This document shows positions 1 through 64,000 of a DNA stretch of 64,000 nt, piece after piece. Under the pieces are notes generated by a model, which was not told where the DNA came from, made no database searches, and saw nothing but the letters and a program-made list of their open reading frames with translations. The translations under genes and the position numbers were made by a program. The first letter of the stretch is position 1, and each line of letters begins with the position of its first letter. Source of the stretch: Clostridiales bacterium 1_7_47FAA (lineage in GTDB: Bacteria; Bacillota; Clostridia; Lachnospirales; Lachnospiraceae); assembly GCA_000155435.1 (NCBI GenBank), contig DS990260.1, positions 1 to 64,000 on the forward strand, given 5' to 3'.

Positions 1-1083
1 GTAGGACTTCCCAATGTCGGAAAAAGTACTCTTTTTAATTCATTGACCAAGGCAGGCGCGGAATCAGCCAACTATCCGTTCTGTACCATTGACCCCAATG
101 TAGGCGTGGTGCCTGTTCCTGACGTGCGTCTGGACAGGCTCACTGAAATGTATAACTCTGAAAAAACCACTCCCGCCGTCATCGAATTCGTGGACATTGC
201 AGGACTTGTAAAGGGGGCATCCAAAGGCGAGGGCCTGGGCAACCAGTTCCTGTCCAATATCCGCGAGGTGGACGCCATCGTCCATGTGGTCCGCTGCTTC
301 GACGACCCCAATGTCATCCACGTGGACGGCTGTATCGACCCCTTAAGGGATATTGAAACCATTAACCTGGAGCTGATTTTCTCTGATATCGAGATTCTGG
401 AACGCCGCATTGCAAAGCAGTCCAAGGGCGCTTTCAACAATAAGGATCTGGCCAAGGAAGTGGAACTGTTAAAGGCCATGAAGGCCCACCTGGAAGAAGG
501 CAGGCTGGCCCGCAGCTACGAGACAGAGGATGAGGATGAGCGCGAATTCATCGGAACATTGAACCTGCTCACCTGGAAGCCCGTCATATTCGCTGCCAAT
601 GTTGCGGAAGGCGACCTGGCAAATGACGGCGCTGACAACAGCTACGTACAGTCCGTACGCGGTTTTGCCGCTGAAAACGGATGTGAGGTATTTGTCATCT
701 GTGCTGAGATTGAGCAGGAAATCGCAGAGCTGGATGAGGATGAGAAGAAAATGTTCTTAGACGACCTTGGCCTTACCGAATCCGGACTGGAGAAGCTGAT
801 TGCCGCCAGCTACCGTATCCTGGGCCTTATGAGCTACCTGACGGCCGGTCCTCAGGAAAGCCGCGCATGGACCATCAAGGTGGGCACCAAGGCGCCCCAG
901 GCAGCAGGCAAGATTCACAGCGACTTTGAGCGCGGCTTCATCCGCGCCGAGGTGGTGAACTACGACGACCTGATGAACTGCGGCAGCATGGGCGCTGCCA
1001 AGGAAAAAGGCCTGGTCCGCTCAGAAGGCAAGGAATATGTGATGAGGGACGGGGATGTGGTTCTCTTCCGTTTTAATGTATAA
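1..1083 (+). CDS. ychF: Ribosome-binding ATPase YchF (5' end cut by window edge)
   Basis: The reading frame is open from base 1, so about five N-terminal residues lie outside the window; 360 residues are visible. The P-loop GLPNVGKST sits at the edge, followed by the G3-region DIAGLVKGASKGEGLGNQFL and the NVAE motif that replaces NKxD and gives the family its ATP preference. A helical middle and a C-terminal TGS-type domain ending VLFRFNV follow. YchF is a universally conserved Obg-class P-loop NTPase of the cytoplasm that binds ribosomes and is linked to stress responses. The length fits the family norm of about 365. A TTG at base 43 is internal and is not the start. Confidence 0.97.
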   Translation, partial: VGLPNVGKSTLFNSLTKAGAESANYPFCTIDPNVGVVPVPDVRLDRLTEMYNSEKTTPAVIEFVDIAGLVKGASKGEGLGNQFLSNIREVDAIVHVVRCFDDPNVIHVDGCIDPLRDIETINLELIFSDIEILERRIAKQSKGAFNNKDLAKEVELLKAMKAHLEEGRLARSYETEDEDEREFIGTLNLLTWKPVIFAANVAEGDLANDGADNSYVQSVRGFAAENGCEVFVICAEIEQEIAELDEDEKKMFLDDLGLTESGLEKLIAASYRILGLMSYLTAGPQESRAWTIKVGTKAPQAAGKIHSDFERGFIRAEVVNYDDLMNCGSMGAAKEKGLVRSEGKEYVMRDGDVVLFRFNV

Positions 1084-1093
1084 GACCAATATC

Positions 1094-1175
1094 AAAGCCG
1101 GTCCCCTGAAAACGGGTAACCGTCAGGGCATGTCTTAAAATGCCCTGGCTGGATTCCCTTCAGGGGACCGGCTTT
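1094..1175. terminator. Nested long hairpin between convergent genes
   Basis: A perfect 17-bp inverted repeat (1094-1110 with 1159-1175) encloses a second 7-bp hairpin (1124-1130 with 1141-1147). It lies 10 bases after the ychF stop and before the end of the convergent minus-strand gene. Only four T residues follow on the plus strand, so termination is probable rather than certain. It could serve both directions. Confidence 0.6.
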
Positions 1176-1256
1176 TGATTTGTACGGTACCATTATGATA
1201 CGCTGCCACCATGATTCACTGTCACCATAATCCGCTGCTACCATGTTCCGCATCCC

Positions 1257-2105
1257 TCATGACCCATCCAGGTCAATGGGGCCAAAAAATGCCTGGTGCA
1301 GGTCCACCTCAAAATCTTCACCTGTATAAATCTCTCCTTTAAGGATCTGGTAACCGATGACGGCATCAGGCCCATCCCCGTCCAGAAACGTGATGCCGAC
1401 GCTGCCGTTTAAGCAGCCGCCGGTATACCGGACCATGGCAGCCGTCATTTTATTAAGCTGCGCCTCAAGGAAATCCACTTTCTCCTGCCGTTCTGCCGCG
1501 GACAGGTCCCCGTAGCGGACATAGCCGTACATGGAAAGGGTTACCGGATACTCATTAAATACGGTTTCATACCGCATTTCATCCAGTCTGGCATGTTCCA
1601 GTATATCCGTTTCATATTGAAGCCGTTCCTCAAACATTATACTTGTCTCCGGACGTTTTCGGTCGGAAAACAGCGAATAAAAGCTGCAGTACATTGAAAC
1701 ACTGTCCTCATCCACATATGGTACGATATATGGCTGAAGGAAATTCTCATCATAGTAGGATTCTACCCTGTCCTTAAGGTGGCTGCGGACAGCCCCTGTG
1801 ATATTCTCCGCATAATTGCTGAACACAAAAGCGGCCGGACATCCGTAGGCATCCGTGTAATCCAGTTCCCAGCTGGTATATCTGTATGGCTTGTTCCAAT
1901 CCGGTTTATCCGTATCCTTATTCCAGAAATACCCTGTGATGGTTTCCCCGGGAGAAATCCGGCTGTCCTCCCCGAAAACCGCTGTCAGCTGGCTCCCATA
2001 ACGGAGCGCCAGGTCTTCCTCATAGATTTTTGTTTCCGGCGGCTGGAGGAAGGACAGGCAGGAAATCATGACGAATGCCGTTAATGCTGCTTTTTTCAGT
2101 CTCAT
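1257..2105 (-). CDS. Hypothetical secreted protein
   Basis: This 282-residue protein is not recognised. Residues 1-22 form a basic, then hydrophobic export signal. A weak lipobox-like M-I-S-C is present, but the following LSFLQPP makes lipid attachment doubtful. The rest is soluble, acidic and rich in Tyr/Asp, with no motif I can place. The start has a strong AAGGAGGG site 8 bases upstream. It is 32 bases downstream of the 100-residue basic ORF at 2138-2440 and probably shares its transcript. Cell-surface or extracellular location is inferred from the signal only. Confidence 0.8.
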   Translation of the reverse strand: MRLKKAALTAFVMISCLSFLQPPETKIYEEDLALRYGSQLTAVFGEDSRISPGETITGYFWNKDTDKPDWNKPYRYTSWELDYTDAYGCPAAFVFSNYAENITGAVRSHLKDRVESYYDENFLQPYIVPYVDEDSVSMYCSFYSLFSDRKRPETSIMFEERLQYETDILEHARLDEMRYETVFNEYPVTLSMYGYVRYGDLSAAERQEKVDFLEAQLNKMTAAMVRYTGGCLNGSVGITFLDGDGPDAVIGYQILKGEIYTGEDFEVDLHQAFFGPIDLDGS

Positions 2106-2137
2106 GATTTCCCTCCTTCATTACAAGCGCTTTTCCA

Positions 2138-2440
2138 TCACCAGGTAAGCCATCCATATGTCTTATAGTCATGAGGGACAACCCTGTAATATGCCTCGTT
2201 ATACAGTTCCCGTTTCAGTTTTATGCGCAGGCTTCTCCTGGTCTGCCTTCTTACTTCCTTGCACTCATGTTTATAAAACCATTTGGTGCCGCGGCGGTGG
2301 CGGTAGTCTTCCAGGGCCTTTTCCCTGGGGTCACGGCAGCTCCTGGCAGTCTTGTACATCCGCTTCATATTGCGCCTGTACAGCTCCCATTCCCATTCGC
2401 TGACCTGTCCGTTAAACTCCTTTTGTAAACTTCTGTCCAT
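2138..2440 (-). CDS. Hypothetical small basic protein
   Basis: This 100-residue, strongly basic protein is rich in Arg/Lys/Tyr/Trp, with several short charged helices (for example near residues 15-35 and 60-80). No signal, membrane segment or known domain is seen. The ribosome binding site is modest (AGGGA about 5 bases before ATG). It is the first gene after the promoter at 2570-2599 and is followed by the secreted-protein gene. The bias in composition leaves some risk that it is not a gene, but promoter placement and operon spacing support it. Confidence 0.6.
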   Translation of the reverse strand: MDRSLQKEFNGQVSEWEWELYRRNMKRMYKTARSCRDPREKALEDYRHRRGTKWFYKHECKEVRRQTRRSLRIKLKRELYNEAYYRVVPHDYKTYGWLTW

Positions 2441-2569
2441 TCTTATCCCTGGTATGGGCTTTAGATTTACCCTTTCGGGTACTTACTCCATACCTAGAAC
2501 AGACACATTCTGTAAAACAGCATCATGCTTATCACTCCCCATTCTTTCCCGGATTCATACACTGCCTTT

Positions 2570-2599
2570 ATTATATAATGCCCTGCCGCATTATGCCAA
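2570..2599 (-). promoter_or_regulatory. Promoter for the 2440/2105 gene pair
   Basis: On the minus strand TTGGCA (2594-2599) and TATAAT (2570-2575) are separated by 18 bases: five of six -35 positions and all six -10 positions match the vegetative consensus. It predicts a leader of about 120 bases. Confidence 0.7.
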
Positions 2600-2610
2600 T
2601 TGATTTTTTC

Positions 2611-2661
2611 GGTCAGTTTACTACTTGTTTTGGTCAGTTTCTTGCTTGTTTCGGTCAGTTT
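2611..2661. repeat. Three 21-bp-phased direct repeats (activator-type sites)
   Basis: GGTCAGTTT occurs at 2611-2619, 2632-2640 and 2653-2661, exactly two helical turns apart, with partly conserved flanks (TTCG before, CTTGCTTG after). The nearest copy is 11 bases upstream of the -35 of the minus-strand promoter. The layout of 9-bp boxes with 12-bp gaps is what LytTR-type response regulators use, though the box orientation relative to that promoter is reversed. Confidence 0.6.
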
Positions 2662-2831
2662 CTTACTTTTTTATCTTTTCCCTCCCCTCCCGTTCTGTGA
2701 TTTTCCATTTCCCTGCAAGGTAGCCATGTATCCGTGTTTTCGTATCCTTCCGTAACTTTTTCTGTTTACCTTATATTTTTTCAAAATATTTTCTGTTTTA
2801 CCCTTCTATTTTGGCCTGAAAACATATTTTC

Positions 2832-2860
2832 TTGCTTTTTCCATTTTACTGTGCTAAATT
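2832..2860 (+). promoter_or_regulatory. Possible promoter for the symporter gene
   Basis: TTGCTT (2832-2837), a 17-base spacer and TAAATT (2855-2860) lie 36 bases before the start codon. Each hexamer matches four or five consensus positions, so this is a weak call. Confidence 0.35.
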
Positions 2861-2896
2861 ATTAATATTATTGACTCAGAAAACGGGGGATTTGAT

Positions 2897-4330
2897 ATGG
2901 AACTGTTTAGCACTATTGTGGAAACCATCAATAACTATCTTTGGGGGATTCCCATGATTGCACTTCTTTTTGGAACACATCTTTTTCTCACGATCCGTAC
3001 GGGATTCATCCAGAGGAAAACATTGACCGGCATCCGGCTCTCTGTCACAAAAGATCCCGACTCCAGCGGCGACATCAGCCAGTTTGCAGCCTTAACAACC
3101 GCCCTTGCCTCCACCATAGGAACCGGCAACATCATTGGCGTGGGGACCGCCATTGCCCTTGGCGGTCCAGGCGCCGTACTGTGGTGCTGGCTCACCGGCG
3201 TGTTCGGGATTGCCACCAAGTACGGTGAATCCCTCATAGCCGTCAAGTACCGCGTGCGCACCAAGGACGGCACCATGCTGGGAGGCGCCATGTATGCCCT
3301 GGAGCGCGGACTGGGCATGAAGTGGCTGGGCATCATCTTTGCAGTGCTGGGCACCCTTACATCCTTTGGAATCGGATGCGGCGTCCAGGTCAACGCCATT
3401 TCCAGTATTGTGAACAGCAATGTGAAACCGCTTATGACATCCGGCGGCCTTAAGGCCCTGCTGGATACATATCCATGGATCATCAGCCTTGCAGTGGGCC
3501 TTATCACAAGCGGGGTTACCTGCCTGGTTATCTTCGGCGGGGTGAAATCCATTGCAAGGGTGTGCGAAAAGCTGGTGCCTTTCATGGCGTTTTTCTATGT
3601 TGTGGGATGTATTTTCATCCTCTTCATCAACCGGGCATTCCTGGGTGAGACATTTTCCATCATATTCCGCAGCGCCTTTACGGAAATGCGCTCCATCGCA
3701 GGCGGCCTGGTTGGCTCGGGTATCATGATGTCGGCCCGGTACGGAATTGCCCGCGGGCTTTTTTCCAATGAATCCGGTATGGGTTCCGCCCCCATCGTGG
3801 CCGCTGCTGCCCAGACCCGCAATCCGGTGCGCCAGGCCCTTGTATCTGCAACCGGAACCTTCTGGGATACCGTCGTGGTCTGTCTCATGACCGGCCTTGT
3901 CCTGGTCAGCAGCATCATTGGCTATGATTCCATCAGCGTCACCAACCTGTCCGGCGGAGAACTGACCAATGCGGCATTTGCCCTGATTCCTTATATCGGG
4001 CAGCCCATCCTCATCGTGGGTATCATCACATTTGCATATTCCACCATCCTGGGCTGGTCCTATTACGGCGAACGGTGCCTGGAATACCTGATGGGCAAGA
4101 AAGGGCTGATTCCTTACCGCGTGGCCTGGGCCGTGGTGCTGGTGGCTGCCCCTGTAATCCAGCTGGAACTTGTATGGAGTATTGCGGATACGCTTAATGC
4201 ACTGATGGCGATTCCTAACCTGATTGCCGTGCTGCTGCTGTCCGGCGTGATTGTGAAGGATACGAAGTATTATCTGGCGCATCTGGATGAGAAGGATGAG
4301 ACTCCGATTCCTTTGGTGGAGGATAAATAA
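2897..4330 (+). CDS. Sodium/alanine (or glycine) symporter, AGCS family
   Basis: This 477-residue integral membrane protein has about ten hydrophobic segments. The family's N-terminal pattern is clear: LFGTHLFLTIRTGF near residues 25-38, then a TTALASTIGTGNIIGVGTAI stretch, and the later ARGLFSNESGMGSAP motif at about residues 292-306. AGCS carriers import small neutral amino acids with sodium. Length and order match the family (AlsT, DagA). The start follows GGGGGA. The gene stands alone, ended by a strong terminator. The substrate cannot be told from sequence alone. Confidence 0.93.
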   Translation: MELFSTIVETINNYLWGIPMIALLFGTHLFLTIRTGFIQRKTLTGIRLSVTKDPDSSGDISQFAALTTALASTIGTGNIIGVGTAIALGGPGAVLWCWLTGVFGIATKYGESLIAVKYRVRTKDGTMLGGAMYALERGLGMKWLGIIFAVLGTLTSFGIGCGVQVNAISSIVNSNVKPLMTSGGLKALLDTYPWIISLAVGLITSGVTCLVIFGGVKSIARVCEKLVPFMAFFYVVGCIFILFINRAFLGETFSIIFRSAFTEMRSIAGGLVGSGIMMSARYGIARGLFSNESGMGSAPIVAAAAQTRNPVRQALVSATGTFWDTVVVCLMTGLVLVSSIIGYDSISVTNLSGGELTNAAFALIPYIGQPILIVGIITFAYSTILGWSYYGERCLEYLMGKKGLIPYRVAWAVVLVAAPVIQLELVWSIADTLNALMAIPNLIAVLLLSGVIVKDTKYYLAHLDEKDETPIPLVEDK

Positions 4331-4342
4331 GATAAGTGGATT

Positions 4343-4383
4343 AAAACTGCCTGAAACAATTTCTGTTTTCAGGCAGTTTTTTT
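4343..4383 (+). terminator. Rho-independent terminator after the symporter
   Basis: A 14-bp perfect stem (4343-4356 with 4367-4380) with a 10-base loop is followed by a seven-T run. It begins 12 bases after the stop codon. Confidence 0.92.
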
Positions 4384-4396
4384 ATGCCCCCCGGAC

Positions 4397-4450
4397 TTGA
4401 ACTTTCCTGGATTTCCTGTATAATTGTCTTATCACTCATCTATGATGAGT
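4397..4450 (+). promoter_or_regulatory. Promoter with 17-bp operator dyad
   Basis: TTGAAC (4397-4402), a 16-base spacer and a perfect TATAAT (4419-4424) are followed by the perfect dyad ACTCATC-TAT-GATGAGT (4434-4450), which would sit at about +3 to +19 of the transcript. A repressor bound there would block initiation. The FCD-type regulator encoded as third gene of this unit is the obvious candidate. Confidence 0.75.
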
Positions 4451-4498
4451 AGTGTTGGACGGAAACTACAACATTTCATACAAAAAGGAGGAGCTGCT

Positions 4499-5197
4499 AT
4501 GCAGAAAATCATTGACCTGACCTTGGAAATCACCAATAAGATGCTGGTACAGGATGCGTTCCAGAGCAATATCTATGTTACCATGGTATCCCATGAAGAA
4601 TCAAAGGTATTTAAAACAGGGACTGAAGATGACCCCTTCACTTCTACCTGGAATTATCTTGGCATGGTGGAGCATACCGGAACCCATGTGGATGCCTTCT
4701 TCCATATGACTCCGGATGGGCTTCCAATCGACCGGATGCCCCTTGACCTTTTCTTTGGGAAGGCAGTATGCCTGGACATGCGCCATATACCTGCCAGGGG
4801 AAGCATTACGGTGCAGGATATGGAGCAGGCTGAACAGGAAGCCGGAGTCACCATAGACGGCCACATTGTCCTTCTGGCCACTGGTGTGCATGAGAAATAT
4901 TTTCCTTCTAAAGACATCCTCTTCATGAATCCTGATATCTCTCCGGAAGCAGTGGCCTGGCTGGCCTCACGCCATTCCAGGATGCATGGGGTGGAGGGTC
5001 CGTCCACCGACATCATGGACACCCAGCTGTTTCCCAGCCACCGGGCCTGCCGGGATCTGGGATTATCCCACTATGAGTGGCTGATAAACCTGAATCAGCT
5101 CATAGGTAAAGGAGAATTTCAATTTTATGGGATTCCTCTCAGGTTAAAAAATGGAAGCGGTTCACCTGTAAGGGCATTTGCCATCATTGAAGAATAA
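4499..5197 (+). CDS. Cyclase-family metal-dependent amide hydrolase
   Basis: This 232-residue cytoplasmic enzyme belongs to the cyclase family that includes bacterial kynurenine formamidase and isatin hydrolase. The metal-binding signature HTGTHVDAFFHM is present near residues 60-71, followed by a GVEGPSTDI segment typical of the C-terminal half. The start was set at the ATG preceded by AAAGGAGG (8 bases); an upstream in-frame ATG at 4424 falls inside the promoter and is rejected. It is followed after 14 bases by an acetamidase/formamidase gene. The reaction is probably hydrolysis of an amide or lactam bond; the substrate is unknown. Confidence 0.88.
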   Translation: MQKIIDLTLEITNKMLVQDAFQSNIYVTMVSHEESKVFKTGTEDDPFTSTWNYLGMVEHTGTHVDAFFHMTPDGLPIDRMPLDLFFGKAVCLDMRHIPARGSITVQDMEQAEQEAGVTIDGHIVLLATGVHEKYFPSKDILFMNPDISPEAVAWLASRHSRMHGVEGPSTDIMDTQLFPSHRACRDLGLSHYEWLINLNQLIGKGEFQFYGIPLRLKNGSGSPVRAFAIIEE

Positions 5198-5211
5198 AAG
5201 GAGGTATCCAC

Positions 5212-6147
5212 ATGGCAGATCATATACTTAAGCCTTCCCGTAAGAACCTCCATGGAAGCCTGTCCAAATCCATTCCACCAGTCCTGACCATTACTCCAGG
5301 TGAAACGGTGGATTTTACTACCCTGGAGGCAGACTGGCGGATTGCACGGCCTGACTCCCCCTTATCCTCAAGCGGCGTTTTCATGGAACGTTCCTTTCCC
5401 GCCGACCAGGGGCATGCACTGTGCGGCCCGGTCTATATCCAAGGCGCACGCCCCGGAATGACCCTTGCCGTACGGATTAACCAGATCATCCCGGGAACAT
5501 GGGGCTGGAGCCGTGTTGGAGGCGGGGACCCTGACCACCTGTCCCGCATAGGGTTTGAGGGGGATGAATATTTCCTTATCTGGGACATTGACCGGCAGAA
5601 AGGAATCTGCCGCAGCCATATGGGGCACTGCGTCCCCCTGTCACCATTCATGGGTGTAATGGCGGTGGCCCCTGATTCAGATGATTATGTGAAGACCCAT
5701 GCCCCCGGCCCTTATGGTGCTAATATGGACTGCCGGGACATCACAGCCGGAAGTATCCTTTATCTGCCTATTTATACGCAGGGAGCCCTTTTCTCCACCG
5801 GCGACGGACATGCCAGACAGGGGGACGGTGAGTCCGGATGCACTGCAATCGAGTGCCCGATGGAGCAGGTAAGCATGACTTTTAATCTGATTGATGAGCC
5901 ATTAGACAGTCCTGTATGTAATTCCCCGAAAGGCTGGATTACCTTTGGCTTTCACAGTGATTTGACAGTTGCTGCTTATTATGCTTTAATGGATATGTGC
6001 AGATTGATGGAACGCCTGTATGGATTTGGACACAAGGAGGCCATGGCCATGGCAAGTGTGGCCGTTGATATGAAAATAACACAGCTGGTCAACGGTATAA
6101 GGGGAGTCCATGCCCTTCTTCCCCACGGCGTCATCTCCACAATGTAA
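5212..6147 (+). CDS. Acetamidase/formamidase family protein
   Basis: This 311-residue soluble enzyme of the FmdA/AmdA family releases ammonia from formamide, acetamide or related short amides. Visible family features are an N-terminal beta-rich region, the GDGHARQGDGE metal/active-site motif at about residues 201-211 and a C-terminal GFGHKEAMAMASVAVDMKIT helix. The ribosome binding site is AAAGGAGG. It lies between the cyclase-family hydrolase and the regulator, consistent with a short pathway that ends in ammonia release. Confidence 0.9.
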   Translation: MADHILKPSRKNLHGSLSKSIPPVLTITPGETVDFTTLEADWRIARPDSPLSSSGVFMERSFPADQGHALCGPVYIQGARPGMTLAVRINQIIPGTWGWSRVGGGDPDHLSRIGFEGDEYFLIWDIDRQKGICRSHMGHCVPLSPFMGVMAVAPDSDDYVKTHAPGPYGANMDCRDITAGSILYLPIYTQGALFSTGDGHARQGDGESGCTAIECPMEQVSMTFNLIDEPLDSPVCNSPKGWITFGFHSDLTVAAYYALMDMCRLMERLYGFGHKEAMAMASVAVDMKITQLVNGIRGVHALLPHGVISTM

Positions 6148-6192
6148 TTAGCAAATACGTTTTATGACCATATAGCAGGAGGAGACACTTTT

Positions 6193-6969
6193 ATGCCGGA
6201 TATCCCTTTGACCCTTTCCCTGGACGAATTAAAGGAAGTATTTCCGATTCAGTCTGATTTGATTGATTACATGATTTTCATGTGCCTTCTCCAGAAAAAT
6301 GAACCCACCGGTTCATGGACATTGAAAGAGCTTTTTGACCAGGCGGGATTAAAGGTCGGAACCGCAACCATCGGCAGGAACTTAAAGATGATGGACAGCC
6401 ATGGTTACACGGTTCAGGTTGCCAACAAAGGAAGGATCCTTACCGACCTTGGGCTGGAAAAGGCCGCCCATCTGCGTTCACAGGCAGCCGGGCAGGGCTT
6501 CAGCAAAGGGCTGATGTCCATTACCCAGAGCACTGACCTGAAGGCATTGACCGATATCCTGTATGCCAGACTGGCGCTTGAGCGGGAAACCGCCTCCCTG
6601 GCTGCCGTCCATGCAGATGACAATGACATAGAGGAACTGCGTTGGTCAGTAAGCCAGCATAAACACTCTGTCTCCCTTGGAAACAGTTCTGCCGGTACCG
6701 GGCTGGATTTTCATCTGGTCCTGGCCAGGGCCTCCAAAAACCAGGCCATGTATACGGCCCTGAACCTTCTGATTTACCAGCAGCGCTGTATTGAGTGGAA
6801 TGCGCAATCCGAAGGTATACTGGAATATCCGGCTACCTATGCAGATATCCACGAGGAAATCCTGAATGCTGTATGTTTACATGATTCCGTGCTGGCATCA
6901 CATTTAACAGAAAGCCATCTGATGGAAATCATACAGGAGATCCAAAAGAATACCGGTCCAGTTTCCTGA
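6193..6969 (+). CDS. GntR/FCD-like transcriptional regulator
   Basis: The protein has 258 residues. The N-terminal 80 form a winged-helix-like DNA-binding region (TLKELFDQAGLKVGTATIGR). Residues 110-245 look like an FCD all-helical ligand domain, beginning LTDILYARLALERETASLA and carrying the His/Asp pattern (DFHLVLARAS, then HEEIL and LTESHLMEI) that usually coordinates a metal near the effector. The N-terminal HTH is not the classic GntR consensus, so it could be a variant class. As last gene of the unit it is likely the local repressor acting at the dyad at 4434-4450. Confidence 0.8.
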   Translation: MPDIPLTLSLDELKEVFPIQSDLIDYMIFMCLLQKNEPTGSWTLKELFDQAGLKVGTATIGRNLKMMDSHGYTVQVANKGRILTDLGLEKAAHLRSQAAGQGFSKGLMSITQSTDLKALTDILYARLALERETASLAAVHADDNDIEELRWSVSQHKHSVSLGNSSAGTGLDFHLVLARASKNQAMYTALNLLIYQQRCIEWNAQSEGILEYPATYADIHEEILNAVCLHDSVLASHLTESHLMEIIQEIQKNTGPVS

Positions 6970-6988
6970 GCCGGTATTCTTTGTTTTT
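6945..6988. terminator. Bidirectional terminator shared by convergent operons
   Basis: A 12-bp perfect stem (6945-6956 with 6971-6982) with a 14-base loop is followed by TTGTTTTTT on the plus strand and by TTTTGG on the minus strand. It overlaps the last codons of the FCD regulator and abuts the ridA stop. Confidence 0.85.
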
Positions 6989-7377
6989 TAGTCCGCTGCA
7001 ACTGCCACCGCTTCAATCTCAATCACCATGCCGTGGTTGAATTTCCCTATCTGCATTGTACTGCGGGCAGGGGGGTTATCCGGGAAATATCTTTTATAGG
7101 TTTCATTAAATATCTCAAAGTCATCTATATCTGAAACAAACACAAGGGTTTTTATGACATGGGCCAAATCAGAGCCAGCCTCCCTAAGAAGATTGTCCAT
7201 ATTCTTTAATACCTGTTCCGTCTGTTTCACAATATCCCCTGGCCCCACTAATTCCTGGGTAACAGGATCATTTGCTGTCACCCCTGCCGTAAATATCAGA
7301 TTGCCTGTCCTAAAGGCCTGTGAGTACCAGCCTCCCGGCTTCGGGCATTTTTCCGTAGAAATCCTAACTGCGTCCAT
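6988..7377 (-). CDS. RidA family enamine/imine deaminase
   Basis: This 129-residue member of the YjgF/YER057c/UK114 family has RTGNLIFTAGVTA, DNLLREAGSDLAHVIKT, and the core arginine in PPARSTMQIG, ending with the conserved EIEAVAV. RidA-type proteins hydrolyse reactive enamines and imines made in amino-acid and pyrimidine breakdown. The start was chosen at the ATG after GGAAATGGGAG; an ATG 12 codons upstream would overlap the preceding gene and adds a non-family tail. As last gene of a catabolic operon, a clean-up role for an unstable intermediate is inferred. Confidence 0.92.
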   Translation of the reverse strand: MDAVRISTEKCPKPGGWYSQAFRTGNLIFTAGVTANDPVTQELVGPGDIVKQTEQVLKNMDNLLREAGSDLAHVIKTLVFVSDIDDFEIFNETYKRYFPDNPPARSTMQIGKFNHGMVIEIEAVAVAAD

Positions 7378-7405
7378 ACTCCCATTTCCTTTCCTTTTGT
7401 TATTT

Positions 7406-8665
7406 TCATCCAAGTATATCTTCCTGCGATAAACATTCCACGGTCCTTAACAGCACCTCTGTCCCGTCCGCCATATCCTCCGGTGTGGTATATTCATCCG
7501 GACAGTGGCTGACACCCTCGTTAGAGCTCCTCAGGAAAATCATACCCATTGGATACAGTCTTCCCAGCTGCATGGCATCGTGGGCAGGATAGCTCACCAT
7601 GTATTTATGTGGGATCCCTTCCTTCTGTGTACACTGTTCAATCAGTTCCACCAGCCGTTTATCGCAGTGTACCGGTTCCGTATCAATGGTGCTTTTAACC
7701 GAATACGTAAGTCCCCTGTCCTTACACTGCTTCTCCACAAATGCCATCAGGTCATCATAGAGCTGCTGCCACAGACCATCCTCCTTTTCCCTGAAGTCCA
7801 CAGGCACAATGGCCTGGTTAGCCACTATGTTGTGCTCTGCCGGCCTGGCCTCTATGTATCCCACCGTACCTCTGGTGGTGGAGCCGGATTCCAGGGCCAG
7901 TCTCTCCACCTCACATGCGATTGCTGCCGCTGCCGCCATGGCGTCATGCCTGTCCTCCATTGCCATTCCTCCTGCATGGGCAGACACACCGTTTAATGTA
8001 ATATAAAATTGTTTGATGCCCGCTATGTCTGTCACCACGGCCATTGGCAGATTCTCATGAAGCAGGTAACATCCCTGTTCAATATGCAGTTCTATGAATG
8101 CATAATAATCGCCTTTTTTAATATAACTGCCAGGGAAATTATCCGGCTCCAGGCCCATATCAAAATCCAGCATGGCCTGTTTCATGGTAATACCGGTTGC
8201 CCTGTCCGTGGAAGTCACGGCATAATCCTCAGGAAGCATGCCGCAGATTGCCTTACTGCCAAAATGCCCTCCCAGGAACTGGCTTGCCTCTTCATTGACA
8301 AAGGCAATCATTTCAATGGGCCTTCGGGGCCTGATATGGTTCTCAGACAATGTGGTAAGCACTTCCAAGGCCGCCATGACTCCTGCCAGTCCATCAAACT
8401 TACCGCCCATGGGTACCGTATCAAAATGGGATCCTGTCAGTATGGGCGGTAAGTCCTCCTGTCCTTCCAGCTTTGCATAGATATTGCCCACTGTGTCCAT
8501 ACGCACGGTCAGTCCTGCTTCCTTCATCCAGCCCATAAGCACCTGACATGCCTCCCTGTAAGCCGGCGTCCATGCAAACCTGCTGATTCCTCCCCGGGGA
8601 TCCGCACCAATCCCTCCTACATACTGCAGGCGCTCCCATAAACGTTCCCTGTTAATCTCCAGCAT
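7406..8665 (-). CDS. M20-family N-carbamoyl-amino-acid / allantoate-type amidohydrolase
   Basis: This 419-residue zinc enzyme belongs to the HyuC/AllC branch of the M20 peptidase superfamily. Metal ligands are seen in TGSHFDTVPMGGKFDG (His, Asp near residues 79-90), FVNEEASQF (Glu pair), HIEQG and the C-terminal GVSHCPDEYT. A lid/dimer domain lies between them. The family cleaves N-carbamoyl or ureido bonds, releasing carbamate-derived CO2 and ammonia. It sits two bases from the upstream cyclic-amidohydrolase gene, whose ring-opened ureido product is the expected substrate type. The exact substrate is not determined. Confidence 0.92.
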   Translation of the reverse strand: MLEINRERLWERLQYVGGIGADPRGGISRFAWTPAYREACQVLMGWMKEAGLTVRMDTVGNIYAKLEGQEDLPPILTGSHFDTVPMGGKFDGLAGVMAALEVLTTLSENHIRPRRPIEMIAFVNEEASQFLGGHFGSKAICGMLPEDYAVTSTDRATGITMKQAMLDFDMGLEPDNFPGSYIKKGDYYAFIELHIEQGCYLLHENLPMAVVTDIAGIKQFYITLNGVSAHAGGMAMEDRHDAMAAAAAIACEVERLALESGSTTRGTVGYIEARPAEHNIVANQAIVPVDFREKEDGLWQQLYDDLMAFVEKQCKDRGLTYSVKSTIDTEPVHCDKRLVELIEQCTQKEGIPHKYMVSYPAHDAMQLGRLYPMGMIFLRSSNEGVSHCPDEYTTPEDMADGTEVLLRTVECLSQEDILG

Positions 8666-8667
8666 CT

Positions 8668-10035
8668 TTATTCCCCTTTCTGTCCTTTGATGAATTTGCC
8701 GCTTCCCGGCATCGTATATATCATACCTTCCCCATAAACCTTAGTACCTCTGACAAAGGTTGCCACTGTACGGCACAGCAGTTCCCTGCCCTCATAAGGG
8801 AACCTGGTACTTTTTGTCTTAGAAAAGCTTCCCTTCCTGCTGTATTTCCATCTGCAGTCCATGTCCATCAGGGCCAGGTCCGCATCCGCCCCAACCTGGA
8901 TTGTTCCTTTTTGCGGATATAAACCAAACCTTCTGGCTGCATTGGCTGCACATAATGCCGCCAGCCTGTGGGCCGGGATTCCCCGCTTTATGACGGCCTC
9001 GGATATCATGAGCGGATATGATATATCTATGGAAGGCGCGCCGCCTGCCGCATTCCAGCCATTGCCGTCCTTTGGTTCTTTATCTTCCCTGGTATACGGG
9101 GCGTGGTCCGTCCCCAGGTAATCAATGGTCCCGTCCCTAAGATAGTCCCACATCCGCTCCATCCGCTCCCTGCTTCTAAGAGGCGGCTGGATCAGTGCAT
9201 AGGTTCCTGAGTCATAATTATCTTCATGATTCAGGAGGAAGTAGTGTGAGCAGCTTTCCACTGTTACATCCACGCCATCAGCCTTGGCCCTCTTTAGAAG
9301 TTCCGCCCCTTCCGGTATGGATAAGTGGCAGATGTGAAGAGGACAGCCGGAGGCTTTGGCCAAAGCAACCGCATTTTGGATTGCAAGCAGCTCCGCATAA
9401 TATGGCCTGGCCTTATCATGCAGGCTTAGATTCCATGGTGTATCCTGATAACGCATTTTTAGTTCGCGGATGATATTCTCATCTTCGGCATGAAACCCAA
9501 GGATTTTACCATACTTTTTCACTTCTTCCATGGCATCCATCTGCTGCTGGTGGTCCAGCCACTTGAATTGTGGCCCTGCATCCAGGGTAAAACCTTTGAA
9601 TGCAATACAGCCAAGTTCATGCAGCTCTTTTATATGGCTGTTGCCTCCTGCTATCGCCCCTCCCCACAGGGCGAAATCCACCACCGCATGCCTGGATGCA
9701 CGTTCATATTTCAGATAAAATGTTTCCTTATCTATGACTGGCGGACTACTGTTAGGCATTTCCATTACCAGTGTATATCCTCCTGAGGCAGCTGCCCTTG
9801 TCCCACATTCCCAGTCTTCCCTGTACTCGGCTCCCGGGTCGAAAAAGTGGGTATGGGTGTCAATTCCTCCTGGGAACACATACAGACCGGAGGCATCAAT
9901 GACCTCATCAGCGTCCGTATCGCAGCCATCCTGAAGGATTGCCGCTATCTTTTCCCCTTTCACTGCAAGAGATGCATTCAGGGTTCCATTCTCCAATACC
10001 AATGTTCCATTCTTGATTATTTTATCAAATCTCAT
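8668..10035 (-). CDS. Cyclic amidohydrolase (hydantoinase/allantoinase-like)
   Basis: This 455-residue TIM-barrel amidohydrolase carries the HxH metal pair in GGIDTHTHF, the lysine expected to be carbamylated in GCIAFKGFTLDAG, ligands in FHAEDEN and ICHLS, and the catalytic Asp in GTDHAPYT. It belongs to the dihydropyrimidinase/allantoinase/dihydroorotase group and opens a cyclic amide or ureide ring by hydrolysis. The start was set at the ATG giving MRFDKIIKNG; the longer frame overlaps the previous gene. All catalytic residues are intact. It is paired with the M20 N-carbamoylase-like gene, the classic two-step ring-opening arrangement. Confidence 0.92.
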   Translation of the reverse strand: MRFDKIIKNGTLVLENGTLNASLAVKGEKIAAILQDGCDTDADEVIDASGLYVFPGGIDTHTHFFDPGAEYREDWECGTRAAASGGYTLVMEMPNSSPPVIDKETFYLKYERASRHAVVDFALWGGAIAGGNSHIKELHELGCIAFKGFTLDAGPQFKWLDHQQQMDAMEEVKKYGKILGFHAEDENIIRELKMRYQDTPWNLSLHDKARPYYAELLAIQNAVALAKASGCPLHICHLSIPEGAELLKRAKADGVDVTVESCSHYFLLNHEDNYDSGTYALIQPPLRSRERMERMWDYLRDGTIDYLGTDHAPYTREDKEPKDGNGWNAAGGAPSIDISYPLMISEAVIKRGIPAHRLAALCAANAARRFGLYPQKGTIQVGADADLALMDMDCRWKYSRKGSFSKTKSTRFPYEGRELLCRTVATFVRGTKVYGEGMIYTMPGSGKFIKGQKGE

Positions 10036-10040
10036 CACAT

Positions 10041-11033
10041 TCACTTGACCTTCCCGAAAATCATAGGATACGCTTCTGCCCATGCAATATAATCTTCCAT
10101 GGCCTTTTCCATATCATACCGCGGCGTATAGCCGGCCATGCAAAGCCGCTCAACCGACATAGGGGCATTGTCTTCCGTCCCGTGGTAAAACACGTTGGAC
10201 ATCTCATTTTCTTTTACAAAATGCCATCCAAATCCTGGGAAATGCCTGGTCAGCGCCTGGCACCAGTCTGCAATGGACCATATATGACAGGAGCTCAGAT
10301 TATAGATGTCAAAACCACAGGAAGCTTCGGCCAGCAGATAAAGGGAATCAGCAATATCCCTGCTGTATACCCAGCTGGTTCGGTTCGGCCTTTTTAAGAC
10401 CGCAGTCTTACCCTCCATCGCATACTTAAGCGTGATACAGGGGGCGCTCATCTTATCCCTGAAATGGGTAGGCCTTTCCCATGGTCCAAAGACATCCCCC
10501 AGCCTGGCGCACAATATGTCCATATTATGTAGGTATTTATAACGGAGGGCCAGTTTTTCAGAAGCGAATTTAGATATCTGATACAGATTTTCCGGCTTAA
10601 GATTGTCCATATCCTCCTTCAGGATATCTGCCTCAAATGCAGTTGTCCCATAGGCAGCAATGGAGCTTACATAGATGAATCTCCTGATACCTGCTTTCAC
10701 GGATGCATCCAGCATGTTCAGTGTCCCGCCGCAGTTCACATCAAATATATGTCTGGTGTCACTGCGCTCCCGCTCTTCTGTCACGGTTATCACTGCCATG
10801 TGTATAACCGTGTCCGCACCGCTTGTATCCAGTACTGCAGATAATTTCTCCCGTTCCAGGATATCCCCCTGTATAAAATGATATACACCGGGAAGGCGGC
10901 TGAAATAATCTTCCACGATATCTGAAATGTTACAGCAGTCATAATTATAGACCTGGATGCCTTTTTTCAGAAAGCACTCCATGACATTGATTCCGATGAA
11001 ACCGGAACCGCCTGTAAGAAACAATTTCTCCAT
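10041..11033 (-). CDS. NAD-dependent epimerase/dehydratase (extended SDR)
   Basis: The 330-residue protein has the Rossmann motif TGGSGFIG near the N-terminus, VSSIAAYG, and the catalytic YQISK. C-terminal positions match the extended SDR family that acts on sugar nucleotides or related sugars. The start follows GAGGACAGG; an ATG 11 codons upstream is less likely. It lies five bases before the cyclic amidohydrolase start and 83 bases after the solute-binding protein gene. Its presence hints that the imported compound carries, or yields, a sugar-like moiety; that is inference. Confidence 0.9.
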   Translation of the reverse strand: MEKLFLTGGSGFIGINVMECFLKKGIQVYNYDCCNISDIVEDYFSRLPGVYHFIQGDILEREKLSAVLDTSGADTVIHMAVITVTEERERSDTRHIFDVNCGGTLNMLDASVKAGIRRFIYVSSIAAYGTTAFEADILKEDMDNLKPENLYQISKFASEKLALRYKYLHNMDILCARLGDVFGPWERPTHFRDKMSAPCITLKYAMEGKTAVLKRPNRTSWVYSRDIADSLYLLAEASCGFDIYNLSSCHIWSIADWCQALTRHFPGFGWHFVKENEMSNVFYHGTEDNAPMSVERLCMAGYTPRYDMEKAMEDYIAWAEAYPMIFGKVK

Positions 11034-11116
11034 AGACCTGTCCTCATCAGGATGGGAGGACTGCATGATGTTTATTCTGACTTCATTATGCAGTCCCCAC
11101 CCTATTAGCTGTTACG

Positions 11117-12190
11117 TTATTTTAAGTTAAGCGTCCCAAGTGGATCTAAAATCTTAATAACCTCGGGGTCATGGATATTATCTGCATCAACAAGCCAATA
11201 GGCGCTTTCTGTCACATCAGGAAAATCTGATTTCCCATCAATTGCCTCAATCGCTGCTGTTACAGAATTATATCCTAATCCATATGGATTCTGTGAAATA
11301 AGGGCATCGAGACTACCGTCATAAATATTATTAATTAACTCCTCAGAAGAGTCGTACCCAACAGCAAGAATATCTGTGCGGCCTTCATCCTTTAATATCT
11401 TGCTGACACCTGCCGAAGCTCCTTCATTACAACAGAATACTGCAACCAAATCAGGATGTTCTGATAATAAATCCTGCATTGTATTTGCGGCCTTCTCCCT
11501 GTCACCCTCTGTGTGATAAACACCCACTAATTCAAAGCCATCATGTTTTTTAAGTTCGTTTTCAAAGCCCCTGTCACGCTGTTGGATGACATCTGTTCCT
11601 GCCTCTGCCGATACCACGGCAACTTTTCCGCCGTCCGGTAACTTTTCTGCTATATAAGCCGCACCTGCTGCTGCCGCTGCTTCATGATTTACCGATACAG
11701 TCGTTAGACATACGGATGGGTTCATCTCATCATCAAATGTAATTACAGGAATATCCAAAGAGGCCATCGTATCGTTAATTGCTTTTGCATCGATAGAGGA
11801 AATAACAAGTGCATCAATTCCTGACATCATCATGTCTTCAACTATATTCTGTTGTGTGGCCGTATCCGTAGAAGAATTAGTCCCCTGATAGTTAATGGTA
11901 TAGCCATGTTCAGCCGCAGCATCCTCAGCGCCCTGGCGTACCATTTTGTAGAAATCGAACAGTGTTGATTTAGGGATTACACCAATCACCTTTGTTGCTT
12001 CAGAGGCTGGCTGCTCCTCTTTCTTTTCCTCTGTCCCTGCTTCCGTCTTTTCCGCTTCTGTCTTAGCTGCTTCTGTCTGTGCTTCTGCCTTTGTCTCCGG
12101 AGCCGCCGTGGTTTCTCCCCCGCCTGCACATCCTGCAAGGCTCCCTGCCAACATGACCGCTGCTAATGTTACTGCTAATCTTTTCTTCAT
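11117..12190 (-). CDS. Sugar-type ABC importer solute-binding lipoprotein
   Basis: The 357-residue protein has a lipoprotein signal (L-A-G-C, Cys 21), then a roughly 45-residue Glu/Ala/Thr/Lys linker and a type I periplasmic-binding fold of the ribose/galactose class (KVIGVIPKSTLFDFYKMV, GIDALVISSIDAKAIND, DILAVGYDSSEELINN). Such proteins capture sugars, nucleosides, autoinducer-2 or small amides at the cell surface. It is encoded directly after the permease and ATPase genes. The ribosome binding site is AAAAGGAG. The acidic linker is longer than average, a feature common in lipoproteins of this clade. Confidence 0.94.
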   Translation of the reverse strand: MKKRLAVTLAAVMLAGSLAGCAGGGETTAAPETKAEAQTEAAKTEAEKTEAGTEEKKEEQPASEATKVIGVIPKSTLFDFYKMVRQGAEDAAAEHGYTINYQGTNSSTDTATQQNIVEDMMMSGIDALVISSIDAKAINDTMASLDIPVITFDDEMNPSVCLTTVSVNHEAAAAAGAAYIAEKLPDGGKVAVVSAEAGTDVIQQRDRGFENELKKHDGFELVGVYHTEGDREKAANTMQDLLSEHPDLVAVFCCNEGASAGVSKILKDEGRTDILAVGYDSSEELINNIYDGSLDALISQNPYGLGYNSVTAAIEAIDGKSDFPDVTESAYWLVDADNIHDPEVIKILDPLGTLNLK

Positions 12191-12239
12191 ATGCCTTCTC
12201 CTTTTAAAATATATTTATTGCCGCGTATTACGGCAATCG

Positions 12240-13193
12240 TTACTTTTTCAAACGTTCCCGTACAACTTCCAGGAATACCGCAGAGATGATTACCACACCG
12301 ATTGCCACCTGCTGCCAGAAATAATTCAGTCCAATCAGATTCAGTCCATTGCTGAGCACGCCGATAATGAATGCTCCCACAATTGTTCCGGCAATGCTTC
12401 CCTTACCGCCTGATAATGTTGCGCCGCCTATGACGGAGGCGGCAATGGCATTCGTCTCATATAAATCGCCGGCCGTGGGGGCTGCGGAGGAAACCCTTGC
12501 AGCCAGAAGCATTCCCGCAAATGCCACCAGGGCGCCGCTGATAACATAGTTCAGCACCTTAATCCGGTTGACCGGAATACCCGAAAGATAGGCGGCCTGT
12601 TCATTGCTTCCAATGGCATAGACGTAACGCCCAAATTTGCTCTTTTTCAGTAAGATAGCCATGACAACAGCAATGACTGCCATGAATACAACCGCCCATG
12701 GAAGCCAGCCCCAAAGCTTTCCGGACCCAATCCAGGTAAATTCTGATTTCAGGCCTGACATAGGGACACCATCCATGATGACCAGGACTATGCCCCGGAA
12801 AATACTGTTTGTCCCCAATGTGGCTATGAATGGCACTATCCCCAGCACCGTAATGACAAATGCATTAAAGGCGCCCAGTGCCATCCCTGTCCCAAGAGCC
12901 AGCAGCATGGCGGCCGGTACCGGGATTCCGGCCTTCATGGCCGATGCCACTACCAGGCCTGAAAAAGCCACTCCGGCTCCAACGGACAGGTCAATACAGC
13001 CGCTGGCAATAATGTATGTTTCTGCAATGGCAACAATAACCGCTACCGATGTCTGTGTGGCAATATTCAACAGGTTCCTCTGTGTCAGGAAACTTTTAGT
13101 CGTGATTGAAAAAAACACGCACAATATCAAAAGTCCTGTCAGTGTAAAAATAATCTGTGTATTAATATTCTTCTTTTGACTTTTCGCACCCAT
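12240..13193 (-). CDS. ABC importer permease, RbsC type
   Basis: This 317-residue membrane protein has eight to ten hydrophobic segments of the BPD_transp_2 family (ribose/xylose/AI-2 importers). Family features include ASGCIDLSVGAGVAFSG, GLVVASAMKAGIPVP and the late IAASVIGGATLSGGKGSI segment. It forms the membrane channel for the neighbouring double ATPase and the binding protein. It lies 25 bases after the ATPase gene. Confidence 0.95.
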   Translation of the reverse strand: MGAKSQKKNINTQIIFTLTGLLILCVFFSITTKSFLTQRNLLNIATQTSVAVIVAIAETYIIASGCIDLSVGAGVAFSGLVVASAMKAGIPVPAAMLLALGTGMALGAFNAFVITVLGIVPFIATLGTNSIFRGIVLVIMDGVPMSGLKSEFTWIGSGKLWGWLPWAVVFMAVIAVVMAILLKKSKFGRYVYAIGSNEQAAYLSGIPVNRIKVLNYVISGALVAFAGMLLAARVSSAAPTAGDLYETNAIAASVIGGATLSGGKGSIAGTIVGAFIIGVLSNGLNLIGLNYFWQQVAIGVVIISAVFLEVVRERLKK

Positions 13194-13218
13194 ATAGCCT
13201 ACCTCAATTCCTTTTCAT

Positions 13219-14715
13219 TTAATGAGCCATTGCATATTTCAGTATCTTATCCTGTTCCAGTTCCTCCCTGCCAAGCTCCCCTGTGATCCTTCCCTCACAC
13301 ATGACCAGGACCCGGTCGCTCATACCGATGATTTCCGGCAGTTCTGAGGATATCATGATTATGGTCACGCCCTGGAGCACCAGCTGATACATAAGCTCAT
13401 AAATCTCATACTTGGCATTCACGTCAATCCCCCTTGTGGGTTCATCCAGAATCAGTATCCGTGACTCCCTGCACAGCCATTTCGCCACAACCACCTTTTG
13501 CTGGTTTCCTCCCGACAATGTTTTTACCAGCTGTTCCATCCCCCTTGTCTTGATGCTCATCTTGCTGATATACTGTTCCACTGCCGTATCCACCATGCTG
13601 TCATTTACAAATCCGCCCTTGCAGAACTTATCGAGACTGGCAATTGAAATATTCCCCCTCAAGGTCTGCTCCAGCATAAGACCATCCTTTTTCCGGTCTT
13701 CCGTTATATACCCCACCCCCTGGGCAATGGCCTGGTAGGGTGATGTAATATGTGTAACCTTTCCATTAATCCTTATTTCCCCGGAGTCAATCCTGTCCGC
13801 GCCGAAAATCGCCCTGGCCAGCTCCGTCCGCCCGGCACCCATAAGTCCGGCAATCCCGAGGATTTCACCCTCATACGCATCAAAGCTGATATCATGCAGT
13901 TTATTGGATATGTTCAACCCACTGACCTCCAGGGTCTTCTTTCCCCTTTTATAGTCAGGTCTTGGCGGGAACTTCTGCGTCAGTTCACGTCCGACCATCT
14001 CCTGTATCAGCAAATCCTTAATGGAACTATCATACTCATGTTCCGATATCAGTTTTCCATCCCGAAGCACGGTCACCCGGTCCACAATGGCATCCAGGTC
14101 GCTCATTCTGTGGGAAATATATATAATTGCCACCCCATCATTTTTCAGCCTTCTTACAATATCAAACAATGTATCAATTTCTGAATCCGTAAGTGCTGCC
14201 GTAGGCTCATCCATGATAAGCAGTTCGCAGTTGGTGGATAACGCCTTGGCAATCTCAACCATCTGCTGTTCCGCCACGCTGAGGGTATCCACCTTCCGTG
14301 ACGGTGAGATGGATGAGCAGTTAAGCCACTCCAGCAGCTGTTCTGCCTGCCTGTTCAGCCTGGAATCATTGATGAATCCCTTTAAGGACATCTGCGGCTC
14401 GCGTCCGATGAAAATATTCTCAGCCACAGTCAGGTCCGGAAGCAGGTTGAATTCCTGATAGACGATTCCGATTCCATAATCATGGATTTCCCTCGGATGA
14501 TTGATTTTAAGCGTTTTTCCCCTGTAAAGGATGGTACCTTGGTCTGCTTCCAATACACCTGTAAGGATTTTCATCAGGGTTGACTTTCCTGCTCCATTTT
14601 CTCCTAACAGGGCATGTATTTCTCCTTTTCGTATTTTAAGGTTTATGTCCGACAGGACCTTAACCGTACTGAATGATTTAGAAATCCCCTGTGTTTCCAG
14701 CAAATACTCTCCCAT
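13219..14715 (-). CDS. ABC importer ATPase, duplicated RbsA/MglA type
   Basis: The 498-residue protein has two fused nucleotide-binding domains. The first carries GENGAGKST, a signature-region LSVAEQQMVEIAKAL and LIMDEPTAAL. The second lacks a full Walker A (GLMGAGRTE), as is usual in this family, but has LSGGNQQKVVVAKWL and LILDEPTRGIDVNAK. It energises import by the permease encoded next. Start after AGGAGAATGTAA; 21 bases downstream of the SDR gene. Confidence 0.96.
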   Translation of the reverse strand: MGEYLLETQGISKSFSTVKVLSDINLKIRKGEIHALLGENGAGKSTLMKILTGVLEADQGTILYRGKTLKINHPREIHDYGIGIVYQEFNLLPDLTVAENIFIGREPQMSLKGFINDSRLNRQAEQLLEWLNCSSISPSRKVDTLSVAEQQMVEIAKALSTNCELLIMDEPTAALTDSEIDTLFDIVRRLKNDGVAIIYISHRMSDLDAIVDRVTVLRDGKLISEHEYDSSIKDLLIQEMVGRELTQKFPPRPDYKRGKKTLEVSGLNISNKLHDISFDAYEGEILGIAGLMGAGRTELARAIFGADRIDSGEIRINGKVTHITSPYQAIAQGVGYITEDRKKDGLMLEQTLRGNISIASLDKFCKGGFVNDSMVDTAVEQYISKMSIKTRGMEQLVKTLSGGNQQKVVVAKWLCRESRILILDEPTRGIDVNAKYEIYELMYQLVLQGVTIIMISSELPEIIGMSDRVLVMCEGRITGELGREELEQDKILKYAMAH

Positions 14716-14736
14716 TTACATTCTCCTGTCATCTGT

Positions 14737-15498
14737 TTAAAACATCACATCCCCCAGATTTGGCCCCAGGGTCTGTCCGGTATAAAGGTTGCCATCGGGT
14801 TCTGCCGCCAGGAATACTGCGGTTGGCAGGATTTCCTCCAGCTCCCCGAACCTGGGCAGCACCAGCTCTGCTTCTTTGTTCTTTCTCCACTCATCGCTGA
14901 CCACTCCCATAAGCTGTGTCTCAATGGGTCCGGGAGCAATGCAGTTTGCTGTGATGTTATATCTTCCAACTTCCCGCGCCAGGGATTTGGTGAATCCAAT
15001 CACGCCGGCTTTGGCAGCAGCGTAATGACAGTGCTCCACGCTCCCCTTCTGTCCTACCTGGGATGCAATGTTGATAATCCTTCCAAAATTCTGCTTTATC
15101 ATCACCGGAACAGCATATTTGCATGTGAAATAATTACTTGTAAGATCCACCGCTATCATCCGGTTCCATTCCTCTGTGGTAATCTCAGTCAGCAGTTTTG
15201 GATTCGATATCCCTGCACAGTTTATCAATACATCAATACGTCCAAATGCATCTACCGCAGTGTCAATGAGCTTTTTGGCAACGGCTTCATCCGAGATATC
15301 CCCTTCTACCAGTACCACCTTTACCCCGCAGGCTTCCAGGCCTTCCTTGAATTTCTTCATTCCCTCAGGATCCTGTTTGTAGTGGTTCAGGACAAGGTGG
15401 GAACCTTCTTTTGCGAATATGCCAGGAAATCCGCTGCTCATCCCATATCCGCAGCCGGCCCCTGTCATCACTGTAATTTTACCTTCCAATTTTTTCAT
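14737..15498 (-). CDS. SDR family oxidoreductase
   Basis: This 253-residue classical short-chain dehydrogenase has TGAGCGYGMSSG (cofactor loop, slightly unusual in having Cys-Gly-Tyr), NCAGISN, a catalytic Ser in IINIASQVG and Y-A-A-A-K in HCHYAAAKAG. It resembles FabG-like sugar-alcohol or hydroxyacid dehydrogenases. As first gene of the operon after the cre-like site and with AGGAGGG at its start, it should be the best expressed. The substrate is unknown; a polyol or hydroxy intermediate fits the neighbours. Confidence 0.92.
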   Translation of the reverse strand: MKKLEGKITVMTGAGCGYGMSSGFPGIFAKEGSHLVLNHYKQDPEGMKKFKEGLEACGVKVVLVEGDISDEAVAKKLIDTAVDAFGRIDVLINCAGISNPKLLTEITTEEWNRMIAVDLTSNYFTCKYAVPVMIKQNFGRIINIASQVGQKGSVEHCHYAAAKAGVIGFTKSLAREVGRYNITANCIAPGPIETQLMGVVSDEWRKNKEAELVLPRFGELEEILPTAVFLAAEPDGNLYTGQTLGPNLGDVMF

Positions 15499-15526
15499 GT
15501 TACCCTCCTGCTTTTGATAATTTATT

Positions 15527-15541
15527 TGAAATTGTTTTCAT
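15527..15541 (-). promoter_or_regulatory. cre-like catabolite repression site
   Basis: ATGAAAACAATTTCA on the minus strand fits the CcpA operator consensus WTGNAARCGNWWWCA at all but one position (A for the central G) and is near-palindromic. It lies 29-43 bases before the SDR start codon, where binding would block the operon's promoter or early transcription. Confidence 0.55.
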
Positions 15542-15564
15542 TAACATTACCGGATTTTGGGTAC

Positions 15565-15618
15565 AAAAAATACACCTTCTTCAATTCCCTGAAAAAGAAT
15601 CCGGTTCCGGTGTATTTT
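15565..15618 (-). terminator. Terminator after the DauR-type regulator gene
   Basis: A 10-bp stem, AAAATACACC paired across 15567-15576 and 15609-15618, is followed on the minus strand by TTTTTTG. It separates the regulator gene from the downstream transport/catabolic operon, so that operon needs its own promoter. Confidence 0.75.
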
Positions 15619-15722
15619 ATTGTGCTGCTTGTGTCGTCCTGCGCAGATGACAGATTCTGTATGTCTGGGATTCTGTATCCTGATCATCCACACCAGGTGG
15701 CACTGGTTAACAAGCTGCCCGT

Positions 15723-16385
15723 TTATTCAGTTTTTGTTCCTGCTTCTTCCTTTTTTATCATATCCAGATATGCGTACATGGTATATTTGGATATTCCCAG
15801 AAATGACTGTATGCGCTCTCCTGATTTGGTTATGAGGAATGCTCCCTTATCATTCAGATATTTCAGGAACTGGAGCTTTTCTTCCCTGTTCATGACGCCT
15901 GCGGGTTTGCCCACCAGCTTCTGGCCTTCCTGAAGAAGATATTCCAATAACTGATTCACTTCCGTTACAAACACTTCCTGTTTGTCTGTTGCATTGATAT
16001 CATAGTGGTTCATTTCCTTCAGATAGCTTTCCAGCTTAACGCTTTCTGTAATATCCGTATTCACACAGAGACATCCAATCAGACCGCCTTCCTCATCCTT
16101 GATGTACAGGGACGAGGACCTCAATATCCTGTTATCCCTCAGCTGTGTGATGTAATTAAACCGGTTGCCATCCTTTACCGTTCCCTGAAGGACCTCAAGT
16201 CCCAGATTGCTTCCCGTGCCTCCTATCTCACGCCCTGTTATATGACCGTTCCGGATGTCCACGATTGTGTTGGCATAATCCTTCTTCAGGTCATGCAGGA
16301 CCACTTCTGTATGTGGACCCAGCTGCTGTTCCAGCATGTCCATCAACTGTGTTAAAAACTTTTTTTCATCTTTCAACTCTTTCAT
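15723..16385 (-). CDS. YheO/DauR-type PAS-HTH transcriptional regulator
   Basis: The 220-residue protein has an N-terminal YheO-like PAS domain (residues 10-125, with LGPHTEVVLHDLKKDYANTI and ending CLCVNTDITESVKLE) and a C-terminal HTH_22 region (residues 165-215, GAFLITKSGERIQSFLGISK). DauR, of this family, represses D-arginine catabolism. The start follows AAAAGGAAACAGGGAT; the longer upstream frame includes the promoter and is rejected. It is encoded immediately upstream of, and co-directional with, the transport/amidohydrolase operon and is its most likely regulator. Confidence 0.9.
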   Translation of the reverse strand: MKELKDEKKFLTQLMDMLEQQLGPHTEVVLHDLKKDYANTIVDIRNGHITGREIGGTGSNLGLEVLQGTVKDGNRFNYITQLRDNRILRSSSLYIKDEEGGLIGCLCVNTDITESVKLESYLKEMNHYDINATDKQEVFVTEVNQLLEYLLQEGQKLVGKPAGVMNREEKLQFLKYLNDKGAFLITKSGERIQSFLGISKYTMYAYLDMIKKEEAGTKTE

Positions 16386-16409
16386 ATCCCTGTTTCCTTT
16401 TCTGATTGT

Positions 16410-16438
16410 ATAATAGCACACTTTTTGTCTGCCGTAAA
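16410..16438 (-). promoter_or_regulatory. Promoter of the DauR-type regulator
   Basis: On the minus strand TTTACG (16433-16438), a 17-base spacer and TATTAT (16410-16415) lie 25 bases before the start. One ACTTTTTGT motif falls in the spacer (16420-16428) and a second just upstream of the -35 (16440-16448), 20 bases apart. This is a plausible autoregulatory arrangement. Confidence 0.5.
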
Positions 16439-16698
16439 GACTTTTTGTAAGATTATTGTGTTTTTGTACTTTATATACCATTTTAGTCATGATATTTTAT
16501 GTATATTTCACATATTTTATCCTGTTTTTAAGCTAGTTCAAAACTTTTTGTCTTGTTTTCTCCTTCCTTTCCGTTTGATGCATCCAGTCATGGGGATATA
16601 TCCTTCCATATCTTACAAAAAGTCAGCTTCCCCCCTATTGTACCTAATATTACCAGCTGTATCAACCCCCTCCCATCATTCCGCAAAAATACCTTCAG

Positions 16699-16737
16699 AA
16701 AAAAGGCACCGGATAACCTGCAAGGTAATCCAATGCC
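16699..16737 (-). terminator. Terminator of the decarboxylase operon
   Basis: On the minus strand a 15-position stem (16705-16719 with 16723-16737; one mismatch, two G-T pairs) closes on a 3-base loop and is followed by TTTTTT. Its upstream arm is made from the first copy of the 13-bp tandem repeat. Confidence 0.85.
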
Positions 16738-16873
16738 TCATTCCAATGTCTTATTACAATGTCTTATTACAATGCCTTATTGCAATGCCTTATTACAATG
16801 CCTTATTGCAATGCCTTACTGCAATGCCTTATTGCAATGCCTTATTACAATGCCTTACTGCAATGCCTCATTC
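16731..16873. repeat. 13-bp tandem repeat array, 11 units
   Basis: Eleven contiguous 13-base units of the form CAATGCCTTATTR occupy 16731-16873, plus a partial CAAT. There are five variants; the first and last units are identical (CAATGCCTCATTC). The array lies between the gamma-subunit stop and the terminator, so it is expected to be transcribed as 3' untranslated RNA. Confidence 0.92.
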
Positions 16874-16947
16874 CAATAATCCGGCCCCCCAGAAGTCTTA
16901 TATGAGCAATCATGAAACACACCCTGGCGCCGCCCGGTACCTATCGG

Positions 16948-17091
16948 CTATTCCTCTTCCTTATCCTTTATTTTACCTGTAATCTTACCCAGCACCATGA
17001 CCGCTGCCATGATTACCACAATTGCCACAAAGATTCCGCCCATGCCCTTTGCCATGATTTCCAGGGCTATCTCCACATTTGCCATATTCAT
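16948..17091 (-). CDS. Mini gamma subunit of sodium-pump decarboxylase (OadG-like)
   Basis: This 47-residue protein has one membrane span (about residues 15-37, GMGGIFVAIVVIMAAVMVLG) and a charged tail KDKEEE. Position directly after the beta-subunit gene (24 bases) and the single N-terminal span plus charged tail fit the gamma chain of oxaloacetate/methylmalonyl-CoA decarboxylase pumps, which anchors the complex. It lacks the Pro-rich, metal-binding C-terminal part of long gamma chains. The start is the ATG 9 bases after GGAGG; an ATG directly abutting the site is too close. Confidence 0.7.
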   Translation of the reverse strand: MNMANVEIALEIMAKGMGGIFVAIVVIMAAVMVLGKITGKIKDKEEE

Positions 17092-17115
17092 CGATTCCAT
17101 CCTCCTTTGATACCT

Positions 17116-18264
17116 TTACAGATACTGGGTTACAATGCTGATTACAAGGCCGCCTGCGATAACCGATGCCACCTGGCCTGAAACATTGGTCCCCGCTGCC
17201 TGCATTAGGATGATGTTGCCTGGTTCCTCCTTCGCGGCCATCTTCTGCACAACCCTGGATGACATGGGAAATGCAGAAATGCCGCAGCCGCCAATCATGG
17301 GATTCACCGGTTTCCTGCCCGCCATTTTCAGGAACACGTTCACAAGTTTTGCAAAAAGCACGCCGCCGATGGTGTCAAACACAAATGCCAGCAATCCCAG
17401 AGCCATGATCATAAGGGTGGCAGGATTTACAAACTGCTCCGCCCTCATGCTGAAGGAGATGGTGATGCCAAGAAGCAGGGTTATCAGGTTCGCCAGTTCA
17501 TTCTGTGCGGACTGGCTCAGGGTATTCAACACACAGCACTCCCGCAGCAGGTTGCCGAACATGAGGAAACCGACCAGAGCCACGGACTGGGGTGAAATCA
17601 GTCCCACAATCATGGTGACTGCAATTGGAAATGAAATCCGCAGGGCCTTATTCACACTCTTCGGATTATAATCCATATGGATGCACCGTTCCTTGTGGGT
17701 GGTGACAAGGCGGATGGCAAATGGCTGGATGATGGGAACCAGCGCCATATAAGAATACGCCGCCACTGCAATAGGCCCCATGTAATTTGATTTAAGCACC
17801 TGGGATACCAGGATGGAGGTAGGTCCGTCTGCTGCCCCGATGATTCCTATGGACGCCGCGTCCTTCAGGTCAAATCCCAGCATACAGGCCACAAGGATGG
17901 CCACGAATATACCAAACTGGGCAGCCGCCCCAAACAGGAACAGCACTGGCTGGCTTAAAAGCGGTCCAAAATCAATCATGGCCCCAATTCCGATAAACAG
18001 GAGGATCGGCATTGCCTCCGATGCCTCTATCCCGGTCTTAAACAGCCACTCAATGATACCGGCCGCAGGCACTTTTCCCTGCACCATCTGGTCTATCACA
18101 CCGGAATAGGGCAGATTCACAAGAATTGCACCAAACCCCAATGGAAGCAGCAGGGACGGCTCATACTCCTTTTTCACTGCCAGCCAGATAAGACCGATTC
18201 CTATGGCATACATAAACATCTGCTGCCATGTAACTGCCATGACTCCGTCCAACAAAAAGCCCAT
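17116..18264 (-). CDS. Sodium ion-translocating decarboxylase, beta subunit
   Basis: This 382-residue polytopic membrane protein belongs to the OadB/MmdB/GcdB family. Diagnostic segments are DAASIGIIGAADGPTSI (around residue 135-151, holding the Asp that binds sodium) and the C-terminal GGCGISAFPMSSRVVQK. It couples decarboxylation of biotin-bound carboxylate to sodium export. No alpha (carboxyltransferase) or biotin carrier gene lies nearby, so the partner must be encoded elsewhere. It follows the CNNM-type gene by 26 bases and is probably co-transcribed with it. Confidence 0.95.
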   Translation of the reverse strand: MGFLLDGVMAVTWQQMFMYAIGIGLIWLAVKKEYEPSLLLPLGFGAILVNLPYSGVIDQMVQGKVPAAGIIEWLFKTGIEASEAMPILLFIGIGAMIDFGPLLSQPVLFLFGAAAQFGIFVAILVACMLGFDLKDAASIGIIGAADGPTSILVSQVLKSNYMGPIAVAAYSYMALVPIIQPFAIRLVTTHKERCIHMDYNPKSVNKALRISFPIAVTMIVGLISPQSVALVGFLMFGNLLRECCVLNTLSQSAQNELANLITLLLGITISFSMRAEQFVNPATLMIMALGLLAFVFDTIGGVLFAKLVNVFLKMAGRKPVNPMIGGCGISAFPMSSRVVQKMAAKEEPGNIILMQAAGTNVSGQVASVIAGGLVISIVTQYL

Positions 18265-18290
18265 GTTCTTTTCCTCCTTGCCGTATACGG

Positions 18291-19637
18291 CTATATTTCC
18301 TCAGCCGCTTCCTCTTTTTTTGTCTCCTTTAAGGTCATTTTCACATAGCTGATGACCCTTTCGTCCATGCCTTCCACCTCATAGTCCGCCTCAGCTGTCA
18401 CAACCGTGATGGGAAGTTCCGTCTGGCCAGGTATGTAGCCCAGCTGTTCCATAAGATAACCGGATAAGGTATCGCAGGAACTATCCATATGCAGATGCAT
18501 CTCTTCCTTTAAATCAAACAGGGAAATGCTGCCGGATACCCGGTAAACCCGGTGTGGCTCCAGTTCCAGGATTTCAGGCTCCACCTCTTCATATTCCTCA
18601 TGGATGTCACCCACTATCTCCTCAATCAGGTCCTCCAGTGTCACCATACCGGCCACGCCGCCGTATTCGTCAATGAGGATGGCAAGCTTTGTTTTATTCT
18701 TCTGCATTTCCCTAAACAGGGCGTCCGTCCTTCTGTTTTCCGGCACAAAGTAGGGGGCCATGAGAAGGGAATGGATATCCAGGCCCTCAAAGGACCTTTT
18801 CCTTGCCTCGATGGTCAGGGCCTTGATGGACAATACACCGATGATATTGTCAATATCCCCTTCATATACAGGGATTTTTGAATGCATGGACTGGAGGATC
18901 CCATCAATATAATCCTCCAGAGGCTCATTAATGTCAATGGCCACAATATCCTGTCTGGGGACCATGACTTCCTTTGCCCGCTTATCATCAAAGGAGAATA
19001 TGGATGTAATCATCTCCTTCTCAATATCATTGAACACACCTGTCTCACTGCCGGTTTCCAGCATAGACTTGATTTCCTCTTCCGACACATCTGTCTCAAG
19101 GTTCTCATTATGCATGCCAATCAGCTTTAAGAAGCCACTGGTGGACAGTGACAGCAGTTTTATGAACGGGTTCATGATGCGGGAGATATAGTATATGGGA
19201 CGTACACAGAAAAGGCTGAATCCCTGCGCCTTCTGAAGGGCAATACGCTTTGGCACCAGTTCACCGAACACCAGGTTAAAATATGCCAGTATCAGCGTGA
19301 CCACCACGCCTGCCAGTGTCTGGCTGTATGGCATATTCCACTCTGCCATCTTCACCGCCAATACCTGGGCGATGCCGGTTGCCGCAGATGCACTGGAGAA
19401 AAATCCTGCCAGCGTGATGGCTACCTGGATGGTGGACAGAAAGACAGTGGAGTCTTCCATAAGCCGCTCTATGAGCGCCGCGTTTTTGTTGCCCTGCTCT
19501 GCAAGACGGCGGATCCTGTTCTTGTTGACAGACACAACTGCCATCTCTGAGCCTGCAAAGAATGCATTGATAAGTGTTAAGATAATTAAGATTGTGATTT
19601 GGAATATAATATTGGCCGCTTCCGGGTCAGATTCCAT
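18291..19637 (-). CDS. CNNM/CorC-type membrane protein with CBS domains (hemolysin family)
   Basis: The 448-residue protein has a DUF21/CNNM membrane domain (residues 8-200, four hydrophobic segments, GELVPKRIALQKA after the third), a CBS pair (residues 215-345, VMVPRQDIVAIDI and LIDEYGGVAGMVTLEDLIEE) and a C-terminal CorC_HlyC domain. Homologues are implicated in magnesium or other cation export and resistance. It starts after CGGAGG, behind a near-consensus promoter. It is followed by the sodium-pump decarboxylase genes, which suggests joint control of cation balance. Confidence 0.94.
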   Translation of the reverse strand: MESDPEAANIIFQITILIILTLINAFFAGSEMAVVSVNKNRIRRLAEQGNKNAALIERLMEDSTVFLSTIQVAITLAGFFSSASAATGIAQVLAVKMAEWNMPYSQTLAGVVVTLILAYFNLVFGELVPKRIALQKAQGFSLFCVRPIYYISRIMNPFIKLLSLSTSGFLKLIGMHNENLETDVSEEEIKSMLETGSETGVFNDIEKEMITSIFSFDDKRAKEVMVPRQDIVAIDINEPLEDYIDGILQSMHSKIPVYEGDIDNIIGVLSIKALTIEARKRSFEGLDIHSLLMAPYFVPENRRTDALFREMQKNKTKLAILIDEYGGVAGMVTLEDLIEEIVGDIHEEYEEVEPEILELEPHRVYRVSGSISLFDLKEEMHLHMDSSCDTLSGYLMEQLGYIPGQTELPITVVTAEADYEVEGMDERVISYVKMTLKETKKEEAAEEI

Positions 19638-19685
19638 AGTGTTTTGTTCCTCCGTTTTTTATTAGTTTGATTGGTTCTAATGGGT

Positions 19686-19714
19686 ATTATACATAAAAAA
19701 TGGGGAATTGTCAG
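19686..19714 (-). promoter_or_regulatory. Promoter for the CNNM-decarboxylase operon
   Basis: On the minus strand CTGACA (19709-19714), a 17-base spacer and TATAAT (19686-19691): five of six and six of six consensus matches. It gives a leader of about 40 bases. Confidence 0.8.
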
Positions 19715-19745
19715 CTAAAGATTGTATTAAGATGAGGGGATTTAT

Positions 19746-19763
19746 GGGTGGGGTGGGTGGGGG
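19746..19763 (+). other. G-quadruplex motif with single-T loops
   Basis: GGGTGGGGTGGGTGGGGG has four G runs of at least three separated by single T residues, the pattern that forms very stable parallel quadruplexes. It lies about 30 bases upstream of the -35 of the CNNM operon promoter, on the template strand for that operon, and 9 bases before the first long palindrome. Confidence 0.85.
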
Positions 19764-19772
19764 ATTCCGTCC

Positions 19773-20006
19773 GTGAGTGGAATGGGGATGGGAGGGATGG
19801 ACGCGGGCTGCGGGGCTAGCAGCTCTAAGCCTTCGGGAACCGGCGCTGGACAAGAGGCCGGCGCCCAAACTCGCGCTCTGGCTTTTCCAATGATTTTGAT
19901 ATCGGGCTCAGACAAAGGACGCCGGCCTCTTAGCACCGCTTCCCGAAGACTAAGACCTGCACGCCCCTGTAGATGCATCCATCCCTCCCATCCCCATTCC
20001 ACTCAC
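19773..20006. repeat. Long imperfect palindrome 1
   Basis: A perfect 29-bp inverted repeat (19773-19801 with 19978-20006) continues inward with about 60 more imperfectly paired positions, including near-perfect blocks at CTTCGGGAA (19831-19839) and AAGAGGCCGGCG (19852-19863) against TTCCCGAAG and CGCCGGCCTCTT. Only about 15-40 bases are unpaired at the centre. Single-stranded DNA or RNA from here would fold into one hairpin with a roughly 95-bp stem. The outer arms are G-rich on the plus (left) strand. Confidence 0.85.
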
Positions 20007-20094
20007 CCACTACGTTTTCCCAATTGCTCCACCTCATGAATCTGGATAGCGGGATAGGGTCGCATGCTGAAGTAATCCCCTCTCCCGTTCATAA

Positions 20095-20238
20095 ATCCTA
20101 TCTTAAAGATATATCCTATTCTAAATATATATCTTATTCTAAAGATATATCCTATCCTAAATATACATTCTATCCTAAGTATACATCCTATCTTAAATAT
20201 GCATCCTATCTTGAATATGCATCCTCTCCTGATTATAT
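20095..20238. repeat. 18-bp tandem repeat array, 8 units
   Basis: Eight contiguous diverged units of the form ATCCTATCYTAAATATRY fill 20095-20238. The unit is a multiple of three and would encode SYLKDI-like hexapeptides on the plus strand, but no start signal serves it. It lies between the two long palindromes and is AT-rich in contrast to them. Confidence 0.9.
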
Positions 20239-20269
20239 CCCGCGCGCTTTTATCTACTCCTCCGTGTTT

Positions 20270-20602
20270 TGTGTATGCAGCGGTTGGAATGCACAGCCCG
20301 CGAAGCGGGCCAGGGCCGGGCGGACGGGGGCGGGTTGGAGGCATAGTGGAGGAGGTCGCAGCTTCTTAGGTCCTGGCGGATTAAAAGACGGGGGTGGATT
20401 CTTGCATCAAAGCAAGAATCCAAGGTGCTCTGAACGTAGAAAGTCCTTCAGGATTTCTACGTGAATAGCACCGGTCCCCCGTCTTTTAATCCGTCAGGGC
20501 CTTAGAAGCTGCCCCTCCGGAACTTGGCCTCCACCCCGCCCCCGGCCGCCCGGCCCTGGACCGCTTTGGGGGCGTAGCCTTCACACACCCCCACATACAT
20601 AC
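20270..20602. repeat. Long branched palindrome 2
   Basis: Two arms of about 120 bases pair with each other (20270-20395 with 20474-20602). The best blocks are GGATTAAAAGACGGGGG (20378-20394), GCAGCTTCT (20359-20367) and the G/C-rich CCAGGGCCGGGCGG (20310-20323) against their complements. The centre holds two further hairpins: a perfect 10-bp stem with 6-base loop (20396-20421) and a two-part stem (20424-20429 with 20467-20472; 20434-20442 with 20454-20462). The predicted shape is a three-way junction. It starts six bases after the end of the ABC exporter gene. Confidence 0.88.
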
Positions 20603-20608
20603 CCAAAA

Positions 20609-22387
20609 TCACCCCCGCGCAAACTGACTGTTGTAGATCTCCGCATAGAATCCCCCCCGCTCCAGAAGCTCCTCATGCCGGCCTTTTTCTACAATGTGTC
20701 CATCACGCATGACCAGGATTACATCGGCTTCCCGGATGGTGGACAGGCGGTGGGCAACGATGAAGCTGGTGCGGCCTTCCATCATCCTGGCGAATGCTTT
20801 CTGTACACGGATTTCCGTCCTTGTATCAATGGAGGAGGTGGCTTCGTCCAGTATTAACATGGGCGGCAGGCACAGCATGACCCTGGCTATGCAGAGCAGC
20901 TGCTTCTGGCCCTGAGACAGGTTTCCTCCGTCCTCACTGATGACCGTGTCATATCCTTCGGGCATCCGCATGATGAAACCATGGGCATGGGCTTCCTTGG
21001 CTGCGCGGATGATTTCTTCTTCCGGCGCATTTGGACGGCCGTAGGCAATGTTCTCACGGATGGTCCCTGTTTTGAGCCATGTTTCCTGCAGGACCATTCC
21101 GTAGTTGGTTCTCAGGCTTTTTCTGGTTATGTCGCGTATGTCCATGTCTTCCACCTTGATGGAACCGCTGTCCACATCGTAAAAACGCATAAGAAGGTTG
21201 ATGATGGTGGTTTTCCCACAGCCGGTCGGACCCACGATTGCCACCCTCTGGCCGGGTTTTACATCCAGGTCGAAGTTTTCAATAAGCTTGCGGTCCGGTG
21301 TGTAAGAGAAATTTACATTGGTAAGTTGTACTTTACCGTCTACGTGGGCAAGTTCTGCGGCATCCGGTTTATCGTCCAGGATGGCTTTTTCATCAATCAG
21401 CTCGAATACACGGGCAGCGGAGGCCAGGGCGTTCTGCAGCTCTGTCACCACGCCGGAGATTTCGTTGAAGGGTTTGGTATACTGGTTGGCGTAGCTTAGG
21501 AAACTGGTCAGCTGGCCCACGGTCATGAAGCCGCGGATGACGGCGTACGCGCCGGTAATGCCCACCGCCGCGTACACCATGCTGTTGACAAACCTGGTGC
21601 TTGGATTGGTGATGGACGAGAAGAATGTGGCCCTCAGGCTGTAACCTGCCAGACGGTTATTGATTTCCTCAAACTGTTTCTGGGTTTCCTCCTGGTATCC
21701 AAATGCCTGCACCACCTTCATATTGCCCAGCATCTCATCGGTCAGCGCTGTCAGCTCCCCTCTTGTCTCGGACTGGTGGCGGAACATGATGAATGTTTTT
21801 TTAGCGATGAAGCTGGCAACGAAAAGGGAGACAGGGGTCAGCACCACTACCACAAGTGTGATGGCGGGATGGATGGACAGCATGAAAAGCAGGGTTCCCG
21901 CAATGGTCAGGACACCGGTAAACAGCTGGGTAAAGCCCATGAGCAGTCCTTCTGAGAACTGGTCAATGTCCGCTATGATCCGGCTGATGATGTCGCCGGA
22001 CGGGTGGGCGTCAATATAACTTAAGGGCAGTGTCTCCAGATGGTTGAATGCCCTGGTGCGGATATCCTTTACCACCCGGTAGGTGATGGTGTTGTTGATG
22101 TGGTTCATCAGCCACTGGGAGATTGCTGTCAGTCCCACTGCGCCCAGGATCTTCCACAGTATCCGGGTCAGTCCGGCAAAGTCCACATTTCCCTGTCCCA
22201 CAATATGGTCCACCGCACGGCCCGTAAGTATGGGGACGTACAGTGTAAGGGCCACCGTGATGAGGGCCAGGATCAGGGACATGATGACCCCCCATCTGTA
22301 CTGGCCTATATAGTTCAGGATACGTTTCAGGGTTTCCATGCTCTTGTTTTTGTCTGAATCCTTATGTTTATTCTGTTTACTGCTCAT
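20609..22387 (-). CDS. ABC exporter half-transporter (catalytic-site subunit)
   Basis: The 592-residue type IV ABC exporter has an N-terminal six-helix membrane domain (residues about 25-310), then a nucleotide-binding domain with GPTGCGKTT, the signature LSQGQKQLLCIARVM, Walker B LILDEATSSID and switch His in IVAHRLST. Start set at the ATG after GGAGGAGGTGG; it overlaps the upstream gene by 11 bases, showing translational coupling. It pairs with the product of that gene to make a heterodimeric multidrug or peptide exporter. The signature LSQGQ deviates from LSGGQ, as in the subunit opposite the degenerate site. Confidence 0.95.
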   Translation of the reverse strand: MSSKQNKHKDSDKNKSMETLKRILNYIGQYRWGVIMSLILALITVALTLYVPILTGRAVDHIVGQGNVDFAGLTRILWKILGAVGLTAISQWLMNHINNTITYRVVKDIRTRAFNHLETLPLSYIDAHPSGDIISRIIADIDQFSEGLLMGFTQLFTGVLTIAGTLLFMLSIHPAITLVVVVLTPVSLFVASFIAKKTFIMFRHQSETRGELTALTDEMLGNMKVVQAFGYQEETQKQFEEINNRLAGYSLRATFFSSITNPSTRFVNSMVYAAVGITGAYAVIRGFMTVGQLTSFLSYANQYTKPFNEISGVVTELQNALASAARVFELIDEKAILDDKPDAAELAHVDGKVQLTNVNFSYTPDRKLIENFDLDVKPGQRVAIVGPTGCGKTTIINLLMRFYDVDSGSIKVEDMDIRDITRKSLRTNYGMVLQETWLKTGTIRENIAYGRPNAPEEEIIRAAKEAHAHGFIMRMPEGYDTVISEDGGNLSQGQKQLLCIARVMLCLPPMLILDEATSSIDTRTEIRVQKAFARMMEGRTSFIVAHRLSTIREADVILVMRDGHIVEKGRHEELLERGGFYAEIYNSQFARG

Positions 22388-24182
22388 CACGTTCCACCTC
22401 CTCCCGGGATAACTGTGACAGGCAGATTTCCCTGTACACATCACATGAGTTAAGCAGCTCCCTGTGCGTTCCCATGCCTGCCAGCGTTCCCTCGTCCAGC
22501 ACAAGGATCAGGTCCGCCTGCTTAATGGTGGTCGCCCTCTGGGATACAATGAACACGGTCATGTCCTCCGTACCTTTACGGATTGCCTTTCTCAGCCTTG
22601 CATCCGTGGCAAAATCCAGGGCGGAGGCGCTGTCGTCCATAATAAGGATTTCCGGCCTGCGCACCAGGGCCCTTGCAATGGTAAGCCGCTGGCGCTGTCC
22701 TCCGGACAGGTTCCGCCCTCCCTGATCAATGTGCAGCATAAGCCCCTGGCCTTTGTCATTCACGAATTCCCTGGCCTGGGCCATGTTAAGGGCATCATAT
22801 ATCTCTTCATCGGACGCGTCTTTCTTCCCCCACTTCATGTTGTCCCGCAAGGTTCCCTTAAAGAGGACCGGGCGCTGGGGAACCACGCCGATTTTGGAGC
22901 GCAGGCCGTCCAGTGTATAATCCCTTACATCCACGCCGCCCACCAGCACCTGCCCTTTGTCTGCATCGTAAAAACGCGGGATTAGATTTACCAGCGTGGT
23001 CTTTCCGGAACCAGTGCCCCCAATCACACCGATGGTCTGTCCCGGCATGGCCTTAAAGGAAATGCCGCTTAAGGCCGGCGCCTTGGCCCCGCTGTATATA
23101 AAATCCATATCCCTGAACTCAACCTTGGGCGCCGGGTCTTTGGCAGTTGGGCTGATGGGTGACAGGGATTCAACGGGACCTTCACTTCCACGGCTTCCCT
23201 CTCCGCGGCCTTCACATCTCCCTCCGCCTTCCTTCACGCTGGTCTCTACCTGGAAAATGCTGTCCACCCTGTTCATACAGGCGGTTGCCTTGGATATGAG
23301 GATGATCAGGTTCGCCATCTTGATTAATTCCACCAGTATCTGGGACATGTAGTTTACAAGGGCAATCACCTTGCCCTGGGTAAGGATCCCGCTGTCCACC
23401 TGCTCTCCTCCCACCCAGATGACGGCCACGATGGCCACATTGATGATTACATAGGTGACGGGATTCAGGAGGGCGGATATCTTGCCCACAAAGACCTGCA
23501 TCCTGACCAGACGGTCATTTTCCCCTTCAAACTTCTCAGTCTCGCTTTTCTGGCGGTTAAAGGCCCGGATGACCCTGACTCCCATCAGGTTCTCCCTGGT
23601 GGTCAGAAGCACCTTATCCAGCTGTCTCTGGACCGACCGGTAAAGGGGCATGCTGACCAGCATGATGCCGAATACCACCACGCAGAGCACCGGTATGGTC
23701 ACCACGAATACCATGGCGGAGCGAAGGTCCACCGTAAATGCCATGATCATGGCGCCAAACACCACGAACGGGGAACGCAGCAACAGGCGCAACGTCATGT
23801 TTATACCGTTCTGCACCTGGTTGATATCACTGGTCATGCGTGTAATCAAGGTGGCCGTGCCCACGGAATCTATCTCCGCATAGGACAGGGTCCCGATGTG
23901 CTTATACAGGTCATTCCTGAGGGCGGTCCCCGCGCCCGTTGCCGCCTTGGCCGCAAAGTACTGGGCGGTCAGCGAACAGGCCAGGCCCACAAGGGCCAGC
24001 AGCAGAAGCAGGCCGCCCATTTTCAGGATATAGCCCCCATCCCGGTTCCTGATTCCCACATCCACCATGCTGGCAACCACAAGGGGTACGAACAGCTCAA
24101 AACTGGCCTCCAGCATTTTAAACAGGGGACCAAGGATGCTTTCCTTCCTGTAGTCCGTCATGTAGCTTAACAATCGTTTCAT
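22377..24182 (-). CDS. ABC exporter half-transporter (degenerate-site subunit)
   Basis: This 601-residue exporter half has a six-helix membrane domain followed by GGTGSGKTT, LSGGQRQRLTIARAL and Walker B ILIMDDSASALD. The catalytic Glu is replaced by Asp and the switch His is replaced (VSQRATT), the usual mark of the non-hydrolysing site in heterodimers such as BmrCD or TM287/288. A Gly/Ser/Glu-rich insertion of about 35 residues joins membrane and ATPase domains (near residues 315-350), longer than normal. First gene of the pair, divergent from a LysR regulator. Confidence 0.95.
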   Translation of the reverse strand: MKRLLSYMTDYRKESILGPLFKMLEASFELFVPLVVASMVDVGIRNRDGGYILKMGGLLLLLALVGLACSLTAQYFAAKAATGAGTALRNDLYKHIGTLSYAEIDSVGTATLITRMTSDINQVQNGINMTLRLLLRSPFVVFGAMIMAFTVDLRSAMVFVVTIPVLCVVVFGIMLVSMPLYRSVQRQLDKVLLTTRENLMGVRVIRAFNRQKSETEKFEGENDRLVRMQVFVGKISALLNPVTYVIINVAIVAVIWVGGEQVDSGILTQGKVIALVNYMSQILVELIKMANLIILISKATACMNRVDSIFQVETSVKEGGGRCEGRGEGSRGSEGPVESLSPISPTAKDPAPKVEFRDMDFIYSGAKAPALSGISFKAMPGQTIGVIGGTGSGKTTLVNLIPRFYDADKGQVLVGGVDVRDYTLDGLRSKIGVVPQRPVLFKGTLRDNMKWGKKDASDEEIYDALNMAQAREFVNDKGQGLMLHIDQGGRNLSGGQRQRLTIARALVRRPEILIMDDSASALDFATDARLRKAIRKGTEDMTVFIVSQRATTIKQADLILVLDEGTLAGMGTHRELLNSCDVYREICLSQLSREEVERDEQ

Positions 24183-24287
24183 ACCGATGCTCCATTCCCG
24201 GAACATGGCCGGATATGCTGCTTCATATAAACAGGAAGCTTCCTCCGGACATGCCCTAAAATATTGTCATTTCCCACACTGTCTGGT

Positions 24288-24328
24288 ATTATATCATAGG
24301 AGTAACCATATTTAAAATATTGTTTTAA
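24288..24328 (-). promoter_or_regulatory. ABC exporter promoter with overlapping LysR-type dyad
   Basis: On the minus strand TTTAAA (24311-24316), 17 bases, then TATAAT (24288-24293). The dyad TTAAAA-TATTG-TTTTAA (24312-24328) overlaps the -35 and has the T-N11-A layout of LysR-type boxes. It lies between the exporter and the divergent LysR gene. Confidence 0.55.
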
Positions 24329-24368
24329 TATATCAGATATACGTTTTTAATATAAGGAGGGCTGTGCC

Positions 24369-25271
24369 GTGAACCTGAAACAGATGGAATATTTTACAAC
24401 AATCGTCAATGAAGGAAGCATTTCTGCTGCTTCCAAAATCCTCCATATATCCCAGCCGCCCCTGAGCACCCAGATGAAACTCCTGGAAAATGAACTGGGC
24501 GTCACACTCTTTGAGCGCGGTTCCCGTGCCATTGCCCTGACCGATGCGGGCAAGGTGTTCTATGAGCGCGCCCAGGGGATACTGGATATGGCCGGGGCCG
24601 CACGGCAGGAGATGGAGCAGATGGGACGCGGACTGCACGGATTTTTACGGCTGGGCATGGTCTCGTCCACGGAAACCAGCTCCATCATCGGACGCATCGC
24701 GGACTTCCGCGCCCAGCATCCCGGGATTTATTTCCGTATCTACGAGGGAAATACGTATCAGCTTATGGATAAGCTGAACACCGGACTGATTGAGGCAGCC
24801 ATTGTGCGGACCCCCTTTCCCGAGGATTCCTATGAATGCTGCTATCTGGCGGAAGAACCCATGATGGCAGTGGGGATGCCGGGACATTTCCCGGATGTGG
24901 CGGCAGACAGTATCAGCCTGGAACAGCTTTGCACCTGCCCGCTGATTATCTACCGGCGCTGGGAAGGGGAGCTGAACCGCCTGCTCCCCCGTGAACGCCA
25001 GGATTACCTGTGCATCAATGACGATGCCCGCACCAGCCTTACGTGGGCCGGCACGGGCATCGGTGTTGCCATTGCTCCTGCTTCCATTGCCCGGCGCGCG
25101 CATCCGGGAATGCTTGTGAAAACCATTACCACCCCGGGCTTCACTTCACGTATCACGCTGATACGGCAAAGGGATAGGGCCATGTCCTCCATCGGGCAGG
25201 ATTTCATCCGCTTTTTTAAGGAGGGATGGGACATCATTCCCTCCCAAACAGCTCTTTCCAGTAATAATTGA
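24369..25271 (+). CDS. LysR-family transcriptional regulator
   Basis: The 300-residue protein has a winged helix at residues 1-60 (MNLKQMEYFTTIVNEGSIS, then ISQPPLSTQMKLLENELG), a linker helix, and a two-lobed effector-binding domain (residues 90-290). Start is GTG, placed by AAGGAGGG nine bases upstream. It is divergent from the ABC exporter pair, which it probably controls through the dyad at 24312-24328. Its last 38 bases overlap the 3' end of the convergent BrkB-type gene. The ligand is unknown. Confidence 0.95.
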   Translation: MNLKQMEYFTTIVNEGSISAASKILHISQPPLSTQMKLLENELGVTLFERGSRAIALTDAGKVFYERAQGILDMAGAARQEMEQMGRGLHGFLRLGMVSSTETSSIIGRIADFRAQHPGIYFRIYEGNTYQLMDKLNTGLIEAAIVRTPFPEDSYECCYLAEEPMMAVGMPGHFPDVAADSISLEQLCTCPLIIYRRWEGELNRLLPRERQDYLCINDDARTSLTWAGTGIGVAIAPASIARRAHPGMLVKTITTPGFTSRITLIRQRDRAMSSIGQDFIRFFKEGWDIIPSQTALSSNN

Positions 25272-26064
25272 TCTCGGCCCCGAAAAACAGGATGCACATG
25301 CACATATAGAGCCACAGCAGCAACAGCACGATGGCCGTAAGGCTGCCATACATATAGGAATAGTTCCTTCCCCCGATATGGTTGAAATACAGGGAAAATG
25401 CAAAGGAAAATGCCATCCATCCCACCGTGGAAAACACAGCTCCCGGAATCTGATCTTGCAGCTTCAGTTTCTTATCCGGCACAAAGGTATAGATTCCAAG
25501 GAAGAACATGATCAGGATCATCAGCGCCCAAAGGGCCCTGAAATTAATGATGTGGGTGACCACATCCGCTACAATGGGGAAACGGTTCACCATAAATGCC
25601 TGGATCATGTTGCCAAAGACCAGAAGGCCAAGGGAAAGGATGCATACCAGTATGAATACGATGGTATATCCCGAGCAGATAAGCCTGCCCACCACATACC
25701 AGCGCTTCTCCCCATGCCCATGGACCCGGTTAAGCCCCCTGGCAACGCTGAACATCCCCCTGCCCGCCGACCACAGGGCCGTGATTGCGGTAACGCTTAT
25801 CATGGTGGCCGGGGATTTAAGGGACAGGTCATTCACCACCCTGAAGGCAAGGGATTTGTAATCCACAGGCACCAGCCCTACAATCAGTTCCATGAACTGT
25901 GCATTGCTGATGCTTGGTATCATCTGTACGGCTGTAAGCAGCAGCATGATGAACGGAACCACGGACAGGATAATGAAAAAAGAAACCTGGGCCGCGTACA
26001 CAGTCATCTCATCCTCTGCATATTTATCATATACCTGTTTCACTGCCACGATTAAACCGAACAT
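25234..26064 (-). CDS. YihY/BrkB family membrane protein
   Basis: This 276-residue protein has six hydrophobic segments. The family N-terminus YAAQVSFFIILSVVPFIMLL and the mid-protein TALWSAGRGMFSVARGLNRV are recognised. The family (once called ribonuclease BN by mistake) is a predicted inner-membrane transporter or virulence factor of unsettled function. The ATG after AGAGGAG was chosen over a GTG two codons upstream. It lies 17 bases after the acylphosphatase gene, in one unit with it. Confidence 0.93.
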   Translation of the reverse strand: MFGLIVAVKQVYDKYAEDEMTVYAAQVSFFIILSVVPFIMLLLTAVQMIPSISNAQFMELIVGLVPVDYKSLAFRVVNDLSLKSPATMISVTAITALWSAGRGMFSVARGLNRVHGHGEKRWYVVGRLICSGYTIVFILVCILSLGLLVFGNMIQAFMVNRFPIVADVVTHIINFRALWALMILIMFFLGIYTFVPDKKLKLQDQIPGAVFSTVGWMAFSFAFSLYFNHIGGRNYSYMYGSLTAIVLLLLWLYMCMCILFFGAEINYYWKELFGRE

Positions 26065-26081
26065 AAACACTCCTCTGATAC

Positions 26082-26354
26082 TTAATATATTTCCCTGAAA
26101 CTGCTCTCTTTAATCACCGGGATCACCTCTGTTTCCATGCGCTCTATGCGTATGAACCGCCCCTCATGAAGCCGCTCCACCAGACGTGATATGGATGCTT
26201 CGTCCCCCTGGACCTCCATCTCCACATCCCCGTCCCACAGATTCTTCACCCATCCCGTAAGTCCCAGGGAACTGGCCAGATAGCATGCCGTGTACCTGAA
26301 TCCAACGCCCTGTACCCGTCCGGAAAATATGATATGTTTCCTGACCACATTCAT
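26082..26354 (-). CDS. acyP: Acylphosphatase
   Basis: The 90-residue protein carries the family motif GRVQGVGFRY (phosphate-binding loop with the essential Arg) and GWVKNLWDGDVE (with the catalytic Asn). It hydrolyses acyl phosphates such as acetyl or carbamoyl phosphate in the cytoplasm. Length matches the family. It lies between the 2-hydroxyacid dehydrogenase gene and the BrkB-type gene. Confidence 0.97.
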   Translation of the reverse strand: MNVVRKHIIFSGRVQGVGFRYTACYLASSLGLTGWVKNLWDGDVEMEVQGDEASISRLVERLHEGRFIRIERMETEVIPVIKESSFREIY

Positions 26355-26382
26355 AAAACCATCACTCCATTATAATAACCTG

Positions 26383-27327
26383 TCACCCCATCACGTTCTT
26401 TGGGGTGCCGTCCAGATATGCCGCCACATTGTCAAATACAATCACTGCCCGCTTCACCAGCGCTTCCTTTGTGGCAAATGCCACGTGAGGTGTGACGATG
26501 ATGTTGGGGGCAGAAAACAACGGATGATCCGTTTCCACCGGAGGCTCTTTTTCAAACACATCAATGCAGGCTCCCCCAATCCTGCCCTCTGCCAGCGCCT
26601 CTGCCAGGGCGTCCGAATCCACCACCGGACCTCTGGCCGTGTTGATGAGGACTGCATTTTTCTTCATCCATCCAATGCTTTCACGGTTCATAAGGCCGCG
26701 TGTCCCGTCATTAAGGGGCGTGTGCAGGGACACGATGTCACATTCGGATAACAGTGTCTTAAGGTCCACGAAGCGGACTCCCTCCACATCCCTGACCGTC
26801 CTGCTGTATGCCAGCACCTCACATCCAAATGCCTGGGCAATCCTGGCCACCCGGAGCCCAATGGCCCCGGTTCCAACCACGCCGAACTTCTTGCCCTCCA
26901 GTTCAAAGCCAACCAGGCCGTCCTTGGTTCCCCCCTCGCGGCATACGCGGTCGCATGGAATCACGTTCCGGTAAAGGCTGATCAACATGCCGAACACCAG
27001 GTCAGCCACCGCGCTGGTGGAATAGCCCGCACAATTGCACACCGTGACCCCGTTCTTCCGGCAGGCGTCCATCGCAATATGGTCGATGCCTGTAAATGCC
27101 ACTGCCAGAAGTTTCAGGTTCCTGCACCCGTTTATCACATTCTCATTTAACGGCAGGTTGGATACCACAATGATTTCCGCATCCTTTCCGCGCTCAATCA
27201 GCTCCTCTGTGCCGGTAACCTTTGTATCGTGATATACAATCTCCACCCGGCCGCCCAATGCTTCCTTTGCCATGGATAAAAGCTTATCCTTCTCCACTCC
27301 AAGCGGTTCAATTATTACCATTTTCAT
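26383..27327 (-). CDS. D-2-hydroxyacid dehydrogenase
   Basis: This 314-residue NAD(P)-dependent enzyme has the Rossmann motif GTGAIG (about residue 153), catalytic Arg in LINTARGPVVDS, the Glu in CIDVFEKEPP and the acid/base His in IIVTPHVAF. It reduces a 2-keto acid to a D-2-hydroxy acid, or the reverse. It resembles the phosphoglycerate/hydroxypyruvate dehydrogenase group rather than D-lactate dehydrogenase, but the substrate is open. Ribosome binding site GGAGGT. Confidence 0.94.
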   Translation of the reverse strand: MKMVIIEPLGVEKDKLLSMAKEALGGRVEIVYHDTKVTGTEELIERGKDAEIIVVSNLPLNENVINGCRNLKLLAVAFTGIDHIAMDACRKNGVTVCNCAGYSTSAVADLVFGMLISLYRNVIPCDRVCREGGTKDGLVGFELEGKKFGVVGTGAIGLRVARIAQAFGCEVLAYSRTVRDVEGVRFVDLKTLLSECDIVSLHTPLNDGTRGLMNRESIGWMKKNAVLINTARGPVVDSDALAEALAEGRIGGACIDVFEKEPPVETDHPLFSAPNIIVTPHVAFATKEALVKRAVIVFDNVAAYLDGTPKNVMG

Positions 27328-27525
27328 CTCAATCTACCTCCGATATTTTATGCAGGGATTTATGGCCGCGCTGCAGGGCCTTTATTTCCTATCAATTATA
27401 TAGCACCGGATTGGATTTTACAAGCCAAAGACAGTTTGGGGGGATTTCCGGCAGGCAATGCTGGGGACACGTAAACATCCTCCTTTCCATCCGCCCAAAA
27501 TGGCTCCCCGCCGGATTTTCCCTGA

Positions 27526-28839
27526 TCATTGTTCCAGCTCCACCGCCAGTTCCAGATTGGCCTTCTCATATTCGTTAAACACGCCTGCATCAAACTTATC
27601 TGCGGGATACATACCGGAATACCATGTATAAGCGCTGAAAAAATCATTCCATAAATCATTCTTGAAAATGTATCCATGCCGGGCATAAACCTCATTGCGG
27701 AAAACCGCTGTCAGCTCCGGCGCCCAGCTGATCTGCTGCATTTCCTCCCTTGTGTAATATCTGGAGTCTGAATCAAAGACAGGCAGACCGTAATCCACAG
27801 GATATCCCTCCGCAGGATACCCGCCTGTGGTGCCTTCCTTAAGCTGCCGTTTATAAGCCGATATGATATAATGGAGTGCTTCTGCCGTTGGTTCTGACGC
27901 ATCTGCCTTACGGTATCCATGATAATCCCATATGATTTCATTGGACAGGAACTGATACCCGGATGATACCTTCTTAAGGGTCACTATACATTCCTGGGTA
28001 AACTGGGTGTATCCGTCGGAAAGGCACCATATCCGGTACCTGTTTCCATCCACCTCGCCTCTGGGGCAGAAAAAGCTTCGTATATTCGTATCGCCATGCT
28101 CCGTATAGTACCGGTCATACTGCGGCAGGTAAACCCACCCAAGCCCAGTCTCCATCCGGTCAAGGGTAAGTCCTGTCTTATCCGCCAGGAACGCATCAAT
28201 CTGCGCCTTGCCCAGACGTACCATATCCGTCATTATCTCCGTCTGTCCCACTGCCTTGAGAAACGCCTCCCTTTCTTCCCCTGTCATGGCAGGCTGGTCC
28301 ATGCCTGCCCCTGAATAAAAAACCTCATTCAGATCCAGGTATTCCGGGGACTTGTATTCAGACAGAAGAAAGCCGTAATTGTCAATCCGGTTCAGATATT
28401 TTTCAAAATACCGCAGTTCATCTTCATTGAGCTGGCGCGGTGCCGCAGATTCCGCTTCCGGTTGTGCAGACTCCCCTTCCGATTTTGTATCCCCCGCTTC
28501 CGGTTTTTCAGACCCCTCTTCCAGTTTTCCAGATTCCCCTGACGGATTATAAAACCCTTCTGTGTCATAGGATTCTGATGGTTCCTCATTGCTTCCATCC
28601 ATCCCTTCCTCACCGCTACCATCCATCCCTTTCATTCCATCCCCCTCCGGACCAGACTCCGGATGGTCCGTTCCCTGTACGTCTGTCCCCACCGCCCTGC
28701 CGGCAGCGGGATTACATGCCGACAGTCCAGACATGGTCAGTGCCATTGCTAAAATAATCATGGTCCATGGTGCTTTTCCTTTTGTGAAACGGCATTTCCG
28801 CCTTAAGTCCTTTCTCTCCCTTAAACCTCTTCCCATCAT
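27526..28839 (-). CDS. Lipoprotein with C-terminal YARHG domain
   Basis: The 437-residue protein has a long basic N-terminus, a hydrophobic segment and lipobox L-S-A-C (Cys 42). Residues about 50-140 are a low-complexity Gly/Glu/Ser/Pro linker. A middle region is not recognised. The C-terminal 75 residues are a YARHG domain (NEVYARHGYIFKN, WYSGMYPADKF). YARHG domains are extracellular and thought to bind cell-wall or surface ligands. The start may be the second ATG three bases in, which has better spacing to AGGAGG. Confidence 0.85.
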   Translation of the reverse strand: MMGRGLRERKDLRRKCRFTKGKAPWTMIILAMALTMSGLSACNPAAGRAVGTDVQGTDHPESGPEGDGMKGMDGSGEEGMDGSNEEPSESYDTEGFYNPSGESGKLEEGSEKPEAGDTKSEGESAQPEAESAAPRQLNEDELRYFEKYLNRIDNYGFLLSEYKSPEYLDLNEVFYSGAGMDQPAMTGEEREAFLKAVGQTEIMTDMVRLGKAQIDAFLADKTGLTLDRMETGLGWVYLPQYDRYYTEHGDTNIRSFFCPRGEVDGNRYRIWCLSDGYTQFTQECIVTLKKVSSGYQFLSNEIIWDYHGYRKADASEPTAEALHYIISAYKRQLKEGTTGGYPAEGYPVDYGLPVFDSDSRYYTREEMQQISWAPELTAVFRNEVYARHGYIFKNDLWNDFFSAYTWYSGMYPADKFDAGVFNEYEKANLELAVELEQ

Positions 28840-28925
28840 GCGCCTCCTGGATTTATTACCAATATTTTACCATGGTTTGTGAATTACAATTATGAAATTA
28901 TCTTTAATTTTACAACCCCTCCCGG

Positions 28926-28970
28926 CAAAGGACAAGCCTGCTGTCATTATAACAGCAGGCTCCTTCTTTG
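28926..28970 (-). terminator. Terminator after the BlaI/M56 operon
   Basis: A 10-bp stem (28935-28944 with 28952-28961) with a 7-base loop is flanked by imperfectly complementary A/T tracts. The minus-strand T run is broken (TTGTCCTTTG). It lies 26 bases beyond the M56 stop. Confidence 0.6.
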
Positions 28971-28995
28971 ATGGGAATCACTTCGTGGTCCCTTT

Positions 28996-31086
28996 CTATT
29001 TCTCAAATCCCTTCCATGTGACCTTCCACTCCCCATATGCATACTTCAGTTCAAGGTTCAGGTAGGTATAGCTGTCCTCCCCTTCTTCCTTAAACCGGTA
29101 TACTGCTTCCGCATACACCTCCTTTAAGTCCGGATGGTACTGTATCCTCAGTTCCGGCAGTTCTGAGTCATCCACGGCCACCGTATCCTCCAGCTCCTTA
29201 CGGGAAAATGTACTGCATTCCCCGGCTGTTTTAACATCCCCGCTTAAATAAGCCCGGCAGAACCGCATGGCAGTGTCATAAACCTTTGATGAAATCATGT
29301 CCACGCCCAATGCAGAATAAATGCCTGACTTCAGCCCGTCCCGGAGGACCGCAACACGCTTGACGTCCGCATCAGGGAACACATCTTCATCAAAGCAGAA
29401 CAGAAGATAGATATCCCTTCCATCCCTCTGCTGGATTACCGGCTCATACAGGTGTTCTTCATCCCCGTATCCTTCCAGCTGTATCCCAATCTGGTGATTG
29501 TCCGCAAAACCAGCAGCCTCATCCTCATCGGCTCCCTGAAAATGCATGCTGAACGCATTGGGGTACTCTTCCACCGCCACCAGGGCTGCCTGGGTCTGGT
29601 CCGGCCCTTCTATGAGCTGATGACAGGTATATGCGTCCAGCAATTCCCTGTCATCCGTTGTAAACAGGTATTCCACGCTCCTGTCATCCTGTGTAATGGA
29701 TATCTTAAACGCGCCTGCATGTCCTGCATTCCATATGCTGATTACAAATTCCTCCGGTCCGGCCTGCATATAACCATAGCCGCGGTCCGGTCTGCCGTCC
29801 CCTGACAGGACGGTGCCATCCGCATCCATATATGATGTGACCTGGATGGTTTCCCTGTAATCACGTGGGACGGGCAGCGGCCTGCCGCTTTCCGCCTCCC
29901 GCCGTTCCATGGTCAGCTCATAGAAATTCCCCCACTGCTCCACCCCCACCAGGGCCAGCATATCCCCCTGCCCGATGGGCACTTCCTCTGTTTCCCGTTG
30001 TTCCTGAGACGGCTGGGACTGTGTATCAATTCCCCGGATAACATTTTCCGCAACAGACGGAACATCCTGCGTCCCTGTGGTTTCCACACTGCCTGTAAAT
30101 GTGCATGCCCCCAGCAGCAGGACCGCTCCCGCCACCGCCGCCATCATGGCCCCGGTCGTCTTCGGGTGTGCCGCAAGGATCCGGATACGTTCCCTGACGG
30201 TCCGCGGCCCGGCTGTCATTGTGGTAGCAACGGAACATATCCCTTTTCCCCTTCCCCGCGCCTCAATCATGCCCACCAGGGTCCTTCCATAGGCAAACCG
30301 CTCCCTTTCCCCCAGAAGCTTAACCGCTGCCTCGTCGCATGCCAGTTCACAGTCCTGTCTGGACAGCACTGCCGCCAGCCAGATCAGCGGATTCACCCAG
30401 TAAAGGCACAACAGCCCGCACCTTAGGATTCCCCAGTAACGGTCCCCATTGGACACATGGCTCATCTCATGGGCAAGGATATGGCACAGTTTTTGGTAAT
30501 CATCGGAGGCGGAAACCGGGATATAAATCCCCTCATCCGTCCCCCACCCGTAATAACAGGGGGATTGGATTCCTTCCACCACATAGACCCGTTCTGTCAC
30601 AAAAACCGGCATGGTTCCGTAAAATGCCTTTCTCCTGCTGACCAGCATCCTGTGGAAGCGCCGGTTGACCATAAACATCCACAGTCCCAGAAGCATGCTT
30701 CCCAACACCCATATAACCATGATCCAAAGCTGCCAGTCAATTCCCGCTGCCCTTTGGGCCAGCGTCACGGTCTGCCCCGCACTGTCAAAGTGATAGACAT
30801 GGCCGGTAGCCACATTATCTGCCAGATATTCCAGGCTGGTTCCCGCAATCACCTGCCGGTGGACCGCATCCGCTGCATTCATCACGCTGAACCGCGACCG
30901 CAATGGGTCCGCCAGCCCCTTAAGGGGGCCATAGATATATGGGCCAAACACCGGCCAGGCCAGACGGAGGACCACCAGCCCCCACAGGCCGTACCGGATA
31001 TTGGGACTGATTTTATCTTTCAGTATCAGACGCAATGCAGCAATTGCCAGTATCAATACGGAAGATGATATCATGGTATCTATCAT
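28996..31086 (-). CDS. M56 (BlaR1/MecR1-like) membrane metalloprotease sensor
   Basis: The 696-residue protein has about four membrane spans in the first 310 residues around the zinc motif AHEMSH (about residues 205-210, HExxH) and the later ELACDEAAVKLLG helix, both typical of peptidase M56. Residues 320-696 are extracellular. They do not show the SxxK/SxN/KTG signatures of a beta-lactam-binding domain, so the sensed signal is something else. Its start overlaps the BlaI-type stop by four bases. By family analogy it would cleave, directly or not, the repressor encoded upstream. Confidence 0.92.
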   Translation of the reverse strand: MIDTMISSSVLILAIAALRLILKDKISPNIRYGLWGLVVLRLAWPVFGPYIYGPLKGLADPLRSRFSVMNAADAVHRQVIAGTSLEYLADNVATGHVYHFDSAGQTVTLAQRAAGIDWQLWIMVIWVLGSMLLGLWMFMVNRRFHRMLVSRRKAFYGTMPVFVTERVYVVEGIQSPCYYGWGTDEGIYIPVSASDDYQKLCHILAHEMSHVSNGDRYWGILRCGLLCLYWVNPLIWLAAVLSRQDCELACDEAAVKLLGERERFAYGRTLVGMIEARGRGKGICSVATTMTAGPRTVRERIRILAAHPKTTGAMMAAVAGAVLLLGACTFTGSVETTGTQDVPSVAENVIRGIDTQSQPSQEQRETEEVPIGQGDMLALVGVEQWGNFYELTMERREAESGRPLPVPRDYRETIQVTSYMDADGTVLSGDGRPDRGYGYMQAGPEEFVISIWNAGHAGAFKISITQDDRSVEYLFTTDDRELLDAYTCHQLIEGPDQTQAALVAVEEYPNAFSMHFQGADEDEAAGFADNHQIGIQLEGYGDEEHLYEPVIQQRDGRDIYLLFCFDEDVFPDADVKRVAVLRDGLKSGIYSALGVDMISSKVYDTAMRFCRAYLSGDVKTAGECSTFSRKELEDTVAVDDSELPELRIQYHPDLKEVYAEAVYRFKEEGEDSYTYLNLELKYAYGEWKVTWKGFEK

Positions 31087-31472
31087 AAGCCTTCCTCCTC
31101 TGCCTTCCTGAGCACTTCATAGAGTTCTTCAATTTCATGCCTGGAAAGCGATTTTGAATTTGCCATGGCATCCACCATCAGGCTGACGCTTCCTTCATAT
31201 ACCCGCTCCAGGAATCCCTTTGTCTCCTGCAGGGCCGCATCCGCCCTTTCAATGGATGGATAGAACTGTTTGGCCCGCTGCCCTTCCTCATGGTGCACGG
31301 CCGACTTTGCCTCCAGACGGTTCAGCATGGTAATGACTGTATTCTTGCTCCAGCCCCTGTCCTTTTTCAGCGCCCTTGTCAGTTCCATGATGGTCTGGGG
31401 CGGGTTCTCCCACAACAGGTTCATTATCCTCCATTCACCGTCAGACAGACTGACCTTCCCGTTTTCCTCCAT
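31083..31472 (-). CDS. BlaI/MecI/CopY-family repressor
   Basis: The 129-residue protein has a winged helix at residues 5-75 (LSDGEWRIMNLLWENPP, KKDRGWSKNTVITMLNRL) and a C-terminal dimerisation part. Start at the ATG after ATAGGAGG; a frame 11 codons longer would precede that site. It is translationally coupled to the M56 sensor. The two ACATATGT dyads flanking its promoter are its probable operators. Confidence 0.93.
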   Translation of the reverse strand: MEENGKVSLSDGEWRIMNLLWENPPQTIMELTRALKKDRGWSKNTVITMLNRLEAKSAVHHEEGQRAKQFYPSIERADAALQETKGFLERVYEGSVSLMVDAMANSKSLSRHEIEELYEVLRKAEEEGL

Positions 31473-31536
31473 GAATACACCTCCTATATAATCCCTGCAA
31501 TCCATTTCCTGATTCCGTGATGTAATGCTTTTTAGG

Positions 31537-31586
31537 TATACATATGTCTACTTAAAGTTTATCATGATGGTAGACATATGTCAACC
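31537..31586 (-). promoter_or_regulatory. BlaI-type promoter with two operators
   Basis: On the minus strand TTGACA (31579-31584), 17 bases, TAAACT (31556-31561). Two dyads built on ACATATGT lie at 31537-31552 (downstream of the -10) and 31571-31585 (overlapping the -35); the second reads GACATATGTC. Paired TACA/TGTA-type dyads around the promoter are the known BlaI/MecI arrangement. Confidence 0.8.
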
Positions 31587-31721
31587 TTTTCCTTCTGACA
31601 GGTGCACATCATCCCCGCTTTTCCGGGAAGATTGCATCACAAAAAATGGATGCCCTCATTCAAGGTACATCCATCCCATCATTTGACGCTGCATCCGGTT
31701 CTTTACTTCCCATCCGGTCCT

Positions 31722-33827
31722 TTACTTCCCGCCCGGTTCCGGCAGCATTTTCACATATTCAATAAACGCAGGAAGGGGCAGGGGCCTGCTGTAATGATAC
31801 CCCTGGTAAATCCTGCACCCAAGTCCGTCCAGGACCTTCACCTGCTCCTCTGTCTCCACACATTCCGCCACCGTGCTGACTTTCAAAATACGGGACATGT
31901 TCATGATATTGCCTATCAGCTCACAGGTCTGGGCATGGCCGGGCAGACGTTTGATCAGGGAACCGTCAATCTTCACCTCATCATAATCAGCAGAGTTAAG
32001 ATAATTCAGGGAGCCATGGCCCATGCCGAAATCATCCATGCTGATACGGATTCCGGCTTTCTTCAGCTCCTCCAGCTGATGTTCCAGGTTGGCGCCGGGA
32101 TTCAGGGCCACCTGTTCTGTCAGCTCAATGGTCAGATACCTGCCCTCCACATGCATTTCCCTCAGAATATCAACCACCTTTCCTGCAAAGCCGGGGTCCT
32201 CCAGCTGCAGCGGCAGGATATTAACGGAAAATGGAATTGGATGCCCAGTCTCCTGCTCCGCCATTTTCATGTCCCGGCAGGCCATGGAGACAATGGATAA
32301 TCCCAGTTCATCAACAAATCCGCCCTGGGTGGCCAGGGCAATCACCAACGGGGGATAGATAAACGTATGCCCCATATAATCCCACCGCAAAAGGGCCTCA
32401 CACCCATAAAGCGTACGGTCCCGGTACATCTGGGGCTGATAATACAGCTGCAGCTCCCCCTTCATAAGCGCATACTGAAGGTCCGAGGACAGAAGCTTTG
32501 CTGTCTGCCTGTTCTCATATGTCCTCCAATAAAAATCCCTGACCCATACAGACTGCTCCTCTTCCTTCATGGTGTTTTCCAGGTTCTTTATCTTGGAAAG
32601 GAATTCCTTTTCCTGGATGGCCTCGCTATGCATGACAAAAGGGATATAAATCAGGGTGCCCACTGCAAGGTTACACAGCTGGAGCAGGCTGCCCCTCACT
32701 GAACCAGTGGCCAGGTAACCGCTGAACAGGGCGGGCACGGTCCACTCCACGCTGTTCGACACGGCGGGGACCAGGCTGAAATAGATAGCCATGCCGCTGA
32801 TAACCGACAGGACGATGGGGGTAAGGATAAAGGGGAGTATCATATCCGCGCTGAATATAATGGGGAATCCGAACAATACCAGTTCATTGGTATTAAATAC
32901 AACCGCGGGCAGGGACAGCTTGGCAAGACGCCTGTTGTTCTTTTTCCTGGCCGCAAGAAACAGCGCCAGAACCAGACAGACGGCGCAGCCGCTTCCTCCC
33001 ATGAATACAAATGTGTCCAGGAATGTCTTGCTGAAGATACGGTCCGGAACAAGCCCCTGGGCAATCATGCCCTGGTTGACAGCTACCTCTGACTCAAAAA
33101 GCCTGCGCGAAACAGCTTCCAGGGTGTTGGTCCCGTGAATCCCGAAAAACCACAGGACATGGGATATAAGGATATAGAGCAGGATGGAAAACATGCCGTT
33201 GCCCAGATGCTCAAATAATTGCAGGAACAGGTATGAGCCGAAATTCATGATATTGGCGTCTTCAAACAACAGGTACAATACCAGTCCTGAAATACCGCAC
33301 ACGGCAACGGTGACCACAGCAGGTACCAGGCTCTGCATGGAGGCATTGAAATTATAGGCAACCCCCATGGTATACAGGCGCTGATGCCCCGCAACCCACC
33401 GGTAAATCATGGTAAGCAGCCAGCAGCTGACCAGGGTAATGCAGATTGCGGTAAAGCTCCACTCAGGCCCCCAGATGGAAAGCCCGCCGCTGGGATAACA
33501 GAACGCAATAAAAGAACAGAGGGACACCGCCGGAAAAAACACGGGGGTATTGTCATAAACCGTCTGTTCCTCCCCATAGGCATACGAAATCATCAGGGCA
33601 AAAATAAAGCCCAGTGAACCAAAGGTGGCCTGGTAAATCCCCATCAGGAACATGTCCAGAAGACTGCCCGCCCCAGAAGCAAGGTAAGCCTGCCATATCT
33701 TCACAGGAAAATTCATGATGATCAGGGAAAATGACCCCATGATCAGGAATGGTATGGTCAGCAGAAGCCCCTGCCTGACGGAAAATATGAATATATTATG
33801 ATTAAGGAACCGGCGGACTTTTTCCAT
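31722..33827 (-). CDS. PTS EIIC-type membrane domain fused to EAL phosphodiesterase
   Basis: The 701-residue protein's first 410 residues resemble a lactose/cellobiose-class EIIC permease (FSVRQGLLLTIPFLIMGSFS, FFGIHGTNTLEAVSRRLF, NTNELVLFGFPII). They are followed by a short coiled-coil (KNLENTMKEEEQ) and a C-terminal EAL domain: CEALLRW at about 475, ELTEQ, DDFGMGHGSLNYL (usual DDFGTGYSSL), VKIDGSLI and VAECVETEEQ. Metal- and substrate-binding residues look intact, so c-di-GMP hydrolysis is likely. No EIIA or EIIB gene is near, which suggests the EIIC part senses or gates rather than phosphorylates a sugar. Start after GGGGGTGA. Confidence 0.9.
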   Translation of the reverse strand: MEKVRRFLNHNIFIFSVRQGLLLTIPFLIMGSFSLIIMNFPVKIWQAYLASGAGSLLDMFLMGIYQATFGSLGFIFALMISYAYGEEQTVYDNTPVFFPAVSLCSFIAFCYPSGGLSIWGPEWSFTAICITLVSCWLLTMIYRWVAGHQRLYTMGVAYNFNASMQSLVPAVVTVAVCGISGLVLYLLFEDANIMNFGSYLFLQLFEHLGNGMFSILLYILISHVLWFFGIHGTNTLEAVSRRLFESEVAVNQGMIAQGLVPDRIFSKTFLDTFVFMGGSGCAVCLVLALFLAARKKNNRRLAKLSLPAVVFNTNELVLFGFPIIFSADMILPFILTPIVLSVISGMAIYFSLVPAVSNSVEWTVPALFSGYLATGSVRGSLLQLCNLAVGTLIYIPFVMHSEAIQEKEFLSKIKNLENTMKEEEQSVWVRDFYWRTYENRQTAKLLSSDLQYALMKGELQLYYQPQMYRDRTLYGCEALLRWDYMGHTFIYPPLVIALATQGGFVDELGLSIVSMACRDMKMAEQETGHPIPFSVNILPLQLEDPGFAGKVVDILREMHVEGRYLTIELTEQVALNPGANLEHQLEELKKAGIRISMDDFGMGHGSLNYLNSADYDEVKIDGSLIKRLPGHAQTCELIGNIMNMSRILKVSTVAECVETEEQVKVLDGLGCRIYQGYHYSRPLPLPAFIEYVKMLPEPGGK

Positions 33828-33964
33828 TGGCTCACCCCCACCCTCTGGCCGCATCATTCATCCGGCAGCCGATAAATTCTCAATAGCCATTATACCATTC
33901 TTTCTCATCAGACACAATCCGGCTGTTGGGTGATTTTTACATTTAACCTGTAATCCATCCTATA

Positions 33965-34002
33965 AAAAAGCCCCTCTGCATTGAATTGCAGAAAAGCTTT
34001 TT
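33965..34002 (-). terminator. Terminator of the ABC/HlyD operon
   Basis: AAAAAGC (33965-33971) pairs with GCTTTTT (33996-34002) around an inner CTGC/GCAG stem; a T-rich run follows on the minus strand. It overlaps the stop codon of the MacB-core-like gene and separates that operon from the EIIC-EAL gene. Confidence 0.65.
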
Positions 34003-34981
34003 ACCCCTCCCGGTTCCCTCCGGCGAAATGTCCCCAAATCAGGAATCCGCCCGAAGCACCAAGGGAACATACTGCACTGATCATGGTCCTCCTTTTAAGT
34101 TGTTCCAGCCATTCCACCCGGTACGCCTCCCCCATCCTCCCCATACGGTCATGGAGTTCCCCTGCTTTCCGGCTCCAGAAGTCAAAATCAGACCATTTTC
34201 CCGGAATCAGCCCGGCCGGTATCTTCAGTTCCAGCTTCCACAGAAGGAGGATTCCAAGAAAAAGCAGGGATAATGCCAGGATTGCCAGACCAAGACGCCT
34301 TCTTTTTCCCACCCCTCTGCGCAACAGCTCCCGGCACAGCCAAATCAGTACCGCCACAGGGGCAGACATCACTGTCAGGCAGGAAAATGAGAAAAAGAGG
34401 AATCCGTCCACACACACATAGCCGTTTCCTATCCCATGACGGAACAGGATACGTTCCGCCGCTGTTTCGCCGGAGCTGTCTTTTCCGCAGCTGATGATCA
34501 TGCAGCGCATCCCTTCCTCCTTACCTGCCGGTATCAGGATGACGTATCCGGAATCATCCGTCACCCCCCGTACCACGTATGCCTGGTCACGGCACCATAC
34601 CTGTTTGCCGGACACTGACACGGAGCCGAACAGATCCATGGCCAGCCCCCTGCTGATGATACAGCCCTCCCGGTCCGACCGGCAGCCGTAGGTCCCATCC
34701 ACCAGACGCCTGAAAGCCGCCATATCCCTGGAACCATGGACCGACATACATTCCGCCTGCTTCTTCTTTCCCAGTTCACGGTTTTGGACTAAGACGTCCT
34801 CTGTCAGGGTCCAGGCCGTGATCTCCTGGCTGACCAGACGGGCAAGTTCCTCCTGTGACGGCGCGTCATCCTCCCGGTAGTACATAAAAACCTGTCCCCT
34901 GTAATCCCCGGTGCTCCACGCAGTCACCGCGCCAAATCCCCACAGGGAAAACAGCAGCAGCAAAAAAATCCATTTTCTCAT
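34001..34981 (-). CDS. Membrane protein with MacB-core-like extracellular domain
   Basis: The 326-residue protein has one N-terminal membrane anchor (residues 4-22), an extracellular region of about 160 residues, then three further membrane spans (about 190-212, 228-248 and 303-320). The segment CIISRGLAMDLFGSVSVSGK followed by YVVRGVTDDSGYV resembles the MacB periplasmic core domain of FtsX-type permeases. The typical FtsX transmembrane block is short or divergent. It overlaps the HlyD-like gene by four bases, so the two may form part of a MacAB-like assembly; no ATPase is adjacent. Confidence 0.6.
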   Translation of the reverse strand: MRKWIFLLLLFSLWGFGAVTAWSTGDYRGQVFMYYREDDAPSQEELARLVSQEITAWTLTEDVLVQNRELGKKKQAECMSVHGSRDMAAFRRLVDGTYGCRSDREGCIISRGLAMDLFGSVSVSGKQVWCRDQAYVVRGVTDDSGYVILIPAGKEEGMRCMIISCGKDSSGETAAERILFRHGIGNGYVCVDGFLFFSFSCLTVMSAPVAVLIWLCRELLRRGVGKRRRLGLAILALSLLFLGILLLWKLELKIPAGLIPGKWSDFDFWSRKAGELHDRMGRMGEAYRVEWLEQLKRRTMISAVCSLGASGGFLIWGHFAGGNREG

Positions 34982-36651
34982 TTCCCCACCACCCTGACGC
35001 GTTCACCTTCACTGACCGCTTTATCCGACGTGGTAATCAGCCTGGCATCCCGGGCCACCGGTCCTGAGACGGCTGCTCCTGTACTGCTTTTCTCCAGTAC
35101 TTCAAGGTTAATCCTGACAGCGGTCAGTTCTTCGCCCAGGATTGTCTTCGCAGGCTCTGCCGCCAGACAGTAGAATCCTATGTTATCTTCCCTCAGGGCT
35201 TCGATGGGGATTACCAGCGGATAGATGTCTGATTCCATATAGACGGAAAAGGATGCGCTGCCCCCAAGGCTTCCCTCCCCATCCGGCATCGCAGCCGTCA
35301 CCTGCGCTTTATCAGTCCCTGCTGTCTGGTCCACCGACTCCACCTCTGCCTCCACCTCCCCTGGCTGTCCTGTGATTTTCACCTTCATTTTAGTACCCTG
35401 TTTTAATAGTTCTGACTTATCCTTATCCATCTGTGCAATCAGGTTCAGGTTTCCCACTGCCAGCCTGACCTGGGAACCGGCCTGGGTCCTGTCCCCTGCC
35501 TCCAATCCAGAGTCCGCCACGATTCCGTCCACCGCCGCCTCCACACGTCCTTCACCCGCAATCAGGGCATCTGTTTTTTCAAGTTTTTTCTCTAGCTGCC
35601 GTATATCCAGTTCCATGGATTCCTGGCGCAGCCGTGAGATTTCCTTCCTGGCCGCTTCCTCTGCCATCACGCCGGCATCGGACACCTTTGCGTTCTCCAG
35701 ATTCTCCATGGACCGGTACAGGCTTTCCTCCAGCCCCTTGACCGTATCCCTTGCGTTTTTAAGCTTATCTTCCTCTGCCTTTACCGCATCTTCGTAAGCC
35801 TTGCGAAGCTCCTCCCTGGCTGTCTCTTCCCCGTAATCTATGTCCTCATATGTTTCCTCGGCCGCATACATGGCCGCCCTTTTCTCTTCCACCTCAAGGT
35901 CCTGCCCATCGCGGATGTCCTCCAGGTCTTCCTCCGCCCGCTCCAGGTCCAGCTGCGCCCGTTCCAGGTCCTCCTCCGGCGCATCCTCCCGTGCTTCCAG
36001 CTTATCCAGTTTTTTCTGCCTGTCTTCCACTTCGCGCTCCGCCTTTTTTACCGCGGCATCCCTGGCCAGCCGCGCTGCCTCATAGGCCCTCCTGGCGCTT
36101 TTCATGGCTCTCCTGTTATCTTCCTTTACCTCTTCCCTGGTCCGGTTCTTCTTCTGCACATAGTCATGCTCCAGGTCAGCTGTGGAAAACAGGTAATCCT
36201 CTTCGGCCTCTGCTAGGTCTTCCTGACCGGCTTCAAGCGCCCTCTTGGCAGCTGCCAGCTGCTGCATGGCCAATGTTTCCTCCGTCACCCTGGGAACCGG
36301 TATGCCGGAAAGCTTTTCCTGCTCCAGCAGAAGCCTTGCCTTCTCAAGTTCCAGGGACAGGTTCTCCCTTTCTTCCACCAGCCGTTCCATCTGGAGCAGG
36401 AGGATGGTATCTCCTGCCTGTACCTTCTGGCCGGGCCTCTTAAGTATTTCCCCAATCTGCATGTCCTCCGGCAGTGTGATATAGACAAAACGTCCGGCCG
36501 CGAACTCCCCTGTCCCCTCTATCTCATAGGATACGATTCCCTGTTTCCCATATCCGGTTTCAACCCTGGTAACGGTAACGCTGTCAAGCGCCCTGGATAA
36601 AAAGGTCAGGACTGCCATGATTGTCAGGAACAGTACTGCTGTCTTCTTCAT
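34978..36651 (-). CDS. HlyD-family adaptor with long coiled coil
   Basis: The 557-residue protein has a membrane anchor (residues 4-22), a lipoyl-like half motif (RPGQKVQAGDTILLL), about 300 residues of Glu/Lys/Arg/Ala-rich coiled-coil hairpin (residues 100-380), the returning lipoyl half (GIVADSGLEAGDRTQAGS) and a beta-barrel region. This is the membrane-fusion-protein plan of HlyD/MacA. The hairpin is unusually long for a Gram-positive adaptor. It lies between sugar-type permease genes and the MacB-core-like gene, nine bases after the former. Confidence 0.88.
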   Translation of the reverse strand: MKKTAVLFLTIMAVLTFLSRALDSVTVTRVETGYGKQGIVSYEIEGTGEFAAGRFVYITLPEDMQIGEILKRPGQKVQAGDTILLLQMERLVEERENLSLELEKARLLLEQEKLSGIPVPRVTEETLAMQQLAAAKRALEAGQEDLAEAEEDYLFSTADLEHDYVQKKNRTREEVKEDNRRAMKSARRAYEAARLARDAAVKKAEREVEDRQKKLDKLEAREDAPEEDLERAQLDLERAEEDLEDIRDGQDLEVEEKRAAMYAAEETYEDIDYGEETAREELRKAYEDAVKAEEDKLKNARDTVKGLEESLYRSMENLENAKVSDAGVMAEEAARKEISRLRQESMELDIRQLEKKLEKTDALIAGEGRVEAAVDGIVADSGLEAGDRTQAGSQVRLAVGNLNLIAQMDKDKSELLKQGTKMKVKITGQPGEVEAEVESVDQTAGTDKAQVTAAMPDGEGSLGGSASFSVYMESDIYPLVIPIEALREDNIGFYCLAAEPAKTILGEELTAVRINLEVLEKSSTGAAVSGPVARDARLITTSDKAVSEGERVRVVGK

Positions 36652-36660
36652 ATTGATTGC

Positions 36661-37503
36661 TCACTCCTTGATTCCTGATGCGGCAATTCCCTGTTCCAGC
36701 GATTCGGTCCCCATGACAAAGAGGATGACAGGAAGCATCATCATGATGACTGAGGCCGCCCAGGCAACCCCTGCTTTGTCCGATGTGATTTCCGGCAGAT
36801 AAAGGGACAGGGGCCAAAGCCGCCTTTCTTTTAAAAATGTCATGGGCTGCTCAATGGCATTCCAGCTCTCTAAGAATCCAAGGACTATCACAGATACGAT
36901 TCCCGGCTTTCCCACAGGAATCCCCACCCTGGCAAATATGGAAAACTCCCCAGCCCCATCCAGCCTGGCCGCCTCAATCAGCGGCCTTGGAATGGACTCA
37001 AAGAATTTAGCCATGATAAATACCGGGAATGCGGAAAAAATCCCCGGAAGTATGACTGCCAGATGGGTATTTAAAAGGCGCATCTGTTTTAACACAAGAT
37101 ATCCCGGCACCATTGTCACCTGGAAGGGCTGTATCATCAGGATGATATAGAGGAAAAACAAGGCCTTCCTTCCCCTGAACCCAAAATGTGCAAATGCCCA
37201 GGCAGCGGGCAGGGCCGCCAGCAGCTGCCCTCCCAGCACCGCGCCTGTCTGCAAACAGGAATTCCAGAACATCACATAAAATCCCGGCGAGTCCAGAAGC
37301 AGTTCCACAAAAGGGCGTAGGGTGGGATACTCCGGAAGGAACACAGCCTTGACCGGGGAATTGCCCACCCCGAACAAGGCTCCGAAACGCTCCAGCATTT
37401 CCCCCTCTGACATCAGCGCATTGCCTGCAATCAGCAGAAGAGGCAGCCAGACAAAGAGACACACCGCCGTAAGGATAAGATTGACCAGTACACGTTTTAC
37501 CAT
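36661..37503 (-). CDS. Carbohydrate ABC importer permease, MalG type
   Basis: This 280-residue permease has six predicted spans and the EAA loop EAARLDGAGEFSIFARVGIP that docks to the ATPase. Start at the ATG after AAGGAGATAGCA; the longer frame overlaps the preceding coding end. It works with the MalF-type permease and the lipoprotein encoded upstream. No cognate ATPase gene is present; a shared MsmX-type ATPase encoded elsewhere is the usual solution. Confidence 0.94.
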   Translation of the reverse strand: MVKRVLVNLILTAVCLFVWLPLLLIAGNALMSEGEMLERFGALFGVGNSPVKAVFLPEYPTLRPFVELLLDSPGFYVMFWNSCLQTGAVLGGQLLAALPAAWAFAHFGFRGRKALFFLYIILMIQPFQVTMVPGYLVLKQMRLLNTHLAVILPGIFSAFPVFIMAKFFESIPRPLIEAARLDGAGEFSIFARVGIPVGKPGIVSVIVLGFLESWNAIEQPMTFLKERRLWPLSLYLPEITSDKAGVAWAASVIMMMLPVILFVMGTESLEQGIAASGIKE

Positions 37504-37531
37504 TGCTATCTCCTTAAAGTCCCTCCCTGCG

Positions 37532-38434
37532 TCAGTCATCCAGGGACCTTTCGGCGTATCTGCGCCGGAAGACGCCTGCACACACCAGGACCGGTATCAG
37601 GACCGCCGCCTCCACCAACACGGAAGCAGCGCTCATTTTCTGTATATCCAGGGATACGAACCAGTTGTTGAACAGATGCTGCAGCATATAGATGCTTTCA
37701 TGGGGATAATCGCCCGCCACAAGATAGGCTTCCCTGAATACTTTAAAGGAATTGATGATTGACAGCACTGCGGTCAGGAAGGCCGTGCCCTTTAACCCGG
37801 GCAGTGTGATGAAGCAGAAGCACTGCCATGGACCGGCCCCGTCCACCCTGGCCGCTTCATGAAGTTCCTGGGGGATGGCGTTCAGCCCGGCCAGCCAAAG
37901 CATCATATCATACCCTGTATTTTTCCATATGTAAGTAACCACCAGGATGCCAAACGCACTTGGCTGGTTCAGCCAGTCCTGTCCGGCCAGCCCCACCAGC
38001 CCGGCCAGCTGTCCCAGAAGTCCCTGGGGATAAAAAAGCAGCTTCCATAGAAGGACCACCGAGGCAACCGGGATGGCCATGGGCAGGAGGATGGAGGTCT
38101 TATAGACATTGCCCCCTCTGCCTGACGGTGATGCATGTCCGGAGCAGGACTGTATCATCACGGCGGTACAGAGGGAAAATGCCATCAGCGCAGGGATGCA
38201 CACCAGGATGAAACGCAGCGTATTTAAGGCCGCCAGGAGGAATGCCCGGCTCTCCAGCACAAGCCTGAAGTTAGCCAGTCCCACGAACCGTCCCCCAACC
38301 GCCTGCCTGAAGGAGCGCGCCACCATATCCGCAAACGGGATCAGGATGAAGACAGCCGCCCCTGCCAGGCTGGGGGCCAGGAACAGCCATGCCTTCCTAT
38401 TCCGAGAAATACAGATCTGCTTTGTTCTGCGCAT
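37532..38434 (-). CDS. Carbohydrate ABC importer permease, MalF/UgpA type
   Basis: This 300-residue permease has six spans and the EAA loop EAARVDGAGPWQCFCFITLP. The N-terminus RKAWLFLAPSLAGAAVFILIPF is typical. The start is uncertain: the ATG giving MRRTKQICISRN overlaps the end of the binding-protein gene by 38 bases and lacks a strong ribosome binding site, so translation may be coupled. Confidence 0.92.
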   Translation of the reverse strand: MRRTKQICISRNRKAWLFLAPSLAGAAVFILIPFADMVARSFRQAVGGRFVGLANFRLVLESRAFLLAALNTLRFILVCIPALMAFSLCTAVMIQSCSGHASPSGRGGNVYKTSILLPMAIPVASVVLLWKLLFYPQGLLGQLAGLVGLAGQDWLNQPSAFGILVVTYIWKNTGYDMMLWLAGLNAIPQELHEAARVDGAGPWQCFCFITLPGLKGTAFLTAVLSIINSFKVFREAYLVAGDYPHESIYMLQHLFNNWFVSLDIQKMSAASVLVEAAVLIPVLVCAGVFRRRYAERSLDD

Positions 38435-40649
38435 TTGCGGCTGCCTGCTCCAGCGGCATGTTTCCATCAAAGAATCCCATTGTCTCATCAACTATGATCT
38501 CCACAAGTACCCGGTCCGTCCTGATTGGGTGCGTGGCCATGGCCGCGGTTTCAAATAACATTTGGCACTCTTCCCTGGTAGGCGAACTGCCGGTGATACT
38601 ATAAGAACCGTCGCCCAGGGTCACACTCAAGCCCCCGCCCTTATCCCCGCGGTCCACCCATACGTCTACTGCCCTGGTATTCACCGGGAGGCCGTCTGAG
38701 AGGTCACTGGACTGCACCTCCTGCCCCAGCACAAAGAGGACGAATTCCTCTGCCAGTCCTTTCCTCGGGCTTGCCTGGTTGATTCCAATGGTACCGTTTG
38801 GCAGATAGGATGCATTTACACCCTCCATCCTGTACCCATTCTTTTTCTGTACCGCCAGCAGAAGCGGCATGTCAAACATCCCTCTTACTTTATCCACGGC
38901 GGCAGCCGACAGGTTCCGGTCCACACGGTCGAATTCACTTCCAGGGAATCCGTCCGCGCTGTCAACACGGTTATAGACACGCCCTCTTCCCCCATCCTCG
39001 GATTCATCAAAGCTGACCCTGGCCCCGCTGGCATCCCCCAGTATCTTTACGGTCTCAATCAGCTCCTGGATTTTGCCCGGACGCAGCTTACCCGTGGCGC
39101 TGTCCACAATCTCGTCATAGGTCAGCGCGATTACCTGCCGCATCAGGTTCTCATAGCTGCACTTAGGACGCAGCGGAAGGTGGGACGGGTCGCTCTGGTA
39201 GTTCCGCATTGCTTCCAGGGATGACAGGCTTCCTATGGCCTCCTGGTCGCCGTATGCAACGAACAGGATCATTCTGGACGGTATATGGTATATGCTTTTA
39301 TCTGTCTGCGTATAAGGTCCTGCGGCCTGTTCCATCAGCTCCCCTGAGGATATCATCGGCTCCAGGATTCCCCGCATATCCTCCAGCACGCCTTTTTCAA
39401 TGTAAGATTCCACCGGAAGGCCGTCCAGTATCAGGACATCCGCGCCATTACCGCCCAGAAGCTCGGTATTCAGCGCGCGGATGGTGTCTGAGGCCGTGGT
39501 GTTGCCGCCGCCTTCCTGCCCTCCGATCAGCTCCACCTTCACGTCCGGATGCTTCAGCTGGAACATGGAAGCCGCCTGGCGTATGGTGGACATGTTTTCC
39601 AGGTCCAGACCATATACGGTCAGCGTTTCAAAGGGCGCGGAAGGCATATCCCTGTCATATGTGTAATGTTTTATCTCATGCAGGTCAGATTGGGACATCC
39701 ACACATAGAAATCAGTTTCATTTCCCACAAACAGTTTCCTGATGTATGCACTGGGAAGGCTCAGGGAGTTAAGGGTCCCGTCCGCCACTGTCTCCCAAAG
39801 GCTCCCGCCCTGGTTCATATGGTGGATACCCTCTGGATCAGCCGTGTAAAACCCGCCTTTCCCATCCGGCGCCATAGCCGCATACATACTGCTAAGGTCC
39901 GTGGACCGGTACGCGTATTCGGTTGTTGCGGCCGCTGACTGGCTGGAGATGTCATATTCCAGAAAGCCCTTGCTTCCATTGGTAATATACTGGTTTCCGG
40001 CAAGAAGACCGGATGTCTTCCATTCTGATGCGCCGGACTCCTGAGGCAGGGAGAACAGCTTTTCCCCTGTCTGGCTGTATGCAGACGTTTCCCGTCCGGT
40101 TGATAACAGGATTGTCCCATCTTCTGTAACAGCCCCAAAATCAACCTGCGTGTCGTAATATCCCCGGTCATTTTTCACTGAGAATACATGTTCCAAAAGG
40201 GCCTGGGGCGCCTGCCCCTCTGACAGCCTGGCCATATTGCATTTGTAGTCATCCCCGCCCTGATATAACACATAGCGGTTTCCATCCCCGCCATATATCA
40301 TGTGCAGGCTGTCATAGGGAAATGTCAGCCCTTCCATCATGCTCTCTTCCTGTTTCTCCCAGCCATCCCCGGTCCACACGTACCGGATGGCCGTCTTATC
40401 CTTATCCCTGATTGTGTATAGTTCCAGTTCCTTATCCCAGGTCTGTCCCACATCCGCCACATGTTCCCCGTCTTCCAGGGGAATGCCGATACTGCTTTCC
40501 ACGTATCTTCCCCTGGGTATGTCCTTCTCCTGGCGCGTCTGGTTTTCCCCTGACGTACCCGGTTCAGGCGTTCCAGGGGCTGAACACCCCCACAGTCCTG
40601 TTACTACGATACATGCTGTAAGGCAAAGGCCCATCAGCTTTTTTATCAT
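38397..40649 (-). CDS. Large extracellular solute-binding lipoprotein
   Basis: The 750-residue protein has lipobox L-W-G-C (Cys 22). Residues about 45-340 are not a binding-protein fold; they show repeated short beta-strand blocks with Asp/Gly/Trp turns, like a beta-propeller. From about residue 345 a family 1 solute-binding domain begins (MSTIRQAASMFQLKHPDVKV, GADVLILDGLPVESYIEKG). The double length is unusual; typical binding proteins have 420-550 residues. It is the first gene of the importer operon, divergent from the two-component system. Confidence 0.88.
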   Translation of the reverse strand: MIKKLMGLCLTACIVVTGLWGCSAPGTPEPGTSGENQTRQEKDIPRGRYVESSIGIPLEDGEHVADVGQTWDKELELYTIRDKDKTAIRYVWTGDGWEKQEESMMEGLTFPYDSLHMIYGGDGNRYVLYQGGDDYKCNMARLSEGQAPQALLEHVFSVKNDRGYYDTQVDFGAVTEDGTILLSTGRETSAYSQTGEKLFSLPQESGASEWKTSGLLAGNQYITNGSKGFLEYDISSQSAAATTEYAYRSTDLSSMYAAMAPDGKGGFYTADPEGIHHMNQGGSLWETVADGTLNSLSLPSAYIRKLFVGNETDFYVWMSQSDLHEIKHYTYDRDMPSAPFETLTVYGLDLENMSTIRQAASMFQLKHPDVKVELIGGQEGGGNTTASDTIRALNTELLGGNGADVLILDGLPVESYIEKGVLEDMRGILEPMISSGELMEQAAGPYTQTDKSIYHIPSRMILFVAYGDQEAIGSLSSLEAMRNYQSDPSHLPLRPKCSYENLMRQVIALTYDEIVDSATGKLRPGKIQELIETVKILGDASGARVSFDESEDGGRGRVYNRVDSADGFPGSEFDRVDRNLSAAAVDKVRGMFDMPLLLAVQKKNGYRMEGVNASYLPNGTIGINQASPRKGLAEEFVLFVLGQEVQSSDLSDGLPVNTRAVDVWVDRGDKGGGLSVTLGDGSYSITGSSPTREECQMLFETAAMATHPIRTDRVLVEIIVDETMGFFDGNMPLEQAAANAQNKADLYFSE

Positions 40650-40695
40650 TGCAAATCCCTCCCTCATGATCCGTGATTTTTGTGATACCCGTATC

Positions 40696-40773
40696 ATATC
40701 AGACAAATCTCTAAAAAACCTTAAAAAATGGAAGAATTTCTTTTAGGATTTTTAGAGATTTGTCTGATATAAT
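40696..40773. promoter_or_regulatory. Divergent promoter region with 30-bp inverted repeat
   Basis: Near-perfect arms (40696-40726 and 40741-40770) flank a 14-base centre. Each arm ends in a -10-like hexamer facing outward: TATAAT (40768-40773) for the two-component genes and TATGAT (rc of 40694-40699) for the importer operon. Neither has a recognisable -35; instead each arm holds near-direct repeats (TTTTAGGATTT, TTAGAGATTT), as expected for promoters activated by an OmpR/PhoB-type regulator. Confidence 0.75.
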
Positions 40774-40863
40774 GTTTTTGATGATTTAACACAAGCTTCA
40801 ATACAATAAGGATACCGGTACCGCGTCACATCAACATGGGTACTGGTGGCGCGAGGTATGAAC

Positions 40864-41550
40864 ATGAGGATTCTGCTGGTTGAAGATGATAGGGAATTAA
40901 GTGGCACCATAAAGCTGCAGCTGGAACAGGCAGGCTATGAAACTGACTGCTGCGGACAGGGACAGGAGGCATTCTATTATGCGTCTGAATATCCCTATGA
41001 TGTGATAATATTGGACCGGATGCTTCCCCAGATGGACGGGCTCAGCGTGCTCCAGGGACTGCGGCGGATGGATATCACCACACCGGTCATCATTACCACT
41101 GCGCTGGACGGCGTCAATGACAGGATAGACGGGCTGGACGCCGGGGCCGACGACTATCTGGTTAAGCCATATGCTGCCGGTGAGCTGCTTGCCAGGATCC
41201 GGGCAGTCACCAGACGGCCCGGCAGGCTGGAACAGGGCCGCGCAAAAACATTTTCCAATATAACCATGGACACGGACCGCCGTGAACTGGCCGGGCCTTC
41301 CGGCACTGTCAGCTTAAGCAGGAGGGAGGCCGCCCTCATGGAATACCTGATGCGCAATGCCGGGCAGGTACTCCCCCGGGGGCTGATACTGTCCTACATA
41401 TGGGGGCCTGACTCCGAAGTGGAGGACGGCAATCTTGACAACTATATCTATTTCCTAAGAAGGCGCCTCAAGGCCGTTGGCACGGCTGCCCAGATTAAGA
41501 CCGTGCACGGGATTGGCTACCGCCTTGAGGATGGAGGCGGCCATGATTAA
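40864..41550 (+). CDS. OmpR-family response regulator
   Basis: The 228-residue protein has a receiver domain with acidic pair at residues 8-9, phospho-acceptor Asp 51 (IILDRMLPQMDG) and Lys in YLVKPYAAGEL, then a winged-helix trans_reg_C domain (LSRREAALMEYLMRN, HGIGYRLE). The ATG seven bases after GAGG was chosen; an upstream GTG and ATG are in frame but poorly spaced. A possible hairpin formed by ACCGGTACC and GGTACTGGT (about 40814-40847) lies just before the ribosome binding site. It is the likely factor acting at the inverted repeat at 40696-40770. Confidence 0.95.
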   Translation: MRILLVEDDRELSGTIKLQLEQAGYETDCCGQGQEAFYYASEYPYDVIILDRMLPQMDGLSVLQGLRRMDITTPVIITTALDGVNDRIDGLDAGADDYLVKPYAAGELLARIRAVTRRPGRLEQGRAKTFSNITMDTDRRELAGPSGTVSLSRREAALMEYLMRNAGQVLPRGLILSYIWGPDSEVEDGNLDNYIYFLRRRLKAVGTAAQIKTVHGIGYRLEDGGGHD

Positions 41551-42862
41551 AAAACTGCACCGGCAGCTCACCGCCCTTTTTACCATGGTAACCGGCCTTA
41601 TCCTGACCCTGGTGGTCATAGGAAGCCTGGTGGTCAGTTCCAGGGAACTGGAGAAAAAAACACTGGAAGCCTTCCAGAATGATGTCCTTAACATCACCTC
41701 CAGGCTTCAGTCCGGCGCCACCATCAGCTGTACCTGGCTGTCACAGCTGGAAAGCAGCGGCAGGCTCATCATACATATCGAGGACAACGGGATTCCCCTG
41801 CTCTATTCCGGCTCCTGGTCCCCGCTCACCGACCGGGATCTCTTGATTGGACGCGCCAGGGAAATGGCCCTGGCCCAGCACATCGACCCATCCCTAAGGC
41901 CGGTATCCTCCTCGCTGCTGCGCAGCCCCGTATACACGGTGGAGGGAAACCACAAGGATTCCTATCTTGGATGTGTCCTTGTACTTCCGGTCGGTAAGGG
42001 GTTCCAGAGCCTGACCCTGCTGGCCTATAAAGATCCTGCCTCATCCAGCCTGTACAGTCAGGGATTCCTGTTCCTCCTCCTCAACCTGGCGGGAATCGTG
42101 GCCCTTATGTCAGTAAGCTGGATCCTGGTGGGGAAATCCTTAAAGCCGCTGAAGGAAAGCCAGCAAAAGCAAAATGAATTCATCGCGGCAGCCTCCCATG
42201 AACTGAGGGCGCCCCTGGCCGTCATACGTTCCAGCCTGTCCGCGGCCCGGTCAATGCCGCAGAACCGGGAGCAGTTCATGGATAATATCGATAAGGAATG
42301 CTGCCGTATGTCCTATCTGGTGGGCGATATGCTGCTTCTGGCATCCGCGGACGCGGGACACTGGGTCATACGCATGGCGCCCCTGGACATGGATACCCTT
42401 CTCATCGATATGTACGAACGGTTCGAACCGCTCTACCAGGACAAAGGGGTTCATCTGCTTTTAGAGCTTCCGGAATCCTCCCTGCCCAGGATAAACGGGG
42501 ACGGGAAACGCCTGGAGCAGATTCTGTCCATTCTTTTGGACAATGCCCTGCGGTATACCCCAAAGAGCGGTTCTGTCAGACTTTCCGCCTCCGTGGAGCA
42601 GGTTACCCATCTGCTGGCCGGAAACAAAAAAAGCCTGTGTCTGACCGTGTCAGACCAGGGCTGCGGAATCGATGATCATGCAAAAAAACATATTTTTGAC
42701 CGTTTTTACCAGGCCGACAGCTCCAGAAGCGACAAACAGCATTACGGACTGGGACTGAGCATTGCCAAAGAGCTGGTACAGAAACATGGCGGCTCCATCA
42801 GCGTTACGGATTCACCATCCGGAGGCGCCTGCTTTGTGGTGCGCCTGCCGGTGATGCCGTGA
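41543..42862 (+). CDS. Sensor histidine kinase
   Basis: The 439-residue protein has two membrane spans (about residues 10-32 and 172-195) bracketing a 140-residue extracellular sensor with no known fold. It has a HisKA domain with phospho-acceptor His 219 (ASHELRAPLAVI) and a HATPase domain (NALRYTPKSG, DQGCGIDDHAKKHIFDRFY, YGLGLSIAKEL). It overlaps the regulator gene by eight bases. It probably senses the ligand, or the state, of the divergent importer. Confidence 0.95.
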   Translation: MIKKLHRQLTALFTMVTGLILTLVVIGSLVVSSRELEKKTLEAFQNDVLNITSRLQSGATISCTWLSQLESSGRLIIHIEDNGIPLLYSGSWSPLTDRDLLIGRAREMALAQHIDPSLRPVSSSLLRSPVYTVEGNHKDSYLGCVLVLPVGKGFQSLTLLAYKDPASSSLYSQGFLFLLLNLAGIVALMSVSWILVGKSLKPLKESQQKQNEFIAAASHELRAPLAVIRSSLSAARSMPQNREQFMDNIDKECCRMSYLVGDMLLLASADAGHWVIRMAPLDMDTLLIDMYERFEPLYQDKGVHLLLELPESSLPRINGDGKRLEQILSILLDNALRYTPKSGSVRLSASVEQVTHLLAGNKKSLCLTVSDQGCGIDDHAKKHIFDRFYQADSSRSDKQHYGLGLSIAKELVQKHGGSISVTDSPSGGACFVVRLPVMP

Positions 42863-42896
42863 ATCAGCCTTGTCCGCCCTCCCCATCCAGTGTGGG

Positions 42897-43724
42897 TTAT
42901 ACTAGTATGAAACGCTGGGTGGGATATCCGTATTCCACCAGCAGTTCTGCCTCTGCAAACCCCAGGCTTTTGATTTCTTCCCGCTGCCCATTATCCGCCC
43001 TGTCACCTTCCCGGAATGTGGTGATGCTGATTTTCCTGTCCTTCATCCACTCACCCATAAGCCGGTCCAGCAATGCCCTGGGAATCCCCTTCTTCCTGTA
43101 CAGCGGATGGCTGCCCATAAAATCAATGCTTCCGTCCTCGCGGGAGAACAGAAGGATACCCACGGCAGTCTCCCCGTCCTTCATGACCAGGGCCTGTCCC
43201 CCGGCAATCTTCTGCTTCAGTTCGCGGACATACTCCGTCTCATCCAAATACGGAAACCCATCCACAATCAGGCGGACCAGTTCCATCACGCATGGGACGT
43301 CCGCCTCTGTTGCCAGCCGGATATCCATCCGTGCACTTTCCTTTTTCTCCAGCATGGCGTATGTTCCCTGAAACTCAAACCGCAGCTGCAGAGGATAGAA
43401 TTTCTCATTTTCCCGGTATCTGCTGGGAGGAATCTTATACATGGCTGAAAATATATCCGTAAATGCCTGCTGGCTTTCATATCCTGACGCCAGCGCTATG
43501 TCAATGATGGGCTGGCTGGAGAAGACCAGCAGTTTAGCGGCCTCTGTCAGCTGCCTCCGCCTGACATAATCATGGATGGTAAGTCCCACTGTCTGGGAAA
43601 ATACCCGGTGCATATGATATTTGGAGTAATGGACCTTATCTGCAATCTGTTCCAAATCCAGTTTCTGCGTCAGATTGGATTCAATGATGTCAATAATCCG
43701 TGTTACTTTTTCAATACGGTTCAT
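42897..43724 (-). CDS. AraC-type regulator fused to GNAT acetyltransferase
   Basis: The 275-residue protein has two AraC helix-turn-helix motifs at residues 1-108 (LEQIADKVHYSKYHMHRVFS and IIDIALASGYESQQAFTDIF). A GNAT fold follows from about residue 130 (MDIRLATEADVPCVMELVR, DGETAVGILLFSRED, MGSHPLYRKKGIPRALLDRL, the last being the acetyl-CoA-binding loop region). Known AraC-GyrI fusions share the layout with another sensor; here the partner is an acetyltransferase. It is convergent with the kinase gene. Confidence 0.9.
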   Translation of the reverse strand: MNRIEKVTRIIDIIESNLTQKLDLEQIADKVHYSKYHMHRVFSQTVGLTIHDYVRRRQLTEAAKLLVFSSQPIIDIALASGYESQQAFTDIFSAMYKIPPSRYRENEKFYPLQLRFEFQGTYAMLEKKESARMDIRLATEADVPCVMELVRLIVDGFPYLDETEYVRELKQKIAGGQALVMKDGETAVGILLFSREDGSIDFMGSHPLYRKKGIPRALLDRLMGEWMKDRKISITTFREGDRADNGQREEIKSLGFAEAELLVEYGYPTQRFILV

Positions 43725-43835
43725 TCCTGCTTTTCTCTCCTTCCCCCTGTATTGTGGTCCTTGTCATGGCTTCCGTCAATTATAGACATGGTGCGATATC
43801 CTGTCTTCATTATTCTTGCCCTATTTTTATTTTTT

Positions 43836-43931
43836 CTGATTCATTTTAGCTCTGATTCATTCTTACTCTGATTCATCCTTGCCCTGATTCATCCTTGCCC
43901 TGATTCATCCTTGCCCTGATTCATTCTTATT
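43836..43931. repeat. 16-bp tandem repeat array, 6 units
   Basis: Six contiguous 16-base units begin at 43836, 43852, 43868, 43884, 43900 and 43916, form CTGATTCATCCTTGCC; the three central units are identical. The array runs into the 3' end of the permease gene, whose stop (43905-43907) lies in the fifth unit. Confidence 0.9.
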
Positions 43932-44450
43932 CTTCCTATATATATGTCCCATCTCCTGTTCCGGCAACAGCCCTTCAATGGAATACGCAATCACAAATAC
44001 GACTGCCAGGTTAAGTATAAAACGGCTTGCTGCAAACCACAATCCCAGGGAAGAGATTTCAAAAAGCAGAAGCGGTACACGGATACTAACACTGGAACAC
44101 AGGAAAATAAGTACATTGGAAATGCGCCCGCCCTTCTTCAACAGCAGTCCTGTAATGGGAAGCAGCGCATAGACAGGCACTGCTGTAAGCATTCCCATAA
44201 AAAGTGACAGGAATGCGCCGGACACACCGGACCGGTTCCCCATCATCCCCATCATTTCATCCTTTTCCACCCATACGTCCATCAGCCCCACGCAGAGGAA
44301 CACAGGAGCCAGGTTCCATACGAACTGCGCGAGTCCTGCGCCCGTATAGGAAATGACGCCGTACCACATACCAGGCAGAAATACCAGGACCAGAAAAAGA
44401 ACCAGCAGACAGACCAGGATTGTCATGATCCATGCCCCTGACTTCTTCAT
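43905..44450 (-). CDS. UPF0718-like permease, half B
   Basis: This 181-residue membrane protein has about four spans. The segments SGAFLSLFMGMLTAVPVYALLP and LLKKGGRISNVLIFLCS resemble the second half of UPF0718/ArsP-type permeases. Its start overlaps the stop of half A by four bases (ATGA). Its last residues KNESGQG are encoded by a 16-bp tandem array. The substrate is unknown; family members export organoarsenicals or are uncharacterised. Confidence 0.7.
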   Translation of the reverse strand: MKKSGAWIMTILVCLLVLFLVLVFLPGMWYGVISYTGAGLAQFVWNLAPVFLCVGLMDVWVEKDEMMGMMGNRSGVSGAFLSLFMGMLTAVPVYALLPITGLLLKKGGRISNVLIFLCSSVSIRVPLLLFEISSLGLWFAASRFILNLAVVFVIAYSIEGLLPEQEMGHIYRKNKNESGQG

Positions 44451-44932
44451 AATACCGCCTCCAATATAAGGGCTGTCAGCAGGGAAAACAGGAAAAAGAA
44501 CAGGTTCCGCAGGACTGCTGCCCGGATTCCCAGATATTTTGTCTCAAGAGGCAGCGTTACAAGGCCCACTGTTGTCAGGGCGGATATGAATGCCGCCATC
44601 TGCGCTGTCCCCGCCCCGTTCTTAAGCAGCTCAGAAACCACCGGGAATACTGCCAGGACCGGTACCAGGGTCACTGCCCCCGCAGCAGCCGAGAGAATGA
44701 TTCCGCCAAATCCCGTTCCTGTCCCAAGAAAACCGTGTATCGTCCCCGGTGTCAGTACCAGAAGGACGGCGCCCGTACACATGAGGATTGCAAGAAAATA
44801 AGGCAGCACTCCCTTCATCATAAGCAGCGCCCTTTTTACTGCCATCTTTGTCTTCTTCCTGTCCTTATGGTATGAAACCGCCAGCAGCACGGCGGACAGG
44901 CCGTAATAAAACATTGTGAAACCAATATCCAT
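44447..44932 (-). CDS. UPF0718-like permease, half A
   Basis: This 161-residue membrane protein has about four spans. The segment VLLVLTPGTIHGFLGTG followed by GTVTLVP-like AGAVTLVPVLAVFPVVSELL and an Ala/Gly-rich helix with KNGAGTAQMAAFISALTTVG fits the first half of UPF0718-type permeases. The ATG after GGAGAGCGGGA was chosen. Coupled to half B, so the two probably form a heteromeric transporter. Divergent from a Crp/Fnr regulator. Confidence 0.7.
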   Translation of the reverse strand: MDIGFTMFYYGLSAVLLAVSYHKDRKKTKMAVKRALLMMKGVLPYFLAILMCTGAVLLVLTPGTIHGFLGTGTGFGGIILSAAAGAVTLVPVLAVFPVVSELLKNGAGTAQMAAFISALTTVGLVTLPLETKYLGIRAAVLRNLFFFLFSLLTALILEAVL

Positions 44933-45004
44933 TCCCGCTCTCCTTTTCTCTCCTGTCATCTTGCATATATGTGTCAATTATAATACAATCATGTCAGGAG
45001 GTAA

Positions 45005-45018
45005 GTTGCCCAGGCAAC
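45005..45018 (+). promoter_or_regulatory. Palindrome between Shine-Dalgarno and start of Crp/Fnr gene
   Basis: GTTGCC-CA-GGCAAC is a perfect 14-base dyad between AGGAGG (44995-45000) and the ATG at 45028. It is either an operator for the divergent pair or an mRNA hairpin that brings the distant ribosome binding site nearer to the start. Confidence 0.55.
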
Positions 45019-45027
45019 GTAATTGCG

Positions 45028-45690
45028 ATGAAACCAATGATTGAGTATTTAGAAGGAACCAGGCTGTTTGCAGACATTTCCAGGGAAGATACCGGCCGTC
45101 TTTTATCGTGCCTGAACGCCCATCCTGTGGAATATGCACATGATACTGTCATTATTGAGGAAGGCAGCCAGGTCCGGGCCTTCGGTATCCTTTTGTCAGG
45201 GCGGGGCAGATCTTATAAAACAGACCTGGACGGCAACGTCCTTACCGTCACGCTTTTAAACACGGGAAGTGAAATCGGTGTGATCCTGGCAGCCAGCCCT
45301 GATCATCCAAGTCCCGTGTCAGCCGCAGTGGAACGCGGAAGCGCTGTACTGTTTATTTCCTATGACAGTTTGATGAACAGCTGCGCCAGAAACTGTGCCT
45401 GCCACAAGAGGCTTATCCGTAACTTCACAGCAAGCGTGGCTCAAAAGGGCCTGGTGCTCCATGAACGGCTGGACTGCCTGCTCCGCCCATGTGCGCGGGA
45501 TAAAATCATGGCTTATTTAAAAAATGCCTCCTGCCCATCGGCCGGAGGTACCTTTACTGTCCCTTTAGACAGGAATGCCATGGCCCAGTACCTGAACATG
45601 GACCGCAGCGCCCTGTCCAGGGAACTGTCCAAAATGAAAGCAGACGGAATCATGGATTTCCATAAATCCACATTCCGTCTGCTGGATTAG
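45028..45690 (+). CDS. Crp/Fnr-family transcriptional regulator
   Basis: The 220-residue protein has a cyclic-nucleotide-binding-like beta barrel (residues 8-125, SQVRAFGILLSGRGRSYKTD) and a C-terminal winged helix (LDRNAMAQYLNMDRSALSRELSKM). The CARNCACHK segment at about 127-135 carries clustered cysteines typical of clostridial members; it is not a proven cluster site. The start is unsure: the clear AGGAGG lies 27 bases upstream with a hairpin between, and a GTG at 44971 is also in frame. It is divergent from the split permease, its likely target. Its stop overlaps the convergent gene by four bases. Confidence 0.88.
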   Translation: MKPMIEYLEGTRLFADISREDTGRLLSCLNAHPVEYAHDTVIIEEGSQVRAFGILLSGRGRSYKTDLDGNVLTVTLLNTGSEIGVILAASPDHPSPVSAAVERGSAVLFISYDSLMNSCARNCACHKRLIRNFTASVAQKGLVLHERLDCLLRPCARDKIMAYLKNASCPSAGGTFTVPLDRNAMAQYLNMDRSALSRELSKMKADGIMDFHKSTFRLLD

Positions 45691-46835
45691 ATTGTTCCGG
45701 CTAACACCTGGAGAATGGAAACCAGTTCTTCACGGCTGTCAGCCGGATATGTCAGGAACCAGACAAAATCATCCCTGACCGCAATGCATTCCAGCCGTTC
45801 AGCTACCCATGCCTGGTCAAGCCCAGATATATCTACTGAAGCAAAGTCCTCTGGAGAACCGGCAAATACAGCATCCCTCATCAGAAGTCCCGCCATTTGG
45901 CTGGTCATGCCTGCATCCTTCAGACGATAGACATCCTGCCGCATCCAGACCTCCCTGCCGTCTACATCAATCACCTCAAACGTATCCCAATGCTCTGTTA
46001 AAAGTGACTGTCCATATTTTACCTCACTGACCTGGTTTTTTATAAAACTCTGTGTCCGTTCCCCATTTATCCCAATATCTGAAAGTACAAGATACGGTCC
46101 ATCCGTTTCAGCCGGCATCGCATGTTTATAGCTTCCTGCCCACTGGCAGATTGCCAGGACGCCAAAGACAGCGGTAAACAGCATCAGGGAACCGTTCAGG
46201 AACTTTGATATTTTGCAGCCCGGTACCTGCAGATAATCAGAAAGCTTCCCCGTATTCATCCTGCGGCACAAACGGCCAAGATACCATATCCCCCGTAAAT
46301 CCCTGTACATCAGCCATAAGAATAAAAAGATGAATCCGGTCACGGCCGCTGTATTCTCAATCCAGCCCCTGTATGCAGATGCCGCCAGGTGGCTGTGCCC
46401 TCCATAGCCTCCCAGCATACTCCCTAATAACAGAAAGAATGCAATGGACAGCGGCAGCTGCAGAAACGAAACCATATATTGTTTTTTCAGCCCCTTCAAT
46501 GCAGCTGCATACGCCTCCGGCTCCAGGTACAATTCCGATGCGCCGCCGTTCCCGGTTGCACTGAACACGTGGATAAAACCGCGTCCTGTCACATATTCCC
46601 AGCCAGACTCCTTATAAGCGGCAATCTGTTCTTCTGTAAAAGGCAGTTCACCTGATTGGGCGGGGACTGCAGGAACAATCCCATACCATATCATTTCCGG
46701 CTCCGAACGCCTGAAACTGCTTAAAAATGCGCCGCGTTTTACAAGAAGCCAGCCCTTCCCAGCCATTTTTGTATAAAACAGCCTTGTCTCCCCTATCGCA
46801 AACTCCTGGGGATGAAATGCATATTTTCGTTCCAT
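45687..46835 (-). CDS. DUF2812-domain membrane protein
   Basis: The 382-residue protein's residues 1-120 match the DUF2812 pattern (KMAGKGWLLVKRGAFLSSFRR, then KESGWEYVTGRGFIHVFSA). Two membrane spans follow (about 128-150 and 163-182), another near 215-232, and an extracellular domain of about 140 residues. In other Firmicutes such proteins often accompany a PadR regulator, but none is present here. Function unknown. Start after AGGGAGGATAA. Confidence 0.8.
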   Translation of the reverse strand: MERKYAFHPQEFAIGETRLFYTKMAGKGWLLVKRGAFLSSFRRSEPEMIWYGIVPAVPAQSGELPFTEEQIAAYKESGWEYVTGRGFIHVFSATGNGGASELYLEPEAYAAALKGLKKQYMVSFLQLPLSIAFFLLLGSMLGGYGGHSHLAASAYRGWIENTAAVTGFIFLFLWLMYRDLRGIWYLGRLCRRMNTGKLSDYLQVPGCKISKFLNGSLMLFTAVFGVLAICQWAGSYKHAMPAETDGPYLVLSDIGINGERTQSFIKNQVSEVKYGQSLLTEHWDTFEVIDVDGREVWMRQDVYRLKDAGMTSQMAGLLMRDAVFAGSPEDFASVDISGLDQAWVAERLECIAVRDDFVWFLTYPADSREELVSILQVLAGTI

Positions 46836-46992
46836 TATATTTTATCCTCCCTAACCATTCCCTAAAAACGGTGCGCCAGTCATCTTCAGTCCCGCACCTC
46901 AGGAAGGAAAATAAACCTTCCGTGCAGGTATAAATCCCTGCCTGGAAAGCTTATCCATCACCTGATCCCGTTTTTATCCGGCCGGTCCATAG

Positions 46993-47406
46993 CTACTGTA
47001 TCATTTCATCCAGGCTTGTGTCAAGATAATGACCCTCTTCCTGCCATTTTTTATACCACTTTGGGATAATCTTTGATACTCTGATAAGTTGAACATTTTT
47101 ATAAATAGCAAACCTACGAAACTCATCTGTATTATCATATAATGCGGCCAAATCACACAAATCGATAGTTTTATGAAGATTCCTCAGACTCTTCCCAAAT
47201 CTTTTCTCAACATCTTTGTCCGGTATTCCGTGGCCTCCCATTTTCACTCTTTCTGCAATTCTCTTTTTCGCTATCGCCGGCGAATCAACACAGACATAAT
47301 GTAATTCAATTATATAACCTAATTGCTTTGCCCTATATATTGTCCGTAATATCGAATGTCCGCATAGGGTTGTTTCCTGATTAAAAGTATATCCCTCCGA
47401 TTTCAT
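46993..47406 (-). pseudogene. Zeta-toxin-like ATPase remnant, N-terminus missing
   Basis: The 137 residues match the C-terminal part of zeta-toxin/predicted-ABC-ATPase proteins (FNQETTLCGHSI, VKMGGHGIPDKDVEKRFGKS, YDNTDEF). The Walker A P-loop and first strand, about 60 residues, are absent. Frame extends upstream without a start through unrelated sequence. It abuts the DUF362 remnant, so a deletion probably fused the two loci. Unlikely to be an active kinase. Confidence 0.8.
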
Positions 47407-47411
47407 CTGTA

Positions 47412-47579
47412 TTAGCGCGTGGCACCATATCCTGATAATGTGTAGTCATGTAGATTGCCCGGCTCGCCTGAATGCAGTTTGACAGCCACTTTTCCTGGAA
47501 GTTCCTTTCCTACGGCACGATACAGCCCGACCACCTTTTCGGGTGTAATTTCTCTTGAAAAATAAACTTTTGCTTTCAT
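47412..47579 (-). pseudogene. DUF362 protein remnant, first 35 codons only
   Basis: After a good GGAGGG site the frame reads MKAKVYFSREITPEKVVGLY and continues to KLHSGEPGN, the conserved N-terminus of DUF362 iron-sulfur proteins. It then leaves homology and stops 20 codons later. Full-length members have about 370 residues. It lies 25 bases after the UvrA2-like gene and may have been the last gene of that operon. Confidence 0.75.
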
Positions 47580-47604
47580 ATGCAGTCCCTCCATTTTATT
47601 CGTC

Positions 47605-50139
47605 TTATTTTTTTAAATACTTACCGGTAATACTTCTGGGATTGGCAGCCACTTCTTCAGGCGTTCCGGCTGTAATAATGCGTCCTCCAGCCGTGCCTCC
47701 CCCTGGTCCCATGTCAATTATATAATCCGCATTTGAAATGACATCCAGATCATGCTCTATCACAAGAACCGTGGCTCCATACTCCACCAGCCGGTCAAAA
47801 ACCATCAGCAGGGTGCGCACATCCAGCGGATGCAGCCCTATGGTTGGTTCATCAAACACAAAAACCGTCCCCGCCTGCTGCCGGCCCATTTCAGACGCCA
47901 GCTTCAGACGCTGGGCTTCCCCGCCGGACAGGCTGGGCGTTTCCTCGCCAAGGGTAAGATACCCAAGTCCCAGATTCTCAAGGACCTGCAGACGCTGGCA
48001 TACTGTTTTCAAATCTTCACATGCCTTCAATGCGTGCTTCACATCCATAGCCATGATTTCCGGCAGGGAATATTCTTTTCCTGCCTTGTTTGCGCGCTTA
48101 ATCTGCTCCGCTTTCCTGGCATATCTTGAGCCCCGGCACTCCGGACAGGGGATTTCCACATCCGGAAGGAACTGTACATCCAGACTGATGGTTCCTGTAC
48201 CGTCGCAGGTCGGGCAGCGCAGCTGACCGGTATTGTAGGAAAAATCGCCTGCCTTATATCCCAGAGTTTTCGCGTCCGGCGTCCTTGCGTAGATTTTCCG
48301 CAGTTCATCGTGCACGTTTGCATAGGTGGCTACCGTGGAACGCACATTGATTCCAATCGGGGCTGCATCAATCAGCTTAACCTGCCGTATCTGCCGTGCC
48401 ACAATTCCCTTTACATGACCGGGAAGCTTCTTCCCGGCGATTGCTGCCTCCAGGCCGGGAATCAGGCTTTCCAGAATCAGCGTCGTCTTGCCGGAGCCGG
48501 ACACGCCTGTTATAACCGTCAGCCTGCCTTGTGGAATATCGGCTTCTAATGGTTTTACCGTGTGGATCCCGCTGGTAGACAGGTGGATTTTTCCCAGAGC
48601 AAACAGCTCCGCCGCCTCAGTCTGCTTTCTCATCCGGGCTCTATATGCATCGGAAAGAAATGGTCCAATCTGGGAAGCCGGATTCTTTTTTATCGCCGGG
48701 ACGGTTCCCTGGGCGATTACCCGGCCGCCATCCGCCCCTGCTTCCGGCCCCATCTCAACAATCCAGTCCGCTTCCGACAAAATCTGTGTGTCGTGATCCA
48801 CCAGCACAACAGAGTTCCCATCCGCAATCAGATCACGCATAACGCCGGTCAGCCCAACAATATTAGACGGATGCAGGCCAATCGACGGCTCATCCAAAAC
48901 ATACAGGACGCCGGTCGTGCGGTTGCGGACCGCCCGGGCCAGCTGCATCCGCTGCCGTTCTCCGGTGGAAAGCGTGGCTGCGGCGCGGTCAAGGCTGAGA
49001 TAGCCAAGCCCCAGATCCAGCAGCCGTTTTGCCACTGACTGAAACGATTCACAGATTGCCTCGGCCATAGGACGCATTTCCACCGGCAGTGATCCCGGCA
49101 CTCCGGCCACCCACACTACAAGCTGATCAAGGGGCATTCTGCATGCTTCATCCAAAGAAATCCCCCGCAGCTTTGGCATCCTTGCAGCGGCGGAAAGCCG
49201 GGAACCGCCGCAGTCCGGACATACTCCCTGTTTCAGATACTTTTCCACCCGCTTCATGCCCTTTTCGTCTTTTACCTTGGCCAGGGCATTTTCTACTGTG
49301 TAAGTGGCATTAAAATAAGTAAAATCCAGTTCCCCAGCCTGGTTGCTTCCATTTTTAGGCTTATAGAAAATATGCTTTTTTTCCGCAGGGCCGTGAAAGA
49401 CAATCTCACGCTCCTCTGTGGTCAGCCGTGAAAACGGCACGTCGGTGCGTACCCCCATTGCGCGGCACACATCCGTCATCAGCGACCACATCAGGGTATT
49501 CCACGGCGCAACCGCGCCCTCATCGATGGTCAGGGATTCGTCCGGTACCAGAGTATCCTGATCTACCGTGCGCACAATCCCGGTACCGCCGCAGGTACGG
49601 CAGGCCCCCTGACTGTTAAAGGCCAGCTCCTCCGCCGAAAGGCCGAAGAACCGCTCACCACATTCAGGACAAACCAGCTCCTGCCCCGCCGCCACTGCCA
49701 GCGATGGAGCCAGATTGTGTCCATTGGGGCAGCATTGGCTGGAAAGCCGGGAATACATCAGACGCAGGCTGTTTAAAAGTTCCGTTCCCGTACCAAAGGT
49801 ACTGCGGATGCCAGGGACACCGGGACGCTGGTGCAGAGCCAGCGCTGCCGGTATATACAGAACTTCATCCACCTGGGCCCTGGCCGCCTGTGTCATACGG
49901 CGTCGGGTATAGGTCGAAAGCGCGTCAAGATAACGTCTCGACCCTTCAGCGTACAGAACGCCCAGCGCCAGCGATGATTTCCCGGAACCGGAAACACCGG
50001 CGATCCCCACAATCTGGTTCAGCGGAATATCCACATCAACATTTTTCAGATTGTGCACCCTTGCATTCCTCACCTGAATCCGGTTTGGAATCCTATTTTC
50101 CCCATGTACCATTGGATTGTTTACTTTTTGTCCATCCAT
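47605..50139 (-). CDS. UvrA2-like (short UvrA) ATPase
   Basis: The 844-residue protein has two ABC domains in UvrA order: Walker A GVSGSGKSS and GVSGSGKTT, zinc-binding CPECGERFF..CRTCGGTG and CPTCDGTG..CPECRGSRY, signatures LSTGERQRMQLARAV and LSGGEAQRLKLASEM, and Walker B VLDEPSIGLHP and VFDEPTIGLHP. It is about 100 residues shorter than housekeeping UvrA, as in class II UvrA/DrrC-type proteins that lack the UvrB-binding region and protect against DNA-binding drugs. It follows a MATE exporter gene by 36 bases. Confidence 0.93.
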   Translation of the reverse strand: MDGQKVNNPMVHGENRIPNRIQVRNARVHNLKNVDVDIPLNQIVGIAGVSGSGKSSLALGVLYAEGSRRYLDALSTYTRRRMTQAARAQVDEVLYIPAALALHQRPGVPGIRSTFGTGTELLNSLRLMYSRLSSQCCPNGHNLAPSLAVAAGQELVCPECGERFFGLSAEELAFNSQGACRTCGGTGIVRTVDQDTLVPDESLTIDEGAVAPWNTLMWSLMTDVCRAMGVRTDVPFSRLTTEEREIVFHGPAEKKHIFYKPKNGSNQAGELDFTYFNATYTVENALAKVKDEKGMKRVEKYLKQGVCPDCGGSRLSAAARMPKLRGISLDEACRMPLDQLVVWVAGVPGSLPVEMRPMAEAICESFQSVAKRLLDLGLGYLSLDRAAATLSTGERQRMQLARAVRNRTTGVLYVLDEPSIGLHPSNIVGLTGVMRDLIADGNSVVLVDHDTQILSEADWIVEMGPEAGADGGRVIAQGTVPAIKKNPASQIGPFLSDAYRARMRKQTEAAELFALGKIHLSTSGIHTVKPLEADIPQGRLTVITGVSGSGKTTLILESLIPGLEAAIAGKKLPGHVKGIVARQIRQVKLIDAAPIGINVRSTVATYANVHDELRKIYARTPDAKTLGYKAGDFSYNTGQLRCPTCDGTGTISLDVQFLPDVEIPCPECRGSRYARKAEQIKRANKAGKEYSLPEIMAMDVKHALKACEDLKTVCQRLQVLENLGLGYLTLGEETPSLSGGEAQRLKLASEMGRQQAGTVFVFDEPTIGLHPLDVRTLLMVFDRLVEYGATVLVIEHDLDVISNADYIIDMGPGGGTAGGRIITAGTPEEVAANPRSITGKYLKK

Positions 50140-50175
50140 CTTCTGCTCACCAGCCCTGTCATTTTTTTCTATTTT

Positions 50176-51600
50176 TTATTGTACCACCTTTCCAACAATG
50201 CAGTCATCCAGAATATCCTTTGTGTTAACGGTGCCCGTAGCTGCCGCTTTCTCTTTATTGCTGTCAAACGGTTTTTGTATCATAAATTCTGCAATCAGAA
50301 AAACCGCACAGGAAACCCAAATAACCGGCTCTGTCAGGCAGACACATAAGTATCCCAGCTTCGGGATCAGCCATATTCCAGCAATCAATTTTACAATTAA
50401 TTCAAATGAACTTGATATGACAGGAACAGCTTTACGGCCAATCGCCTGTAAACTTGTCCTGAGCGCAAGCAAGATCCCCAGCGCAGGATAGCATACAAAA
50501 TGAAACCGCAGGCTGAGCACTGCATTGTCAATCACGTTATTGTCTGAGGTTCCTGTCAGAATCCGTACCGCAGTTCCTCCAAGTAAAAAGACTGCAAGGC
50601 AGGAGAACAGCCCCCAGCCCACTTCCATAGCCATCACTTTTTTCAGTGTCTGCCGAATCCGTTCTGTCTTACCCGCACCCCAATTCTGGCTGGTAAAGGT
50701 CGAATATGCTGTCGCAATGGAAGCCAGCGGCATCATCATGATACCAATGATTTTTCTTGCTGCTGTGTGAGACACAATCAGCATTTCTCCAAGGCCGTTG
50801 ATTGCCCGCTGATAAATAACAGAGCCAATATCCACCACACACAGCATAAGCGCCATAGCAAAGCCTGTTGCTGCCATCTCTTTAATCAGAGGTATGTCCA
50901 GATGGAAATGCTTCCGGCCAGGGAGAATTTCCCGATATTTACGGAACATATAAATTGCGGAGAACAATGCGCTGAGGCTCTCCGCGATTACAGTCGCCGC
51001 CGCTGCGCCCTCTACACCCCAGCCAAAACCAATAATAAATAAGCAGTCCAGGCTAAGATTGATTACACAGGAAAGAATCAGAAAATAAAGCGGTGTCCTG
51101 CTATTGCCAACAGCTCTCATAATGCCTGCCAGCATATTATAAACAATTGTTGCCAGCATTCCGGCAGTAATAATTGCTATGTAAGAATACGCATCTGCAA
51201 AAATACTGTCCGGTATATTGAGCAGTCTCATCAGGGAATTCAAAAACAATAGTGAAAAAACGGTCAGCATTAAAGTGATTACCAGATCCAGTACTATCAT
51301 CGCTGCAATCGACTTCTTCAGCTTATCCTGATTTTTCGCTCCAAATGCCCGGGCCACAACAATACCATAGCCGCTGTTTAAGCCAGAGGCAAAATTCATA
51401 AGCAGGGAAAAAATGGAACTGGTTGCACCGATAGCCGCAATCGCGGCATCTCCCAGATTATATCCGGCAATCATCGTATCTGCCACATTATAAATCTGTT
51501 GAAAAATATTCCCGACAAACAATGGGATTGCAAACGCTAAAATCAGCTTAACCGGATTCCCATTTGTCATATCGTTAGTGTTTGTGTGTTCTTTTATCAA
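50176..51600 (-). CDS. MATE-family multidrug exporter (A)
   Basis: The 474-residue membrane protein has twelve spans in two MatE repeats (NPVKLILAFAIPLFVGNIFQ, MIAGYNLGDAAIAAIGATSS, LSCVINLSLDCLFIIGFG). Exports cationic or other drugs by ion antiport. Start is TTG, fixed by GAGAGGAG eight bases upstream. It lies between the AlkZ-related and UvrA2-like genes, which suggests that its substrate may be a DNA-damaging compound. Confidence 0.94.
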   Translation of the reverse strand: MIKEHTNTNDMTNGNPVKLILAFAIPLFVGNIFQQIYNVADTMIAGYNLGDAAIAAIGATSSIFSLLMNFASGLNSGYGIVVARAFGAKNQDKLKKSIAAMIVLDLVITLMLTVFSLLFLNSLMRLLNIPDSIFADAYSYIAIITAGMLATIVYNMLAGIMRAVGNSRTPLYFLILSCVINLSLDCLFIIGFGWGVEGAAAATVIAESLSALFSAIYMFRKYREILPGRKHFHLDIPLIKEMAATGFAMALMLCVVDIGSVIYQRAINGLGEMLIVSHTAARKIIGIMMMPLASIATAYSTFTSQNWGAGKTERIRQTLKKVMAMEVGWGLFSCLAVFLLGGTAVRILTGTSDNNVIDNAVLSLRFHFVCYPALGILLALRTSLQAIGRKAVPVISSSFELIVKLIAGIWLIPKLGYLCVCLTEPVIWVSCAVFLIAEFMIQKPFDSNKEKAAATGTVNTKDILDDCIVGKVVQ

Positions 51601-51620
51601 GATTACTCCTCTCGGCAGGC

Positions 51621-52298
51621 TTATCCAATTAGCCTTAACAGTTGTTCTTCATCCGCCTTCGGGAGCAGGTTCCTTAAATAACGCAAAATTCGTTCTTTGG
51701 ATTCCTCTGGTGAACGGGAGTATGCCGATTGGACCACCTCCGTTCCCAGCAGATATTCCGGTGTCGCATAGCGGGCAACACCCCAGCCGTACTGCTGGCC
51801 ATTTTTATCTATTCTGTATTCAAAATCGGCAATCGTGATATAGGTCTGCATTTGCAGCCGGGTAATAATGGTTTCAAATCCTTTATTACCGCCTTTTCGA
51901 TAATTGCAGGAACTTTTTAGCTCAGGCGTTAGGATAGAGCCGCTTTTTTCAACTGTGTCGTACAAACTTTTATCTTTGTAAAAAACAAGGCCATCATCGC
52001 AGCGGGCATCAAAATCATAGCCGTCACGCCGGTAATTAGCAAAATCGGGCAGCCATTCAATGCTGACAAAACCTGCCCGCTTTTCAAAAAACTTGCCATA
52101 GACGCATCTGCCTCCACGCACCACCGGACCTTTCCATTCCCATGGCCCCTCTTTGCCCTCATCATCGGGAAACCATAATTCCGGCGGTGTGCGTTCTTCC
52201 ACAGAAAATCCGGGAATGTCATTTTTAAAAAAAGGGAGAAAGCCGCTTTCCACCACAGCTTGTTCCATTTTTTGATAGGTAGTGATCCTGCCTCTCAT
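51621..52298 (-). CDS. AlkZ-related protein
   Basis: The 225-residue protein is recognised as the AlkZ-related family seen in Firmicutes by LPFFKNDIPGFSVEE, WFPDDEGKEGPWEWKGP, NYRRDGYDFDA and ITRLQMQTYI. The wider AlkZ/YcaQ family are DNA glycosylases that remove bulky and crosslinked bases, but this short branch is not biochemically defined and catalytic motifs of AlkZ are not evident to me. Next to MATE and UvrA2-like genes, a DNA-protection role is a reasonable guess. Confidence 0.7.
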   Translation of the reverse strand: MRGRITTYQKMEQAVVESGFLPFFKNDIPGFSVEERTPPELWFPDDEGKEGPWEWKGPVVRGGRCVYGKFFEKRAGFVSIEWLPDFANYRRDGYDFDARCDDGLVFYKDKSLYDTVEKSGSILTPELKSSCNYRKGGNKGFETIITRLQMQTYITIADFEYRIDKNGQQYGWGVARYATPEYLLGTEVVQSAYSRSPEESKERILRYLRNLLPKADEEQLLRLIG

Positions 52299-52349
52299 TT
52301 ATCACACCGCCTTTCTTCATAATTTCCACTCGCATTGATAAATTACGGA

Positions 52350-53063
52350 TTATACCGTATAAGCTGCGGTTACATTTGTCAGCATATCCCTGTTTTCTGT
52401 GGTATTTTCTTCTGTGTAAGTAGCTGTCAGAGTAATACTCTGCGGCGAGCCACCCCACTCAATGTCACCGGAAAACAGCACAGTACTTGACCAATACAGG
52501 GTTCCTTCCACATAGATATGATAGGTTCCATCTGTAACGGCCGCCCCTGTTTCGTCCGTTCCATCCCAGGTATAGCGTTGAATCCCGCTCTGGGGAGTAG
52601 CGCCTGAGATTGCGTCAATCTCCGCATCCGCCATTTCATCCGGTTTTGCTTTGGTCACCCATGTCGGTACAGCGTCCTCCCGAAAAGCATAGCCGCCGCC
52701 TGCCGTGAAGCCGGACACATAGAGTGTCTTTACCAATTCTCCTGCATCGTTCTCAATCCAGACCGCATATTGGCTGGAAGCGATTGTTGCACCCCGTGTG
52801 AAGTTCAGTTCCACGGTAAGCTGGCCTCTGGAGGTTGCTGCCCCATCTTTTTCTGCCTGCTTTGAACTTGTTGTATTATCCTGCGTTTTAGATAATGATA
52901 CATCACTGCCAAATGACGCTTCCGCCGATTCTTCCTGTTCCGGAAGCTGCGATTCAGAGGAAGATGGACCGCTATCCTGCTCCTGTAAAACAGATCCTGC
53001 ACAACCGGATAGTATGCAGGATGTTATAAGAACCGCAGCAATTAAAGAAGTTATTATTTTCAT
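52350..53063 (-). CDS. Lipoprotein with DUF2271/FlgD-like fold
   Basis: The 237-residue protein has lipobox L-S-G-C (Cys 21) and a Ser/Glu/Gln linker to about residue 80. A beta-rich domain follows with YAVWIENDAGELVKTLYVS and YTWDGTDETGAAVTDGTYHI, the latter like the FlgD-type or DUF2271 strand-turn pattern. An ISGATPQSG stretch lies between. DUF2271 proteins often occur with flavin-transfer or periplasmic redox genes, which fits the flavodoxin and rhodanese genes upstream. Start after GGAGTAAAG. Confidence 0.75.
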   Translation of the reverse strand: MKIITSLIAAVLITSCILSGCAGSVLQEQDSGPSSSESQLPEQEESAEASFGSDVSLSKTQDNTTSSKQAEKDGAATSRGQLTVELNFTRGATIASSQYAVWIENDAGELVKTLYVSGFTAGGGYAFREDAVPTWVTKAKPDEMADAEIDAISGATPQSGIQRYTWDGTDETGAAVTDGTYHIYVEGTLYWSSTVLFSGDIEWGGSPQSITLTATYTEENTTENRDMLTNVTAAYTV

Positions 53064-53077
53064 CTTTACTCCATCTG

Positions 53078-53692
53078 TCATTGAATAAAATGCGTAGGCA
53101 GCCACGGCTCAATTTCCGGCAATGGCTGTGCACCATCTGCAATGCTTTTCAGCATCCATGCCATGTTATAACCAAGGGTACGCATTGTCTGTAATCCCTC
53201 TTTATCCTGTCTGACGTCCTCCGGTGTAAATCCATGAACAGAATTCCAATACTGCGAAGAAACAACCGGCATCCGATTCATTGTAAAATACTTATTGAGC
53301 CGGTCAAAAGCAGCCGTTGTGCCTCCCCGTCTGGCACTTACAACTGCCGCTGCAGGTTTAAATGCCAAGGAACCATTGTCTGCATAAAACACCCTGTCCA
53401 AAAGTGCACACAATGCGCCATTAGGACCTGCATAATATACAGGAGACCCGATAACAATTCCATCCGCACTCTGCATCAGTGCAAGCATTTCATTGGCAGG
53501 ATCGTCATCAAAAGCACACATTCCCTTTGTCTGGCATCTCCCACAGGCAATACAGCCATGCACGGCCTTTTTTCCAATGTGGTAAATCTGCGTATGGACG
53601 CCATTTTTCTCTAGAGCGCCTGCCACCTCGGCAAGTGCGGTATAGGTACACCCGTTTTCATGGGGGCTGCCATTGATTAAAATCACCTTCAT
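53078..53692 (-). CDS. Flavodoxin-family NAD(P)H/FMN reductase
   Basis: The 204-residue protein binds FMN through the N-terminal loop INGSPHENGCTYTAL. The CIACGRCQTKGMCAF cysteine cluster at about residues 47-61 marks the iron-sulfur-flavoprotein-like subgroup of multimeric flavodoxins. GSPVYYAGPNGALCALLDR is the second flavin site. Probably transfers electrons from NAD(P)H or ferredoxin. Start after AGGAGG; 14 bases after the rhodanese gene. Confidence 0.92.
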   Translation of the reverse strand: MKVILINGSPHENGCTYTALAEVAGALEKNGVHTQIYHIGKKAVHGCIACGRCQTKGMCAFDDDPANEMLALMQSADGIVIGSPVYYAGPNGALCALLDRVFYADNGSLAFKPAAAVVSARRGGTTAAFDRLNKYFTMNRMPVVSSQYWNSVHGFTPEDVRQDKEGLQTMRTLGYNMAWMLKSIADGAQPLPEIEPWLPTHFIQ

Positions 53693-53706
53693 GCTCTGTG
53701 TCCTCC

Positions 53707-54234
53707 TTATTGCTGGCTTTCCATCCATTGGTTATATTCATCAAACTGCGGCGTACCATCAATATACGATATTTCCGGTATGTCCGGGCGCAGCTCTAAT
53801 ACCCGGTCATAGGCACCCGGCACAATCATTCCACGACGGCAGTGCATCATAACCGGCCTGCCAGCCGGAATCTCCCTATATAACGCGTCCTCTGCTTCGC
53901 TGTCCAATTCTTCGATTGGGATATTGATTGCACCTTCAAAATGGTTATCATCGTACCATCTTGTGGCCGCCACATCAACAATTACCAGATCTTTTGTTTC
54001 TTTCATATATTCTAATGCTGCTTCCGGTGACATAGCCCCCATTGCATTTTGGGTTTCCGGACTCATGGCTGGCTCCTCCTGTGACGCCTGGCCTTCAGCG
54101 GACAGAGCACTGTTTTCAGAAATGGTTTCCTGTGAGGTGCTTTGCTGGGAGTTGATGGGCGTTACTTCACTGCAGGCTGTTACTGCCGTCACCAAAATAA
54201 TCAATAATAATGCGGATACCATTTTTCTTACCAT
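53707..54234 (-). CDS. Rhodanese-domain lipoprotein
   Basis: The 175-residue protein has lipobox V-T-A-C (Cys 21), a Ser/Gln/Glu linker, then a rhodanese domain (LVIVDVAATRWYDDNHFEGA, active-site loop MHCRRGMIVPGA). The Cys is present, so sulfur transfer at the outer face of the membrane is possible. Start overlaps the preceding gene by seven bases. Confidence 0.9.
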   Translation of the reverse strand: MVRKMVSALLLIILVTAVTACSEVTPINSQQSTSQETISENSALSAEGQASQEEPAMSPETQNAMGAMSPEAALEYMKETKDLVIVDVAATRWYDDNHFEGAINIPIEELDSEAEDALYREIPAGRPVMMHCRRGMIVPGAYDRVLELRPDIPEISYIDGTPQFDEYNQWMESQQ

Positions 54235-54674
54235 GCTTCCATCTCCTGTTCTGTTCGTTTTTCTTTCGGGCATTCCGCAAGAATCTGGTTAATAATCAGC
54301 ACGGTATCTTTCACCTTCATCCCACACTGAAATGCTTTTGGGGATTCCCCATGTAAAACTTCCCAGCAGGTGATGCCGCCATATTCCTTTTGAAAAATTT
54401 CTGCTGCCCGGCATACTTTTTCATAGACCTTTTTTCGCTTTTCACCATTCCCTGGCGTTCCTTCGCTGGAATAAAAGCTGATGATGGCAGTGGCCGCGGC
54501 GAGAGCGCCGCAGACCTCCTGCATCCCGCCAAAGCCGCCGCCAAAACCTTCCATGATCCGGCACGCCGTTGTTTCGTCTATTCCCATATCACTGGCGTAA
54601 GCACAGAACACCGCCTGGGAACAGGTAAAGCCTTTTCCGTATGCCTGTCCTGCCAGTTTTAATTTATCGTCCAA
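54228..54674 (-). CDS. C_GCAxxG_C_C family redox protein
   Basis: This 148-residue four-helix protein has the conserved cysteines: TCSQAVF (near residue 18), EVCGALAAAT (G-x-CGAxxA core near 54-62), then ITCWEV and FQCGMKV. The family is named for this pattern and is assumed to bind a metal or act in thiol chemistry; no function is proven. Start is TTG, placed by AAGGAGGG. It lies 12 bases after the alcohol dehydrogenase gene. Confidence 0.9.
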   Translation of the reverse strand: MDDKLKLAGQAYGKGFTCSQAVFCAYASDMGIDETTACRIMEGFGGGFGGMQEVCGALAAATAIISFYSSEGTPGNGEKRKKVYEKVCRAAEIFQKEYGGITCWEVLHGESPKAFQCGMKVKDTVLIINQILAECPKEKRTEQEMEAW

Positions 54675-54686
54675 GTGAATCCCTCC

Positions 54687-55850
54687 TTACCGGTAGGATT
54701 TTTCGTAGATTTCCAGATAATCATTGTCTGACAGAGGCAGCGGGTCCGCGGTAATGTCGCCGCCAAGCACCTCGTGAATCTTCTGCGGATACAGTTCTAA
54801 TTCCTCTCTTGTGATTCCGGCGTCGCTCATTTTCAGATCGGCGCATCCAACAGCGGCAATCAGTTCATCCAATGCTTGAATAAAGTCTTTTCCGGAAGCA
54901 GGGTTCTCTACTCCCATTGCCTTTGCCATCTTTATCATTGGTTCTTCAGCGGCCTTTTTTTCGGCAAAAAAGTCATAGTAGGCATGAGCTGTCATAATAA
55001 GGCCGGCGCCATGTACCAGATTTTCATGGAAACTTCCCATGACATGCTCAATGGTGTGGGCAGAAGTACAAAGCATATAGTAAGCGGCCAGGGAATTCGC
55101 CAGCGCCATATTCTCACGTGCTTCCTTGTTGCTTCCGTCCTTATATGCAACAGGCAGATATTTTGCCACCAGTTCAATCGCCTTGAGTGCAAACATCTCC
55201 CCCATGGGATGCTCGTTTTTATTGATGACGCTTTCAGAAGCATGGAAGAACGTATCCATCCCCTGATAAGCAGTAAGTGCCGGTGGTACGCTCATCATCA
55301 GGTCGGCATCCACCACAGAGATCGTGGGGAACATGGAAGGGAAGAAAATTCCGGTTTTCTCCTTCAGTTCGTCATCCGAGATAACAGCCGCGATATCTAC
55401 CTCGCTGCCGGTACCGGCGGAGGTGGTGATGCATACGATTGGCAGGGCGTCAAATTCCGCATTCTTTTTTCCGCCTGCTTTACTCAGGCTATAATCCCAG
55501 ATATCGCCAGGATTTGCTGCCATCAGCGCAATACACTTGCTGCAGTCCATGACAGAGCCGCCGCCCAAGGCCACGACGAAATCACAACCATTGTCCCGGA
55601 CCGCCTTTGCGCCGTCCATGACATTCTTCCGGGTGGGATTCGGACGGATTTCATCAAACAGGGCGTGTTCCACTCCAGCCAGCTCCAGCTCTTTTTGCAC
55701 ACGGGACAGATAACCATATTTCTTCGTGGACTGACCATTGGAGGTGACAATCAGGGTTTTTTTACCCGGAAGGCTTTCCTCATGCAGATGGTTCAGCTGT
55801 CCTGCCCCAAAGAGTACGCGTGTCGGCATGTTAAAGATAAAATTGTTCAT
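54687..55850 (-). CDS. Iron-containing alcohol dehydrogenase
   Basis: The 387-residue type III ADH has VALGGGSVMDCSK for cofactor binding and metal ligands in QGMDTFFHASE and the helix with HTIEHVMGSFHENLVHG. It oxidises alcohols or, more often in the gut, reduces aldehydes with NAD(P)H. First gene of an eight-gene minus-strand run. The promoter (TATAAT, rc of 55902-55907) is overlapped by two copies of a 13-bp motif shared with the AraC-gene region, which recalls YqhC control of YqhD. Confidence 0.95.
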   Translation of the reverse strand: MNNFIFNMPTRVLFGAGQLNHLHEESLPGKKTLIVTSNGQSTKKYGYLSRVQKELELAGVEHALFDEIRPNPTRKNVMDGAKAVRDNGCDFVVALGGGSVMDCSKCIALMAANPGDIWDYSLSKAGGKKNAEFDALPIVCITTSAGTGSEVDIAAVISDDELKEKTGIFFPSMFPTISVVDADLMMSVPPALTAYQGMDTFFHASESVINKNEHPMGEMFALKAIELVAKYLPVAYKDGSNKEARENMALANSLAAYYMLCTSAHTIEHVMGSFHENLVHGAGLIMTAHAYYDFFAEKKAAEEPMIKMAKAMGVENPASGKDFIQALDELIAAVGCADLKMSDAGITREELELYPQKIHEVLGGDITADPLPLSDNDYLEIYEKSYR

Positions 55851-55901
55851 AAGTGATTCCTCCTCATATTTAATTCTCTATTTATTTTGTTTCTGAACAT
55901 T

Positions 55902-55942
55902 ATTATATTGCGCCAGATTTTAGAATACAGCGCCAAATCTTA
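55902..55942 (-). promoter_or_regulatory. ADH operon promoter with two AraC-type direct repeats
   Basis: On the plus strand GCGCCAGATTTTA (55910-55922) and GCGCCAAATCTTA (55930-55942) are 20 bases apart; TATAAT for the ADH operon lies at 55902-55907 (minus strand). A third related copy, GCGCTAAAACTTA, lies at 58060-58072 beside the AraC gene. Consensus GCGCYARAWYTTA. Confidence 0.65.
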
Positions 55943-55986
55943 TGTTTATATGTGGTAAATGATAATATTATTCTGCAGCCTTTTCC

Positions 55987-56589
55987 TTAGTCAAAGAGTC
56001 TCACTATGGCCGCAGTCACGCTTTTGATATCCAGGGAAGTGGTGTTAATACATAAATCATAATTAGACGTATCTCCCCATGTCCGCCCTGTATGAAATTG
56101 ATAGTACCGCGCGCGCTGTCTGTCAATCACATTAATCTTCCTTCTCATCTCTGCATCCGTCTCTCCTTCCATGGACTGCTCTTTTTCCCTGCAGCGGGCC
56201 AGCTTAAAATCTGTATCTGCGTATACAAACAGACGAAGGGGACTCCTCTCCTGCAGAATATAATCCGCACAGCGCCCTACAATCACACAGTCTGTTTTAT
56301 CCGCCATCTCCCTTATCATTTTGCTCTGTTCCAGAAATGCTGTCTGATCCGGCTCCATTGCCTGATAAAACTGGGATGAAAAGGTTATGCCCGTTGTAAT
56401 TGGCAGTAATGGGATGAATTTATTTTCTTCAACCTGGCGGATATAGTTTTCTGTCAGATTTGTCCTTTTGGAAAGTTCACTGATAATTTCCTGATCATAA
56501 TAGGCAATCTTTAATGTATCCGCAATATATCTGCCCAGTTCCCGGCCTCCGCTGCCAAATTCCCGGCTTATGGTAATAATTTTATTCAT
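55987..56589 (-). CDS. Cytidylate-kinase-like family protein
   Basis: The 200-residue P-loop kinase-like protein begins MNKIITISREFGSGGRELG, with the glycine-rich loop of the cytidylate_kin2 family, and carries an Arg-rich lid region (RRKINVIDRQRARYYQF). It is distinct from housekeeping Cmk; the true phosphoacceptor is unknown. Start at the ATG after AGGAGGGAACAG, which is 47 bases from the MATE (B) stop; probably co-transcribed with it. Confidence 0.9.
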   Translation of the reverse strand: MNKIITISREFGSGGRELGRYIADTLKIAYYDQEIISELSKRTNLTENYIRQVEENKFIPLLPITTGITFSSQFYQAMEPDQTAFLEQSKMIREMADKTDCVIVGRCADYILQERSPLRLFVYADTDFKLARCREKEQSMEGETDAEMRRKINVIDRQRARYYQFHTGRTWGDTSNYDLCINTTSLDIKSVTAAIVRLFD

Positions 56590-56636
56590 CTGTTCCCTCC
56601 TGTAGATTGATTGAAAATAGTAACGATTCAGAGTGT

Positions 56637-57995
56637 CTATCTTGTAAGATTTTTCAGCCACCCATATTTCCGGTAATGGAGGATGGCCGCCGGCAGCTTC
56701 ACAATCTCATCCAGGTTGATGATCAGGAATACAATGACTACCGGAAGGTTCCAGACAAAGGCCGCTAAGAAACCGGCCGGAACTGCAAAGGCCCACATGG
56801 TAACCGCATCACAGATCAGGCCAAACTTAGAGTCCCCGCCCGCGGGAAATATCCCGGCTATGGTGGTCATGTTAATGGACTTTCCGACCATATAGCAGGC
56901 GCACAGAATCAGCATCCATTTAAGATATCCTGTCGCCTGCGGACTTAATGTGGTGACCTTTACGATGACGGGGGTAAGCGCTACCAAAAACACGCCGGAC
57001 AAAACGCCGCTTATAACAGCGAGCCTGCAGAGACGGCCTCCGTATTCTTTTGCCTGCTTTAAATTTCCCATGCCTAACTCGTTACCCACAATAATACCGC
57101 CGCCGTTTCCAAGCCCGGTACAAAAACTTACAATCAGATTTTTGACAATGTTGGCAATGGAGTTGGCTGCCACGGCATCGCTGCCTAAGTGGCCCATGAT
57201 TACGGAATATGTAGTAAAGCCGCAGCCCCATACCAGATAGTCGCCAAGCATTGGCATTGTATATTTCCAATAATCCCGTGCCAGATTTTTTTCTGTTGTA
57301 AAGCAATATTTTATGCGCAGTCTGGCTCTTTTTTCCCGCAGGGACTCAAGATAGGCCCATCCCATCTCTATCAGTTTTGAAATGGACGTTGCCAGGGCCG
57401 CACCCGCAATCCCCATTTCAGGAAAAAACAGCAGCCCGTAAATCAACGCAGCATTTAAGAAAATATTAATCACCACAGCAGTGGAGCCAATTACCATACT
57501 TTTAACGGCACAGCCTGTGTTTTTCAAAATGCACAGATAAATCTGGGAAATGCCAGTAAACAGATAAGATGCTGCAACAACACGAAGATACACAATTCCA
57601 CTAGATATCAACTGCGGCTCGTTTGTGAATATCCGCATCAGGGTTTCCGGGATAAAAAGAGTCGCCAGAAAGAAAACTGCGGATATCAGAAAAGATACTT
57701 TTATAACATAGGCAAAGATTCTTTCAATGGATATCATATCCCCTTTCCCGTAATACTGCGCTGCCAGAATACTTGTTCCCATTGTCAGGCCACCCATAAA
57801 AAGATTGAATACAAAGGTAATCTGTCCAGCCAGAGAAACGGCGGAAAGGGAGTCCTGATTCACAAATCCGAGCATCAAGGCATCCGAAGCACTGACTGCC
57901 GCCAGCATAAATTGCTGAAAGGCAATCGGCAGCACAAGTGAAAACAGTTTTTTGTAAAAGATGGCGTTTTTATCACTCCATGATTTGGTTTTCAT
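56637..57995 (-). CDS. MATE-family exporter (B)
   Basis: The 452-residue protein has twelve spans (LFSLVLPIAFQQFMLAAVSA, SLAGQITFVFNLFMGGLTMG, GNELGMGNLKQAKEYGGRL). It belongs to a different MATE branch from the exporter at 50176-51600. Divergent from the AraC regulator at 58139. One motif copy and a 17-bp dyad lie in the shared intergenic region. Confidence 0.94.
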   Translation of the reverse strand: MKTKSWSDKNAIFYKKLFSLVLPIAFQQFMLAAVSASDALMLGFVNQDSLSAVSLAGQITFVFNLFMGGLTMGTSILAAQYYGKGDMISIERIFAYVIKVSFLISAVFFLATLFIPETLMRIFTNEPQLISSGIVYLRVVAASYLFTGISQIYLCILKNTGCAVKSMVIGSTAVVINIFLNAALIYGLLFFPEMGIAGAALATSISKLIEMGWAYLESLREKRARLRIKYCFTTEKNLARDYWKYTMPMLGDYLVWGCGFTTYSVIMGHLGSDAVAANSIANIVKNLIVSFCTGLGNGGGIIVGNELGMGNLKQAKEYGGRLCRLAVISGVLSGVFLVALTPVIVKVTTLSPQATGYLKWMLILCACYMVGKSINMTTIAGIFPAGGDSKFGLICDAVTMWAFAVPAGFLAAFVWNLPVVIVFLIINLDEIVKLPAAILHYRKYGWLKNLTR

Positions 57996-58025
57996 TTCAT
58001 AACCTCCTGGTTTTATAATTGCATG

Positions 58026-58096
58026 CCAACTAGTATAGTTGGAATCTGCTGAAAAATCAGCGCTAAAACTTAATAAAAGCAGTGGTAATTTATAAT
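58026..58096. promoter_or_regulatory. Divergent control region of MATE (B) and AraC genes
   Basis: Contains the dyad CCAACTA-GTA-TAGTTGG (58026-58042, holding TATACT on the minus strand as a possible MATE -10), the third GCGCTAAAACTTA motif (58060-58072), and TATAAT (58091-58096) as the probable -10 of the AraC gene. Confidence 0.6.
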
Positions 58097-58138
58097 ATTC
58101 TATGGTAGCATAGAGCTAATATGAAAGGAGGCTATTGC

Positions 58139-59083
58139 TTGGAAAAAACCATACTGTCATTGTCAATCGAAGCCCTGCAGGAGCAGTTCGACAGTCTTGA
58201 CTGGACCTATCATGACTTTCCTGTCGGAAGCCAAAATGAAAAAATGTACTGCTGGCCAGGTCCGGAACAGGAAAATATTCTAATCTGCGTCCATAAAAGC
58301 AGCGGGGTACAGGAATTATTTCACCGCCATGATTTCTTTTACTTTAATTACACCTATAAGGGAGAATATGATTCCCTCAGCTACAAATACGATCATCAGA
58401 TTACAATACGGGAAAGGGAATTGTATGCAGGCCAGCCGTTTGCCGGACACGCCCTGTGTGTGCATGATAATCAGGAAACCATCATCATTGGTGTGTTATT
58501 CCGGCGAGAGACCTTTTTCCGCTCCTTCCTGCCCCTGTTGTCCGCTAATTCCGGGCTGTTCCATTTTTTCCTCGATCCTTCCACAAATTGCTTTTCTGAA
58601 GAATACCTTCATTTCAAAATCGAGGATGACTGCAACATCCGCACACTGCTGGAAATGATGGTGATTGAGTATGCCCATAAAGGCGAAGATACACAGGACA
58701 TATTAAAGCCCCTGGCACTGGCGTTCCTGATGCAGGTGGCCCGCCAGTATACCTTTGCAAACCAAAGGCCCCCTGCAGACCGCCTGTCAGACCGGATTGT
58801 CCAATACATAAGTGAACATTCCGACAAGGTGACATTAAAGGATATCGCGGCACGGTTTTCCTACCATCCCAACTACATATCCACCCTTCTGCACCGGGAA
58901 TTAGGGAAATCGTTCTCTGAAATCCTGCTTTCTCAGCGAATGGAGCGTGCCGTAATTCTTTTGAAAGGCACGGATCTTACAATCAATGAGATTGCTTTGA
59001 TGCTGGGGTACAGCAACAGCAGTAATTTTTACAAGGCGTTTCGGGAGTATTATGGTGTTTCTCCGCGGGAATATATCCATTAA
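58139..59083 (+). CDS. AraC-family transcriptional regulator
   Basis: The 314-residue protein has an N-terminal cupin-like sensing part (HRHDFFYFNYTYKGEY near residues 61-76) and a C-terminal AraC double helix-turn-helix (LKDIAARFSYHPNYISTLLH; INEIALMLGYSNSSNFYKAF). Start is TTG, eight bases after AAAGGAGG; an ATG six codons earlier lies upstream of that site. Likely activator of the divergent MATE unit and of the alcohol dehydrogenase operon. Confidence 0.92.
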   Translation: MEKTILSLSIEALQEQFDSLDWTYHDFPVGSQNEKMYCWPGPEQENILICVHKSSGVQELFHRHDFFYFNYTYKGEYDSLSYKYDHQITIRERELYAGQPFAGHALCVHDNQETIIIGVLFRRETFFRSFLPLLSANSGLFHFFLDPSTNCFSEEYLHFKIEDDCNIRTLLEMMVIEYAHKGEDTQDILKPLALAFLMQVARQYTFANQRPPADRLSDRIVQYISEHSDKVTLKDIAARFSYHPNYISTLLHRELGKSFSEILLSQRMERAVILLKGTDLTINEIALMLGYSNSSNFYKAFREYYGVSPREYIH

Positions 59084-59106
59084 TCATCTGTGGCTGTTCC
59101 ACTTTT

Positions 59107-59673
59107 TTACTCCACATCATTTACGATTTCCCTAATCACCTTTGCAGGTACGCCGCCCACCGCACAATTATCCGGCACATCCTTTGTCACCACTGCACCT
59201 GCGGCAACGACTACGTTATTGCCGATTTTCACCCCGGGAAGGATTGTCACATTGCCGCCAATCCATACATCGTTTCCAATGGTGACCGGTTTTGCAATCC
59301 CCAGATGTTTTCGCCGTCCCATGGGATTCAACGGGTGATTGACCGTCGTAATCAGAGTATTGGGACCAATCATGACGTAATCTCCGATATGAACCGGAGC
59401 GATGTCCAGAATAGTAACATTATAATTGGCAAGAAAATTTTTACCCACATGAATATTGGTCCCACTGTCACAATTAAACACAGGAAGCACGGTGGCATTC
59501 TCCCCCGCTGCCCCAAACAGCCTTCGGATGGTCCGGAATCGTTCTTCCGTATTCTGCATCGGGATTGCATTCAGCTTCTGACACCATTCCAGTGCGTGAA
59601 GCTTCCGCCCGTCAACCTCTTCATCCCAAAAGTCATACTCTAAACCTGCATCCAACTTTTCCGCTTCTGTCAT
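59107..59673 (-). CDS. Sugar O-acetyltransferase, maltose acetyltransferase type
   Basis: The 188-residue protein has an N-terminal Mac domain (residues 1-55), then a left-handed beta-helix of hexapeptide repeats (HIGDYVMIGPNTLI, IGNDVWIGGNVTILPGVKIG) with catalytic His in VNHPLNP. Transfers acetyl from acetyl-CoA to a sugar hydroxyl. Start at the internal ATG after AAAGGAATCGGAA. It follows the 6-phospho-beta-glucosidase gene by 32 bases and is probably in one unit with it. Confidence 0.92.
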   Translation of the reverse strand: MTEAEKLDAGLEYDFWDEEVDGRKLHALEWCQKLNAIPMQNTEERFRTIRRLFGAAGENATVLPVFNCDSGTNIHVGKNFLANYNVTILDIAPVHIGDYVMIGPNTLITTVNHPLNPMGRRKHLGIAKPVTIGNDVWIGGNVTILPGVKIGNNVVVAAGAVVTKDVPDNCAVGGVPAKVIREIVNDVE

Positions 59674-59705
59674 ATCTTCCGATTCCTTTCTTTTTCTGAA
59701 TGATT

Positions 59706-61629
<1,924 letters not shown>

Positions 61630-61816
61630 GATTTTAAGCGGTACAATTCTATAAATCAGACTCCGTTGTTTGTCACCTGCCTTTCATTCTCTTAGCTTCT
61701 TGAAATATTTATATCATTCTGTCTCTCAAATAAATATCATATAATTACTATTTATTATATATTCTTATTGTCAATTTCCACCCCTTGTGATACAGTAAAT
61801 AAAGGAGGCATCGCCT

Positions 61817-62560
61817 ATGAAGTCGATTGAAAAAGCGCTTTCTGATATCCGTTTTAAGCAAAAAGAAGAACAAATCCATCACCACACCTATGATGAGGAA
61901 CTGTTGCAGTACGAATATATGAAAAACGGCAATTTGGAACAGGCCATCCCATTGAGCATTAAATTATTCCGAGGTAATCTTACTGGTCATCTTTCCGACA
62001 ACCGGCTCTCTCATTACCGCTACCTTTTTGTAGCTTCTACGACCCTTTCCTGCCGTTTCTGCCTGGAGGGCGGCATGCTGGCAGAAGATGCGTACAACAT
62101 CAGCGACCTCTACATTCAGCTCATGGACAAATGCACTACTGTGGATGAGATTTTCCGTCTTCACACAGAGATGTTCACGGAATATACAAAACGTATGGCC
62201 GAACTAAAAAAAGAACAGATTTACTCGAAACCTGTTCTTCGGTGTATTGATTATATCCATCATCATTTACATGAAAACATTACCCTGAATTCCACGGCGG
62301 ATTATGTAAATCTCTCGCCGTCCTATCTCTCCGCCATTTTTAAAAAAGAGATGAATACCACTCTTTCCGAATATGTGCGCAAATGCCGTATTGAAACAGC
62401 GCAAAATTTGTTAAAATATTCAGAATACACCTGTGTTGAAATTGCCAACTACCTCGCGTTCTCCTCACACAGCCATTTTAATACTTTATTCAAAAAATAT
62501 ACCGGATATACTCCAAAAGAATATCGTTTAAAGTATTTTCGACATAACTGGGCAGAATGA
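61817..62560 (+). CDS. AraC-family transcriptional regulator (YesN-like)
   Basis: The 247-residue protein has an N-terminal helical part without a clear cupin (residues 1-140) and a C-terminal double helix-turn-helix (LNSTADYVNLSPSYLSAIFK; CVEIANYLAFSSHSHFNTLF). It ends in a basic tail. Start after AAAGGAGG. Divergent from the truncated SDR and glucosidase genes, which it may once have controlled. Confidence 0.9.
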   Translation: MKSIEKALSDIRFKQKEEQIHHHTYDEELLQYEYMKNGNLEQAIPLSIKLFRGNLTGHLSDNRLSHYRYLFVASTTLSCRFCLEGGMLAEDAYNISDLYIQLMDKCTTVDEIFRLHTEMFTEYTKRMAELKKEQIYSKPVLRCIDYIHHHLHENITLNSTADYVNLSPSYLSAIFKKEMNTTLSEYVRKCRIETAQNLLKYSEYTCVEIANYLAFSSHSHFNTLFKKYTGYTPKEYRLKYFRHNWAE

Positions 62561-62685
62561 CTTCCTAGAGCCAAAGCATGGTTCTGTAGTAAACTTCACA
62601 ATACAAATACTATCCCCTCCGATTACTCCCCTACATAGGACATAATGCTGTAATCTGGACTCCCTAATCCAGGTATTTCTCCTGA

Positions 62686-62868
62686 AGATATATAATCTTG
62701 CTGTTAAGGCGGCGGATGTACCGGGCGCTGATACGGTTAAAAGAGACAAACCTGTCCATCAATCAGATTGCCCTTATGGCAGGGTATGGAAATAACAGTA
62801 ATTTCTATAAAGCCTTCAGGGAATACTACGGTATGTCACCTCGGGAATATGTGTACACGGAGTCATGA
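62686..62868 (+). pseudogene. AraC C-terminal fragment
   Basis: An open frame entered just after an in-frame stop (62683-62685) reads, from about 62719, YRALIRLKETNLSINQIALM and then GYGNNSNFYKAFREYYGMS, ending at a TGA. It closely parallels the last helix-turn-helix of the AraC regulator at 58139-59083 (same FYKAFREYYG), so it is the tail of a former paralogue. No start or DNA-binding first motif remains. Confidence 0.85.
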
Positions 62869-62937
62869 AACCCCTATCGGCTGCCTATCCCGCCGTTTTA
62901 TTTTTCATGTCACCTGTATCCGCATACAATTTTTAAT

Positions 62938-62965
62938 ACAAAAGGCTGGCACAACCGTGCCAGCC
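62938..62965 (-). terminator. Terminator of the aldo/keto reductase gene
   Basis: A perfect 9-bp G/C-rich stem (GGCTGGCAC at 62944-62952, GTGCCAGCC at 62957-62965) with a 4-base loop is followed on the minus strand by TTTTGTATT. Confidence 0.9.
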
Positions 62966-62983
62966 AGCTCCATGCATCCATAG

Positions 62984-63940
62984 CTATCTGATAAAATTTC
63001 CTGCGGCCTTCCAGATTTCGTACCACTCCTTACGCGTCAGCATGATATCTGCGCCCTGTGCATTTTCCGCAAGGTGTTTCACATTCATGGTACCTGATAT
63101 CGGAAGCAGATGCGCCGGATGACGCAATAACCATGCGATTGCGATTGCAGGAGCAGGGACACCGTACCGTTCGGCTACCTCTTCTATTTTTGCATTTAAT
63201 GGTTTATAATCCGGATGCCCAAGGAAACAGCCGCCCATATATCCGGCCTGCATTACAGACCAGCATTGGACCGTAATATCATTTAATCTGCAGTAATCAA
63301 GAACCCCTCCGTCCCTGTCAATTGCACACATATCGTCCATATTGACATACATCCCCCGTGAAATCAGCCCTGAATTGACAACACTCATCATCAGTTGGTT
63401 TGTAACAATCGGCTGTTTTACATACTTTTGCAAAAGCATAAGCTGTGTCGTGTTAAAGTTCGAAACACCGATATATCTGATTTTTCCGCTGACATACAGT
63501 TCGTCCAAAGCCTCCGCTATCTCTGCCGGATCTGCCAGGGCATCCGGCGCATGGAGCATATACACATCAATATAATCTGTTTTCAATCGTTTCAGACTGT
63601 CATTGGCCTCTTTTAAAATATAATCCTTAGAAAGGTCAATCGTTTCCGGCTTCCCCTGTCCCGGCTGGATTTCGGTAAATCCACATTTAGTCTGCAGAAT
63701 CATTTTTTCCCTGACAGATGGCGTCATATGTGCTGCTTTTGCAAAAAATTCCTCACAATATCCGAAGGGCCCTCCATCCATTCCGTAAATATCAGCATTC
63801 TCAAAAAAATTCAAACCCATTTCAAGGCATGTCGATATGTATTCCTCTGCCTGATACAGGTTGAGCTTATTTAGATGCATTAAGCCAATTGCCATTACCG
63901 GAATGTCAAGATCCGTACTGCCCAGCTTCATCCTCCTCAT
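62984..63940 (-). CDS. Aldo/keto reductase (YdhF-like)
   Basis: This 318-residue TIM-barrel oxidoreductase shows the catalytic tetrad: Asp/Tyr in FENADIYG, Lys in LQTKCGF and His in VYMLHAPD. The C-terminal LPISGTMNVKHLAENAQG fits the NADP-binding region. Reduces aldehydes or ketones. Start uncertain: the first ATG lacks a ribosome binding site, while GAGGAGG abuts a second ATG three codons on. The 60 bases upstream to the window edge hold no other gene. Confidence 0.92.
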   Translation of the reverse strand: MRRMKLGSTDLDIPVMAIGLMHLNKLNLYQAEEYISTCLEMGLNFFENADIYGMDGGPFGYCEEFFAKAAHMTPSVREKMILQTKCGFTEIQPGQGKPETIDLSKDYILKEANDSLKRLKTDYIDVYMLHAPDALADPAEIAEALDELYVSGKIRYIGVSNFNTTQLMLLQKYVKQPIVTNQLMMSVVNSGLISRGMYVNMDDMCAIDRDGGVLDYCRLNDITVQCWSVMQAGYMGGCFLGHPDYKPLNAKIEEVAERYGVPAPAIAIAWLLRHPAHLLPISGTMNVKHLAENAQGADIMLTRKEWYEIWKAAGNFIR

Positions 63941-64000
63941 CTGGTATTAGGGTGTAACCCAGACCCGCCAAAATATGGCATGGAATTAATCGTTACCATA

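Follow-up and report, generated by a model that had tools for sequence, protein, structure and literature searches.

Large branched palindromes in head-to-head doublets form a dispersed family, and a candidate mobile element, in Lachnospiraceae

The large palindrome next to an ABC transporter gene in Clostridiales bacterium 1_7_47FAA is one copy of a dispersed family, and it constitutes the right half (B module) of a double element in which a second palindrome (A module) faces the opposite way across a spacer. Its centre is a branched core that keeps its fold and length while its letters change. We lean towards reading the family as a non-autonomous dispersed mobile element, the unit of which consists of two large branched palindromes placed head to head with a spacer between them. 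The window, i.e., the whole stretch of DNA analysed, comprises the first 64,000 nucleotides of contig DS990260.1 (assembly GCA_000155435.1); its features are listed in Table 1, and loci (L) and genomes (G) are given our own numbers where they have to be told apart. Both the membership in a dispersed family and the second palindrome at 19766–20015 had escaped a preceding sequence-only reading. Since the palindrome belongs to a dispersed family and makes up one side of a doublet, its link to the ABC exporter is incidental, and a single RNA gene tied to this exporter is ruled out, as the copies adjoin many different genes.

The right palindrome contains an outer inverted repeat of 86 nt (20270–20355 and 20514–20599, 74% complementary) and an inner one of 37 nt (20358–20394 and 20476–20512, 92% complementary), inside which the two hairpins sit, and these repeats top the 13 inverted repeats found across the whole window. 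Its plus strand has a folding energy of −249 kcal/mol, shuffles averaging −131.9 (s.d. 5.48; z = −21.4), and its minus strand one of −236.8 (z = −20.7), and none of 100 shuffles folded as well on either strand; the left palindrome reaches z = −12.5 on the plus strand. The comparison with shuffles, the ranking of the inverted repeats and the covariation described below rule out chance or artefact as the origin of the palindrome. This is in agreement with the sequence-only reading, which had described a branched palindrome with an ordered junction exceeding the needs of a terminator, and the distance of six bases that it gave to the ABC gene is likewise correct, the palindrome adjoining the 3' end of this minus-strand gene six bases from the stop codon at 20609. 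It had also placed two hairpins at the centre, which are indeed present, however, the perfect stem, that of hairpin 1, is 11 bp rather than 10 bp long. Hairpin 2 has an internal loop, opposed GA dinucleotides at 20432–20433 and 20463–20464, and a UUCA loop. Perfectly matched blocks exist as well, and GGATTAAAAGACGGGGG pairs perfectly, but ~80 nt separate its two blocks and not the more than 100 bases reported. Elsewhere the window holds an intergenic 13-bp tandem array of ~10 copies (16726–16877), a 16-bp tandem array of at least 6 copies (43820–43933), and an AT-rich inverted repeat at 40693–40773 with 36-nt arms that lie 9 nt apart and are 89% complementary.

Table 1. Positions of the double element, its parts and the neighbouring genes in the window
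Feature	Position	Strand	Basis or remark
Right palindrome (B module)	20270–20602	+	Inverted repeats, fold and family alignment; core strand is window plus
Left palindrome (A module)	19766–20015	−	Fold more stable when read on minus
Spacer separating the two palindromes	20016–20269	.	Between A and B modules
18-bp tandem array, within spacer	20091–20238	.	
Branched core, 141 nt, CTTAG to CTTAG, model R1	20365–20505	+	Alignment A2, counts, model
T-T mismatch in lower stem, bases 20367 and 20503	20367–20503	+	A2 columns 3/139
Apical hairpin 1	20395–20422	+	A2 columns 31–58
Apical hairpin 2	20424–20472	+	A2 columns 60–108; TGA/GAA pattern in 100/117 cores
ABC transporter gene (neighbour, outside element)	20609–22504	−	Stop codon abuts right palindrome; ABC_membrane and ABC_tran domains
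CNNM/CorC_HlyC membrane protein gene (neighbour, outside element)	18291–19637	−	

The B core measures exactly 141 nt in 11 copies of the own genome (G000) and 139–140 nt in relatives from G011 and G002, the stems of which are quite different; 81 of 82 unique cores fall within 136–144 nt, and that of L020 measures 180 nt. Alignment A2 comprises 17 sequences (11 own, two from G011 and four from G002) and 57 pairs; L018, L021 and L022, which have N gaps, were omitted from the folding counts and from A2, and L020, which has an extra hairpin, from A2. The N runs of the former three fall within their palindromes, where the assembly perhaps failed at the hairpin. Standard pairs fill 96.9% of the cells in A2, two-sided changes occur in 44 of the 57 pairs, and none of 500 shuffles came up to the observed value on any of five measures. 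When partners are slid by 1–3 columns pairing falls to 37–49%, a comparison favoured by the structure having been derived from the same alignment. The sequence-only reading had proposed a search for compensatory arm changes in homologues, and these are what the relatives display; uncompensated changes, named there as half of a refutation, are the opposite of what was found. Unpaired positions are conserved too: T occupies A2 column 3 in all 17 sequences and column 139 in all 16 that have a letter there. Both T of this T-T step are present in 93 of 117 unique cores, the step being absent from every core examined of G101, G134, G169, G052 and G297 (1–2 each), and of the same 117 cores 100 have the TGA/GAA pattern of hairpin 2 and 108 a UUCA-like loop.

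The ordered branched fold thus stands as first described, but a folded RNA is only one possible reading of it, as template switching during replication also restores stems and gives two-sided changes (PMC8794818, in the part available), for which reason covariation alone is no proof of RNA. According to the strongest alternative to a mobile element, the family would be a structured RNA, with the core plus strand transcribed as a small RNA or as part of a 3' UTR, the fold under selection and duplication secondary. The covariation of the core and the conserved unpaired bases speak for this, as do the G-T pairs of the 117 cores, which number 242 on the plus strand versus 141 on the minus strand (copies 67 versus 25). 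By genome, core G-T counts are higher on plus in 16 and not in 8, several genomes showing the opposite tendency, with 29 versus 31 in G268 (20 cores), and A2 contains 42 G-T versus 3 A-C cells, 22 of the 42 at two inherited positions. These counts make a modest case that the core apparently functions in the form of a single strand, window plus, copies within a genome not being independent. On the other hand, G-T pairs amount to only ~3.7% of core pairs, and the outer arms outside the own genome display no strand preference (129 on plus versus 137 on minus); in the own genome they number 59 versus 29. Judged by these counts, the outer arms resemble DNA palindromes whose likeness is maintained by a process at the DNA level. 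An earlier wobble count that included 70-nt flanks, with core and arms not separated, was nearly even outside the own genome (263 versus 218). The RNA reading is further weakened by the ability of template switching to yield the same covariation, by the absence of the element at orthologous sites described below, and by the promoter searches: no conserved upstream promoter was seen, and a scan of the window gave five sites, against 1.0 expected, none of them just upstream of the right palindrome on plus. We consider a structured RNA family rather improbable. In Rfam, the window region gave four matches, all of them to plant microRNA hairpin models below the gathering threshold, and 20 loci of other genomes gave one match, a THF riboswitch (RF01831) outside the core at L107 2138–2256, ~500 nt from a G268 copy.

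Searches of the own genome returned 32 match rows with 20260–20610 and 25 with 19760–20020 as query, and 26 regions, later four more, were fetched. Twenty-five loci of the right-hand type were placed and oriented, although some are weak or interrupted by assembly gaps; the left-hand type is represented by 12 full copies, all 12 more stable on the minus strand. The 15 aligned B copies share the apex where ungapped and have longer arms in some cases; four short sequences (L023–L026) resemble decayed copies, and L013 contains an A copy without its middle. Nine of the 12 A copies are joined by a spacer to a B partner within ~0.8 kb, order and orientation being the same each time; in L020 the B lies at 3.6 kb, and for L039 and L041 none was found. 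Many right-type copies are solitary. The kinship of A and B is based on one weak model match (25.6 bits, L035) and on motifs that the two, by eye, have in common. Spacer sequences differ among the other own-genome pairs. Tandem arrays, with differing unit sequences, also lie in the spacers of the paired palindromes at L036, L219 and L015. Some right-type copies contain a third palindromic repeat, ~155 nt long and with ends resembling GGGYGTGTTTGAAAATT; in the own genome it is whole in L019 (4170–4330) and a remnant in L017, and it is present inside the G002 copy L052, and similar text lies upstream of the G194 copy L266.

A covariance model of the 141-nt core (R1), with short calibration and rough E-values, matches eight of 17 genomes of the genus, G014 and G016 by a single 73-nt match each that is perhaps a plain hairpin, and, in a family-wide sample of 299 genomes, it matches 20, the own included, with G241 represented by a 58-nt match of the same doubtful kind. 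In a class-wide sample of 391, under stricter filters, the own genome alone was matched. Match rows per genome, for 16 genomes with 150 candidates scored each, include 136, 94, 44, 36 and 23, some rows being opposite-strand shadows of one place. Head-to-head doublets are present in nine other genomes, with cores 236–364 nt apart. Copies within G194 and within G101 are far more alike than copies across genomes, and this likeness is, to judge from the sequences, the pattern of repeated local amplification. No plasmid or phage record similar to the right palindrome was matched, and the exact own-genome core pattern, a narrow one, was absent from viral contigs. Two matches of this narrow pattern in genome contigs were read as coding and judged to be chance, in a collection from which records near the own genome are possibly absent.

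The ends of the unit are best seen in G194, where an alignment of nine of the 10 loci reveals units that are near-identical inside and differ in their flanks. Their outer ends are inverted repeats in AT-rich flanks, and one of the six units with both ends found is, by eye, bordered left and right by the same four bases (TATA). In L268 the central part of the left module has been lost, and the left halves of L259 and L264 are unrelated. In the own genome only short similarity of the outer ends was seen by eye. The G194 repeats, together with the one unit flanked by TATA, are what a cut-and-paste MITE would lead one to expect, in which a DDE-type transposase would act on terminal inverted repeats and the giant palindromes would be passive passengers; however, it is the core and not the ends that is conserved best across genera, duplications are not consistent and lone modules are common, and we find this explanation unlikely.

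Relatives retain the two genes between which the window element lies, and none of the nine relatives read has an intact element there: G003 has a truncated A, G005, G011, G004 and G012 hold another gene or its remnant, and in G009, G006, G013 and G016 the gap is short intergenic DNA that contains no element. The G003 counterpart of L017, with 85% identity across the first 934 query bases, is without B and has, by eye, an ordinary two-way terminator instead, and ordinary terminators are likewise seen by eye after the same gene in G009, G005, G004 and G011. At L014, six of seven relatives matching both flanks have 97–121 nt, against ~1160 nt in G000, and from this shorter gap it follows that B and the neighbouring gene are both missing. 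The element is absent at the same gene pairs in related genomes.

Taken together, the data establish a dispersed family with a shared fold that undergoes two-sided changes, with doublets, and with near-identical units in different flanks. In the mobile element that we favour, a protein supplied in trans would recognise the folded core strand as single-stranded nucleic acid by its T-T step, opposed GA pairs and two-hairpin apex, and would move or copy the unit. Lone modules and truncated halves would be decayed or partial units, which the truncated copies support, and template switching in replication would keep the outer arms complementary. Insertion at gene ends would be tolerated and may replace a terminator, L017 being the one clear site. 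Against the mobile reading stand the lack of a consistent target duplication, the three of 12 own A copies without a close B, the many solitary right-type copies, a strand preference of the core that is not universal, and the failure to find an enzyme. A Y1/RAYT transposase as the mover is not supported, for Y1 transposases do not track the family: the element-bearing G002, G163, G169 and G247 have no Y1_Tnp match, and the one full Y1_Tnp copy of the own genome encodes a short IS200-like protein with no listed element copy near it. An own gene between the modules, as expected of an autonomous parent, was sought in L020, L134, L230 and L219, which contain only ordinary genes or tandem arrays there. 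In L134, two cores (2728–2864 and 5333–5470) face apart across 2.5 kb of ordinary genes, and the adjoining genes are ones we take to be rsmG-like and parA/parB-like.

Neighbour genes were assigned on a simple ORF criterion. On this basis, 20 of the 25 own copies have the right foot of B directly at the 3' end of a convergent gene; among the five exceptions, L013 and L019 have an assigned neighbour that overlaps with the palindrome and is questionable. A survey of neighbours, in which lone copies are those with no R1 partner within 1200 nt, kept 56 of 64 plus-sense matches, the eight others, among them the only G194 one, having no neighbour gene on one side. G268 and G229 contribute 42 lone copies, of which 31 have a convergent right neighbour and 31 carry the core on the strand that is locally G-poor; the latter holds for 23 of 25 own copies (exceptions L011 and L139) and for 14 of 14 in G101. 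Coding falls on the leading strand at a fraction of ~0.8, so that gene orientation alone gives about the 31/42 figure, and a lagging-strand mechanism is not claimed, because most of the G-poor-strand bias follows gene orientation. Between convergent genes, nine of nine own cores and 11 of 14 elsewhere are antisense to whichever gene is on the leading strand, which is suggestive only, some own left neighbours being far off or doubtful ORFs. Many cores contain an A-tract, a GC stem and a T-tract, the last of these internal and paired, and in 90 of 117 T exceeds A on the 3' side. That the core is kept as a two-way terminator or 3'-end protector of genes, as its place at convergent gene ends, these tracts and the ordinary-looking terminators (by eye) in five relatives at L017 might suggest, is very unlikely, given that in G194, G042, G130, G052 and G297 the T-tract either runs the other way or is missing and that the outer arms would be superfluous; the absence of terminator-like sites inside 15 own copies decides nothing, the strict detector being of low power (18 of 282 control gene ends found).

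Among known systems, the available portions of the literature describe REPINs/BIMEs as pairs of intergenic palindromes that stand inverted on either side of a spacer and multiply within a genome, with compensatory changes in the stems and with singlets seen as remnants (PMC3116915). The window family shares the inverted doublets, the within-genome amplification and the compensated stems, however, REPINs, as described there, stay well below 100 bp, their stems are short and simple and a RAYT gene belongs to them, whereas the palindromes here are ~250–390 bp long and contain a three-way junction, and the analysis revealed no link to a RAYT. REPs tagged GTAG or CGTC lie downstream of genes, often between convergent genes, and commonly form head-to-head dimers; the CGTC REPs have no known transposase, stems are 5–13 bp and units 20–40 bp, and the phyla named do not include Firmicutes (PMC3733652, in the part available). 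Gene-end position and head-to-head dimers are thus common to both, and the CGTC REPs share the missing transposase, but the modules of ~250–390 nt and the core of 136–144 nt far exceed the REP unit described; CGTAG stands at the right foot in six of 15 own copies, with other spellings in the rest. With MITEs the family has in common the lack of coding capacity, the many copies and, in G194, the terminal inverted repeats, and it differs in that palindromes dominate the unit and no target duplication is consistent. Many cores resemble bidirectional intrinsic terminators in their A-tract, GC stem and T-tract and their position between convergent genes; they are, however, ~10 times longer, branched and dispersed, and lack a terminal T-run. 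Candidate structured RNAs from the human microbiome include palindromic ones detected on both strands, some of which are not terminators (PMC8040213); comparison with these is based on the four examples described in the available text, of 80–132 bp and from Bacteroidetes, out of a table of 250 palindromic candidates. We recognised no published description of the palindrome family in the literature covered, which lies mostly outside subscription journals and excludes that table.

By analogy, then, the family appears to work like REPINs/BIMEs while being about ten times larger and branched, and it is not filed as one of them, since its size differs and no linked RAYT was found. A tentative extension of the mobile reading, in which we place distinctly less trust, is that a strand-specific branched mobile fold of ~140 nt, with near-fixed length and near-free sequence, exists family-wide, would be read by a putative protein, has spread as doublets, in some genomes beyond 100 copies, and may replace terminators. 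If the mobile reading is right, one bacterial family would harbour branched counterparts of REPs on a giant scale. The difference in behaviour between core and outer arms makes the palindrome family a natural test of whether compensatory changes are due to selection acting on RNA or to template switching at the DNA level, and the family warns against taking covariation alone as proof of a functional RNA.
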